Source: Cloeon dipterum
Taxonomy: Eukaryota; Arthropoda; Insecta; Ephemeroptera; Baetidae
Direction: 5' to 3'
Assembly: GCF_949628265.1 (NCBI RefSeq)
Contig: NC_088787.1
Span: 24,976,501 to 25,040,500 of the forward strand
DNA: 64,000 bases
Shown here: positions 1-64,000 of the stretch, piece after piece
How positions within the stretch are numbered: position 1 is the first letter of the stretch
How the letters are laid out: every line of letters starts with the position of its first letter
Notes under the pieces: generated by a model
The model's input: the letters and a program-made list of their open reading frames with translations, nothing else
Told to the model about the DNA's origin: nothing
The model's database searches: none
Translations under genes and position numbers: made by a program

Positions 1-875
1 AAATACAACGTACGGATTTTAAAAAAAAAATATCCCAGTCTGGATTTTTTTGTATATTGAAATATTTTTAAAAAAATCGATTTTTAGGGCAGTTTGCACT
101 TCCAAATCTCGAGTTCTAAACATCAGAATTGCAAAAACTAACCACCGTTAGACTCGTCCTCACCTGAACTAATGAGCCAAAGTGTTTAGGGGATGCTTTC
201 CTTCATTCCCTTTCAACCCGATTGCTACAATTTTGATAAAAAAAACCATGTTACCATACATGCTCTGGGCTTAAAAATACCTAAAATTATCGAAATTATC
301 CAAAAATTTCAATTAAATTATCACCATGTTGCACCCTACCCTGTCCCTTCTTTTAATAGGAAAATATTTTTAATTAAAATATTTATTAAAACAATAATCC
401 AGAATTATAAAATGTTTTACTTTTTTACGAGGTGATTGAAGTATAGAAGCTTAGGGTGTATATAGGGTGACCACCCCTAAACCATTCAGCCGGTCAGAGG
501 AGATCGAGACGAGTTCAATGGGGGTAGTATATTTAATTTTTGAGTAAAATTGTTTACGCTGCGGACAATTTTTTAGGCTAAATATTTATACTGTACATAC
601 ATGAAAGAAAGTATGCGTTTTAAAACAGTATCAAAATGAAAGTTATGCTATCTTGTTTGTTTGCCGTTGCGTAATTGCAAACTCGTACCCTTTTAATATG
701 CTTCCTATTTTTGCATTTACGTGGAATGTTCGTTTGGTTGTTTTGCCCATATCAAGATTTTTCAGCTTGGTCACCGCATCGTCCGCTTAGGACACGAATT
801 TTAGCATTGTGTTCCACCGCATTTCCCCTCAAAATAGAGTTTTGGCGGCATAATATCTCTCATCATCATATCACA
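1..875. other. AT-rich non-coding left edge
   Basis: No coding signal is convincing here. The short open frames have AT-driven, low-complexity translations. The stretch leads into the putative transposon end at 876. Confidence 0.6.
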
Positions 876-1415
876 CCCTGCGAAAAATCTTCATTGTTTT
901 AATATTAGGGTAATATTATTTCCCAATAACCATTATTGTTTTAATATTGGCGTCTAATGTTATATCAATGTGAAAATGTGACTTTTTTCAATATTGTTCT
1001 AATATTGGCACCAATATTGGCCGCTATCATTGCGTTATTATTAATTTCAAATGGAAATTAAATGATGTCCTAATTTCCGTAGAATATTGGTAATTAGGGG
1101 TTTTCTGAATGAGATACATAGTTTTATTTAATTATTTTATATTTTTATTATATCTAGACAAATTATTGTAACACTTGTAAGTCACAGAAGAGTTATATAA
1201 CTTATAAAAAATTATTTATACGTCATTTCACATAAAACAGTTGGGTTTCTCTCTAGTCACAGCATTCTAGTTTTACAATGTACATTGAAGTGCACAGCAG
1301 GGATTGAGACAAAGTCGTTGGGTTTAAGTAGGGAAATACTTAAAATCAGCACTACATAATACATGTTGGCCACTTAGTCAAATCGTCGTCCTGTCGGGAC
1401 ACAGAGCGACGTCGA

Positions 1416-1840
1416 CACTGGCATGAATAAGGGGTGGTCAGAAATTGATGAGGGACTTGTCATGTGTGCTGATGGCCTGAACTTTATATTATACAGAGCG
1501 GCTATTATTGTTTCCCATTTTTGTCACTGTCAATGCGGCCCGTCGGGCCGAACGATTCGACAAAATCAAAAGTGACACACTAATTAAAATTAATTTGGCA
1601 TTTAATAATAACTGTCAGCTCTAGCATTGTTATTAACGAATTTTGAAAAATTTAAATGCAAAATTAATTTTAATTAGAGTGCCACTTTTGATTTTCTCAA
1701 ATCGTTCGGCCCGACGGGCCGCATTGACAGTGACAAAAATGGGAAACAATAATGGCGGCTCTGTATAATATAAAGTTCAGGCCATTAGCACACATGACAA
1801 GTACCTCATCAATTTCTGACCGCCCTTTTTGGTGCCAGTG
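1416..1840. repeat. Foldback (palindromic) element, about 190-bp arms
   Basis: Bases 1416-1605 are repeated in inverted orientation at about 1652-1840, around a loop of about 46 bp. The arms differ by scattered substitutions and at least one single-base indel, so they have diverged since duplication. Each arm includes a GC-rich core (cggcccgtcgggccgaacga) in otherwise AT-rich sequence. The form resembles a palindromic MITE or a hairpin-RNA locus. The open frames on either strand are by-products of the repeat. Confidence 0.7.
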
Positions 1841-2375
1841 CTCATAAAAGTCATTAATATTTTTTAAGTCAAGGACCAAAGGTTCCAAAACGCCCAAATT
1901 AAAAAAAATGCAGTGAAGTGGTAGCAATAAGGTTTTTTTTATCAATTTTCACCAGTTTCTTGCAGGCCATGTTTTCACTTAAGTTTTCAATATTTTTCTA
2001 AATTGCTCATGCGACTAGAAAAATTGTCTGAGATAAATTTATTGAGAAATTGAGGCAAATGAAAATTTAAAAGGAAATATCTACTTGTAAATTTTGACCA
2101 CTCCGACCTCTAATTTTATATAATATTAATACCTAGGAGGAAATGACAAAAGTCAATTTAATGCGCAATAAATTGGTAAAAATTGAGTTGCTCAAACAGC
2201 AATTAAAAACCAGTGGAGAAAAATACCGGGTGAATACAAATGCAATTCTGCACGAACGCATGACGCAAGGACATAAAATTAATTATTTTGAGTTCCAAAG
2301 TAGTTTATTGGTGTGGCGGTACGTGGGGCCACTTTCGTGGAAGGTGGATGTTCATGGAGCTAGGGTAGTTCTCGA

Positions 2376-2613
2376 TCAGAAAAGACGATTAGGGCAGCAA
2401 CATGAGGAGAAAGTCCACAAGGTAAACGGGTGCGGGTCGTGGATGTCCTTGGGCACTAGGCGGCGACGTGAAAAGTGGCCCGGCTCAAAGCCGACGAACT
2501 TCGCCATCTTCTTGTCCAGCCGCGCATTGTCCTTGTCCCTCTTCCAGCTCGTTCATCGTCTGCTCCACAGGGTCGAAGCCATCCTCGCCCGGCCTGTCAA
2601 CGAAAAATTGCAT
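2376..2613 (-). pseudogene. Frameshifted coding remnant, family not recognised
   Basis: On the minus strand an ATG at 2613 opens a frame containing FDPVEQTMNELEE. Near 2540 the coding-like signal moves to another frame and continues as RDKDNARLDKKMAKFVGFEP and then GHFSRR, stopping at 2376. The two halves read as one charged, probably helical protein interrupted by a short deletion in a run of A and G. GC content is well above the surroundings. I do not recognise the family; it could be a captured host exon or a transposon protein fragment. It lies between the inverted ends at 876 and 3168. Confidence 0.35.
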
Positions 2614-3258
2614 CAAAATTCGATGTTGTATCAAAGTTACGGCTCGTTTTCTCACTGCGTGCAGCAGTAAAAATTTGTAACCGCGAATTGGAATGAAAAC
2701 AAAGTAAAAAACGAATAATTCTCATTACCTGTAATATTTGCTGAACGGTGCGTGTGTTGATAACATCAAGGATCCTTACATGGGTGTATTTTAAACTCTT
2801 AAGAGCAGACAAACGACTCGCAGAACGAAGAACAAAACGAAAATTGCATGAAGCGTAGCCGTTAGCCGTTCAGTGTTTGTTTCTTGATGCGGTGATGGCG
2901 GACGGAGTAGCAGAGTGTGCGACTCGTGCGACTCATGGATGCGCACGCATTCACGCATGCGCACTGATATCATTGAATTAACATTGGTGTAATATTAAAA
3001 CAAGCTTAAGATAATAACTTATTTACATTTGTTTTTCATTATTTTTTTAATATTACCGCAACATTGTGTTGCAATCATTTTTTATTCATCATTTATTAAC
3101 ATTATTCCAATAATGCTTATGATTAAATTATCATTGGTATTATTGGCTAATGAAGATTTTTCGCAGGGCAGGCTTACCATTGGTTCAATAATTTTAGGAA
3201 CATTATTTTTTAAAACAGTCATGACTTCACATGTTTGATTGCATCCGTATTTCTAGGG

Positions 3259-4377
3259 AGAGCCAAAAGTTCAGTATATGTGATATCATTTTCGTAAGCG
3301 TGTATACCGGATATACAGCTTTGCCTAATGTTCTTCCAACCTGGCGGAGGGCTGTTTTTGCACGTTCAAAATGTTCATCGCGTTGTGCAAGGTTTTCGCA
3401 ATTTTTATAGGTAGATGCGACTTGTCAGCTTTTTCCACTTGACTTTAACCAAAAGGATCACCCTTTACCGACATGGCAGTCTGCGTCCGTAGCCTTTTAC
3501 TTGATTTATTTTAAAATTATCGTACTTTTCTTTAAATCAGCAGTGCGACGTCACAACTTAAATTATTACGTGGCTCGCAAGCAACTCCAAATTCCCGGGG
3601 AACCATCGTTTTTGCGGCCGTAGCTTGTCCGAATATAACGCTCTTACAATTAGAGTTGTGCGAAAACCGCCTGCAATTTTGGCTACAGAGATGCGACTTG
3701 ATGGCGGTGTTTCGGGATGTTACACTTATGATATGTAATGACGTGAATTTTAAATATTATGGGACAATCCAGCGGTTCATTGCGCGGGTCCAAATTAAGC
3801 AAAAAATCATTGCGGGAGCTCACCTTCCACAGTGCGGTTCTAAATTCTGAATAAATCGCGGAAACCGAAAAATGTTGCTGTGGCGCTGCGCGGCGCCGCA
3901 CCGTTGCGGCTCTCTGCCAGAGCCAAATCCACTTAAAGGCGCCAATAATTAGCGATGATACCGACAAAACCACTTAAAAACAGTTCTCAGGTGGTGCGAC
4001 CGGTTGGTGACAGGCGAGGGTGAATAATCGTCGCAGTGTATCGTCAAATGTGACAGAAATCGCAGGAAAAAGCATTAAGAACGCGCCGCAGATAGGATTT
4101 CCGGTCGAGTTACCCTGAAAAAGGTCGTTTTGGTATTCCAGGTAAAAGTCGGAAAAAGACCTATCCGATGAGGGGTCGTGGTCGACGATGGGACTAAGGG
4201 CAGAATTTAAACACAAATCAACCAAAAATGGTGTGCTTGCGCGCAGGCCGTAAACACGCGCCCTTGTGCACGGCACACTACAGCTGCACCCTGCACATCA
4301 TCTCCGCGAGCGCAAAACAAAACAAAAAAAACACACACAAAATTAATTTTAGCAAAGTTCCAATGATTGAACTGTAA
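3259..4377 (+). repeat. Left arm of 1,119-bp inverted repeat
   Basis: This arm is the reverse complement of 6275-7393. Paired positions always add up to 10652, so no indel separates the arms, and the stretches I compared base by base, including both ends, were identical. The arm is richer in GC than its surroundings. Similarity stops abruptly at 3258/7394 and at 4378/6274. I found no family protein in it. Its longest open frame, on the minus strand, is described under the right arm. Confidence 0.93.
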
Positions 4378-4545
4378 CTCGAGAAAATTAATTAAAACTC
4401 CGGAAAAAAGTCAATTTTGAGGGTTAAAAATTCGAGGAGTGTCTCCTGAAGGGAGTTCGATCTCCAAACCCTTGCCACTTCCTTTAGACTAATAAATGCT
4501 ATATTTCCTGCGAATTTGAATAATTTTCACCGTTCCTAACTCGAG
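4378..4545 (-). repeat. Single inverted copy of the 162-bp satellite monomer
   Basis: CTCGAG at 4378 and again at 4540 are exactly 162 bp apart, and the sequence between is the reverse complement of one satellite monomer from the array at 8446-13617. It matches the rarer subtype with the agcatttattagtctaaagg and gacactcctcg variants. It begins at the first base after the left arm of the large inverted repeat. Confidence 0.9.
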
Positions 4546-6274
4546 AAAATTAAAACTTATTTTTTCCATTTTCAAAATTTTGACCGGCGGCTGGCGTGCC
4601 TGGCGAGCTAGAACCAAAGCGCCTGCATGGCCAAGATTTGGCGAGGCTGGCTGATGTAAGTGCTCTAGTATACGTTTCGATTTTTATTTAGAAGTCAAAT
4701 ATTTAAAAAATTATCAAGAAAAAAATTAATGTCGAACTGATTTGTTCAAAAGGGAAAAAAGGTAATATTAATCTGAAAAAAAATATTTATTGTTCTGAAC
4801 CTCTGACAAGAGTGAATTTTGAGGAACACACAGATTTTAGTAGCGCAACCATATTCAACTGTCAAATTTTCCCAGTTTTCCAAAATAATGAGGCCAGAGT
4901 AGGTCGATTACTGATGTATTTGACGTCACTCCAAACATTTCTGATGTCGTATAAATATACTAATCTACTAAAATACGCATAATCCGTATAATGAAAAATC
5001 TGTTGAAAATAAATGGCAGCTTCCTCGGTGAATAGCGAGCTTTATATTTTTCCGTATTTCTACACAACAGAAAAAATATCCTACTCAACTAGTTTCGGCT
5101 ACTGGTTCTAGTCCTAATTCATGAGCTTCCTCTCCCGACTAGGGGCTGAGCAGGACATTATTTCTGTAGAAATGCGGATAAAAGAACAGCTCGCTATCAG
5201 GGTTGTATTTGTATTAATAACACCACCCGATTTTTTCAACCACTGGTTTTTAACGGTTTCTACCACCCAATTTTTACCAATTTATTGCGCAAGAAATTCA
5301 AGAAATGAATTTATTCCATTTTCCCCTTATGGACATCTAAGATTTTCGGTGGAAAGTGGTCTAATCTTCCTCAACTGTACACATTTTTTTCTTTTAAATT
5401 GCCATATTTGCTGCCTCAATTTCTCCAAAAAGTTCCCTAAAAAAATTTTGAGGTCGAGGTCATCAGCAAATAATTAGAAAATTATTGAAAACGGAAATGC
5501 AAACATGGCCTGGAAGAAAATGGTAAAAAATTGAAAAAAATAACGTTCTTACCACTGCACTGTTTTTTTTAAATGCCGGTCTTTTGCAGCCCTGCTCTCT
5601 ATCCACCGAGGAAACTACCTTTTATTTCATTTGAAAATTATAAAAGTTCGGGGAGGGGGGGGGGGGGGGTTAGTGGGCCGCGGTGGCTCGGTGGGCCGCG
5701 AAAATCAACAGTCCCCGGTAAAAAATGGTGCCAGTCCGGGCCTGTCTAGAAACCAATTTTCAGATTTTTAGAGCTCATAGAAAAAAAAGAAAACTATTTT
5801 TTTGTATTTTCAGGCTTAGACACCTTCCTATTTCCGGCGGCAATATCTTGGGTCCAGGAAGAAAATTTAAAAAATAGATTTGGAGTCGATGAGGAATAGA
5901 TCTGGAATCTATTTGAGACTAAATATGAGCTGTCATATCAAATCAAAATCCTAGAACAAGTGAAGTTTTGAAGTTTGAAAAATGTTATCTTTTCGTTTTC
6001 CCATAATATGGATAACATGGGAAATTATGGGAATTTTTAGTACTAATTATAATTCGGCTACGATTACTACCAAATCGTCTTCTAATACACGAACAATGAT
6101 GCGAAACCTAGTTAGTATTTTTCTATCCCACATAAGCGAAATATGGCGATTTTTTAAAAGTCGGCATTGCTCTCCACACCAACGAGCAGCACATGGGCGC
6201 CGCTGACCTCCTTGGCCAATTTGTTTCCGTTTTGGCCATTGAATCACACTGGGGGAGTAACAAGTGACTTAAAT
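4546..6274. other. Spacer of the large inverted repeat, no gene seen
   Basis: This AT-rich stretch carries scattered short open frames with no recognisable product. It includes one copy of a dispersed repeat (5047-5205) and a run of about 18 G interrupted once near 5655-5672, a typical slippage site. The spacer has no counterpart elsewhere in the window apart from the satellite monomer at its left end and that dispersed repeat. Confidence 0.6.
5047..5205. repeat. Dispersed repeat, copy 1
   Basis: The stretch from ccgtatttctac through gggctgag to acagctcgctat resembles 37358-37450 (gtatttctacag, gttcggctgctggtt, gggctgag). More weakly it resembles 20240-20345 (cgtatttctatac, acagctcgctatg). 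Similarity is partial and was judged by eye; the element limits are unknown. Confidence 0.45.
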
Positions 6275-7393
6275 TTACAGTTCAATCATTGGAACTTTGC
6301 TAAAATTAATTTTGTGTGTGTTTTTTTTGTTTTGTTTTGCGCTCGCGGAGATGATGTGCAGGGTGCAGCTGTAGTGTGCCGTGCACAAGGGCGCGTGTTT
6401 ACGGCCTGCGCGCAAGCACACCATTTTTGGTTGATTTGTGTTTAAATTCTGCCCTTAGTCCCATCGTCGACCACGACCCCTCATCGGATAGGTCTTTTTC
6501 CGACTTTTACCTGGAATACCAAAACGACCTTTTTCAGGGTAACTCGACCGGAAATCCTATCTGCGGCGCGTTCTTAATGCTTTTTCCTGCGATTTCTGTC
6601 ACATTTGACGATACACTGCGACGATTATTCACCCTCGCCTGTCACCAACCGGTCGCACCACCTGAGAACTGTTTTTAAGTGGTTTTGTCGGTATCATCGC
6701 TAATTATTGGCGCCTTTAAGTGGATTTGGCTCTGGCAGAGAGCCGCAACGGTGCGGCGCCGCGCAGCGCCACAGCAACATTTTTCGGTTTCCGCGATTTA
6801 TTCAGAATTTAGAACCGCACTGTGGAAGGTGAGCTCCCGCAATGATTTTTTGCTTAATTTGGACCCGCGCAATGAACCGCTGGATTGTCCCATAATATTT
6901 AAAATTCACGTCATTACATATCATAAGTGTAACATCCCGAAACACCGCCATCAAGTCGCATCTCTGTAGCCAAAATTGCAGGCGGTTTTCGCACAACTCT
7001 AATTGTAAGAGCGTTATATTCGGACAAGCTACGGCCGCAAAAACGATGGTTCCCCGGGAATTTGGAGTTGCTTGCGAGCCACGTAATAATTTAAGTTGTG
7101 ACGTCGCACTGCTGATTTAAAGAAAAGTACGATAATTTTAAAATAAATCAAGTAAAAGGCTACGGACGCAGACTGCCATGTCGGTAAAGGGTGATCCTTT
7201 TGGTTAAAGTCAAGTGGAAAAAGCTGACAAGTCGCATCTACCTATAAAAATTGCGAAAACCTTGCACAACGCGATGAACATTTTGAACGTGCAAAAACAG
7301 CCCTCCGCCAGGTTGGAAGAACATTAGGCAAAGCTGTATATCCGGTATACACGCTTACGAAAATGATATCACATATACTGAACTTTTGGCTCT
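6275..7393 (-). repeat. Right arm of 1,119-bp inverted repeat
   Basis: Reverse complement of 3259-4377. On the plus strand it holds an open frame from 6376 to 6678 (100 codons to a TAA), which continues in the same frame for another 96 codons to 6969. The two form one frame of about 197 codons split by a single stop. The translation (for example FLVDLCLNSALSPIVDHDPS, later FKWIWLWQRAATVRRRAAPQ) matches no family I know. It may be an ancient coding exon or a chance frame in GC-rich repeat DNA. Confidence 0.93.
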
Positions 7394-8445
7394 TACTTTT
7401 GGTTAAGGAAGGCTGTGCAAAAGTGTAAACCGATCCTTTATTTTATATGTAGGAGCCAATAATTTATCAAAAAACGTCACAAGATGAATTGATTTTTTTG
7501 CTCTTTTTATCCCTGTCCGAGGAGCGGGAAGGGCGCGCACTGCACTAGCACGAATGCTGAAACCCGGGTCCCAATAACAGCGCGAACGGATAACATGGGC
7601 GCACCAGGCCGCACAGGGACCCAGCCCACTGAAGGGCCACTTGCCTTCGCACCGAGGACTGCATTGAAACGCTAGACATCGTCCCGTGAAGCCACGCATG
7701 CTGGAAAAAGGTGCAAACCAGCAAGTAGCGAGTTGGCGCCGGTTCGCCTCCAAGCCCGTTGAGAAATTTGAGCATTTCGACATTTCGAGTCACTATAAAC
7801 TAACCACCTTTTTGCCATGTCTGACATTGGGTAGCCAGTATTACATCTCCCAACTGCTCAAATTTACCTCCCATTGCTTTGACACTCCTTTGTTAATCGC
7901 ACACACTTGAAATTTGCTTCAACCTTTGAATTTGCGGCCGTAACTTGCCAATTCTTTACCGGTACTCTGCGCACCCCTGCGCATCTTCTGAAGGGTGGCT
8001 TACAATTAGTAGCCCGTTGAAGGAGTTTTTCCATGTTGGCACTTTCTGCAATATTAACCACCAAGCCCGCACCTGATCCCGTATTAATTTTTTTTTAATA
8101 TGATTCAATATATATCAGGTGCACGTTGCCCCCTGTTTACAGGGTCGTTCCTTAATACTTTGACATAAAAAACAACCTCGTAGAGCAGGTGCGAAATGAA
8201 GTTCATTTCTAGAGTTCAAAAAGGCGCTGAAAACATTTGTTTCCTCTAACAAATTTTTAAATTGATTGAATATCTCGATTTCAGACTATAATATTAATGT
8301 AGTAAAACATATACTATTTGTATACCCTCGTAAACAATAAAAATGTACACAATTAAACACTATATTATGTTTCAGAGATATATATTGTTATCTTTTTTCT
8401 ATAAATTTTTAAAACTTCATTTAATCGCTTTTTTAGCCAATTATT
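7394..8445. other. Region between inverted repeat and satellite; diverged arm fragment
   Basis: No gene is supported. Around 7930-8015 the sequence ttgcggccgtaacttgcc, followed by cttacaattag, echoes the arm sequence near 3614-3653 (ttgcggccgtagcttgtcc, then cttacaattag) in the same orientation as the left arm. This suggests an older, eroded relative of the arm next to the right copy. Confidence 0.4.
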
Positions 8446-11400
8446 TATTTTCTCGAGTTAGGAACGATTAAATTGGTTAAAACTCGCAAGGAAATATTGT
8501 ATTAATTAGTCTAAATGAATTGAGTAGAGGTTAGAGATCGAACTCCCTTCAGGAGCCACCCATCGAATTTTTAACCCTCAAAATTGACCCTTTTCCGGAG
8601 TTTTAATTAATTTTCTCGAGTTAGGAACGGTGAAAATTATTCAAACTCGCAGGAAATATTGCTTTTATCGGTTTAAATAAATTAAAAAGGGTTTGGAGAT
8701 CGAACTCCCTTCAGGAGCCACCCATCGAATTTTTAACCCTCAAAATTGACCCTTTTCCGGAGTTTTAATTAATTTTCTCGAGTTAGGAACGGTGAAAATT
8801 ATTCAAACTCGCAGGAAATATTGCTTTTATCGGTTTAAATAAATTAAAAAGGGTTTGGAGATCGAACTCCCTTCAGGAGCCACCCCTCGAATTTTTAACC
8901 CTCAAAATTGACCCTTTTCCGGAGTTTTAATTAATTTTCTCGAGTTAGGAACGGTGAAAATTATTCAAACTCGCAGGAAATATTGCTTTTATCGGTTTAA
9001 ATAAATTAAAAAGGGTTTGGAGATCGAACTCCCCTCAGGAGCCACCCCTCGAATTTTTAACCCTCAAAATTGACCCTTTTCCGGAGTTTTAATTAATTTT
9101 CTCGAGTTAGGAACGGTGAAATTCATTCAAACTCGCAAGAAATATTGCATTTATTAGTCTAAAGGAAGTGGCAAGGGTTTCGAGATCGAACTCCCCTCAG
9201 GAGCCACCCCTCGAATTTTTAATCCTCAAAATTGACTCTTTTCCGGAGTTTTAATTAATTTTCTCGAGTTAGGAACGGTGAAAATTATTCAAATTCGCAG
9301 GAAATATTGCTTTTATCGGTTTAAATAAATTAAAAAGGGTTTGGAGATCGAACTCCCCTCAGGAGCCACCCCTCGAATTTTTAACCCTCAAAATTGACCC
9401 TTTTCCGGAGTTTTAATTAATTTTCTCGAGTTAGGAACGGTGAAAATTATTCAAATTCGCAGGAAATATAGCATTTATTAGTCTAAAGGAAGTGGCAAGG
9501 GTTTGGAGATCGAACTCCCTTCAGGAGACACTCCTCGAATTTTTAACCCTCAAAATTGACCCTTTTCCGGAGTTTTAATTAATTTTCTCGAGTTAGGAAC
9601 GGTGAAATTCATTCAAACTCACAAGAAATATTGCATTTATTAGTCTAAAGGAAGTGGCAAGGGTTTGGAGATCGAACTCCCCTCAGGAGCCACCCCTCGA
9701 ATTTTTAATCCTCAAAATTGACTCTTTTCCGGAGTTTTAATTAATTTTCTCGAGTTAGGAACGGTGAAAATTATTCAAACTCGCAGGAAATATTGCTTTT
9801 ATCGGTTTAAATAAATTCAAAAGGGTTTGGAGATCGAACTCCCTTCAGGAGCCACCCCTCGAATTTTTAACCCTCAAAATTGACCCTTTTCCGGAGTTTT
9901 AATTAATTTTCTCGAGTTAGGAACGGTGAAAATTATTCAAACTCGCAGGAAATATTGCTTTTATAGGTTTAAATAAATTCAAAAGGGTTTGGAGATCGAA
10001 CTCCCTTCAGGAGCCACCCCTCGAATTTTTAACCCTCAAAATTGACCCTTTTCCGGAGTTTTAATTAATTTTCTCGAGTTAGGAACGGTGAAAATTATTC
10101 AAACTCGCAGGAAATATTGCTTTTATCGGTTTAAATAAATTCAAAAGGGTTTGGAGATCGAACTCTCTTCAGGAGCCACCCCTCGAATTTTTAACCCTCA
10201 AAATTGACCCTTTTCCGGAGTTTTAATTAATTTTCTCGAGTTAGGAACGGTGAAAATTATTCAAACTCGCAGGAAATATTGCTTTTATAGGTTTAAATAA
10301 ATTCAAAAGGGTTTGGAGATCGAACTCCCTTCAGGAGCCACCCCTCGAATTTTTAACCCTCAAAATTGACCCTTTTCCGGAGTTTTAATTAATTTTCTCG
10401 AGTTAGGAACGGTGAAAATTATTCAAACTCGCAGGAAATATTGCTTTTATAGGTTTAAATAAATTAAAAAGGGTTTGGAGATCGAACTCCCTTCAGGAGC
10501 CACCCCTCGAATTTTTAACCCTCAAAATTGACCCTTTTCCGGAGTTTTAATTAATTTTCTCGAGTTAGGAACGGTGAAAATTATTCAAACTCGCAGGAAA
10601 TATTGCTTTTATCGGTTTAAATAAATTAAAAAGGGTTTGGACATCGAACTCCCTTCAGGAGCCACCCATCGAATTTTTAACCCTCAAAATTGACCCTTTT
10701 CCGGAGTTTTAATTAATTTTCTCGAGTTAGGAACGGTGAAAATTATTCAAACTCGCAGGAAGTATTGCTTTTATCGGTTTAAATAAATTAAAAAGGGTTT
10801 GGAGATCGAACTCCCTTCAGGAGCCACCCCTCGAATTTTTAACCCTCAAAATTGACCCTTTTCCGGAGTTTTAATTAATTTTCTCGAGTTAGGAACGGTG
10901 AAAATTATTCAAACTCGCAGGAAATATTGCTTTTATAGGTTTAAATAAATTCAAAAGGGTTTGGAGATCGAACTCCCTTCAGGAGCCACCCCTCGAATTT
11001 TTAACCCTCAAAATTGACCCTTTTCCGGAGTTTTAATTAATTTTCTCGAGTTAGGAACGGTGAAAATTATTCAAACTCGCAGGAAATATTGCTTTTATAG
11101 GTTTAAATAAATTAAAAAGGGTTTGGAGATCGAACTCCCTTCAGGAGCCACCCCTCGAATTTTTAACCCTCAAAATTGACCCTTTTCCGGAGTTTTAATT
11201 AATTTTCTCGAGTTAGGAACGGTGAAAATTATTCAAACTCGCAGGAAATATTGCTTTTATCGGTTTAAATAAATTCAAAAGGGTTTGGAGATCGAACTCT
11301 CTTCAGGAGCCACCCCTCGAATTTTTAACCCTCAAAATTGACTCTTTTCCGGAGTTTTAATTAATTTTCTCGAGTTAGGAACGGTGAAAATTATTCAAAC

Positions 11401-13617
11401 TCGCAGGAAATATTGCTTTTATAGGTTTAAATAAATTCAAAAGGGTTTGGAGATCGAACTCCCTTCAGGAGCCACCCCTCGAATTTTTAACCCTCAAAAT
11501 TGACCCTTTTCCGGAGTTTTAATTAATTTTCTCGAGTTAGGAACGGTGAAAATTATTCAAACTCGCAGGAAATATTGCTTTTATAGGTTTAAATAAATTA
11601 AAAAGGGTTTGGAGATCGAACTCCCTTCAGGAGCCACCCCTCGAATTTTTAACCCTCAAAATTGACCCTTTTCCGGAGTTTTAATTAATTTTCTCGAGTT
11701 AGGAACGGTGAAAATTATTCAAACTCGCAGGAAATATTGCTTTTATAGGTTTAAATAAATTAAAAAGGGTTTGGAGATCGAACTCCCTTCAGGAGCCACC
11801 CCTCGAATTTTTAACCCTCAAAATTGACCCTTTTCCGGAGTTTTAATTAATTTTCTCGAGTTAGGAACGGTGAAAATTATTCAAACTCGCAGGAAATATT
11901 GCTTTTATCGGTTTAAATAAATTCAAAAGGGTTTGGAGATCGAACTCCCTTCAGGAGCCACCCCTCGAATTTTTAACCCTCAAAATTGACCCTTTTCCGG
12001 AGTTTTAATTAATTTTCTCGAGTTAGGAACGGTGAAAATTATTCAAACTCGCAGGAAATATTGCTTTTATAGGTTTAAATAAATTAAAAAGGGTTTGGAG
12101 ATCGAACTCCCTTCAGGAGCCACCCCTCGAATTTTTAACCCTCAAAATTGACCCTTTTCCGGAGTTTTAATTAATTTTCTCGAGTTAGGAACGGTGAAAT
12201 TCATTCAAACTCGCAAGAAATATAGCATTTATTAGTGTAAAGGAAGTGGCAAGGGTTTGGAGATCGAACTCTCTTCAGGAGACACTCCTCGAATTTTTAA
12301 CCCTCAAAATTGACTCTTTTCCGGAGTTTTAATTAATTTTCTCGAGTTAGGAACGGTGAAATTCATTCAAACTCGCAAGAAATATAGCATTTATTAGTGT
12401 AAAGGAAGTGGCAAGGGTTTGGAGATCGAACTCTCTTCAGGAGACACTCCTCGAATTTTTAACCCTCAAAATTGACTCTTTTCCGGAGTTTTAATTAATT
12501 TTCTCGAGTTAGGAACGGTGAAAATTATTCAAACTCGCAGGAAATATTGCTTTTATCGGTTTAAATAAATTAAAAAGGGTTTGGAGATCGAACTCCCTTC
12601 AGGAGCCACCCCTCGAATTTTTAACCCTCAAAATTGACTCTTTTCCGGAGTTTTAATTAATTTTCTCGAGTTAGGAACGGTGAAAATTATTCAAACTCGC
12701 AGGAAATATTGCTTTTATAGGTTTAAATAAATTAAAAAGGGTTTGGAGATCGAACTCCCTTCAGGAGCCACCCCTCGAATTTTTAACCCTCAAAATTGAC
12801 CCTTTTCCGGAGTTTTAATTAATTTTCTCGAGTTAGGAACGGTGAAATTCATTCAAACTCGCAAGAAATATAGAATTTATTAGTGTAAAGGAAGTGGCAA
12901 GGGTTTGGAGATCGAACTCTCTTCAGGAGACACTCCTCGAATTTTTAACCCTCAAAATTGACTCTTTTCCGGAGTTTTAATTAATTTTCTCGAGTTAGGA
13001 ACGGTGAAAATTATTCAAACTCGCAGGAAATATTGCTTTTATCGGTTTAAATAAATTAAAAAGGGTTTGGAGATCGAACTCATTTCAGGAGCCACCCATC
13101 GAATTTTTAACCCTCAAAATTGACCCTTTTCCGGAGTTTTAATTAATTTTCTCGAGTTAGGAACGGTGAAAATTATTCAAACTCGCAGGAAATATTGCTT
13201 TTATCGGTTTAAATAAATTAAAAAGGGTTTGGAGATCGAACTCCCTTCAGGAGCCACCCCTCGAATTTTTAACCCTCAAAATTGACCCTTTTCCGGAGTT
13301 TTAATTAATTTTCTCAAGTTAGGAACGGTGAAATTCATTCAAACTTGCAGGAAATATTGCATTTATTAGTTTGAAGGAAGTGGCAAGGGTTTGGAGATCG
13401 AACTCCCTTCAGGAGCCACCCCTTGAATTTTTAACCCTCAAAATTGACCCTTTTTCGGAGTTTTATTTAATTTTCTCAGGTTAGGAACGTTGAAATTAAT
13501 TCAAAATCTCAGGAAATATTGTTTTCATCGGTTTTAATAAATTGCAAAGGGTTCCAAGATTGAACTCCCTTCAGGAACCACCCCTCGAATTTTAAGCCCT
13601 TAATTTGCACCCTTTTC
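8446..13617 (+). repeat. Tandem satellite, 162-bp monomer, about 31 copies
   Basis: CTCGAG marks recur at 8452-8457, then end at 8620, 8782, 8944, 9106 and so on, to a degenerate copy ending at 13480. The last 30 units keep an exact 162-bp period (8620 + 30 x 162 = 13480); the first unit is 163 bp and the last is truncated near 13617. Common elements are ttttctcgagttaggaacgg, ggagatcgaactcccttcag and ttttccggagttttaattaa. Edge units are the most diverged. Two subtypes occur: a common one with gcttttatcggtttaaat and a rarer one with gcatttattagtctaaagg. No open frame runs through it. Confidence 0.97.
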
Positions 13618-14626
13618 TTTTGCTCAAATTTTTATTTTACGAATAAGAGTTGCATTTTACTTCACTTGGGCAGTATCCGATTCACCCCCATCCCTTAAAT
13701 TTATGCATACGACCCTCTTTTTGCGTTAGAAATTTTTGGTTGGCAGCATTGCTGAAAAAGCGGCTATCTTCTCGCGAGCGGCTAACTCGAACGGCTATCT
13801 TCACGATCGTGAGTAGAAGGATGATTTAATCAATCGTCGAGCTCAAATTTTGGCGGGACTGATCTTTATCAATCTCTATGAGATTCACGTCACTGGTGCA
13901 AATTTGAGTATTTTTTTCGGTTTTTACAACTATTTACCACGTTTTCCGTCAGCAGAATAGAACTGAAACTAGTGCGTCTACGCGTCTCCAGTTCTGCTAT
14001 TGCTCTCCTGATCAGCTGCATGTTTCATTTTGCCATGCCATTGACCTCCGTGTGATATCATGATATTCGTTTTTCAGACCTTTATGTATGTATTTCAATT
14101 CTAAACATCATTTAGAGCATTATTGCCAATATTGTTTATCTAAACACATAACACAACACTGGATTAAAACTTGTTTTCAATTGTGCTTTTTATATTTTTA
14201 ACTGACTGAGTGCTAGGTATTGGACTATTAACTATGTTGAGCGCCTTAAATGTATTATTTTTCTACTTGGTTGATCGCAGTAATAATTATTATTACTAAT
14301 ACTATACACAATTTTTGTATTTTTCATCAAATATATAGTATTAAATTTCTAAGGTTCGAGAAAAAGAATGGTAACATATTATTATGCAACTAAAGGCATA
14401 CAAAATCTACCATCATAATTAATTAAAAACAATATTTTTGTTGCAATAAATTTTGGTTGAAATTTATGAGTTATTTATCCTAAAATAAAATAAAAAACAA
14501 TACTTCTGTCGCACTTTTAACTATTTATTAGTGTTTAAATCAGGGTTATAAAAATTGTAACAATGAATTTTTCCGATTTTTCGATACAAAGTTAAGGCAA
14601 AATGGATTATCAATTATCATTATTTA
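13618..14626. other. AT-rich gap between satellite and ornithine aminotransferase
   Basis: About 1 kb with no supported gene. It probably includes the 3' flank of the aminotransferase gene, which is on the minus strand and ends at 14627. An AATAAA hexamer on the minus strand near 14524-14529 is a possible downstream poly(A) signal. Confidence 0.55.
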
Positions 14627-14628
14627 TT
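14623..14628 (-). terminator. Possible poly(A) signal AATAAA overlapping the OAT stop codon
   Basis: On the minus strand the stop TAA (14629-14627) runs straight into AATAAA (14628-14623). If used, the 3' UTR would be only 10-30 bases long. Another AATAAA about 100 bp downstream is an alternative. Confidence 0.3.
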
Positions 14629-17600
14629 ATTTTTTGAAGGCGAGTACCGAATTGACAATAATCTCAATGCTCTGCTTGATCTGTTCTTCCGTGATAACGA
14701 GCGGAGGAGCCAGTCTGATGATGTGTCCGTGCGTTGGCTTGGCCAGCAGTCCCTTTTCCTTCATGTGCAAGCAAACCTCCCACGCATCAATTTCTGCAAA
14801 CGTTTCCAATAGACAACCAAAATTTAATTAATTAAATTGCTTTACCTGGATTCATCACAATTGCGTTGAGCAGTCCCTTGCCCCTGACCTGGGTCACGAT
14901 TTCCTGAGGCAGTTGCTTGCGGAGCTCATCGCGGAAAATATTTCCCAGTCGTTCGGCGTTCTGAGCCATGTTCTCGTCCTCGAGCACCTGCAGCGCCTCC
15001 ATGGCCACCCTGCAGGCCAGCGCGTTGCCACCGTAAGTGGAGCCGTGCTCACCTGGCTTAATGCACAGCATCACGTCGTCGTTGGCCAGCACAGCGCTCA
15101 CCTGGAAATCCGAGTGTTATTTTTGTGCTTCTTGCTGTGAGCTTGGTATTTTTACATCGAAATAAATTCGATATTTTTTTCCACTTAAACTGCGTGCGTC
15201 AAACAATATAAGATAACAGAATATAATCTTTGACCTTGTTTCCTCTCATAATATATTAGGAAACTGTTTGCTATCTGAAAAATTCATCACGGGCACACTT
15301 TACATACATAATTAATTTGATATGAATGAAGAAAATATTCAACCAAATCTCCCTCTTGCCCAAATGTGCCAAAAACTTTTTTTTATAATTTTAATTAGTT
15401 ATTGAATCTTAAATCTCAAAAGCATCCCTAGATAAAAAAATCTCCAGCGCGTTAAATTATTTTCTCTGCCGACAAAATTTTTTCCATAATTTTGGGCGTG
15501 GACGACATTTGTTTGATAACCTTTGCAAGCAGGTATGCCTCAAAAATACTCACAGGCAGGATTCCACCACTGAGAGCTTTGCCGAGGATGAGGATATCTG
15601 GCTTGACACCCTCGTGGTCGACTGCGAGGCGGCGTCCGGTCCTGGCGAGCCCGGTCTGTACCTCGTCGGCGATCCAGAGGACATTGTGCTTATCGCACAG
15701 CTGCCGAATGCCCTTGAGGTAGCCATCCTTGGGCACCACGACCCCGGCCTCGCCTTGGATGGGCTCCACCATGAAGGCGCACACGTTGGGGTCCTCCAGG
15801 GCTTTCTCTAGAGCCTCCAGGTCATCGTAGGGCACCAGCTTGAAGCCTGGCATGAACGGCCCGAAGCCCTTGTAGCTTGAGGGGTCCGTCGATGAGGAGA
15901 TAGCGGACATAGTGCGGCCCCAGAAATTACCCTCAGCGAATATGATGACAGCTTGGTTGTCTGGCACGCCCTTCTTCATGTAAGCCCACTTTCTGGCCAG
16001 CTTGCATGCTGTTTCGCCGCCCTCGACGCCTGTGTTCATCGGGAGGAGCTTCTGGTAGCCGAAAAGGTTCGTCGCCATCTCTGCATATTCTCCAAGCAAA
16101 TCACTGAGAACAAAATATTTTTAAATATTAATGTCTAGTCCGTCCTTAAACACTTTCCTGTTGACCAAAATATGAGTCTATGTCCCTGTAAAATTTAAAG
16201 TTCTAAAAAGCACATCAATGTTCAACACGTACTAAACTCATCAACAATGTGTTCTTAAGCATGCAGCTTATTTTCATCAGACAAAAAGGTTGCATCATAG
16301 TTTAGATTCTTACAATTTCAATATAAAATTCGAGGAATTTCTTCCACGAAGGGAAAGAAAAAAATACTTTATGAGTGGAAAGTAAGGTGTTGGCCTCATT
16401 ATAAATAGTTTTTGCGGTTTTTACAAACCAGTAAAACGCCCTGGAAGTGAGGGTCAGCTTGCTGGCCTGTTCCTGCAGCGCGGCCAAGAGGCGGGGGTGG
16501 CAGTGGCCTTGGTTGACTGCCGAGTAGGCGCTCAGAAAGTCCAAATACTTGCGTCCCTCCATATCCCACATGTGCACCCCTAAAAATGAATATTCACTTT
16601 CACCAAACTCGCACGGAAGCCGTTCAATTTTGTACCTTTCGCCTTGCAGATGGCCACCGGCAGCGGGTGGTAGTTGTGGGCGCTGAACTTCTCCTCCCTG
16701 TGCATGACATCTTCAGAGCTGATCTCCTGCATCTTCTTCAAAGGTGCTCCCTGCGACATGACGGTGAGTTACTTTCCAGCTTCTATTTCGCGACAAAATT
16801 GGCTGCGAAGAGAGCAATCGATTGTGTTGTAGGGAAAACCGCAGCACACACACCACACACACGCTCTCTCTAAAAATAATTACACCTGCCGGCGTTTTTG
16901 CTCCGCGTGCTCTTTTATTGTCACTCTTAGAGAGCGATCCTCACGCATCCTAGGTGTAAACGCATGATCTTTGTGCACCAATAGCGTCCAAGACCTGCCC
17001 CAATGTACAAACAAAAGCAGCAACTACTATACCCTCACGCCAAAATAGACTCATTGCCAGCCACTCCTAAAAACCTCCTCGCACCCCCGCGGCCGTAAAA
17101 GAAACGAAAGAAACCCACGTATGCGCTAGATTATCCATTCAATGCGGTCGTCTTGTTAGGAAAAATAGAAAATGTTTTAAATAGAAAATAAATTAATTAC
17201 TGTGAGAATAAACAACAATATAATTTTGCAGAATATTTTTGATAATATGTTTATGAAAACCCTTCAACAGTCCATGAATTTGGAACAAGTTAGGATTAAA
17301 TTTAAAAAATACCTTGTTTAAAATTCAAAGAATTGGATCTCTTGAGGCCTACGTCGTTGTGACGCGAGTGTTTAGTTCCAATTGAAGTAGATATTTTCAT
17401 GTAATAGTCTCACATGGTTTACTTTCAAAACAATTTTTCTCGATATCACTATTGCTCAATACAGTGAGATTTTTTAGTCTTACAAATTAAAATGTTGCTT
17501 CATGCTACATTTCCAAAACGTATTATTAATTTATTGGACACCATTGGTGTACGCGACTCAATTACAATTTCCACCATATATAAAGAGCTGTTATATTTAA

Positions 17601-18021
17601 CGTTTTCTGAATTTCCACTGTTACTTATAATTATTTAAAATTGTTAAGAATCGCTAACAAGGTTTGCGTTTTTTCAAATCAGAACAAATTTGAACCTTTT
17701 TGTTTCTCATAATGTTGCTAAGTAAGCGGACAACTCGGCGCAACACACGTTAAATCCTATGACATTTAATTGCAAATATTTTCATATTCAAGGTAAGCGA
17801 GGGTGAGCAGAACTTGAAATCACAGAATTTAAAGATAAACCAGTTTCTCCATATTCTTCCATCTCTCTCTCACTCACATGCTGGTACTCGAGACAGTTCA
17901 AAGTGACGAGAGAAAAATCATTAATTGCAAAATATTTTACCTGAGCGGCAGGAGCAGTGTAAGATGCAGTCGCGAAGCCCCTGACGTCCTGCAGGACTGC
18001 GCGAATCAACATCACTCTCAT
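14627..18021 (-). CDS. Oat: Ornithine aminotransferase, mitochondrial
   Basis: PLP enzyme of the mitochondrial matrix that interconverts ornithine plus 2-oxoglutarate with glutamate-5-semialdehyde plus glutamate, linking arginine, proline and glutamate metabolism. Six exons join in phase: 18021-17941, 16750-16636, 16579-16429, 16103-15554, 15101-14846, 14793-14627, giving 439 aa, the same length as human OAT. Residues 1 to about 27 ([20 protein letters not shown] start) resemble a mitochondrial presequence. Family motifs are [54 protein letters not shown] and LGKALSGG, whose Lys (about residue 291) is the expected PLP Schiff-base lysine. The donor after exon 3 is GTTTGT, weaker than the rest. 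An acceptor (atttcag) just before the ATG implies an upstream non-coding exon that I could not place. Confidence 0.96.
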
Positions 18022-18493
18022 TTTATTCTGAAATTAGGGCAAAAATATTTACTTTATTTCGGTGGTTATTAATTCAAGTATTAAACTTTACTACCTATTT
18101 AAAACACAATATATCAGAGCGAATGCGCACCCATATATTTGAAGTAAAACTCGCGCATGTTGATCACTATCTATAGAGCTTTATCAAATCTTGTTTCTTA
18201 TAAACTCGCATGTTGTGTCTGTTCAGCTGTCAGTTTTCAACGTCAATCAAGAAGTAATTATAATTAAGCCATATAGACCCAAAGCGTTATTGCAGTTTAA
18301 GAGTCTGAGTGCCTTAAACTTATAATTATCTCAAGCGTACATATATATTGTAAAATGAAAGCAGCGGAAAAGGCTAAAATCATGATATACAACGTTGTGT
18401 GCTATATCAACGCGACTTGGCCAGATTGAAGACGGTAATTCCACTGCTGTCTCCCGTTAGGTGGGCTGTTCAACATTATCATTCTATTTTTAG
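18022..18493. other. Upstream flank of the aminotransferase gene
   Basis: This stretch should contain the 5' UTR exon and promoter of Oat (transcribed leftward), but I see no clear TATA box. A short plus-strand frame starting MKAAEKAKIMIYN at 18355 could be a first exon for the candidate gene at 18494-19058; the joining phase is not convincing. Confidence 0.35.
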
Positions 18494-19058
18494 AAACACA
18501 GAGAGCTCAACACAAACGTCTTGTCACGATGACTTCTTGAAGTTGAAAATTAATTCCTATATTTCCTTGGCATTTCGTTTACGGACTGCGAGTTTGTCAA
18601 CTTGCGATAGGACAATTGTTAAAATATCGACGCACGTAAGTGCTTCAAACAAATTATTTTATGCAATTTTTTAAACTCTAAAGAAAAATTGGATTATTCA
18701 TGTTTGCAATGATTTTATGATTTCCCCATTAATCATGTCATGCTTCTACATGTGGTACAATTTGTCGTCATGATAATTTTGAGGAAGTGAGCAAACCGCA
18801 ACTTAAAACCCATGTGTTGCACAGCTCATGAATAAAACAAATTAGAAATGAAATGTCTATTCGCATTTCTAGGTAAAGCGAAAAAGATCAAATTCTGCCG
18901 ACGGAGAAGCAGTTAAAGAGCCTAAAGGAGACACAACACATATCAAAAAGCCAATTGGCCTTGTGACGAGCGCTGCTCAATGGTCCGATCTGTTAGCAAC
19001 GCCAGCACCAAACAAGCCTGTTTTAACAGCCGCGCCGCACAGGCGAGCCTCCTCATAA
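18494..19058 (+). CDS. Possible small two-exon gene (partial), product unknown
   Basis: An acceptor-like ctatttttag precedes an open frame from 18494 to 18635 that ends at a strong donor (cgcac|gtaagt). A second open exon, 18873-19058, follows a catttctag acceptor and stays in phase to a TAA. The second exon encodes a basic Ser/Lys-rich start (VKRKRSNSADGEAVKEPKGD) and then GLVTSAAQWSDLLATPAPN. The composition looks coding, but I do not recognise the family and cannot find a secure start codon. It could be chance, or the 3' part of a gene whose first exon is near 18355. Confidence 0.25.
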
Positions 19059-19091
19059 AATTTTATCAACGTCTTCTCTGGCCTGTCTCAC

Positions 19092-19542
19092 TTAGTTGCT
19101 GCGCAGATAATTCCGGAAGTTTTGAAAAAGTTGGTAATCATGCAAAGAAATGGTCAAAATGATTGTTTCCCCGTACACTAGTTCAGATAAAGCGTTTTCC
19201 TGTTGAGCAATTCTGGCAGCGCGCGAAAATCCTTGAACTTGACTTTTAAAGTTGGGTAATATGAATTTTCTTATCTTATGTCGGTGCAAAGTAATCAAAG
19301 ATGCAGCTGTGAGATACACTTGAAAAAAAATTCTTCAAGATGCAAAATTCTTGCAAAAAATACGTATATATTTAAAATTTGCTCTCACCATTGTGCTGCC
19401 TCTTCTCCCGCTGGTACAAAAAGAATGCTTTTTGACGAACTCGTGGGCTGAACTGCTTGAGGATCCCCTCCTTCGCACTGAATTTATAATAGCGTACAGC
19501 GCTGCTGACCACATTTGCCATCGAGTCGCGTGCATTCCTCAT
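19092..19542 (-). CDS. Possible small two-exon gene, product unknown
   Basis: An ATG at 19542 opens MRNARDSMANVVSSAVRYYK, followed by FSAKEGILKQFSPRVRQKAF and FLYQREKRQHN, ending at a good donor (aatg|gtgaga) at 19389. This is a basic peptide with a codon-like pattern. A 70-bp intron with a T-rich acceptor (tttttttttcaag) leads in phase to 19318-19092 (VYLTAASLITLHRHKIRKFI and onward), for a total of 126 aa. The first exon looks like a short mitochondrial-type N-terminus; the second is less persuasive towards its end. I recognise no family. Confidence 0.35.
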
Positions 19543-20900
19543 TAGCCGCGGCTGACACCACTCGATTTTGTTGATTCGGTATTTTAAGCCGTCTTGCGAA
19601 ACACAAACACGTTTATTGATTTAATTATACAGCATCTAGTAAAATACCCAATCATTGTCAACAACTAAACCTTTACTTTCTGCAAATATGGAGGGCATTA
19701 AATATTAAATCAAATGTATAAAGTAATTGAACATTGACCCCGCACAATTGTGTATTAAAACTAGTTATGTTATTCCATTGATTGTTTTGTGAGCAACAGA
19801 GTTATCCAGAATCATAAAAGAATCACGTTGATCTTGATATTACCAACTCCTATCAATATTTTCAGAGAGCAGAATGACCTCAGGTCAGCCTCTCGGGTCA
19901 GCGTGACAGAGAGGAGAAACGCACTCGATTATCACGGGAATGGCTTTTTTCGCCCTTAGAATTATCACAGAGGCGGCCAATCCTGCCAAAGAATTAGCAT
20001 TCATGTGGCCAAATTCTCGAATAATATGCCTCCCTTGAGGCGCAAAAAATTATTGTGTTTTTGATTCGCTGCGAATGCATATCCTGAGCTTTTAAAGTTG
20101 GAAAAAAGGAACTAAAAATATTTTCCTTCATTTCGGCATTTGTTAAAAGAAAAAAAATGCATCTCAAATATTTACTGGCTTAGTTATATTCAAATTAAAA
20201 AAGTGATAATAAATGCAGCTTGGGTAGCTTCTCAGATGTATAACAAGCTGTTTTTCGTATTTCTATACAAAAGTCCTGATCATCTATAGTTTTGGCAGCT
20301 GATTTAACCATCTGAGCGCCAGGACAAACAGCTCGCTATGTATGCACACCAAGGAAATTTGCAAATAATTTCAACGGAAAAAATTCACGTGTGATTCTGC
20401 CCTACATTGATATTTACTAACAAATTAAAAAAATAACAATAAACATAACTTATTCGATCCAAAACCTGCAATTTACTCGGCATTCATAATTTTTCCAATT
20501 GCGTTTTTACAAAAACTTCTATAAGTTGCGTATTTTGCTGAAGCATATTATAAAATATCGGGTTCAAAATGTTTTTCCAGTGAGGAGGCAAACGGGTTAT
20601 ATAACGTTATTGTTTATTTACAAGAGAACATTCTTCTTATTAACATTCAGTTTGCGAACAATAATATTTACAGCATGATAACACCGCGAAAAAAGCGGGT
20701 TTCTAGTTGCAAGCTAAAGAAAGCGATGCTTCATAGGAATCAGTCGATAAATATGCGAAAGGACAGAAAGGTCGTTTTCCCCTCGAGACAATAATAACGA
20801 TTAAAAATAAATAAAAAGCGTCCTTTTCAGCGACGAAAAGGAGCCAGTGTAATATGAACAAATCAGTCAGTCAGTCTTGGGGTTGGTCGGAGTGGCGGGC
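19543..20900. other. Non-coding stretch between small candidate gene and nrf-6-like gene
   Basis: AT-rich, no supported gene. It includes a diverged dispersed-repeat copy at about 20240-20345 and the likely 3' flank of the nrf-6-like gene (minus strand), with AT-rich hexamers that could serve for polyadenylation. Confidence 0.5.
20240..20345. repeat. Dispersed repeat, diverged copy 3
   Basis: tttttcgtatttctatac, tcctgatcatctatagtttt and acagctcgctatg fall in the same order as related blocks at 5047-5205. Matching is patchy and was judged by eye. Confidence 0.3.
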
Positions 20901-23900
20901 CTAGATCTTGCGCGTATCGTGGTCAGCCAGGAAGCCGAGGAAGCCCTCACGGAAGCGCAGGTTGGACGGTGGATGCTTAACGCCCTCCAGATTGCGCAAG
21001 TGGCGAGACTCGACCACGCTGTATGAGTAAGAGCGCGCCTGGAAGCGCCGGCTGCTGGCCAGCCGCTCCTCAGCCTCGCGCAAGTCGGCGCCCGTCGCCA
21101 GCGCAAGCACGTGCGCCAGCGGCAGCAGGAACAGCAGAGTCAGCGCCACGCTGCACACCACCAGCAGGAACAACTCGTTCAGGTCGAACTAGAAAGTTTA
21201 GAGCAAATTTTCACCAGCCGCATCTAAAGGACTGCAAATTAAGGAGTTTTAAATTTAAACTTGTTCTGGAGATTACCAGATACAATACAAGTTGCATACT
21301 TACAAAAATATAAAATAATTAAAGAATTGGACGGGAGTGGAAATTCTCAGGGATGCTGTCGACATATATAGCAATAATTTTCCAGGTGCAAAAACTGGTA
21401 TGAAAATTAAAGCAAAAGAATGACTTATTTCATTTAAGGGACGCTAAAAATATAATTTTGGACAAAAAATGACCAAATCACCAAAACGTGGGAAAAACTA
21501 ATGGTAAAACTAATAGTTGTAATGAATAGTAATTAGAAAAGGTAGTCACCACGCTGTTCATTTTGTAATACTGGGGAGTACGGATGGAAGCGATGCCGCC
21601 GAAAATGAGAAGAATCTGCACCATGTAGAAAGCGTAGGAGAGTTTGCTGAACACGACGAACCCTTTCCAGCTGAGGAAGGAGTTGAGCATTCCTACAAAA
21701 AAGGAAACACTCGTTAATTCGTCCAGGATGATCGAGCCGCCGCACAACTCACCTCCGTAGCCAGTGTAGCACGCGTAAATGCACCAGCAGAGGCAGATGC
21801 TCCACAAAACCGGCTGGAGGACGCCAAAGACAGCACTATCGTGCGGCTGGTACTTGTAGCCCCGCTCGGCGATCTCCGAAGGGCCGAAGAAGGAGTAGTA
21901 GCCGCAAATGAGCGCCACAGCCCAGCCCGCGTACATTTGATCCTGCGCGCGTGAAATATTAGAGCAATAAAAACTCTCCTGAATAATTGTATCTCGCTTT
22001 CTCACCTTTCGCAGCAGGCTGCGGCGTCCGGTGACCCTGAGGAAGTAGCCGAGCATTATTCCAGCCAGGTAGGGCGTCATCCTGTGCAGAGGATTCAGGT
22101 ACATGCGGTCCGCCGCGTCCACCATCTGGGACAGCGAAATTCCGTGGTAGATGAAGGTGGACAGGTGCCACTTGTGGATGACCACGTAGCGCAGGACGCC
22201 GAGCACGGCCAGCACGCCGGTCAGCGCCGCCGTCGTCAGGCGGGGATGCTTGTACATGGCGAGGATGATGAACGGCGCCGCCAAGTACATTTGCATGTCA
22301 GTGACCAACTGGTGAGACGGAGGGTAGCACTGGAAATGCAATTAAGGCACACCGTTTGGAATTATTTAAAAAATGTGTCTACTTCAAATATTTGGGAAAA
22401 AAAATTAGGAAAAAAATGCAAAATTTCATACCATGTGGTCCATTCCGTCAAAGTTGTTCATATAGATAAAGGACTTCCAGAACCCGTTCTTGCAGCCGTT
22501 GACAAAGTGCTGGGCCACGCGGATCACCTGCGGACTCTGGATCCAGTAGTCCATGTCTTTGACTAGCATCACGGTGATGACGAAGATGGGCGTGAATTTG
22601 ACGTATCTCGTGAGGTACATCATGAGCACGCTGATTTTCTTGCCTGACTGAAGCTTCTTGATCGTGTAGTATGAGGTGAGGAGGCCGCTGAGCACCACGA
22701 AGGTGTCCACGTTGTTCAGAAATGCGCGGAATATCATAGTCCAAGCCCCTTCAAAGTCCTAAACACAAATTAATTAATGCCTCTTATATTGAATTAATTT
22801 TTTTTTACCTCTGCCAGCTCGGTTCTGTTGGTGAAAGGGATAAAGAGCCCAAACACGCCACGATGGATGAGGTAGATGATGAGGGAGAAAACCGCTCTTA
22901 TTCCGTGCAGGCAATTAATGTCATCGAAGGCAGTGTCGGTCTTCATCAGATCTCCAGTATTTCGCGACAGTGAGAAAGCAAGGAGGAATCGTTGTTTAGC
23001 AGCTGAAATTATTTTCGTGAAATTAATTTCACAAATTACCATTAGCAAAAAATCCACGTTTAACTAATATTTATACACTTACGTGGTAGCTGTCCATCTG
23101 AAATCTTGCCTTCAAGCCTGTCCCTTTTCAATTTGGCGTCAGCGAGAGTTCCAAATATAGCAAAAGCGACCACAAGCAGCACAATACTCCTGCAAATTAA
23201 ATTAAAATACTGTAATTGAAATTCATAGTCATAAAATTCAGTCACAAACATTGTGATCAGGGGGCCTTTCCGGATGATGCCCTCCTTGTTGCGAACGACG
23301 CAGCCGTCAGAGTCCACCTGCACGTGCAAGCGGAGGCCCTCGGTGGTCGCGTTGTATCGGCGAGCAAGTCGGCGGAGCGAACTTTGCACCTCGCGGTGGC
23401 TGCACGACGATGGCACGCAGAACGCCCATGAAATCGCCGAAAACGAAGGGAAAAATCGCACACCCTTAGTTTATAAATGATTAGTAATGTCCAAATGCCG
23501 TAATTTAAAAAAAAAACTCACGTCAAAAGCCGTACTCTGGACCATTTTATGCGAGTGCATCAGGTCCAAAACGTTGTCGTCATCGGCGGTGGACGCCAGC
23601 GGCTCCAGGTACGCCCTGGCCAGGCAGTACTGACCCTTGGTGACGCTCAAACACTGTTCAAAGTCACCCAGTTGATTCAGATTTCCATTGAGCAGACCAG
23701 ATGCTAGCTTTCCCGTCGCGTCATGCACTATACAAAATTAAAAATATAATTTAAAAAAAATCTGCATATGATCAGAAACAAATTTTTACTTTTCAATGCC
23801 CACATCTCGAGGTTTTTGACCCCTTCATAAAACCGCAAGCTGTCCTTCCGGCATTGTTCGTCTTTGCTGTCCCATGGAGCGAAGGGTGGCTGCATGCTGA

Positions 23901-24106
23901 ATATATCGCCCAGCAATTTGCTGTTTGAATGGGTTGAAACATATTTTGGTAGCTCGAACTTTGGGATTGAGAAGTTTTGACTGCTCTCTCCTGTGTCAGA
24001 TTGCGAGTTAGAGACTTCAATTTGAGCATCAATACCGATTTTAAATACCTAAGGCAACCAGACTCAGCAGGATCCATAAAATTAATCTTAGCCCATCTTC
24101 CTCCAT
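20901..24106 (-). CDS. Nose-resistant-to-fluoxetine (nrf-6) type acyltransferase 3 family protein
   Basis: Multi-pass membrane protein of the NRF/acyltransferase-3 family; in C. elegans nrf-6 acts in lipid and yolk transport and fluoxetine response, while insect members are mostly uncharacterised. Eleven exons join in phase: 24106-24049, 23990-23790, 23727-23522, 23464-23250, 23189-23083, 23002-22809, 22758-22432, 22329-22006, 21942-21753, 21692-21550, 21188-20901, giving 750 aa. A hydrophobic signal (LRLILWILLSLVALG) is followed by the luminal NRF domain (KLASGLLNGNLNQLGDFEQC; CVPSSCS near residue 170) and by the membrane acyltransferase part from about residue 290 (DDINCLHGIRAVFSLI, FVVLSGLLTSYY, CYPPSHQLVTDMQMY, PYLAGIMLGY). 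Joining the signal exon needs a 58-bp intron with a weak acceptor; without it there is a one-base frame conflict. One donor is GTTTGT. Confidence 0.9.
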
Positions 24107-25892
24107 TGCGGATTTACCTGGAAATAAAATGAACACTTGTTGTTGGATTTCGATTTGTTAAATTCAACGCCAAAATGTTTGAATGAAATAATTTTTTAGC
24201 CTTTCTTGCGATCTGATGAATTTCTTAGAATTTGGCCGCTAAAAAGAAGAGAATCTTGCGTCTTGCACTGAATTAAAACTGTGCCGCACAAGGGGTGGAC
24301 TCGCATATGAACACTTCATTACTTGACTATGACTGGATTTAGTTTGCTCCAATAATTGTTACAATACCGTTTAGCAATTAATTTTTCAATAAAAAACCAT
24401 TTTTCAGTTAATATGTTGTATGCTATGTGACTTCATTAATTGTTATATAATTGTAACAAATTTGGTCGGTAGAATATTCAGTAAAACCTTGAAAATTTTA
24501 ATAATGGCTGGTCTTTCATCATCTTTTTTCTATTTTTACTCAAAATACTAAACAAAGTGAATGGCTCACATTCATATGAAGGCTGCAATTGAATAAAGAA
24601 ACGCCAATTTCCAGCTTCCAGTATTACTAGATTTAATTCGCATTCCTTGAGATAGCTGCGCGACATTGTAGAAATAATTAATATTGTTTACTAGAACAAC
24701 AAATCGATTATCTCTTCCGGCGGGTATGATTTTTAATTTTCGTTCTAATGCCAACTAGTTTTACATGGTCAAATCAAGTGCAGCAAAGTGCATTGACAGT
24801 GCAATTAATAGCGCGCGCGGATCATTTCCGCAGAGCGATCGGAGGGTTCTTGGTCGCCTTGAACATGAACCCCGGCGGCCGCTGCATCTCGTTGCGATCG
24901 CCTGCCGCGCGCAACCTTGCAATTCACACGCTTCGCGTTGTTAAACTATTCTTGGACATTGATAGCGCTATGCATTTAGTGAGAAAATCACATCTTGATA
25001 AATCGATAAGGAAGTTGGTGGTTAAAAATAGATTGTCTGTTAGAATGCCACCTGATCCGGTGTATTTGTATTTTCGTTATATTTTAATATCAATTAGTCC
25101 AAGCTATGAGCACGTGAGAAAGGGCAACACTTTCTTTTCGGAAAAGACTGAGACCCTGCCAAAAGGATAATTGTCGATGTCGAAGAAAGATACAATCAAG
25201 TTGATTTGCTATTTAGAAAATGCTTAAAATAAATTTGCACTGCAAGTCCTAAAATATTTTATGACATTTTTATGTGAAAATATATCTGTTTTAATAAAAT
25301 TAATTTGAAATTACAAATTACTCGCATTTGCAGGCGAGTAACATAAACTATTTTCGGAAATTTTAATGCTCTAGAATAGCCATTCATTCTCGGATAGTTT
25401 GTAGCAAAGCGGATTATTGAACTATTTATTTTCCGCCGAAAATTAAATTTGAAATTATCTAAATTGATTGAATCTTCGTCGCACTAATTTCTGCTTACAC
25501 GCTGTCTTTCAATAAAAAATAGATTTTTCCTTGCCAAGTAAGACGTTGCGTGTAACTTATAATATTTCTATTTTTTGTCTTAGAGAGCATATACCCGTTT
25601 AAAAAGATGAGCTAACCTTGAGACCTGCGCCAGATCTAAAATGAATCGTTTGAGCAATAATATTTTAGAGCGGTGCACAGTTAAATTCCACTCTGCGCTC
25701 ACATAGTTTCACACAAAGCTAAACCATACACTTAATAGCGGCTATGTATTTAAAAAAATATTAAAACGATTCAATGGCTAATTTTGGGTTGCAACCAGGC
25801 AGTTATTTTTTTGGCAATTTGAAAACTTGTTACGAAAAAACGAGAAAAATTGTTTTCATAGGAAATATACGACAGAAGACTGCGGTACTTAC

Positions 25893-25926
25893 AGTGTTAG
25901 CAGACGATCGGACATGCGAACTAGTA
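25893..25926 (-). other. Inferred non-coding first exon of the nrf-6-like gene
   Basis: About 30 bp downstream of a minus-strand TATATAAA lies GC-rich sequence ending in a consensus donor (aacact|gtaagt, exon end 25893). A strong acceptor (tttatttccag) 1.8 kb further on precedes the ATG by 11 bases, with exon 2 starting at 24117. Joining them gives a leader of roughly 45 bases. The exact start is a guess from TATA spacing. Confidence 0.45.
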
Positions 25927-25949
25927 AACCCCGGCAGCTGCGAGCGTTG

Positions 25950-25957
25950 TTTATATA
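25950..25957 (-). promoter_or_regulatory. TATA box candidate for the nrf-6-like gene
   Basis: TATATAAA on the minus strand, followed at the usual distance by a GC-rich short exon with a perfect GTAAGT donor. The placement fits an arthropod TATA promoter. Confidence 0.45.
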
Positions 25958-27293
25958 GTGGAGGTCGCAAGGTCCCCCTGCTCGAAGGTGTTCACCGTGC
26001 GGCTGCCGCACAGCCACTGAATCTGGAGGGGTCCCTTCGCTGTTTTTAGTCGCCGAAAATCCTAAACGTTGCCTGCACAACCTAATTCACGTGGAGCCAC
26101 GCTCAATGGGATTCTTATTTATCTGGACCGGCTTTATCATACAAAAATTTCTAATTTTAAAATTAATTGAGAGCAGTTTCATCCATCTTTTTTCTAGCTG
26201 TGCAGTATTTTTGCTTGTGCGATGCATTAAGTCATTCAAATAATTTTGTGTTTTATGCGGCTTCTGCTTTTCATTATTTAGCCATTTTTTGTGCCTGTAA
26301 ATTTTGTTAAATGCAATTTATGACTAAAATGGCCTTAACCACCGTGACAAGGCAGATGTTAATTCAATATGTAATATTTTTTAAATTTATCTGAATTATA
26401 AGGGCGAATTCAACGAATTTGACGCTATATCTTTAATATTAAATCTTAAATTATGTATTCGTCGCTTAATTGTCGTGCCTGTCGCAATTATAAATACAAA
26501 ATGGTCGGCTATCAAGAGGGTCAAGGAAAAATTCGCGGTGAGAACTTGCCGCTTGTTTAATAGCCACAGATTCCGCCAACTTTCTCCACACTCCTCTATC
26601 TCTTCAAAAGAGGCCTGCACAGCCTAATAGCTTTTATGCAACCACGACACGCGTAACTTCACACGCTGCGCCTTTTGTTTTGAATACGATGGCAATTTTG
26701 ATTGATAATTATTGAATTCGGGACTATCGTCATATCGAAATATCAAAGAAAAAGGAAACTGGTGTGATTTAACGCCGTATTGCACGCATTCAATTTTCCA
26801 GCACGTGAAGGTCATTAACTCTCTCATTGTCAGAGGCTCGCGCGTCCGGTTTTCCGCCTGTAAGCCTATCTCGCTATAGCATGAGATGATGCATACCATC
26901 GCAGAAATAGACCTGTTTACCTTAAAGTCATACTTGAAGTTTGCACTCTCTTCCGGCGCGCAATCACCGCAAAGTGTATATATGTGTTTCTTGATTGATC
27001 TTTAATCACGCCCCGCAGTGTACTATTGACCAATACATAATAGAAACCCACGATTTTTATTTTTGCAAACCACGGCTATTTTTATTCACAATCAGTGAAG
27101 CCTACATAACTCGACCTTCGATATTTAATGATTCATTTGTTACTCTGCAAGATTGTTGAAGATCAAATGCATGAATCACATTAAATCAATAATCTTGGCT
27201 AGAATATACAGATAGGGCGTAAAAAGGGTATGAATTACGAGTATCATCTTTTGAAAACATATTTAGCTCAATCCAGACATTAATTATTCTCGA

Positions 27294-30200
27294 TTAATTC
27301 CATTGACCGTTGGTTCCCATCGCACCACGGGATCTGAAAATGAAAGTGCATTCTTGAAAGAGCGCGCAAGACGCTAAATGCGGTAGTACCTGAGACCGTG
27401 AGGCAGAATATCGGATGTTGGCACGCCGGATGTCGACGGCATGCCTAATTTGGATCGGATTTTCGATTCTTTTGACTCTTGCGGCAGACTTATCATGGGG
27501 TCCGGACGCTTTGCTTTGTACCACCAGTACTCAAATGCGAGCGCCAAACTAGCCAGCACGATACCAGCGGCGATAACGATGAAAACGCCACCTTTTTCAG
27601 GGCTTTTGTATAAGCGATTATTCGTAAGAAACGAATTTTTACCAATGTTACGAATGGAAATGCCGTCCGCTTGGTCATCCTGACGATCGCACATTTTTTT
27701 CTCCGGATTTTGGTTCCACCAAATTTCCTTCAGCTTCTCTAGTTTCCGCTTGTTCAAAAGTTGCAGGATCCTAATTTACGAGCACAATTTTAATTCTTAA
27801 TTTCATGTATAATTGTTAATAGCATACGCGTTGTTAAACTGATCTTTGAGCGGCGATCCTTGCTGCACAGCGATTGCGTACGGCTTGCGCGAAAACTCCT
27901 CGCCGACCATTTGGAGATCGCAGTTGGTCAGGACGCTGTACCTAATATCAGTGGCATCGCCTAGAGTACATCAGAATGAATAAGAAATATTTCAAATTTT
28001 TAAGTTTTACCTAAAAACGCGAAGCCTTCACTGCTGGACTTTGACTTTTGGACTCTCAAAACCGCGTCCTCCAGAGTTTCAGGCAAGCCAGCCTCCAACA
28101 TAGCTTGCCACATTTTAGTGTATCTAATTGTTAGTTTATTAAAAAATTAAAATATGTCATAACTATGTAAAAATAATCCACACCTGTCACTAATCGGATA
28201 GTCCCAAACAGCGAGTTTTGCCCTTTCCAAAACGGTCAAGCTGTCATTCAGACTCATATCTTTCCAAATTCTGTACCAGATTCAAATAATTTTTCTCAAA
28301 AGGACTATTCATAAATAAATATCATATACTCATAAAATCTCTGCTCAATGCCGGACATCCGCAGAAAGTAAATCATGGTGTCGGATCCGTTGAGGGGCGC
28401 GTACTGGATTTTGTACTGCTGCGCCAGGTCGGCCAGCGACTCCACAGGCGTGTCCAGCCTGGAGACGGTGAGAAAAGCGGCCAGGTTTGCCGTGTACGAG
28501 GCGATGATGATGAAGCCGAAGAGCCACCAGGTAGCGGCCACCAGTCTCCCTGATAGGTTCTTGGGCGCCTCTCCGCCGCCCTGCGGCGTAAGGGACGTCA
28601 TGCAGAACCAAAGACACTCGCGCAGGTTGAACTCGCGCTTCTCCTCGTCATCCTTGTACTTGTCACGGTTGTTTTGGTAGCTGTACGGGCTCCAACGGTC
28701 GAAGATCCACATTAACAGACTGTGGCAAATAAATTCATATCATTTTTATATATTTCGGGAAAAGGGACCTTGTTATAAAGTATGCGGCGAGGATGCAAAG
28801 CCAGACGTCGGTTTCGAGGACAGTCAAAAATTTGAACAGGGACGTCGGTGAACTGAGCTTCTTCATTAAAATGCTGTAACCAACCAGGTCGTAGTAGGGC
28901 ACGGTGAAGTCAATGACGGTTTCTCGTTCCGACGTGACTGGCAGGGCCGCAAGGGCGACGTCAGCTCGCTGTAAATGAGAGAGTTCGAGAGTTATATATG
29001 CGACGAGGGTGTTTTTAATATTTAAGCACCTTCTCTTTCAACTCTTTGATCATGCCGTCCCAGTTGCCCTGCTCGTCCATCGTTCCGATTTTGTGGTCTG
29101 GTGCCTCATATATTTCGTACTCGAAGCCAATGATGCGCCGAATTTCCTCCAGCAGATCGATGCAATAGCCGCGGAACTTTTTTCCCCCGTTGGCGGCCTG
29201 ATCCTCCTCTGCCACGTGCATCACGAACGGTGGTTGCTGAGGAAAAATGTTAAGTAAAAAAGGACAACGAAATTAAAAATAATCACAATCGCTGTGACGA
29301 TCCTGTAGACCGTGACGGAGGACAAATTGGCCAAACTGCGTGGCTCTCGAACTAGCAGCTGGGACTCGATTCCCGCGGGCCACTGGCCTAGGTCTTCGGC
29401 CTCCAAGGGCCTTCCTCCCACCACGGAGACCTTCTCCAGACGCAGGGTGAACGCCAGGTGGCTGCGGCCGTTGCGCTCCACTTGCATTTTCGCGAAGGTG
29501 CCCGGCTCCTTCACTTGCTTAAATGCCATCTGCAGGTCCAGGTTGGTCCTGCGGACGGGCTGGTCCTCGCGGTACTCGTGGCAAAGGGTATGCTGCATGT
29601 CCGTCGGCCAGTCACTCCGCTCGATCATTGACCTGCCGGTTTCAGGTTGCACTCATTGATATAAAACCGTTCAGCTTTTAGGTTGTACCTGACCGCCAAC
29701 ATTGCCCTGAGCGTCAGGTCGAAGTAGAAGGCGGCAGTAATTTCGCGTTCGCCAGGAAGAGCATATTTCGCCTTGAGAAGAGCCAACCTTTGTGCGAGTT
29801 TCACGTCGGGGACCGGTTTAAGGAAGAGAATCGTTGCGTCGTTGCAGGGACATCGCAAAGGTCCGCTGTCCTGTTTTGAGGACATACATATATTTCCAGA
29901 AAATTTAAATGTACAACGCTATTAACCTGCGTGAGAGCGTGCCAAGCATATTTGCGTGTGAAGAGCTCGCCAGTGTTTGCAGCTTCCAAGACGTCTTTGA
30001 TTGTGTTCAGGCGGCCCAGGATAAAAAAGTTATTCACGTCCACTTCAAGCATTTTGTTCAACTGCTCTTTTATGTCAGACCTCAGCGGTGCTATGATGTG
30101 CCGAGTGGGAATGTTTCGCAAAAGACTTTTGTATTTGTGGTCCATTTCTGGGATTGTGAGATAAAATATTATTTCACAGTCGAGGGAGTAAATGAATAGG

Positions 30201-31068
30201 AAAAAATAAAAGTGTACCAAAAGAGTCATCAAATATTATCGCAGCACTGCTCAGATTCTGAGCTACGACAATCGTCCTGATGGCCTCAGGAATGAGATCC
30301 CCTGGAGGCTGTACTTGGATCAAGTATTTGAGCTGCTCCTCGTCCAGGTCTCTCCATTGTCTTAAGCAAAATGAATCATGCATTTTAAAATGATAGAAAA
30401 ATCTAGTGGAATTCTAATTAAACCTTATGTCACCTTCCTGACCATACGAACCAGACACCGTGGGCAGGGCAAGAGACATGGTGAAGGCCTTGACCACCTC
30501 TGAGCTGTCACCGCTCAGGGTGTTGTCGATCACGATATGTGGGGGTTCTCCAGCCTTAACGCTCGTTTCGTAAGATTTACAAACTGCGCAATTAAAATAA
30601 GGAAGATGAATATGACCAAATATAAGATCGGATTTTCCATTCTAATTAAGATTGTTGCATTAATAATGTATGTAGTAAAATAAAAATATTTAAAGGCACT
30701 GCCAAAAAGTGCACTTATTAAATAGACTCAGTTTTGATCCGACCAAAAATGAATAATAATAATTTAGAAAAAATTATCGGTAAATTTGTATATTACGTGT
30801 GTCAAGAAAGGTTTGAGGGTCCGTAGCATTAGCGGTGACGTTGTCCACCCTTCCAACAGTTAGGTAAAGATCGGGGTTGCGTTTGATGTACGCGAGCACC
30901 GACTCAAATGCTCTGGTTGCCACATCGTTTGTTTCGTCATTGACGAACACTGAAAATTAAAATAAAATATCGAGTTTTCTAACAAATTTTTGAAAACTTA
31001 CTGACGTTTACTAATAGTGGGCCAGCGATGGCATGCGAAGCCAAGAGCAGAACGATCAAAGCTCTCAT
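27294..31068 (-). CDS. Ir25a: Ionotropic receptor co-receptor 25a
   Basis: Ancient chemosensory co-receptor related to ionotropic glutamate receptors. It assembles with tuning IRs in sensory cilia for odour, acid, humidity and temperature sensing. Sixteen exons join in phase: 31068-31002, 30949-30797, 30583-30424, 30360-30218, 30147-29927, 29870-29689, 29632-29287, 29236-29030, 28968-28769, 28719-28330, 28270-28184, 28123-28011, 27960-27828, 27770-27643, 27591-27390, 27333-27294; 923 aa, close to Drosophila's 947. A signal peptide (MRALIVLLLASHAIAG) precedes the long amino-terminal domain, which separates Ir25a and Ir8a from other IRs. S1 begins near residue 424. The M1-pore-M3 block is almost family-identical (MWIFDRWSPYSYQNN, MTSLTPQGGGEAP, SYTANLAAFLTVSRLDTPVE); S2 has YAPLNGSDTM; M4 is GGVFIVIAAGIVLASLALAF with FEYWWY. 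All introns but one are about 50-70 bp. Confidence 0.97.
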
Positions 31069-32685
31069 GACTGCGTCGGGAAGTCAACTACAAAAGTCTT
31101 CCGTGCGACTCTTTCGGACTGCCAATCAAGGATTGCATTTTTCATGCGCCTTGTCAATCAAGTGTCCAAATGAAAAACGTATGAATTAGTTACTGCGCGT
31201 GTTTCCACGGTGACCACATTATATTTATTCGACAAACAGATACGTTTCACAATATTTACTGTGCGCGAACGCCGCGAACAAAGAATTATTTGTACACTTT
31301 TCCGTTTGCTGAATTTAGTTAAATTATTTTCCTTCCATATATAGAGGAAATAAATCATTTAATTAACTGTAAGAGTTTATTGTCGCTTAATGTCAAGAAA
31401 AACCTGGTGTTATTAGTGTCAGCAGGTTATTATCAATGGGCATAACCTGCTTTCTTGGCACGCGCCCCTTGATATGAATTTGAATTATTGAGCTTTCGCG
31501 TGACTCTCAATTTTTTCGTTATTGTGCTTACATGAACATATTATTGATAAACACGTGTAATCAATTTTCTACTCACAATGGAAATTATGGTTGGCGTATA
31601 ATAGAATAGAATGCGAAATTTTGCACAATGTTATTCTATCATGAATATAATGTTATCTTTCTCGAGCAAATGCCGCGCTTCAGCAGACTATTATAACCTT
31701 ATCAAATTTCAAGCGGTTTAATGTTGCATTAAATTATAAAACAATTTCATCGTTTCAATATAACTGTGCCATTTATGTTTAACTGTGAAACTGCATACTG
31801 ATAATTTTTTATAACCTTTGAAGATTTCAATTTTTCCAACTTTAAATAAACAAGCTCGTGGAAAATTGTATATTAATAAATATGTACTATTTTTAATATG
31901 ATGTTCTCGTTTTTTTCTTGTTAAAACATACAAATTGATTAACTACGGAACTTTTATGGTAATGCATTTTTTCTAAAGCATTATTAATGCAACTGGTGCC
32001 AGAACAAAGCAGAGTAAATTAAAATGCCCCTTCCAGTGATGAATTTGGTTTAATTATTAACTCTGATATATAATTTATTTTACTTATTTTATAGCTTCTA
32101 AAGTGGTCAAATTGTTTTTGATCTTGATAATATTGAGCGTCGTCAGCGAGTTATCTAACCTGCAAAATAAAATCTGAAAATATTAAAATCAATGTCAGAA
32201 GATCAGTAAAAACTCATTTAGAAAAATTTCGATTATTTTCTATGGTTATATTACTGTCTGATATTCATGATTCTTGAAGCATTTTTTATGAAATAAATAT
32301 TATGAAGGTTACTCTCAACAGTTTGTACTCGCAAACGTCTTGTGTACTATACCGCACACTGGCGCATACCATATTATATAACCAACAAGTTGAAAAACCG
32401 GCTTTTACTTTAGTTAGTCTTCCTGTTGAGACGTCGAGTCAGTTAGGAACTCACGGTGAAATATTTATTAGTGTTATTCCCACAATCTTGTTATTGTACC
32501 GATCCGCATTCGCGCTCTCAGCGCTGCAGTCGTGACGGTGACCATGCCCCTTTGTTTACAGTCGCACATCGCACAAATTATTGGCGGCGCCGTTTTCGTT
32601 GCCTGCACCCGTTAAGAGATTTTGAAATCGATTATAACTTCTGCGTTTCCAACTAGTTGAAATTTTTAGCAAGAACAAGCGAGGA
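31069..32685. other. Divergent promoter region between Ir25a and Nup62
   Basis: About 1.6 kb, AT-rich. Transcription of Ir25a runs leftward and Nup62 rightward. The last 150 bp before the Nup62 ATG become GC-richer (ggcggcgccg near 32583). A minus-strand TATATAA near 32375-32381 might serve a distal Ir25a leader exon, but nothing confirms that. Confidence 0.5.
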
Positions 32686-35101
32686 ATGTCTTTCAGCTTC
32701 GGCAACACTGGCTCTGCCGGAGGCTTCTCCTTTGGACAGCCTGCTACGTCGGCGGCTCCCGCGGCAACGACAGCAGCCCCTGCGAGTGGTAAAACTGTCT
32801 AATTTCATTATCAAACTGGCTAAAACAAATCTTTCAGGTTTGGCGTTCGGCCAACCCGCAGCAACAGCTACAGGCACCACCACCTTTGGAATGGGCTCCT
32901 TCGGTGCTGCTGCAGCCAGTGCTGCCCCTGCATCTGCAGGTTAGTTTGGCAAAATTTTGAAATTCTGGGAATTCCGAGTTCGTATATTTAATGAATGTAC
33001 AATTTTTCAGCTGGAGGATTTTCGCTGCCAGCCGCCACTCCAGCAACGGCCACAGCCGCCCCCACCTCAGTTGCCGGTGGCGGCTTTTCCATCGACGCCG
33101 GGAAGTCATCCCTATTTGGCGGCAGCGGCCTCTCGTTCGGTGCCTCGACGCTGGCCGCGTCCGCAGTCGCCACCAGTAGCGCTCCTTCCCTTTCCTTTGG
33201 AGGAGCGGCCACCGCGACCGCCGCCACAGCCACCTCAGCACCTACCTTTGGAGGATTCAGCAACCTATCCGCCGCTGCGCCTGCGGCCAGCACTGCTCCC
33301 TCCCTCGCGCCTCAACCTGCGGCCGCAGCGGCGCCTTTGTTGTCCCTTGGGAACCTCCCGAAACAAACAACCGCTGCCGCATCAGCCACGACCACAGCTA
33401 CTCCATTGTTGACATCAGCGTTGTTTGGTGAGGAGAATTTTCATATGTGTCACTGCAAGGGTATTTTGACCCTAATTTTTTCCTTTGGAGTATTACATCA
33501 GACAAATCAATATCTAGGCCACAAAATTGGAAAATGACCGTTCCTCGTTTTGAACCATTTATTTTAATTTGAATTTATCATAGTGAGAGCTTGGGGTAAT
33601 TAGACCAAAACATACATTTTTTTATAAATAGGTATCACTCTTTATGCTGATCATAAAGGGATTAAAAAAATAAATAAACCGCAGCAGTCTTACCTGATCG
33701 TAAATCTGGAGACTCTTAATAATGCAATAAAAAATGATTATAGTCTGGCCTGCCTTTCATATTATTTACAAGCTCAAATTTGGAGTCAAATTAACAAACG
33801 GATGCCTTGCAGACAAGATTTTATTTAATTTCCGCAAAATCAAAATTTAAAATTTAAATTTCTCTTAAATATTGGAATGGTTTATTCTTCAAACCACTAA
33901 ATCATCTTAAATTCTATCCTACACTGCAGTGTTGAATATCAATTACGACATCAAATTTGAGAGTGTCAGGTTAAACGACACATAGCTCACAGGTTTGAAG
34001 ACTATTTAGAAATTTCGACCCTCAGGAAAGGATAGGGAAGGTTCAATTTGGCTTTGAATCGGTAAATTGAGGTTTCCTAAATTGTCCAAAGCAGTTCTTA
34101 CACGAAAAAATGGAGTCTATCGACGAGAACCAAATTTTCAGTTCTAATAAGTCGTGCATCCATATTTTTTAAACGGAAAATTTTATTAGGTTGAATTTGA
34201 TTTCCAGGAGCCAAAACTACCTCAACTCAGGAGCAGACCTCAACCACAGCTACACCTTCCAGCACCAGTCTGACTACAGTGTAAGCAAAATATTCAACCG
34301 AATCACACAATTCTTTATTCAATTCACGTAATATAGACCAACAACTGTAGCCAGCTCGAATCCCAAGCTCTCCTACTCGACCTTGGAGTCAGAAATCAAC
34401 AAGTGGGCCTACCAGTTGGAGGAGCAGGAGAACATTTTCATCCACCAGGCCACGCAGGTCAACGCTTGGGACAGACTTCTGCTTGAAAGTGGAGACAAGG
34501 TTCAGCTCTCTCAACCGTTTTCTTTAGCATCGTGACAACCTTCTCTTGACAGATTACCGAGCTGAACAGCACAATTGAGACTCTGAAGGTCGAACAGCAG
34601 AAGTTGGACCTGGAATTGGATTACATTTCCAGCCTGGAGCGCGAACTTGAGGACAGCATCGCTCCGATAGAAACTGCCATATCCACAATGCAATTGGCCG
34701 ATCCAGAGCGTCAGCAAACGTAAATATTTAAATCCAGAATTCGATAAAATCTAATCAATCACTTTGCTGCAGGTACGAGATGGCAGAAAACCTGGATGCC
34801 CAGACCAAGCAAATGGCCAATGACCTGAAGAAGATTATTAACCACCTGAATGTCATCAACAAAGAGCAGGACGAGAACAATCCTGTAAGAATTTTGCCGT
34901 CTCCTCGTTGGTAATGTTTCATGTTTGAATTCAATTTGGCAGGTCGTTCAGGTGGGAAGAATATTAAATGCACACATGAATTCGCTGCTCTGGATCCATC
35001 AGACAGCCACAGCCAGCCAGTCTCAAATGGACGAGGCGTCGAAAGTGATTGATCTTCTAAAGAAGGAACTCTTGGACCATTCTGCTCTACTCAAACAATA
35101 A
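32686..35101 (+). CDS. Nup62: Nuclear pore glycoprotein p62
   Basis: Central-channel FG nucleoporin that binds transport receptors and forms the Nup62-Nup58-Nup54 complex. Eight exons join in phase: 32686-32788, 32838-32939, 33011-33427, 34208-34280, 34337-34499, 34553-34719, 34773-34884, 34943-35101; 431 aa. Residues 1 to about 210 are Ala/Thr/Ser-rich with scattered FG units (FSFGNTG, FSFGQ, AFGQ, FGMGSFG, LFGGSGLSFG, LSFGG, TFGGF, LFG). From about residue 240 follows the coiled-coil Nsp1-like domain (LESEINKWAYQLEEQENIF, QATQVNAWDRLL, MAENLDAQTKQMANDLKKI, ILNAHMNSLLWI), the family signature. Intron 3 is long (780 bp); the rest are short. Confidence 0.95.
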
Positions 35102-35124
35102 TTATTTTCTGGATTTATGTTAAC

Positions 35125-35134
35125 TTTAATTAAA
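35125..35134. terminator. Palindromic poly(A) signal shared by two convergent genes
   Basis: TTTAATTAAA reads ATTAAA on the plus strand (35129-35134) and on the minus strand (35130-35125). It lies 24 bp past the Nup62 stop and 23 bp past the UQCC4-like stop. ATTAAA is the commonest variant poly(A) hexamer. Use by both genes is inferred from position. Confidence 0.5.
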
Positions 35135-35156
35135 TAGTTTTTCATCAGAGAAAATA

Positions 35157-35739
35157 CTAAGAATTTGATTCAATTTCTTTAAGTCTGGACTCCAGGCGCT
35201 TGGTATCTATGCCCCGCTCCTTGTTGAATTCCATGGCTAACTCCAGTTGATTCTTCTCCAGACCTTGGAAGTGAAACATAGATCAGAGTTGGTTACATAT
35301 ATAATGATTTGAGTTTTACCAGGAAGTCTATCAAAAAGGCTGACTCGCATTTCATCATCTAGATCATTTTCTTCTCTTAACACGCAGAAGTAAATCATAA
35401 ACACAGTTAGGCTGGCCATGATAATGGGAGCCTCAAACCAAGGTGCATCGTCTTTATTTCTAACCCTTGCGTTGCCAGGAGACGCAGCTTCACTGCTAGA
35501 GAATTTAATAGGGCCTTCGTCATCTTTTGCTGTTTTTCCTGAATATAAGCATACGCAGCCTCTAGGATTTGTAAGAGTTCGGCATGTGCCAGGGCTGAAA
35601 AGATTAGCATTATGTAACTGGTTATAAAAGCTCTTGAGATATTGTACATATTATGCTTCAATTTATATAATCACCTCAACCTGGAGAGCAAGTTTGATGT
35701 GCGGCCGAGAGAATTCCTCACACTTGACAAAGCAAGCAT
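35157..35739 (-). CDS. UQCC4/CCSMST1-like mitochondrial complex III assembly factor
   Basis: Small inner-membrane protein; the human relative (UQCC4, C16orf91/CCSMST1) takes part in cytochrome bc1 assembly. Three exons join in phase: 35739-35681, 35594-35320, 35263-35157; 146 aa. A Ser/Arg-rich N-terminus (MLALSSVRNSLGRTSNLLSS) looks like a mitochondrial presequence. It is followed by the family pattern DEGPIKFSSSEAAS, WFEAPII, and one membrane helix (MASLTVFMIYFCVLREENDL) ending in the conserved Leu-Arg-Glu-Glu. A helical, charged C-terminus (LEKNQLELAMEFNKERGID) follows. Family assignment rests on this pattern from memory. It shares a divergent promoter with the ankyrin gene at 36422. Confidence 0.75.
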
Positions 35740-36421
35740 TTTCCTGAGTAAAAAGTCCAATAACGCTAAAAATTTTGTTGTATAATATTTAATTGCGAGT
35801 TTCACTCTGCTTATATTATTATACCTCCAGCTGATAAATTTGGAAAGCAAAACAATATAAGGGGCGTGTCCAGGTCAAACGCTTCTGGTTGGTTACCATG
35901 CTGGTTACCACGGTAACTGCGACGTGATTGGTCAAGAGCTGTTGTCAAGGTTGCTGATGTACAGATGAAGTAGCTTTGACGGAAAGACACTGGAAATTTT
36001 TTCGATTTTTCTGCACATAAAATTATTTCGATTATTTCTGAGGAAAAATAAATCACAGTAGACGAACATCAAGTTAAACGCGTGCCGAAATGATACTGTT
36101 CTGATTGTGAGCTGCGATGCAACATTGAAAATAATTTATGAGGGTAAATTAATCTTTACATTTTTAATAATTGATCGGACACTGTTGTTTTCGTAGATTT
36201 TAGTTGACTCAAATTAAGCCAGATTTAAACTCAATATCTCTTTTACTTCTAAATATTTGGAATAATGAAGTTAAGTAATGTATCTATGACCATGCTGCTC
36301 CGATAGTCTACAAACACAAATAATCGTTAAATTATTTTATATTTTTGCCTATAATCAATCCTTTGCTGAATAATTTATTATACAAAAAATTATTTTATAG
36401 TTTTCCTACTGAAACATTACC
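35740..36421. promoter_or_regulatory. Bidirectional promoter region of UQCC4-like and RFXANK-like genes
   Basis: A 682-bp gap between divergent start codons. It carries the X-box module described at 35904 and is otherwise AT-rich. A ttttatag acceptor-like site near 36395-36402 suggests that the ankyrin gene may have a spliced leader exon within this gap. Confidence 0.5.
35904..35931. promoter_or_regulatory. X-box with adjacent CRE-like and inverted CCAAT (X-X2-Y-like)
   Basis: GTTACCACGGTAAC (35904-35917) is a perfect palindromic X-box, the binding site of RFX factors (GTTRCC, 0-3 bases, GGYAAC). It is followed without a gap by TGCGACGTGA (35918-35927), a CREB/ATF-like site, and by ATTGG (35927-35931), an inverted CCAAT for NF-Y. 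A second GTTACC half-site sits at 35892-35897. The order matches the X, X2 and Y boxes of vertebrate MHC-II promoters, but the Y-like site is much closer. It is 165 bp upstream of the UQCC4-like ATG and about 490 bp upstream of the RFXANK-like ATG. Confidence 0.6.
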
Positions 36422-37898
36422 ATGGATGACGAATCCTCGAGCGACTCAAAAGATGGAGCGATCAGTCCAATATCAGGTGACAGTCCTTCTACCGGAGGTG
36501 GAAAATCTGGAGATGAAGAAGGAAGATCTTCTAAAACCCACCTTCCCAACTGGTCTGGGTCCCTATGGCAAGACGGCAACAGAAAGAGCGCCTTCCAGCC
36601 GTACAGAGTAATTTTCCTAAATTAACATTAAACAATAACAATTAATATGCTATTTCCCTTTAGCAACAAACAACAGTGCTGACGAATCTGCAGAGGGGCA
36701 ACATCCAGACTCTGACCCCTGTGCTGGAACCTCTGGATGTGTCCATGCACCACAGGGCTGGACAGGGAGAGTTGTCTGAAGAAGATTTCCAAGAAGGCAA
36801 AGACACACGCCAAGCTGACAATTTAATTTTTTAATTTATAAATCCAAATTTTAGAGGTTGATATTGATGAAGTTGACACTTCCGGCTTGACTCCACTTCA
36901 TTGGGCGTGTTTTTACGGTCAGCTGCCAACTGTGCAGCTACTTCTGCAGAAGGGAGCCTCCATCAACAAGGAGGGAAAAGAGGGCGAAACTGCACTGCAC
37001 CTTGCAGCAGCCAACGGACACCATGACACCCTCAAGGCTCTTCTCTCGAAGGGGGCCGACATTGACCATGTCGATGAGGTAATTAATTCCCATATTTTTT
37101 GTACTCTTGAAATGCTCTAAAAACTCAATCTGATTGTTAATTCTAATCACGGAGATCTGTAGGTTCATTTAAGATGGTTATAGAGTTTGACCCCAAGGTC
37201 TTCTGAAATGTTAAAATTATCTGGAGTTGCCTCAAAAGTCAAAGATTTTTTTAAGTGAGCTTATCTGATTTGAAATGATTTTCATGTCACTTTGAAACTT
37301 TTAAAATCAGTTGAATTAAATGCAGCTTCCTTAAGTGTTCAGTTAACTGTTTATTTTTCAGTATTTCTACAGAAATACTCTGCTCAACTATGTTCGGCTG
37401 CTGGTTGCAGTTCATGCTTTAGCTTCTTGCCCTGTCCAAGGGCTGAGGATAACTCATTAAAAATATCACTATTTTATTTATCAAGATGGTAATTTTGCGG
37501 CACTCAATGGCGTTTGAAAATTCTCTTTTGTATGATTTATTATTTTCATGCTCACATGATTTAATTAAGTTGTATTCGTGCCAACAGATTATTCGGTATA
37601 TTTTTATTTCAAATTTCTATTAAATTCAGAATACTTTACAGAACTCGAATACGGCATTGATGTACGCAGCCTTCGGTGACCACCCGCACTGCGTCAACGA
37701 GCTGCTTGTAAGAGGTGCTGACTTCACAATGAAAAACATCAACAACGACTCGGTCCTGGGCATCGCAATCGACAGAAGCAGCTCACAAGGTACAGCAGCT
37801 TGGCTAAAATCCACTCAAATTTCCTTGACGAGATTTTAATTACAGCCCAGGCAGTGATCGAGAATCATCTCTTAAGCCTGCTGAGTCACACCAAATGA
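36422..37898 (+). CDS. RFXANK/ANKRA2-like ankyrin-repeat protein
   Basis: Adaptor of the RFXANK/ANKRA2 family: RFXANK is a subunit of the vertebrate RFX complex on X-box promoters, and ANKRA2 binds megalin and class IIa HDACs. Five exons join in phase: 36422-36607, 36664-36796, 36855-37078, 37642-37789, 37846-37898; 247 aa against 260 for human RFXANK. An acidic Ser-rich N-terminus precedes the family motif TTVLTNLQRGN. Ankyrin repeats are TPLHWACFYGQLPTVQLLLQ, TALHLAAANGHHDTLKALLS and TALMYAAFGDHPHCVNELLV; the end AQAVIENHLLSLL matches the family C-terminus. Intron 2 (36797-36854) has a GC donor (gaag|gcaaag). For exon 4 I chose the acceptor at 37641, which keeps the ankyrin spacing, over one 12 bp upstream. 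A dispersed repeat lies in intron 3. Confidence 0.85.
37358..37450. repeat. Dispersed repeat, copy 2 (inside an intron)
   Basis: gtatttctacag, tgctcaactatgttcggctg, ctggtt and gggctgagga parallel 5047-5150 in order and orientation. It sits in intron 3 of the ankyrin gene. Confidence 0.45.
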
Positions 37899-38853
37899 AC
37901 TCATCATTATTTTTGTACATAATGTAAAAATATTTGTGAGAGATTGAAAATAGATGTTTGTCACATTGAATGAAAGGACGTTAAATGCTCTTTGGGACTT
38001 TTTATTTTTCAGCACAAGATAGAGAAAATAATACATAACCGAGGGATGTGGCTAATCAGCTTGAATCGAGTTTCCCCTTTGCAATTACGTTTACCAACTT
38101 ACAATCACGCACTCACTCGCTCGCTCGCTTCGGCCGCCAACGACTCGCGGCAAAGACTGTTGGCACTGGGTGCCAAAGCGTGCGTGGTCTGTCAGCAAGC
38201 ACACTACATCTCGCAGGAGACGAGAGGGCTACTGCACTGGTTTCACAAAAATAATGAGAGTAACGGCTACGTTTTACACAGTTCTCGTCGTAATCCTACT
38301 TGATATTTGCGTAATATTGTGTGTTAGCGTTCTGAGGAAAGCAAAGTTGAGAAACGTTAAAGGCAAAAAACTACTGAAAAGAAAAAGAAAGGGAATTCAA
38401 GCGCGCGAGCCGTCCATGCCAGCAGTTGGACAGCGCCACTCAGTCCACTCGTGCAAAAATACGTAAGAATTTTTTTCGTATCCATCAGAAGCCATTAAAA
38501 TTATTATCATCATTACACGCTAGCATATTATTCGAATTAAATAACAGAATCGATCGATCAGTGGATTGTTTACTCGGGTTGAATGCAGCAATAATAATTA
38601 ATCAGTATTGTGATAATTCGACGCGACTCCCGGCGAAATCGGGGAGCGCGAGAGGGGGTGCGTCCGGCCGCGGCGGCGGCGGGCCGGACGAAAGGCCTTG
38701 CATGAATCCATCGCGCGTAACATTATTTTCAAAAAGGGCCTCGGCCCCGAGTGGGCCCGGCGCGGGCCCCCGGTTTAACTGACGTACGTACGTAATTGAG
38801 AACAATAATGTGAAAAACAAATCGATCGACGTTTCAACACAGAGCAGCAGCGT
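37899..38853. other. Intergenic; GC-rich island and a possible micro-ORF
   Basis: This stretch lies between the 3' ends of the ankyrin gene and Ubc13. A compact GC- and CpG-rich block (about 38625-38775) stands out from the AT-rich surroundings. It may belong to the Ubc13 3' UTR. I saw no tRNA or rRNA in it. Confidence 0.5.
38254..38463 (+). CDS. Possible micro-ORF: one membrane helix plus basic tail
   Basis: An ATG at 38254 opens a frame of about 70 codons. A strongly hydrophobic stretch (FYTVLVVILLDICVILCVSV) is followed by a Lys/Arg-rich tail (LRKAKLRN, KKLLKRKRKG). A donor-like gtaaga overlaps the end, so it could instead be a first exon. A frame this short can arise by chance; I recognise no family. 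Confidence 0.25.
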
Positions 38854-39309
38854 CTAATTGTCCATGGCGTATCTGCGTGTCCACTCCTTGGCGTTGCGGA
38901 TGGCCTCGGCCTCGTTGACCTTCCACAGCTCGGCCACGTCGTTGGCCAACGGGTCGTCCGGATTGGGCGCGCTCAGCAGCGCCTGGATGGACAGCAGCAC
39001 CGTGCGGATCTGCAGGGCAGGACTCCACTTGTCCTTGAGGATATCCAGGCAGATACGTCCGAGGCGGTCGATGTTCGGGTGATAGATCTTGGTGATGAAA
39101 CGCACCTTGGGCGCAGACATCGGATAGTCCTCGGGCAGGAAAAGCTCCAGCTTGAAGAGGCCGCCCTCGAACGGCGAGTCCTCCGGTCCAGTCACGATCA
39201 CGTGGAAGTAGCGTGCGTTGTTGTCGTCCGGGACGGCGCTGATCCCAGGCACGGGCTCCTGCATCAGCCGCTGCGTCTCCTTGATGATGCGCCGGGGCAG
39301 GGAACACAT
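38854..39309 (-). CDS. ben: Ubiquitin-conjugating enzyme E2 N (Ubc13 / bendless)
   Basis: E2 that, paired with a Uev1A/Mms2-type partner, builds Lys63-linked ubiquitin chains in NF-kB/IMD signalling, DNA damage tolerance and synapse development. A single uninterrupted frame of 151 aa covers the whole family length. Starts [15 protein letters not shown] (family [14 protein letters not shown]), has HPN at 77-79 and the catalytic Cys87 in [14 protein letters not shown], and ends TRRYAMDN. No intron interrupts the coding part. The gene is GC-rich, and the GC-rich stretch continues upstream to about 39600, probably its promoter. The only changes I noticed are near the termini, so the product should be active. 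Confidence 0.95.
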
Positions 39310-40664
39310 CTCGAAAGTGCGTGCGTGCTGGCCGGCCGTGCACCTGTGTTAGTCGCCCACTCTGCAGCTGCGGGAATGGCTCGCCACTGAAACAAGCACC
39401 AGCCCCTTCCGTCACTCTCGGTCGGCCCGAAACGCGGCCCGTGCCCAACGCAGAGGTCCAAAAGATACTCACAAGAATCGCCTGTCGTCCAGTCAGCACT
39501 CTCGAAGCAGCAGCACGAACGAACCAGGAACCAGCGGACTCGCTCGGGCGTATGTCTGTTGTCAATTGTTTTCTTCCCCCTTTTGAGTGTGGGAAACGGA
39601 GCTAAGTACTTCTTTCTACTGCACTCGTCTGGGCCGCCTAATTACGTTGCTGGTGAACATTTTGAAACTCTACTTTACTATTTTAGCATTAAAACGTTGA
39701 TTTTTTAGCTTTCAGGAATTTAATTCCAAAATTTGTGTGGGAGTTTCTTGATTTACTTCACTCTTTATCGTACTCCCTTGAATTGAGTCTATTCGCGGTC
39801 AAGTGACTTTTCCTCTTCTATGGTTGCGAAGTTGTGTGAAACGCTAATCTTAATAATTTGATTAAGATTTAGAAGATTCTTAAAACTATAAATGTTATAT
39901 ATATCACACTATAGACAGAGCGACTTCTACTTGTGGTTTTCACTTAAAAAATAGAGCGACGAAAAAGTAATTCAATATTACTACATTTAAAAAACATTAA
40001 GGAAATTTTCGTTATTGTTTCTTAAACCGTGGACTAACCTTATTTTCCAGAATTGTTTTTACTCTAAAACCGTACCATACGATCATAAGGCTACAATTTA
40101 ATTTCATATTTTCAATATTTCCTTTTATTTAGCGAGTTGCATTTTAAAGTATAAATATCTCCAGAACTTATTAGGATTATTAGTTAGCTCTTTTCAAATC
40201 TCTGCAATAATTTGCATTATCAGCATCATCAAAGCGAAATTAGAACTAATTAACCATATCAATAATTATCATTAAGTCTTAAATTATACTCAAAGTAGTA
40301 TAGATCATTTTAAGTTAAATTAACAGTAAAATAATAATTGCAAGTAAATATGGAACTTATACTATCTATTGAAATAATAACGAATATTTACAACAACTTT
40401 TCTTTATTTACCGACATTTCTTAGGAAACGTTTACAAACGGTAGCAACAACAAAAGCTATTGGGCAGCGAATGCAGCGATCCATGTTAACTTTTAAGATG
40501 TTTTTGACATTTTGTTTGGATTTAAAAAACTTGGATGTTTCCCAATAAATGGGTTTTAGAAACTTTTGCGATTTGGCAATGATTATAATTACAATACAAA
40601 TCGTTGGGTGATGGCAATGATGTTTTCGTGAATTTTTAAAGTTGTTTAAAATCCTACAAATGGA
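39310..40664. other. Ubc13 upstream region and AT-rich intergenic DNA
   Basis: 39310-39600 is GC-rich and probably the promoter and leader of Ubc13 (minus strand). The last bases before the ATG (cactttcgag) could be a splice acceptor for a non-coding first exon. From 39600 to 40660 it is AT-rich with no supported gene; it contains the 3' flank of the PC4-like gene. Confidence 0.5.
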
Positions 40665-41278
40665 TTACAGCTTCTTCAGTTCCTCGTCAATTTCAGGAAT
40701 GATACTCTTCAACTTTTGATACTGCTGAGCACTTAGTGAGATTCCTGCAATATATTTAGACACATGATATTATATTTCGGTTCGGCATGATGTGTAGGTA
40801 ATAATTATTATAGGTAATTTTTAATAAATTCGATAGAATACAACTAAACTAAATAATTTATCTTTTACTCAGTAGAAAATTAAAAATTTCCGCACCTTTC
40901 TTGCCAGGCAACTGCTTGCCATCCTTCTCGTAGAACTCTCTGATGTCAACATAGACCTTTCCCTTAAACTCACGAATCTTAACATGGCGCATCCTGTCAA
41001 TGGACCAAGTCGGCTCTTCTGCTCCCTCAACGCGCGTTTCGCTGGAGCCACCCCCAGCTGAGGAGCTGCCTCCTTTCTGCTTTTTGCTCGGTGGGGGGTT
41101 CCTCTGCCAATATTAATTCCTCCATAAATAAAACGCTTTGATTTTGTGAGTTATTTCATTGCCTTGCTCATATTTGATGTTGCAATAAAATATTTTTGAT
41201 AAAATTACGCATACTTACATCTTCTGGCCCAGAGTCTGAGTCGCTGTCTGAATCAAGTTGCTTCTTGTTTTTGGGCAT
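40665..41278 (-). CDS. Ssb-c31a: PC4/SUB1-family transcriptional coactivator
   Basis: Single-stranded-DNA-binding coactivator of RNA polymerase II (human SUB1/PC4, Drosophila Ssb-c31a). Three exons join in phase: 41278-41219, 41103-40896, 40744-40665; 115 aa. An acidic/Ser N-terminal tail (QLDSDSDSDSGPED) is followed by a Lys/Gly/Ser-rich linker. The C-terminal ssDNA-binding domain shows RHVKIREFKGKVYVDIREFY, KDGKQLPGKKGISLS and EIDEELKKL, matching the PC4 fold over its full length. The AT-rich first intron (115 bp) separates the acidic tail from the rest. Confidence 0.93.
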
Positions 41279-42654
41279 GGTGCAGCTGCAATGACAGGAC
41301 GAATAAAATTAAAACCATTAACTTTTTAAACAGTAATATATCAAGAGACAAGAACGTAATTATAACACCTACAGACCATTTTATTATGTATACAGAGAAA
41401 TAATTTGCACGGTGGCATTTTTAATGAAAGCAGCTGGGTAATCTTTTTGTTTGTTTGTAATTAGAAGAAAAGGAGCTTATTCTCTTCTCTAAGAACCTTT
41501 TCATCTTGAAATGTTCATTTATTTCTCGTTGGTAAAAGAAAAAACGCTGTGCTCGAGTTATATAATGTGACTATGCATTGCAGAGACGACAGAAGAGGTC
41601 TGAAAATTTGCCATGCGCATAATACCAGCGAATAATTTAGGGAATTTGGTGTCAGACTTTAAACGGCTTTCGTCTATTTATGTAACAGTGTGAAAATGAT
41701 GAGGGCGGAATAATATACCAATAAGAAGTTCAAAAATCATCCCTATTCCACTCGTGTCGTACATACCTATCTTCAGTTGATTTGGAGGGAAATGAAACGG
41801 ATCGCTGTGTGCAAGAAGTGAAGTGATGTCGTCGCAGCCGGCTGCCGTTATATATACGGTTATAGCTCGCTTGTTTTGTTCCAGAATTTGCATTAAGTAA
41901 AATGCAGTTGGCAACACTGCTTGGATGAAGTTTGAAGGGAGAGAGCGGCTCCACACGGAAATTTATCTCATTATAAAACTGAAGCAGAGTAGTTTGGAAT
42001 CAAGAATTCGTTTTTTACGTTGTCAGACATTCAAGCTATTAATATAAACCAACAGTATTTAATTGGGTCTATACCGGAATTAAAAACATTTTGCACTCTC
42101 GGCCACAGCAAAATGTGTGGTCCATATCAAGTGTTGGACTATTCTATTTACTTGTTGGGGCTCATTTCGAAATTTCACTTCTCATGAAATAATACATATT
42201 ATATAAAACCTTTCCCCGCATATTTAAATTATCTTTGAGAGAATATTAAAAATATGAAATTGATTTTTTCAGAATTTCAAAGCTAAAGATGTTAAATTTT
42301 TCCTGGCTCTCAATAAATTAAATTTCGGCTTAAAAAACAATATCAAATTATTGCAAATGAAAATAATTTAATAATTACTGTTGGCCTTCAAGGCCGTCTG
42401 TTTATTGACATTTTGTACTCTCTACACAGTGTATCAATAATACAGTCAGTTTCAAATTACAACACCTGCAAGAAATCATAACATTTTTTTATACCAATTT
42501 AATTAATACAGTCACAGTCGTGAGCACGAGAGAACAGGGCGATTTAATCTAGTGTTTAAGGTTTTCGGGAACCGTCAATAAAAATATTGCAAATCAAAAA
42601 CTGCTTGTCAGAAATACAGTGCTCAAAATTTGTGTTAATGCCCAGAAATGAGCA
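41279..42654. other. Intergenic, no gene seen
   Basis: AT-rich DNA between the PC4-like start and the HDDC2 stop. An AATAAA on the minus strand at about 42399-42404 could end the HDDC2 transcript. The 60-90-codon frames on both strands around 41680-41950 carry no recognisable motif. Confidence 0.5.
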
Positions 42655-43662
42655 TCACTTAGCCGGCGTTTCAGCGTCACCATTTTTCACAGACTTTGTG
42701 GCATTGTGATCGTCCATCACCTGCTGCGACAGAGCCATGGTGGTAGGGTGCTGGAATTGCAGCCTGAAGAACTCGTTAAGGTCCGAGTGACCCTTCTGCT
42801 CGTATTCCCTCGCCTGCAGCAGCAGGTCCAAATGATCCAGCTCCTTCACAAACTTTGCCTCCTCGGTTTCTTGAGATTCATATTCCTAAATAACAGAACA
42901 CAGCATTTTATTAACTTAAATGAAGATTAGGCATTGAAGAAAAATAATTCTAGCGGAAGCAGAAATAAAAACTTTGAGGATTTGTTCCACAGCTAAAACA
43001 GTTCAGTAACCAGAAAAGAAGAATTTTTAACAACTCTCAATTTGCTTATTTATGAAATTCTTTATGCTAGTAATGCTTTTATAATTGTAAATATTCCTGA
43101 TATACTTATCCAATGAGAAAAAAATTGCGAATTAAATAAAATGTGCTCACGCTAAAGAGAGCTGTGATTTTTTCCCCAGCCTCTGCACCAGCCAAGGAGG
43201 CGAGCTTCTCAATGGCGGCCCGCTCACGTTTCAATTTTTCCTCCCTAGGCACCCCGCAGTAAGGAGTGATATCACCAATGATGCTTTCACCCATGTCGTG
43301 CACCAAGGAAAGTTCCATGCATCTGAAATCACCCAATAAGTTTTTACGGTTCCTTCCAAATTCATGCAATTTTCGGTCTGGCGCTGACCTGATCCTGTCA
43401 ATTTTTGAATCGACGGGCAAGAGTAAGCTCATCACAGCCATTCGGTACATGTGGCCAGCAACAGTCTCTGGCTGCTCAATGTTTTTCAACACCCACCCCT
43501 GGCGTTTCAAGTGCTGAAAGTGAGAGGAAATGTTAGGGAGTTTCTCAAAACACATTACATAGATACATCGCAACTATATGTATGTATAATACTTGCCTTC
43601 AATTCATTCATGAAGCGGAGGAACTCAAGCATATTAGGCACGTTCATTTTGTCCACACTCAT
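42655..43662 (-). CDS. Hddc2: HDDC2-like 5'-deoxynucleotidase (HD domain)
   Basis: Metal-dependent phosphohydrolase of the HDDC2/YfbR group, which removes phosphate from deoxyribonucleoside 5'-monophosphates. Four exons join in phase: 43662-43597, 43513-43389, 43322-43151, 42885-42655; 197 aa against 204 in human HDDC2. Motifs: LEFLRFMNELKHLKRQGWVL, ETVAGHMYRMAVMSLLL with the first metal His at 43, LSLVHDMGESIIGDI with the HD pair at 72-73, then EEKLKRERAAIEKL and EAKFVKELDHLDLLLQAREY. Intron 1 (43514-43596) has a GC donor (aag|gcaagt). The C-terminal tail (KNGDAETPAK) is divergent. Confidence 0.94.
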
Positions 43663-45447
43663 TTTTGGGGCAGAAGAAGCTGCTTTCGAATTTTTAGTTT
43701 GGAAAATTTGATCGAGTTATCCTGCCTGAAATATAATTCATTATGTAGACGTTTTGCTTAATGAGGATGAAGAGAATTTTTTAAAGCAAATTACTGATAT
43801 GTAATCACAAAATGTAGTTAAATACATAATATATGTAAGCAAAGATAAATAAAATTGAAATCTGGGACTCATGCAAGTTACATATTATGTGAGGATGAGG
43901 AAAGAGATTTGAATTAATTTAATGTAAAATTCATAACGTTGAGTGAAAAATATACGTGTTTTGCGTTATTTTAAAGGAACATGGATGCCGTCTGATAAAC
44001 GCTGATAAAAATGTTTGGCCTGGCGGAAATGTATGTACATACGAATTCCAGGTGTGTGGCCCATGCATAGAAGAATGCTGTTTTGTGTGGGCATTGTGTA
44101 CAAGTCTTCGTTCGATTCAAACGGTTAGGAAAAGATAAGAAATTTCAGATTGGAAAAGCAAACAGAAACGTTTAACAAGGGTAGAAATTGAGGATGCGCC
44201 TGAATCAAATGCCAACCTGACTAGCACCTTTGACTGACGAACGATGACCCGGAGTGACCTAGCAGCAAGGCAGGTGAATTTACCAAAACACGATGTCAAG
44301 TCAAGGCAACAGCAGGATGCAGAATCGTGAATACGCAAAGTCGAGAGGGGCGGAGCAAATTTAGCAGTGTTGCCAGTTGACACCTTGTCCAAAGAGATTG
44401 GATTACATAGAAAAAGAAAAAAAAAACAAATCAAACCAAAGAAAATGTAGAATTTACGGCTGTGAAAAGGAAGTTTTCCAAAATTATGTTTTTAAATAAT
44501 TATCTTTGCACTCTCATAAATATGCTTTTAAATTTGAGCAAAATTATGAATATAAATTTTTCAAACGCGAATCTAGAAAGATGTTGAGTGATTTTTTCAC
44601 TACAAATTAAGTTACACAAAATTGGATAAATTGCTTCATGTCTCACCATGTCCATAATTTTACGTTAGAATAAATCGGAAAATATATTATTTCAACTTGA
44701 AATTAAAATCCTTAAAAACAGCTCTGAAAGTATCGCTGAGAATCAAACTAAATTACATTATTATATGTATGAATTAAAATTTCATACACAATTATACCGA
44801 CCACATTTTCAGTAAATAGGGTTGCAATTGAATAAAACGCTTAAGGTTTTGTTTAATAGATCTCATAGATGTTGTATATATGCGTCTCTAAAAAGCTATG
44901 ATACATATGTACACATTGATTCTCAAATTTCTCGTTAATGACACTCAATTACATAAGTTTGCATAATGCATAACATGCGCAGCGTATTTTGTTTTTTTTC
45001 CACGGAGCCGCCAAGTCTAGTGTATTATTTTTTTTCTCACGAGGAGGCCCGGTGCGGAATTTTTTTATTTCTTGACGTATTCCTCATGCAAAGGCTAAAT
45101 ATAACATTTTTGCAACATCGTTCCAAGAAGTGACGTTTTCAACGAGAACAGAAGTGCAGTGCACAGCAATAGTTAATCACAAAACATCATTTTTTACTAG
45201 CTGCCCACGACTGCGTGTGTCCACTGAAATTATAAATAATGTGAAATCAATAAATAAGTGTAAAAATAAATAAAGGAGTACTGCGCAGCTTTCAGAGTAC
45301 ACGAAGGGGTTCATGTTCTCCTCGCCTTATTTTTGAGTGAACGTGAGAAAGAGTGGATTCTGGCTTTGGAAATTTGGTCGGAGCAGCCACGAATCTAATT
45401 GACAAACATCGAGCGACAGAATACGACCTTGTATACAAATCGTCATC

Positions 45448-45466
45448 GTGTGTGTGTGTGTGTGTG
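45448..45466. repeat. (TG)n microsatellite
   Basis: About nine tandem TG units within AT-rich intergenic DNA. Confidence 0.9.
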
Positions 45467-48400
45467 GGTGTAAGAGATAATGATAGGTCTAAACGAACTG
45501 GGGGAAGAAATCAGCAGAGAAAGAAGAGTCAGCCTGAAAAATGCTCGGGTATGCAATGTGGTGAACGCGGCCGTCCGGCCAGTTGCATATATTCGTCGCT
45601 TTCCGCTCCTCGTTAATGAATAATTATGTGTGTACTCTCAGGCGGATATTTTTGTCTGCGTTTTTTTGGCAATTTGTGAGTCGAGGGAAGTTTTTTTATC
45701 AGGCTACAAAATGCGTCATGTTTCACAGCGACAAAATTAAGCGTTTCATTACATGCTGCGCTTGACTGAGCGGCGGCATCTATAATTTTGTGTAGTAATG
45801 TATTATGTATTTGCGGATAATAAAATTATCTGCTTTTATATTTTCTTTGACGTGCAGAGGAGTTAGTTCCGAAACTACGAGAGGTGGCTCACCAAGAATT
45901 TATATAAATCTTTCCACTCACTAAGGTTTCGACGTTTTAGTTTTTCAAAACTTTCCGGATTTCAACGACGTACACAGTGGTGGAAATATTTTGATTCAAC
46001 AATTTTAGCGATTTTTGGAGATTTTACGAAAACAGCAAAAAAAAATGAAAATTGATTTTAAAAATATTATTTTCTTCGATTGAGCTGAATTTTGGTCTGT
46101 AGACTCTGTTCAATGAGACAAATCGACATTCAGAAAAAAATTAAAATTCCCCACAAGAGTGAGTTCTAAGCTGTGTTTTTATTGGTTATTGTAGAGCGAA
46201 ATTTTTTTAAAATCTGATATAATTTCATATTTTATGCATGTTGAAAAAATTTCTTGCATGTTCTTTTGCCGAAAAAAATTTATTAATGGAAAATATAAAT
46301 GAAAAGTATTGAAAATTTACAGAATTTCTTTCTTAATGGAGCTACATGATCTAGGAGTCAGCTCCGAATTTTTTAAAGCATTAATCTTCGACTGTTAAAG
46401 AGCCAATGGCCAATTTGCCGGCAAAAGTCTAACAATTAGGGAAAGTAAAAAAATTACACTTTGATCGATGTGTCTGGTCAAGCAGAGTCTAGAATAAAAT
46501 ATCACCATGATTGAATGAAAACTGATTTCATAGTTTGATTTTGAAACAATTCCCATGTTCAATTCCATAAGGATTTTTAACCTTCACCACTCACTAATTC
46601 CGTTGAATCAAGAAATCTCTTTAACTGATTGGATTCAATAATATCGCCAAAAACAAAAGCATCGAATCCTAAGAGTTTTCTTGACCGATTTCAGCTGCAC
46701 ACTCGGATTGAATTTCCACCTCTTTTACCCCTTAAGCTTAAAATTAGAGAAACAACACATGATTTTCTTTTTAGCTAGAGACACAGTGAGTTTAATGGAA
46801 CACAATTAACGCACAGTTATCAATATATTTTGTGGATTTACCTCGTGCGGTTCGCAAGATAAATTATTTAAAAATAAATTCGCTCAAATCGTGAACAAAA
46901 CACAAATAATGTAAAAGCGAGCGCGTTTTACAGTATACAACGCGCGCACATGTACACACACTTATTTTTAATTTACTTTTTCCTCCGATTGCTCACAGAA
47001 TGCACAATGCGGACATAACGTAAGTGTATAAGAATGGAATGCTTTTGATGCAGTACAATAAATTATATCGTAATATATATTTAATAATTAAGATGAAATT
47101 CGCTTTTCCAAAGGCAACAATAATTATTCCTCATTAAAAGCTAATCAACAGCAGTGCGTATATTCCTCTTTAATCGATTTATTTGTTCAGGATAACAACT
47201 TTTTGCAATTAAGTCGATTACTTCGCAATACATATCATATAACACCGGGTGTTGGCCGATTTTTTTCTCTCATTTGCGTTACGACTATTTTATTTCTCAC
47301 AATAAATCAGATTGAGTCTCTCACTATTTATTATTTTTACTTCAAGTATCCGGTTCTTCTTTAAACGTCACCATCTTCTCGTCAATTTCTTGTTTTTTTA
47401 ATGAACAGCCTATTTACATTTTTTTATGTTGAGCAATTTTTGCAAATTTTATATTGACTACATTTACAGTGAAGCAGCGTTCATTGAAAACTATTCTCAT
47501 TCCGTATTCTTTTTATTTGCCCAATTGATTTTTTTTTTGTGTAGTTTAGTCAGCAGAAAATGTTTTTTTGTTCTCTCAAAGCGCGTAATTTAGGGTAACG
47601 TTTCGGAGGAGAATGCGTAGCTCTGTCTAGAAAAAATACATTTTCTTCAAAATCGCGCGCGGTCCTCAAAATACAGGCTCGTTCTTTTTTTTTGTGTGTG
47701 TGTTTCAAGCAATTACACACGAGGAATTAAATTCAATGCTCAACGATCAACATTGCTAGCTTACATTGTACACACACGTCTCGCTAAACACCGAGCACAC
47801 GCAAGAGAAAAATCTCCACATGGCTAACAAGCAGGGCCGAACAACACCGAAATTACGCTCTAATCATCCTTGACGCCCGTGCCGACTTTCATCCTGAGCA
47901 CAACTACAGATTTCTGAGGATGGTAAACACCAGAAGCCCGAAAATACATGGAAAACTCCGTTCTTGAATGGGGGATCGTGTTTGGAGGGGATTTGAAAGT
48001 GATCCTCAAGGGAATAAACAGATACAAAATTAATACGCTGCTAATTTCCCACTGAATGATTGGCTGAGTTTTATTCTCAGCTGGACGTGGGTAGCTCTAA
48101 TTGATAAGAGCGGCAGACAGTTTAATTAAAAAAAATATCACGCATTTTCTAAACCAATTATAATTCCTATGTTTTTTATTATGGCATTACTAGAACAAAT
48201 TTAAAGTTCAGTAAAATTTGAAGGACAGGACAGCCAAGGGAAATTTTAATGGCTTCCGTCATAAGAGTTTTAGCTGCACTTTTTATGCGATTTCATAAAA
48301 TCCGGTAAAAGCAAAATAATAATATGGCTGCATAAACATTTTGCAAAATCCGCTCGGGAAACAATGAGTGGTCTCAGAATGAAAGCTGCCGAGAGCGTCT

Positions 48401-50055
48401 GTTCGTACTGCAAAAACACCGATTTTAATACGCTGTGGCGAAACAAATCTGACTTTCACGTTGAGGAAAAAAGCGGTGCGCAAGCCCTACAAAACGCGTC
48501 GGACCCGCACTCACTTCGATTTGTCGCGACGAAAAAACTGGAGCTTGAATGAAAAGGCACGGCCTGAGTGGAGATGTGACCGCCGGCGCCGCGTTTTTAG
48601 AAATGAAAATCGTCCCAGCTAGGGCTGCCAGGCGATTGTTCTATTTTTTTTGCGTTCTCCTAAACAGCTAGTCAACAAATTCGCACGACGACAACAACAA
48701 CAACAACTAAACACCGAGTATTCGATTCTTCTTCTTTTTGGTATGCTTAAGCGGCCACAAAACCAAACAGTCAGATTTGTTGTCAACGAATACACATGAG
48801 CTGATGTCATTGTTCCGGTTCGACTAACAAAATTGTTTAGAATTGCGTGTGTGTTTGTTTATATATGTGTGAGAGAGTATGTGGCTCAAAAAGCACCAAT
48901 GAGATGAATTTCTTCGATTAGTTCGAGGAACTGTGGTTTGGGGGAAACACAGGTTTTGAAAACGTTCATCCGCTTCGGCCCTGACGCTGCGTTCTTTTTC
49001 CAAAGTTATTACGATTTATATATTATTGTTTTGCTAGAAAAGTGTGTGTCGAAAAAGCTCCATTTTCATTAGAGTGACGACCAGAGTCGAGAGAGTAGTA
49101 ATTGATTATGCGCGATTTAAGTGGTTATATAAATAATACACGCTTCTCTTGCGAGAAAGTGAGAGAGAGACTAAAGTTTAGTTTTGGTCCGATGACAAAT
49201 GGTCGTCCGCCCGAACGTGGCTTCCTCCAAAATTCGCTTCTTGAGATTCCAAGGAAAGGAAACTAAATCGACAGTGCTTCTGGATCAGGAAGAAATGGAA
49301 AATGATTTCGCAACAACTATCATAGAAATTCTTCTCAGCGTCATAGACTACGTGTAACAAAGCACTACATTTTCCCTTCTCTATTTTTTTGTATTATGTT
49401 TTCTCACACATCCTCAGCTGTGTTTCCAAATGGAACAAACGTGGATTATATATTTATGTAAGATAACTGTCTGCGTTTAACAAGTGCGCGCGCGGAGATC
49501 GGCAGCGCAAACATCGATCCGCTTGCTCTAAAACAATAACTCGTCTCTTACTTTTTTTATCCGCAAAATGCACAAAACGCATTTGCTCAAACGCTTACAA
49601 GAATTTTAAAATTGCTGTTCGTTATCGGAATAGTTAGGCCCTATATATTCAAAATTCATTCACTTTGACTCATGTTCGTGAGTGCGTGTTTGAAAACCGA
49701 GAGGTTCGCGGCGGCGTTCGAAAACAACAATTTTCGGCCGCACCGTGCCGCCAGCCGGCCCGGTCCTCAATATCCGTAAACACTTAACATATAATTATAT
49801 CATTTTCCGTCAATTGCGTGTTGATCTTCACAGAAGTGGCAAAATATACAGTATATATAATAATATATTTCTCGTATTTCTATCGGCGGGCGGCGTCAGC
49901 ACCCTGGGCCGTTCGTCTCTCGCTTTTGGCAAAAATTTCTCATCGATTTCACTCGCAGGGTGTTGCTGGCTCGCTCGCACGCAATTAAAAAAATAACAAG
50001 TGTGTTACTCTACGCTGCAACTGGGGGCTGCCGAGCCCCAAAAATAAATACAGAG

Positions 50056-50091
50056 TGTGAGTGAGAGTGTGTGTGTGTGTATGTGTGTGTT
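50056..50091. repeat. Imperfect (GT)n/(GA)n microsatellite
   Basis: A run of GT units with GA and AT interruptions, about 40 bp beyond the mtd stop codon on its 3' side and so probably inside the 3' UTR. Confidence 0.85.
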
Positions 50092-50130
50092 GAATTTCTT
50101 ATCACAAGCTACTATTGCAGAGGCTGCAGT

Positions 50131-53100
50131 TCAAACGAAGGCCCAGCACTCCAACGCCTTCACCACAAAGTCCTCTTCTTCGACCAACGCCTTGTTGCCG
50201 TACGTCGAGCACGGCTGCGTCCGGCCTTGGTACAGGTCGCCGTCCAACCACAAACCGAATTTTCCACTGGGGAAAAAGGGAAAATCGTCAGAAACGTAAT
50301 TGAGAAATTAATTTTATGTAATGCTAGAGACTCTTGAGAAAATTTTCTAGGGCTACAAAGAAAAGGTTTATCAAAAATTTCACCAGCAGTTTAAAATTAT
50401 GCAGAACAAAATATAACGAATGGTCTCTTGAAGGATAAATGAAAAAAAATTAATAGGCATAAAATTTGAGTTCGGCTTAAATTTTACAGCAGAAAAAATA
50501 AGAATTATTGATTTTTAGGGTTACAAACAAAAAGGTTTTTAGGAAAGGACATATATAATGGCATTATTGATGAGTCTAGACGATTTTAAATGAGGTTTAC
50601 TCATTTTTGTAGACAAAGTGTTGATTGGGCTTCATTTTTTTTTAATATTTCTTAAAATCGATTGAAATTTTGATATTTTTTAAGTGAAAAACAAAAAATA
50701 TAAAGTAAATTTAACAATGATTGGGCAACTTACTCTCCAGCGCCGATGGCAAGGCTCTCATTGTTTCCCTTAACGAAGAAAATGTTTTCACCGGTCCAGT
50801 CAAAGACCTCAATCTTCCCAACGGGTGGTGGCGTCGGCGGTTCCTCTTTTGCGGGACTAGAGGGCTGTGACGTTGACTCGGCTGCCTCTTCGTTGTTCGG
50901 CGTCGACGGCGGCGCGAAGCGGAACAGGAACGACTCGCCTGTGCCGTAGAAGTGGTCGCTCACTTTCAGAGCGCAGGCCGTCAGCGCGCCAAACACCTAC
51001 AAGTGGTTAACAAGATAAGAAAAAGCGTGGCACAACGCAATAATATATTTATTGAGATCAGCTGTTCTTTTTTAACTTAAACTTTATTTTTTTAATTTTA
51101 AGACAGTTAAGAGATTTTGAAATTCTAGCAATTCGTTTCCAGCTTGATCCTGCCTTCTCAAAATTATAGGCAATAATTTTAGAATTATTTAATATCTGGC
51201 CTTACAATCTTGGAAAATATTCTCATATTCAATTAGTTTTGTCCTATATAAAAATATCTTAAAAATCACACTTAATTCCATAAATTCCCTTAAGAGTAAA
51301 TTTGGAAATTAAACCTCAGTTTAACATTTTTTGCATTCAGTGAATCAATCTCATGATTAATTATTTTTTAAAGGAGACACTCACCCTGTTCTCAGTGTCC
51401 TGTACGACGAGCAGGATGGGTGACTCGACCTTGGCCATCTTGCGGAACATGGAGTTAAGCGAGAAGCCGTGCTGCGAGGTGGAGAAGACCAGCGTCCAGG
51501 GGTAGCCCTCAGCGCGGGCGGGCAGGTGGCGCAGCAGGCGCGCCCGGTGCGCGTCCTCGAAGATCTCTGTGGCGCCGATCAGCTCCGGCAGGCCGAACAC
51601 GTCGACGTCGAAGGATCCGGCGCTGGAGCCGCCGGCAGCGTAAAGCGCGCGCCGCAGCTCCTCGCTCATAGACAGCACCTGTGGAATTGCCAGCAAATGA
51701 GAAGACGCACTCTCGAGACGCGCAAAAATTGTCCTTCCCGCACGCGCGCACTCCTCCTCCGCCACTCCCATTTGTGCAGACAACATCCAAACAGACTCGA
51801 CTCTACATATACGTGAGTGGTCAAGGAGGAGTTGTTGTTACTTTTTTCTCTTTTCGCCACGAATGGACACTTTAGCTAATTGGCTGCAATTATTTTGCGT
51901 GTGCAAGCACCAAATTTTACGGTTCGTGGCTCTACTAACTTCTCTATTTGGGGACACAATGCGTAGTGCGGACTTGCGGAGTGATCACAAGCAACACAAA
52001 ACATGAACTATGCAGTTATACTTAAAGGGAAATGCGTTATAAAACGCGGTCTTGCTTTAAAAGGCCCATTACCTCGAATTCCGCGCTAATTTAACTGGTA
52101 TAAACCGCAATTGAGAGCTATCATGGATGGCGGGGAGCGAGAAAACGAGAATAACACAAATTTTTGCATTGCTGTAAGCAAAACCTAAAAATAAGTAAAA
52201 AAGTAGCAACCATTGCGAGCGGAATGACAGTGTTGCTCCAACTGGCTTCAAAAAATGTATTTATGAAAGAGGGGTGAACGAGTAAATTTCAAGAATAGCA
52301 CCTCTCGCCCCCATTCAGTTATTATTGTGTAACATGCCTGAAATTACATTTCGGACAGTTTAACCTTAACCATAATACAAGAAAACATTTCTGCCCACAA
52401 ACTGCGACTCGTTTTGGGCTTGAAAGTTGAGTTCCAAAATACAAAATAAATATGCTCGCTTTCATAGAGATTATTTCTTTCTTCCAAGGGCTATGAATTT
52501 TCAATGTTTTTCAGAACAAAGTCGCAATTTTTAGACTGTTTTTTGTAACAAAATACTCGATTTTAGACGGGATTCTTTGAATCACTCGTAGCTTGATACA
52601 ATGTATTTTTGGTCAAAACGATATTTTCCGTATGAAAAAAATTAAACAACTTGATTTCCTTGAAAATATTCCCCGGGTACAAATTTCCAATCAAAAATTA
52701 GTTCCCTTAATTTAACTGAATTAAACGTCAGTTAAGTTAATTTTTGGTGTAGATTTTGGCTTATTTTTTCTGATAAATTAAATTGATGGAACGAGAAGGA
52801 AACATAAGTCGTGGTTTTCCTTCCTCTTGGAGTATAATTTCAACAGTACAAGTAAAAACCATAGGAAATAACAAAATTTTTCATGAATAATAATGGTATT
52901 TCAATTTAGATATAAAATTGCTGAATTTTTTATTAATACAAAAGACAAAAAACCGCATTGCAGTTGAAAAGGACTATATTAAGATAAAAAGATATTTTTT
53001 TTCGTGTGTAGACGCTCTTTAACGGGTTTGCCATTTTTTTACGATTTCGTGTATGGTATAGACTACATGAATCATGCTCATTTGATGTTCCCGTGACGAC

Positions 53101-56100
53101 TGGAGGCTTAGAAACGAGTGACGGCTGGAGAAAAATATCCCAAAACTATATATGAACAACTTAAATACTTGAGCAGATAAATTCGCAATCTGCGTCCAAT
53201 TTGCATTTGAACGTATTAGGAGTGACCTCTATCTAAGAGAGGTCAAATGTAATGAGTTTATCAGATTGACACTTGCCCTTTTTCTACGTTTTCTCTGGGT
53301 GCCGAGTTTGAGCGAAAAGGACTGGCCGATGGATTTGAGCGATCGCTTGCTGGACGTTGAAAACCAAGTCGACATGACTCCTTGTCCCGGTCCAGGCAAA
53401 AAAAAAAAACGGGAAGGAGAAACGTGAAAGAACGACACCAACAGGGCACTCGCGCTCGATCTCGCTTGCACAACAGCGCTCAAGGGAACTAACTCTATGC
53501 AAAATGCTTTATTGTCGTCCGTCCGCGCGCTTCGCGTCAAGTCATCATTTCTGCAGCACCGACATACTTAACCCCGGCTAATTTAATCACGCTCGGCGAA
53601 ACACGAGCCGTTAACGTAACCTCGCGGCGCGAAAACAGAATCTTCTTGCGTCAGATTTAATCTTGTATTTATATTTACCTTCCGAATGGATTGAATTTCT
53701 AAATAATGTTCAGCTTGTTAGAAAACCGAACCCGATTTGTTTGTAAATGTGCGAGTCTAAATTAGGAAATTGGCGAACTCGGGATCGCTGCCGGCAATTT
53801 CGGTTGATCTACCTTCATATATATAACGAAGGTCCTTGACGGAGACGTCACGACGCAAATGTTTATCTTGCAGAGGGTTTTATTACATTTCCCCAACAAT
53901 GGCATTAAAAATTCCAAGAATGGGCATCATATTAAGATTAAGACTACATTCGTATTTCAAGTAAGGCTATAAAGAAAAATTGAGAAAAATTGCCTTTACT
54001 TTGAATACGCTATTGAAATTGAAGAAGAGCTAAAATTTGCCCAGATTACCGTTTTAAATTGCGAGAAAATCCGCTCAAAATTTTAATGCTAATCATACAA
54101 TTTTCTCAAATGAACCACATCTTGTTTCTTGTTATAGCCAATAATGCAAAATATTCTCAACTGTTGAGTTGTCAAGCTCCACTTTAATCTGCTCAAGTCA
54201 ATGCAATTTGCACGTGCTGTTAATTAAATAAAAAAATAATAAAAAAAATCAGGGAAACCCGACACAGCATGTTACTTTGGAACGCTGTGCCCTAAATCAC
54301 GATACACAGTGTTTTATTGCCATAATGAGGTGCAGCAGATCGAGCGTCTGTTCAATAAATCAGTGTTAGATTTCCCCTGAATCGGACTAATTATTTAGCG
54401 AGCCGCCCTAAATCCTTGGCGGGCAGCAAAAGAGCTAGCCGGTGAAACAATGCAGCTGAATCTGCTGGAACGGGAAAATCATCTGGTCGTAAATCAGCAG
54501 CGGCGTTTATCTCGCTCGATCTCGCGGCCGCTCGGCCAGCCAGATGGAAAGCTCCGATTTTCAGCCGAGCAATTTGCTTGGAGGGCAGCGAACGTCCGGC
54601 CACCGAGTGGCCGCCTCGCAGCAGAAGGCCGGAAAAAAACAAGGCTGCCGACAAGTGGTGCTAACCAAGTGACAAAAAATGTGTACACAAACAAAATGTT
54701 CGGTACATATATTGATTTTGTTAATGCATTATGGCTTTTAAAATGAATTTCATTTACTTAGCCAACGGTTTTTTTTTAAATCCTGGCTGCAAGATTTAAC
54801 TTTAATTAAAAATGGCAGAAAATAAAATAAAAATCATGTTTAATTTAAACGCAGACCAAAGAAATATTCAAAGTGACGACTGCAGGCTTGATTTCCGCTA
54901 TTTTAATTGGAAATTTGATGAAAAAAAAACACACCACAGGCCTTCCGTTTTAATATCCTATATTTCGCACTCGTAGCGAACGAACAATGAAGTGCGATTT
55001 CTACTCGATTTTTGCACATTTTAAAGCCACCAACGAGCTGCAATTGGATGGAGAACGACCTTCGCAGGCCCTTTCAAGTCGTATTATTTCTCAGCGCAGC
55101 GACAAAACAAACAATGGTATCAGGTGGAAATTTCACGTGCATGATAATTATGCGAACAGAAATTGAGCCGGCACGGAGGCAGACGGCGTCGGCCTGCGCT
55201 TCGTAGAGCGCACAAAAAAGGAAACGAGTTGTTAAGTGGCACTCTTTCTTGTCCCAATCGGTGTAAAACGGCCGGCGCTGCTGCGATTTATTGGTGCGGA
55301 TGGGAAGAAAGAGTCCGTGTGGCCTTTGCATGCAATAAAATAAAGCAAGCTGACCTCGGCTCATAAATTAGAAGGTACACACAGACACATGCACGCGGCT
55401 GCGCGCGCCGTTCAAATTATGAAAGTAAATCAAGGTGCCAAATAAAAGCAGCCGCTCTCGTCGTCGTTTCAAGATCAAAATATAACAACAAACAATAATT
55501 ATTAGGCCGAGTGAGTCAGCTTGCTTCGAAGTCCGACGCTGCTTTTCATCTCCTCCGTCGGTTGATAAGGAATTGATAAACAAAATATCGTTCCTTACCG
55601 TGAAACACACAAAAAAATAACAAAAAAGGAAATTTTGATTCCCAGACGGAAGTAGGTCAGAGGTGAGGACTGAAACGGGCCGCGCTGTTGTTCAAGTCTT
55701 ATTCAGAAATCCTCCGCACGCGCGGGAGCGATTAAACTCAAAATAGAACTGCTCACGGCTTGAATTCAAAGTGCTTATTTCGGGAGTTAAGTAGAAGCAA
55801 AGAGCACTCACGAGACTGGCGATGTTGTTGGCCAGGCTCTGCATTCTTGAGACGGCCATGTCGGAATCGATGGGAAAACGGATGTGCGAAAAAGTCGGGA
55901 AAGCAGAGGTTCACCCCATCACCGGCCCGTCCGCGGATTGGCCCATCGCGATTGTCTGCACTTTGGCACCAAACGCGCGCCCAGCACAGACTGACGAGCC
56001 AACTGTGGCTGATAGCACTCGCAGCCTCGCTCTCGCGCCGAGCGAGCCGCCGAGAGAGGGAAATAATAACAACAAAACCAAACGCTCTCGCATCTCGGCG

Positions 56101-59100
56101 CCGCAGCACCTGCACCGCCGCCAACCACTCTTTCTATTTTTAACCCAAAATAATGACACAACTACCACGGCAACCTTCCACCACCGCCCGGCATATTTCG
56201 AAATTGGGCTGTTTCAAAACGGGGCAGATTTCAAAACTAAGTTTGCATTTAATTCAATTGTATGTGCAGATTTATCACGTTTTGCAATTTTGTTGGCAGG
56301 ACATGGGCCAATCGAATGAGGCAGCCGGCTCTTTGTGTAAATATAAAAGTGCTTTTTAAGTGCAGCAGTACCGACTGTGGGACAGCTTGAATCCTAATTT
56401 GTGTTTGAACAAGAACCTCTTTTAATTTAAATCGAAGACAGGTTTTCTCCTTTAACATGCTGTGTGAAAAACTTAGATTGCCCTTTAGGATTTCACTCTG
56501 GAAATGGGAATGATCGGGACAAGTGGTCCAATCCATCTTAAAGCTAGTCGATTCTAAATCTCAAAAAGAGAATCTTAAAGCTAGGACAGAGGTTTCGTTG
56601 TGTGATGGTGTGCACCGGTGAAAGTTCCACCAACCGCGGTAACGAGATTTTCAGTAATTACTCAGCCGATGCCCGCGAGGCGAACGCGTGACAGATTAGT
56701 CATATTTTTTTCTTTATCTCGAAGAGCTCTCAAACGCCACTTTGGGTGCCAAATGGTACACACAGCACGCTCAAAAATCACGAAAAAAATCAGCTACGAG
56801 GAGCGCGTTCTCGGAGTGCAGCGCGGTGCAGTGGCCAAGGCCGAGGCCACGTGACCAGCGGCAGCGAGAACCTGACCATTAATTAGTCCGCAAGTGCGCA
56901 CAACTGACGCACACATGGTGATTCAAACGAGTACGTACGCTGGACGGATCAATTAGCGCGTCTGAGTATAGTGAGATTCCAAGAAGCTCGAGCGGAACTT
57001 TTTTGTGTTAATTAATCGCAACACACTCGAGTTGGAACGCGATAGGATAACTGTTGCACCATGGAAATCAATTCGATCGGTAGATCAATAAAATCGTTGC
57101 GCCAGCAGAGCAAAAGAGTGCCGGGTTATAAAACGAATCACCCTGAGCCAACGAGTTTCTGCGTGCAATTCCATCTCCGTCGTGCTTCAATTGCCAACCG
57201 CGTGCGTGCGACGTGAAATGAGTAACGTTTTACAGCCAGCATTGCACAACAGGTTGAATTTTCGCACCAGCCTTTAGTTTCACCCTGAAGTCTGATGTCG
57301 ATCGATAAATCAAGGATATACGCGCAGAAAGTAGGGATATACCCAAAACAAATGAAAAAGATAAATCGCCCAAAAGGAAATTTTGCTTCAAAAACATAGC
57401 AGCAACACTTAATATTGACCTGAACAATAAATCTAATTAATTTTATGTAGTTACCGTCATCTTATGTTAATAAGTTACAGCCTTGATCAATTTCAGGGCA
57501 AACTTCATTTTAAAACGGTTCCAATTTAATTCAGACAAACAGCAACGCGAAATGAAAATGCAAAAGACCCTATGGAATAATTCAGTAGAGTGAATGTTAT
57601 CAGAAAGCTTGCACATATTTCTAAGTAAAGAAAGTGAGATTTTTGTGCAGACACATGATTTGTACAAGTAACAGAGAAACGAATCTAGATTTGGACTAAC
57701 TGGCTACTGTAAAGAGGAAGCTGGAAATTTCTACTGACAGACACTCGGCTACACTTGCTAGAGAAAGAGATAGAGAGAAAGACACGTGTGGAGCCGCATG
57801 CTTCTGATCTGATTTGAATTTAGAAGGGGGGCAAGTTGCAAAAAAGTCCTAGTTCCAAATTGGAGAGGCTAGTCTAGTCTAGTGTTTGCTAAAGTCGGCC
57901 ACATTTACGAGAACACCTGACGGTCGGCGCTGCCCGTTTTGCTAGCATTCAGTTCAACCACTATGAAAAAAATGGCGGGAGGGACAGGCGGGCCAGCCGT
58001 CAGGTGAACAGACAGACAGGACAACAGGACACATTCACTGTGAATTTGAATTTCCCACCTCGGGGCGAGCTTCGCACTCAGATGACATTGTCTGAGTCTT
58101 CAACAGCGTGTAGAATTTTACATAAGGCGCCTTCAAAACCTGAATTGCAGAACAAAAACAAAATACCAAAAATTGTTTGATTTTTTGGGCAATCCCTACA
58201 GCTACTCGGGGGCAGAAAAGGGGTGAAGAAAGGAATAGACGAGGACTCACCTCCCAAGACTCCCTGGTGAGTTCGCCCAGCTCCCCAGTTGAAGAAGTGG
58301 AACTGCGGTTTCCCTTGGCGTTATCTGCGTCGACGGCGTCGTCCGGCCACAACTCCGTGTCTGATTCAACCAGCTCAAAGCCCCGCTCTGACAGATCCAT
58401 GTCTTCCACATCGCCATACAGGTGTGGCACCCAAAGCTGCAAAAATTGGTACAGGTCGTCGATCCTGCAGACAAGATAACACTCGTCAGATCCAACTAAC
58501 TGCGTTTAATTCCCAATTATGATTCGTTTGTGGCATAATCTAATTAAATTAAAAAATTTGCAGAGAAGACCGCGTGATTTAAATTGCGCAATAACTGAAA
58601 ATAATTATAAAAACCCGGTTATCACTCACCTGTTTCTTGGCACACTGAACCAGTACTCAGGTCGCATTTTCTTCTTGCCGTATGACATGATGGGCGTGGA
58701 CTTAGGAATGCGCTTGTTGATTGGTTTACCCATTAGCAGCCGCAGGTACATTGGGGGATCGTCGCACGGTCGCGCGGGTCGAGGGATTAATTCTGCAAAA
58801 TTACCCAGAGTTAGTTACTTTTCCTTTCCTGTAAGGATTTTGATTTGCAAATCGTCAACTGCTCTGCATTATTTACAATGCTGCAAAGATTATAACACAA
58901 GAAATATTAAAGCAGTGGAAAATAGTTACAAATTGTGAATCAATTTTAAGACACACAATTAGGTTTACTATTGATCGGCAGGGCTACCCCATACATCCCT
59001 CATCAGGGTTGCATTAAAACCGCTTTTAAAAGGTAAAAATGCAGTGCATTAGAAAAAATCCATTTTATATTATTACCAATTTCTCGCGTGCATAAATTGT

Positions 59101-62100
59101 TCTGCAAAAAGTCATGTACCAGTCAGTAGAAATATTTTTTCATTTAAAGAGTTTATTTTTTTATTAGATAGCGAAACATTCCATAACATGAAATTTAATG
59201 TTAAAATCCATCTGATTACACTATTAATGCAGCTTGCATTTATATATTGATGTAAAAGGTATACGAAATTATTTCTTGCAATTCTAGTTTAAGAAACTGG
59301 CGAAAATCTTGTGGTATTAAAATGCAACCCGGGCCGTAATAAATCTAAAATATGAACAAACGGAACAAACATACAAAATATCAATTATTTGACCCCTAAA
59401 AAGTTTAAAAATACCCAAATCAATATTTAATAAATCCTATATGTTAGTAGCATGCATCAAACGCTTGGATAAATTACAGAAAAATCAGCTTGCGTGGCAT
59501 AATGGAAAGCTTTGCTTAAAACTCTTTGTCAAACACACTATAGTCCACTCACCCATGTATGACGTAGGTCCTTCGGTTGGCAAGAATTGATAGTTGGATT
59601 TTAGTACAGAGTTTGATTACTACAAGCACGTTTAATTACGAATATTACAGACCATTTATGATTAGATTTGCGTCATAATCCATAATTTTAACACTTGCGA
59701 GTTTTCGCAATTCATTTTCTGGATCTGACACCAAGGAAAGATGTGACATTAAGAACAAACGAAACGAAAACTGACTGTGAACTAATACTCACTTTCAAAG
59801 GAGACAAACAGCTCGGGCATGTCCTCGACAGACACCATGCTGTGGTAGTTGAGTTTCGCGCCCAGGTCGGCCATCGAAGCCCTGTGCACTGCCAGATCGG
59901 GCTTGGCCACTTTCCTCGTCACGTCCACGGAAGACCGCCTGAAAATTTGAAGCGAGGTCAGCAACATTTGTAACGATTTGCTCGTGACTCTCAGCACGAA
60001 AACAGCTCTGGGTTTTAGACAACAGACTGACAAATTATGTTTAGAGCACTTGCAACAGACGTACAAATAATTATGTATATGAAAAAAGGGACCTTTTAGT
60101 ATTTTAAGCTTTGCAAATTAATCGGTGGGTAAATTATTTATGAATAGGGCTGTGAGTTTTAGACGTGTTTTTTAAGATATTAGTCAACTGTTTATGAACT
60201 TTTTCTGTGCAAATTTGACCTTTTAGACGGTTTAGTCCAAATTATACGCGTTTTTACTTTGGCATTTTTAATTTCTTGCGTATTTCTTAATATATCAAGA
60301 TAGAGAAATCTGTAGTACCATATGCTCAAACTTAACGATTCCACCAAAAATGAAACGGTGAGAAAATAAAACAACGAATTTTCCTTGGATTTAGACAGTT
60401 TAAATTATGATTCAAATGGCCTACAATTGTTAAAAGGTCCCGCAACGATTGGAAGCTCAGAAATAAAAAGTCTCGATCGTTTAAATTTTACAGACCTAAT
60501 AATAAATGTTAATAGAGATGATTGAAAACCTTGCACTGTTAATTAAGAAACGTATTGGGATGAAAATTTATTGGGATGAGTCTCTGGTCTCGTTCATTAT
60601 TTTGTTTTTGTTGAAATATTTCTTCCAGAAGATGAAATGCATAATTTACTATTTTGAATATAATTCACACAGAAACCCCATTTAATGTCCAATTAAATAT
60701 CTGGCGAATTTCCCGTTTTTCTCAAACTGAATGCAGCACAAGGTCAGATTTAATATAATTTAAACTACCGATTTGTTTATCACGTCATTTCTTCTTGATA
60801 TTTTAACTTAGTAACTATCATCATTTATGTACTTTAGTGTTTGAAGCGTACTACAAATTAGAGATCAAATATCGAAAATGTTATCAAAAGAGGCGGATAA
60901 GATAATATTCCAATCTCTAATTTGCACGTGTTACGCTTTCAGTTTTGCCCGAGTAACGTTTACCATGCCATCACTGCCGACAGACTTTGCTTTGATTAAC
61001 AACCATGCACTCTCCTAGTTTTGCTGAAACGATAACACACCACCCTAGGAGACATGGGTGGGTATCCATATCCATTGGCGTGATACCCTACATTCTAACT
61101 TGCAATACAGCAAACGGTGTACACAAAACACGAAACGACGATACATTATAATGTAAGAGGCGTGAGATGGTGAGAGAAATTTGTACAAGGTGACCAAAAG
61201 AAGCTATAAAGAATATACAGAGAAATATCTAGCGACAATATAAGACTGAACGGGTGCTGACAGAGAAACAAGTAAAGTGCTTGATTTTTCCACACACATC
61301 CCCCTCCCTTGTGAATGCTAGCGTCCAATAAAACGTTTAAGTGTTTTACAAGAGTATGTGGTCCGAGCTCATCTTATCTGGGAGAGGAGGAAGCTACAGC
61401 AAGAAACAGCGACAAAACATATACACAGGGTGCATCGAGAGGGCCTCGCACTCACCCTCCTACTTTGTCAGCGCAGGGAGGAAACTCAAATATGGGGGAA
61501 GAAGACCTTGCAGAAGGGTCCTGCAGATGCGACGGCAAGGATGACGGCTCCTTGTTGAAAAAGTTGGAGCCGATATCGAGAACGCTCAAAGGAGAACTGA
61601 CACCGATCGGTTTATTAGATTAGAGGTTGAAGTAATTGCGGAAAATTGAAGCGAGTTGTGTGGAGTAAAAAGGGGGAAATTAGGGCATATTCACCTTGAG
61701 AAGACTTTGGAGAAGACAGACGAGTGCTGCGACGAGTCCTTCAGGTCGGCCGAGCTCGGCTGAGAGGGAATGGAAGAAGAGTCCAGAGAGTTGACCGAGT
61801 CCTTGTCACTGCCGCTGAGATTTTCCATCCACGCAATCGGGTAGCTGAGCCTCTTGAAACCCTGAATTTTCAAAGAAATTTAGGCACTGAACGAGATATA
61901 ATATATCAAATCTTCAGGACGTTGCCAAGAGTTGTATTTTGATTCAAGAACTGGCATTATGCTAACCTTAGCCCTTTTGCTTTCCGTTTTTTCGGCAACT
62001 TCAACCGCCGGGGCAGACGACGGCATCTCTTTGTCCAGGTCAGAGGAGAACGAGACAGAGGAGGCTTTTTTCCTAGTTGTAACACAGCTCAGAATTTTGC

Positions 62101-63609
62101 CCTCGTCCTGTGGCATCGAATCTGCACTCTCCTCCTCAGCAATCGTCTCGGTGGCGTGAGACGCAGACGCATTGTCTCTCATATCAATCCCTGAAATGCA
62201 AATCAATTTTTAGGTACATGCATTTCCTTCAATTTCATGGATGTGTAATTGAAAAGATTGTAGAGTTTTATAAAAGCCAGTGTTTAAGTGCTTAAATTTG
62301 ATGTTAAAACTAAACTTAATATATGTTAGTCACAAGCAAAATAATACGACTTTGATAACAATAAAGCAACATTTAACATTTACCACAAAATACAGTTTTA
62401 AGGTAGCTGGCGTAGCTGCTGTACTAAAGTTATCGGAGATTTTGATTCTGAATGGATAAAAATTGCCAACTTTGTTATATTTAACATAATAATATTCATA
62501 AGGCGCCATACTAAGGCTCAGAAATTATGCTTAATTGAAAAATTTTAACTGGTAATTTTCTTCTAATTTCATTTAAGTATTAATTTTATGCTCATAAGTT
62601 CTACTCTTTTGTTGAATATCAGAATTGTGTAAACAATTTGTGATTTTGATATACTGGAGCTAGTATGTTGATGCGCAGTGTGATTTGGTTTATAAATATC
62701 AATTTTACTGTGTTTAATATTGCTTTGTGTACAGTGTAGTTGTAGCAACTACTATGTTTCTTTTTGAATGAATGTGACTGCATGATTGTATTTTTTTTGC
62801 AATTGGATGTATGAAATTCGGTATAATTATTGTGATGAGTTATATGCATGCCAAAAGTCAAATAAAGATTATTATTATTTTGGCGAAAATTGCATTTTAA
62901 AGCGGAACGTACCCAGAGTCCCCTTGTTAGGACTTAAAATCAACCACTTTTCTGACGATATTATTGACAAATTAACTGTTTATATCCCCGTTTCACTTGC
63001 TATTTGACTATTTACTATGAGAGCAAACGGTCTTCCTTTCACACATTAAATTATAACAACCTAAACCTCCTCCTCACCTGAGTCATAGATGCTAGGCTTG
63101 TCATCTAGCCTGGAGACAGCATGCGGCGCTGGCGAGGGGGTAGGCGTGTCAGCGGGGGCGGTCGGCGTGACGAGGTCACGTTCGAAAGCCTTGGGGAAGG
63201 CGTCGCCGTCTCGCGCGGCGGCGCCAGGCTCGGCCGACGAGCAGTGGCTGGCCTCTGGCGAGTTGGACGACGACGTGTGATGCGCCAGCTCAGGGAAGCA
63301 CTCGTCCTTTACCGGTGAGCAATCGGCGCCAGAGACGGCGCCGCCGCCGGACCCGGTTGCACCAGCAGGGTAGTAGATCACAGGTCGGGGGTGGTCGGCG
63401 GTGCGGCTCGGCGTCGGCAGATCGGCGCCTGGCACGTGGCGCACCCGCATGTGCGCGATGTCGTGGTAGATGGCTGAGTTGACCACGAACTCCATTGGTG
63501 CGATCACACCGTACGACTCCGGCCCGTGCTCGATCACAAGCGGGTCGGACACGTTTGGGTCGAACATGACCGCGTTGGGTGTCACCAGCAGAACGCCACC
63601 CACCACACC
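50131..63609 (-). CDS. mtd: Oxidation resistance protein 1 / mustard, 3' ten coding exons (partial)
   Basis: TLDc-domain protein of the OXR1/NCOA7/mustard family; TLDc proteins protect cells from oxidative damage and bind the V-ATPase, and Drosophila mtd also acts in immunity and moulting. Exons in phase: 63609-63078, 62190-61967, 61861-61695, 59938-59793, 58792-58630, 58464-58251, 58139-58059, 51678-51385, 50996-50734, 50266-50131; 739 aa in view. The first exon holds the GRAM-like part (GVLLVTPNAVMFDPNVSDPL, IYHDIAHMRV); the 58.7-kb exon has STPIMSYGKKKMRPEYWFSV; then IDDLYQFLQLWVPHLYGD. TLDc fills the last three exons (LLRHLPARAEGYPWTLVFST, HFYGTGESFLF, FDWTGENIFFVKGN, LWLDGDLYQGR, ALECWAFV). 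A Pro/Ser/Glu-rich insert of about 35 residues interrupts TLDc. The start and any LysM domain lie past 64000. Confidence 0.95.
51385..51771 (-). CDS. Possible unspliced alternative start of a short TLDc protein
   Basis: An ATG at 51771 is in frame with the first TLDc exon (51678-51385), with no stop between, adding 31 residues (MGVAEEECARAGRTIFARLE and onward). This stretch is GC-rich compared with the intron. A transcript starting near 51800 would need no splice to enter TLDc. It could equally be plain intron that happens to be open. Confidence 0.3.
55812..55859 (-). CDS. mtd: Alternative first coding exon of mtd (short TLDc-only form)
   Basis: An ATG at 55859 opens 16 codons (MAVSRMQSLANNIASL) that end exactly at a strong donor (ctc|gtgagt) in phase 0, the phase needed by the TLDc exon at 51678. 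Splicing gives a protein of about 247 aa starting with this peptide and otherwise made of TLDc. OXR1 and mtd genes in other animals are known to produce such C-terminal isoforms from internal promoters. The 250 bp upstream (55860-56110) are GC-rich, as expected of a promoter. Confidence 0.7.
55860..56110 (-). promoter_or_regulatory. mtd: GC-rich internal promoter region of mtd (inferred)
   Basis: A sharply GC- and CpG-rich stretch in an AT-rich intron, directly upstream of the alternative first exon. I saw no TATA box. The open frames on both strands here reflect the GC content. Confidence 0.45.
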
Positions 63610-64000
63610 CTGTCAAAATACAACGAATTAATAAAAAGTAAATACATCATTCTGAATAAAAATACAATGTAACAATAATGAGTTTTCAGTCTAAACTCTA
63701 AATTAATTTTTAGAAAGTAGGAAATTAAAACTAGGAAAATTAAAACACATTTATAAAGCTTGAAGAGTAAAGTTTCAAGAATATTTATCGTATTTTCGTG
63801 TTTATTTAAGGATGCTCAATTTTCTTGAACAATATTGCACTAGAGTTACAATAATAATAATTATAGTTGTTAATATAAATAGAACAGACAGGTGACCTAC
63901 CTAAACAGCATTGTTTATAAAAATACCATATTATGACTACAATCCCTTCTAAATCATGGAGTCTTGATTTATTTAATATTTAATTTACACATTTCAATCC
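63610..64000. other. Intron of mtd running off the right edge
   Basis: AT-rich. The acceptor tttgacag ends it just before the exon at 63609. No coding sequence is visible, so the upstream exons of mtd lie beyond the window. Confidence 0.7.

Follow-up and report, generated by a model that had tools for sequence, protein, structure and literature searches.

A perfect 1,119-bp inverted repeat of Cloeon dipterum lies in the core of a mobile element with satellite-array ends, probably a Foldback-type Mutator transposon

The window analysed here is a stretch of 64,000 nucleotides from Cloeon dipterum (C2:24976501-25040500), and the genome searched comprises 190.1 Mb in 10 contigs. Gene content, which includes a class III aminotransferase, a ligand-gated ion channel and a ubiquitin-conjugating enzyme, points together with this genome size to an animal, probably an arthropod. 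Close to the start of the window lie two inverted arms of 1119 bp each, at positions 3259-4377 and 6275-7393, separated by a spacer of 1897 bp. Arm-versus-arm alignment, which an earlier sequence-only reading had called for to count mismatches, gives 0 mismatches and no indel, and its description of an apparently perfect 1,119-bp inverted repeat around a 1.9-kb spacer is thus borne out. A repeat scan recovers the same pair of arms. On the outer as on the inner side of the arms the match breaks off sharply, with different sequences beyond, and a chance origin of such a perfect match is ruled out. The inverted repeat forms the core of a 20,567-bp DNA transposon that begins at C2:24969744, beyond the window, and ends at window position 13810. 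The element has precise ends with a tandem array next to each, and comprises the following features (window positions unless a contig is named):

1 to 13810, no strand assigned: portion of the transposon inside the window; the left end lies beyond it, at C2:24969744
About C2:24969937 to 24975745, outside the window, after the left end: left array of inverted 162-bp repeats
1 to 875, no strand assigned: first part of core segment X; the C3 (12.3 Mb) and C4 (22.4 Mb) copies each match it over 875 bp with 99.9% identity
876 to 3168, no strand assigned: later 2.29-kb insertion within X, with inverted ends CCCTGCGAAAAATCTTCATT and an apparent 2-bp target-site duplication CA (by eye)
3169 to 3258, no strand assigned: remainder of segment X
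3259 to 4377, plus strand: left arm of the inner inverted repeat
4375 to 4553, minus strand: lone piece of the 162-bp repeat (1.1 units), oriented like the left array and opposite to the right one
4554 to 6274, plus strand: spacer; its first part, 4554-5744, is a dispersed repeat with many matches elsewhere, mostly of 80-90% identity
6275 to 7393, minus strand: right arm of the inner inverted repeat
7394 to 8442, plus strand: core flank segment, shared by all five young copies; a very abundant dispersed repeat (about 91%) occupies 7493-7889
8443 to 13617, plus strand: right array, 31.9 copies of the 162-bp repeat
13618 to 13810, minus strand: transposon terminal segment; outermost bases, reading inwards, ACGATCGTGAAG, and at the left end ACGAATGTGAAG
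13811 to 13819, no strand assigned: target-site duplication GAGTAGAAG, with an exact copy directly left of C2:24969744

The piece at 4375-4553 was identified by the repeat scan as an extra, inverted piece of the tandem repeat that fills 8443-13617. The 2.29-kb insertion has an empty site in the C3 copy and is also missing from the C4 22.4-Mb copy, which aligns continuously to that of C3.

We performed a search of the genome with the arm, as the sequence-only reading had suggested, and found five near-identical copies on C1 to C4, three of which carry two arms. The search gave at least 45 matches (the best 40 of 608 candidates were scored), and eight of the matches listed are near-full-length arms at about 100% identity. 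Two arms each are found at the window locus on C2, at C3:12.32 Mb and at C4:22.40 Mb, and one arm each at C1:16.98 Mb and C4:19.38 Mb. The matches listed also include diverged arm pieces at 78-97% identity on C4:33.1-33.5 Mb and many partial matches at 69-81%, most of them covering inner arm sequence. Searching with the spacer gave at least 60 matches (the best 40 of 1176 candidates were scored), with the same five young copies and, among the matches listed, many others, mostly at 80-90%, to the first 1191 spacer bases.

Conserved sequence in these copies runs well beyond the arms. An array of the 162-bp repeat starts about 1050 bp past the outer end of one arm in all five, and segment X, which in the window is split by the 2.29-kb insertion, is found beyond the second arm in every two-armed copy. 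Arrays of the approximately 162-bp repeat, each 2.3-5.8 kb long, stand in inverted orientation at the two ends of each young copy, and each copy finishes in the same terminal segment of about 193 bp, inverted between its ends, after which the flanks are unrelated. These ends are bounded in five of five copies by exact 9-bp target-site duplications (TSDs): GAGTAGAAG on C2, CCGTTTGTG on C1, ATCACACCG on C3, and GCGTCTACC and AAGAGACAG on C4, at 22.4 and 19.4 Mb, respectively. The four copies other than that of the window span, in the same order, 13,480, 14,729, 12,447 and 9,431 bp. Thus the five dispersed copies all combine inverted tandem-repeat ends with precise, TSD-bounded termini, the features by which Foldback-type elements are recognised. 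Two smaller delimitations were tried and rejected: the arms are not transposon ends, and arms plus spacer are not a 4.1-kb transposon with long TIRs, as in both cases the conserved sequence continues outward to the TSD-bounded ends. By eye, the bases adjoining 3259 and 7393 show no duplication. The sequence-only reading had named many genomic copies of plain transposon ends, along with no small RNAs, as the outcome that would overturn a hairpin-RNA interpretation; this comes nearest to the truth with respect to the copies, but the arms are internal.

The copies are young. They share a core of 3,885-3,890 bp in which pairwise comparisons of the five give 1-5 substitutions and 1-12 gap columns (counted over 3,881-3,889 aligned bp), which supports the very recent origin that had been proposed from the arms. 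The two-armed copies consist of the left array, X, an arm, one satellite piece, the spacer, the inverted arm, the flank and the right array, and the one-armed copies of the left array, spacer, arm, flank and right array. The junctions of X with the arm and of the arm with the satellite piece are identical in the three two-armed copies, which points to a single origin; the arms would have formed by one inverted duplication before these copies dispersed. Recombination of the left array with the internal satellite piece is the most likely source of the one-armed copies. Since this array and this piece lie in the same direction, such an event would delete X and one arm and would leave exactly the one-armed form. 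In an older relative at C4:33.44 Mb, X adjoins an arm, which favours deletion over gain as a matter of parsimony, not of proof, and the direction from long to short form is accordingly put forward as the more parsimonious one. The spacer piece beside the junction of X and arm is flipped in this relative, as crossing-over between inverted arms would give. The relative as a whole is a patchwork of about 86-98% identity by segment that fits no simple scheme, and the order of its events is read without confidence.

The ongoing gene conversion that the sequence-only reading had offered as one source of the arm identity finds a single candidate trace. At 4332 and 6320, both arms of the window copy carry a variant that the other copies lack. 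Arm-to-arm conversion might produce this, but the variant borders an A-run and a CA repeat, which makes it a weak witness. Youth alone can be sufficient for perfect arms; their near-perfect identity may be attributed to it, perhaps with some help from conversion between arms.

We then considered the class of the element. Open reading frames of at least 80 aa number 17 in window positions 1-12000; 14 were scanned against Pfam, the other three being right-arm duplicates of scanned frames, and no family scored above its cut-off. The 2.29-kb insertion accounts for four of the scanned frames. The best scores below cut-off were those of DUF5671 (14.2 bits, cut-off 28.4), Alba (15.3, cut-off 25) and Rpp20 (15.3, cut-off 24.6). 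Rfam gave 0 matches and ARAGORN 0 tRNAs on the window. As for a transposase of the window family, 0 of 9 genomic MULE matches lie between its listed paired termini, and because no transposase was found there, we infer membership in the Mutator superfamily rather than read it from a coding sequence. TSDs of Mutator-like elements (MULEs) are described as 8-11 bp long, a range that includes the 9 bp of the young copies (PMC6446971), and most foldbacks are described as appearing to be Mutator elements (PMC4079207). It is highly probable that the window element, a young transposon with satellite-array ends, is of Foldback type, non-autonomous and a member of the Mutator (MULE) superfamily. It would be mobilised in trans by a transposase that recognises its termini and makes 9-bp staggered cuts.

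The same genome contains a MULE family of like design. Five of the nine MULE-domain matches are a near-identical 392-aa frame, and the protein of this family carries MULE (PF10551), Transposase_mut and SWIM (PF04434) domains. Element ends were read for two of these five loci, C1:23.18-23.20 Mb and C3:34.58-34.60 Mb, and each of these copies is bounded by 9-bp TSDs (by eye; TATTTATAA on C1, AACCAAAAC on C3) and carries at its two ends arrays of a 174-bp repeat that are inverted to each other. Inside the arrays, a pair of inverted 2,021-bp arms at 99.6% identity is found in the C1 copy and a single arm in the C3 copy. Terminal segments of the window family, compared with the ends of these C1 and C3 copies, gave chance-level matches only, and so did the 162-bp repeat unit compared with the 174-bp unit. 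The window-family terminal segment likewise matched the nine 3.3-kb MULE loci, which stop short of the element ends, at chance level only. As neither termini nor repeat unit match above chance, the family with 174-bp arrays is a precedent for the design and not a demonstrated helper. Inner palindromes thus occur in two unrelated families of one genome, with 1119-bp and 2,021-bp arms, and each family has one-armed and two-armed copies.

Termini of the window family were found at 36 places, all of which were scored; the terminus pattern, allowing at most 3 mismatches, gave 38 matches and a reversed control pattern 0. Among the relatives, a 14.8-kb element at C3:10.825 Mb, in which no ORF exceeds 189 aa, has a diverged 161-bp array at each end (11.8 and 43.9 copies, about 76% identity to the window repeat over about 105 bases) and an exact 9-bp TSD, TTGTTTTCG (by eye). 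It is the one exact case among the eight other paired-terminus relatives that were read, a reading that left out the pairs at C4:32.84 Mb and C2:14.17 Mb. The remaining seven have no convincing exact 9-bp TSD, and one exact 9-mer among them sits in a TTG run.

A perfect inverted repeat of more than 1 kb would also form, if transcribed through, the hairpin of a hairpin-RNA (hpRNA) locus, whose arms would be diced to siRNAs that silence a target. The 1119-bp arms with 0 mismatches do have the long inverted repeat of such endo-siRNA loci, and a fly hpRNA is described as able to have arms of transposon sequence; fly loci are described there as recognised by Dcr-2-dependent small RNAs, mostly of 21 nt (PMC10317233). 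The arrangement is, however, borne by a mobile element at three sites. None of the three arm ORFs has a Pfam family above cut-off (best 14.2 against 28.4 bits), and outside the element family the arm matches listed, from the best 40 of 608 candidates, are dispersed repeats at 69-81%. We regard an hpRNA locus as an improbable explanation. An assembly fold-back at the window locus, which the sequence-only reading had also raised, could account for the perfect identity of the arms in this copy, and it is contradicted by the finding of the two-armed structure on C3 and C4 as well, with other flanks and other exact TSDs. The same breakpoints would have to recur at three sites with different flanks and TSDs, which makes a fold-back very unlikely, close to negligible. 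Moreover, in the C4 22.4-Mb copy one homopolymer base distinguishes the two arms, and the sequences outside the two window arms are unlike each other.

The superfamily itself could be otherwise assigned, the element being Foldback-like but of a non-Mutator superfamily such as P (as Galileo) or hAT, with long ends that evolved independently. Long, internally repetitive ends are described as arising in unrelated superfamilies, Galileo belonging to the P superfamily (PMC3573991), and the scans for MULE matches and Pfam domains yielded no transposase of the window family. The 9-bp TSDs of all five young copies argue against this assignment, as do the MULE elements of the same genome with their like design and TSD length, and we consider it unlikely. 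The Foldback-type Mutator element remains the reading that we prefer, and its arms are internal sequence carried from site to site.

The element is of modest significance, which it owes to its size, to the palindrome nested in it, to the matching forms of a second family and to its connection with satellite DNA. It shows how a transposon can hold a perfect kilobase palindrome and spread it through a genome. Before inverted repeats of this kind are named hairpin-RNA loci or assembly errors, the genome should be searched for further copies. The family adds to Tetris another example of a mobile element with satellite-like arrays. Relatives of the 162-bp repeat stand near the ends of two contigs, which makes the seeding of satellite DNA by a transposon testable in this genome. 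A broader and unlikely proposal is that of a mobile satellite in which nested inverted repeats arise: it would seed arrays on chromosome arms, the arrays would drive gain and loss of the palindrome, conversion would keep the palindrome near perfect, and read-through dsRNA would restrain the element's own family.

The window family is a further family of a known style of mobile element. It resembles the MULE family of this genome in its inverted tandem arrays, 9-bp TSDs and one- and two-armed copies, whereas the latter has termini and a repeat unit without detectable similarity and codes for a MULE and SWIM transposase. P-type elements have TSDs shorter than 9 bp, and the window family, with 9 bp in five of five copies, differs from Galileo and the P type in this length. 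Galileo of Drosophila, a P-superfamily element for which recombination and conversion between the long ends have been proposed, is alike in its long, internally repetitive ends and structural turnover (PMC3573991). Tm1 of root-knot nematodes, described as Mutator/Foldback, shares composite inverted ends with a variable number of tandem repeats and mostly 9-bp TSDs, and differs in its unit of about 14 bp, its termini and the transposase-coding members described (PMC3169594). Rehavkus, whose hosts include arthropods among others, is alike in its 9-bp TSD and a minisatellite adjoining an end; that minisatellite is described before the 3' TIR, in passages that do not speak of the other end, and the window family has arrays at both ends. 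Rehavkus is also described with a PHD-finger transposase, of a kind not seen in the window family (PMC6446971). Full-length elements in a 2026 survey of arthropod MULEs are given as 1.4-10.0 kb (PMC13359780). The nearest description that we found is that of Tetris, a foldback of Drosophila virilis, which is described with a flanking domain and tandem repeats of about 220 bp in inverted ends of up to 1,735 bp, a middle domain of variable composition, no conserved ORF and 8-10-bp TSDs; it was assigned to Mutator by inference, and its repeats gave rise to satellite arrays (PMC4079207). As far as that description goes, both elements are non-coding and agree in tandem-repeat inverted ends, variable middle and TSD size, whereas the window family is set apart by its arrays of 2.3-5.8 kb, its elements of 9.4-20.6 kb and the 1119-bp inverted repeat nested in the core of three of its five copies.

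The core of the window transposon, a Foldback-type element with inverted arrays of an approximately 162-bp repeat at its ends, contains an insertion and two dispersed repeats:

Window 876-3168: 2.29-kb insertion in segment X, with inverted ends CCCTGCGAAAAATCTTCATT and an apparent 2-bp target-site duplication (TSD), CA, read by eye.
Window 4554-5744: dispersed repeat, starting at the satellite/spacer junction.
Window 7493-7889: very abundant dispersed repeat of about 390 bp, at about 91% identity.

The insertion is absent from two of the other young copies, the C3 copy, which presents an empty site, and the 22.4-Mb copy on C4. A Pfam scan of four ORFs within it gave no family above the cut-off. 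It also harbors a second inverted repeat at window 1429-1828, with 177-bp arms of 94% identity that lie 46 bp apart. The repeat that starts at the junction has many further copies, most of them at 80-90% identity, and the ~390-bp repeat was found on all five large contigs (40 scored of 2531 first-look candidates). Outside the element, less than 2 kb from its right end, two ORFs that match class III aminotransferases lie on the minus strand at window 15455-16712.

Two further loci are related to this family. The member at C5:13625242-13629350 comprises a short and a long array placed head to head with the core nearly absent, and no exact 9-bp TSD was found there. At C4:33.436-33.4455 Mb, an older relative of mosaic make-up has adjoining segments that differ in identity (about 86-98%) and an inverted spacer piece. 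Arrays of the 162-bp repeat also occur near a contig end on both C4 (36.29-36.37 Mb) and C3 (0.038-0.040 Mb), with 82-88% identity to the repeat among the matches listed, and are possibly satellite arrays akin to the transposon.

The same genome carries a separate MULE + SWIM family, which codes for a transposase and has five near-identical loci. The ends of two copies were read:

C1:23.18-23.20 Mb: MULE + SWIM copy with two inverted 2,021-bp arms.
C3:34.58-34.60 Mb: MULE + SWIM copy with one such arm.

Both copies are flanked by 9-bp TSDs, identified by eye, and both have inverted tandem arrays of a 174-bp unit at their ends.
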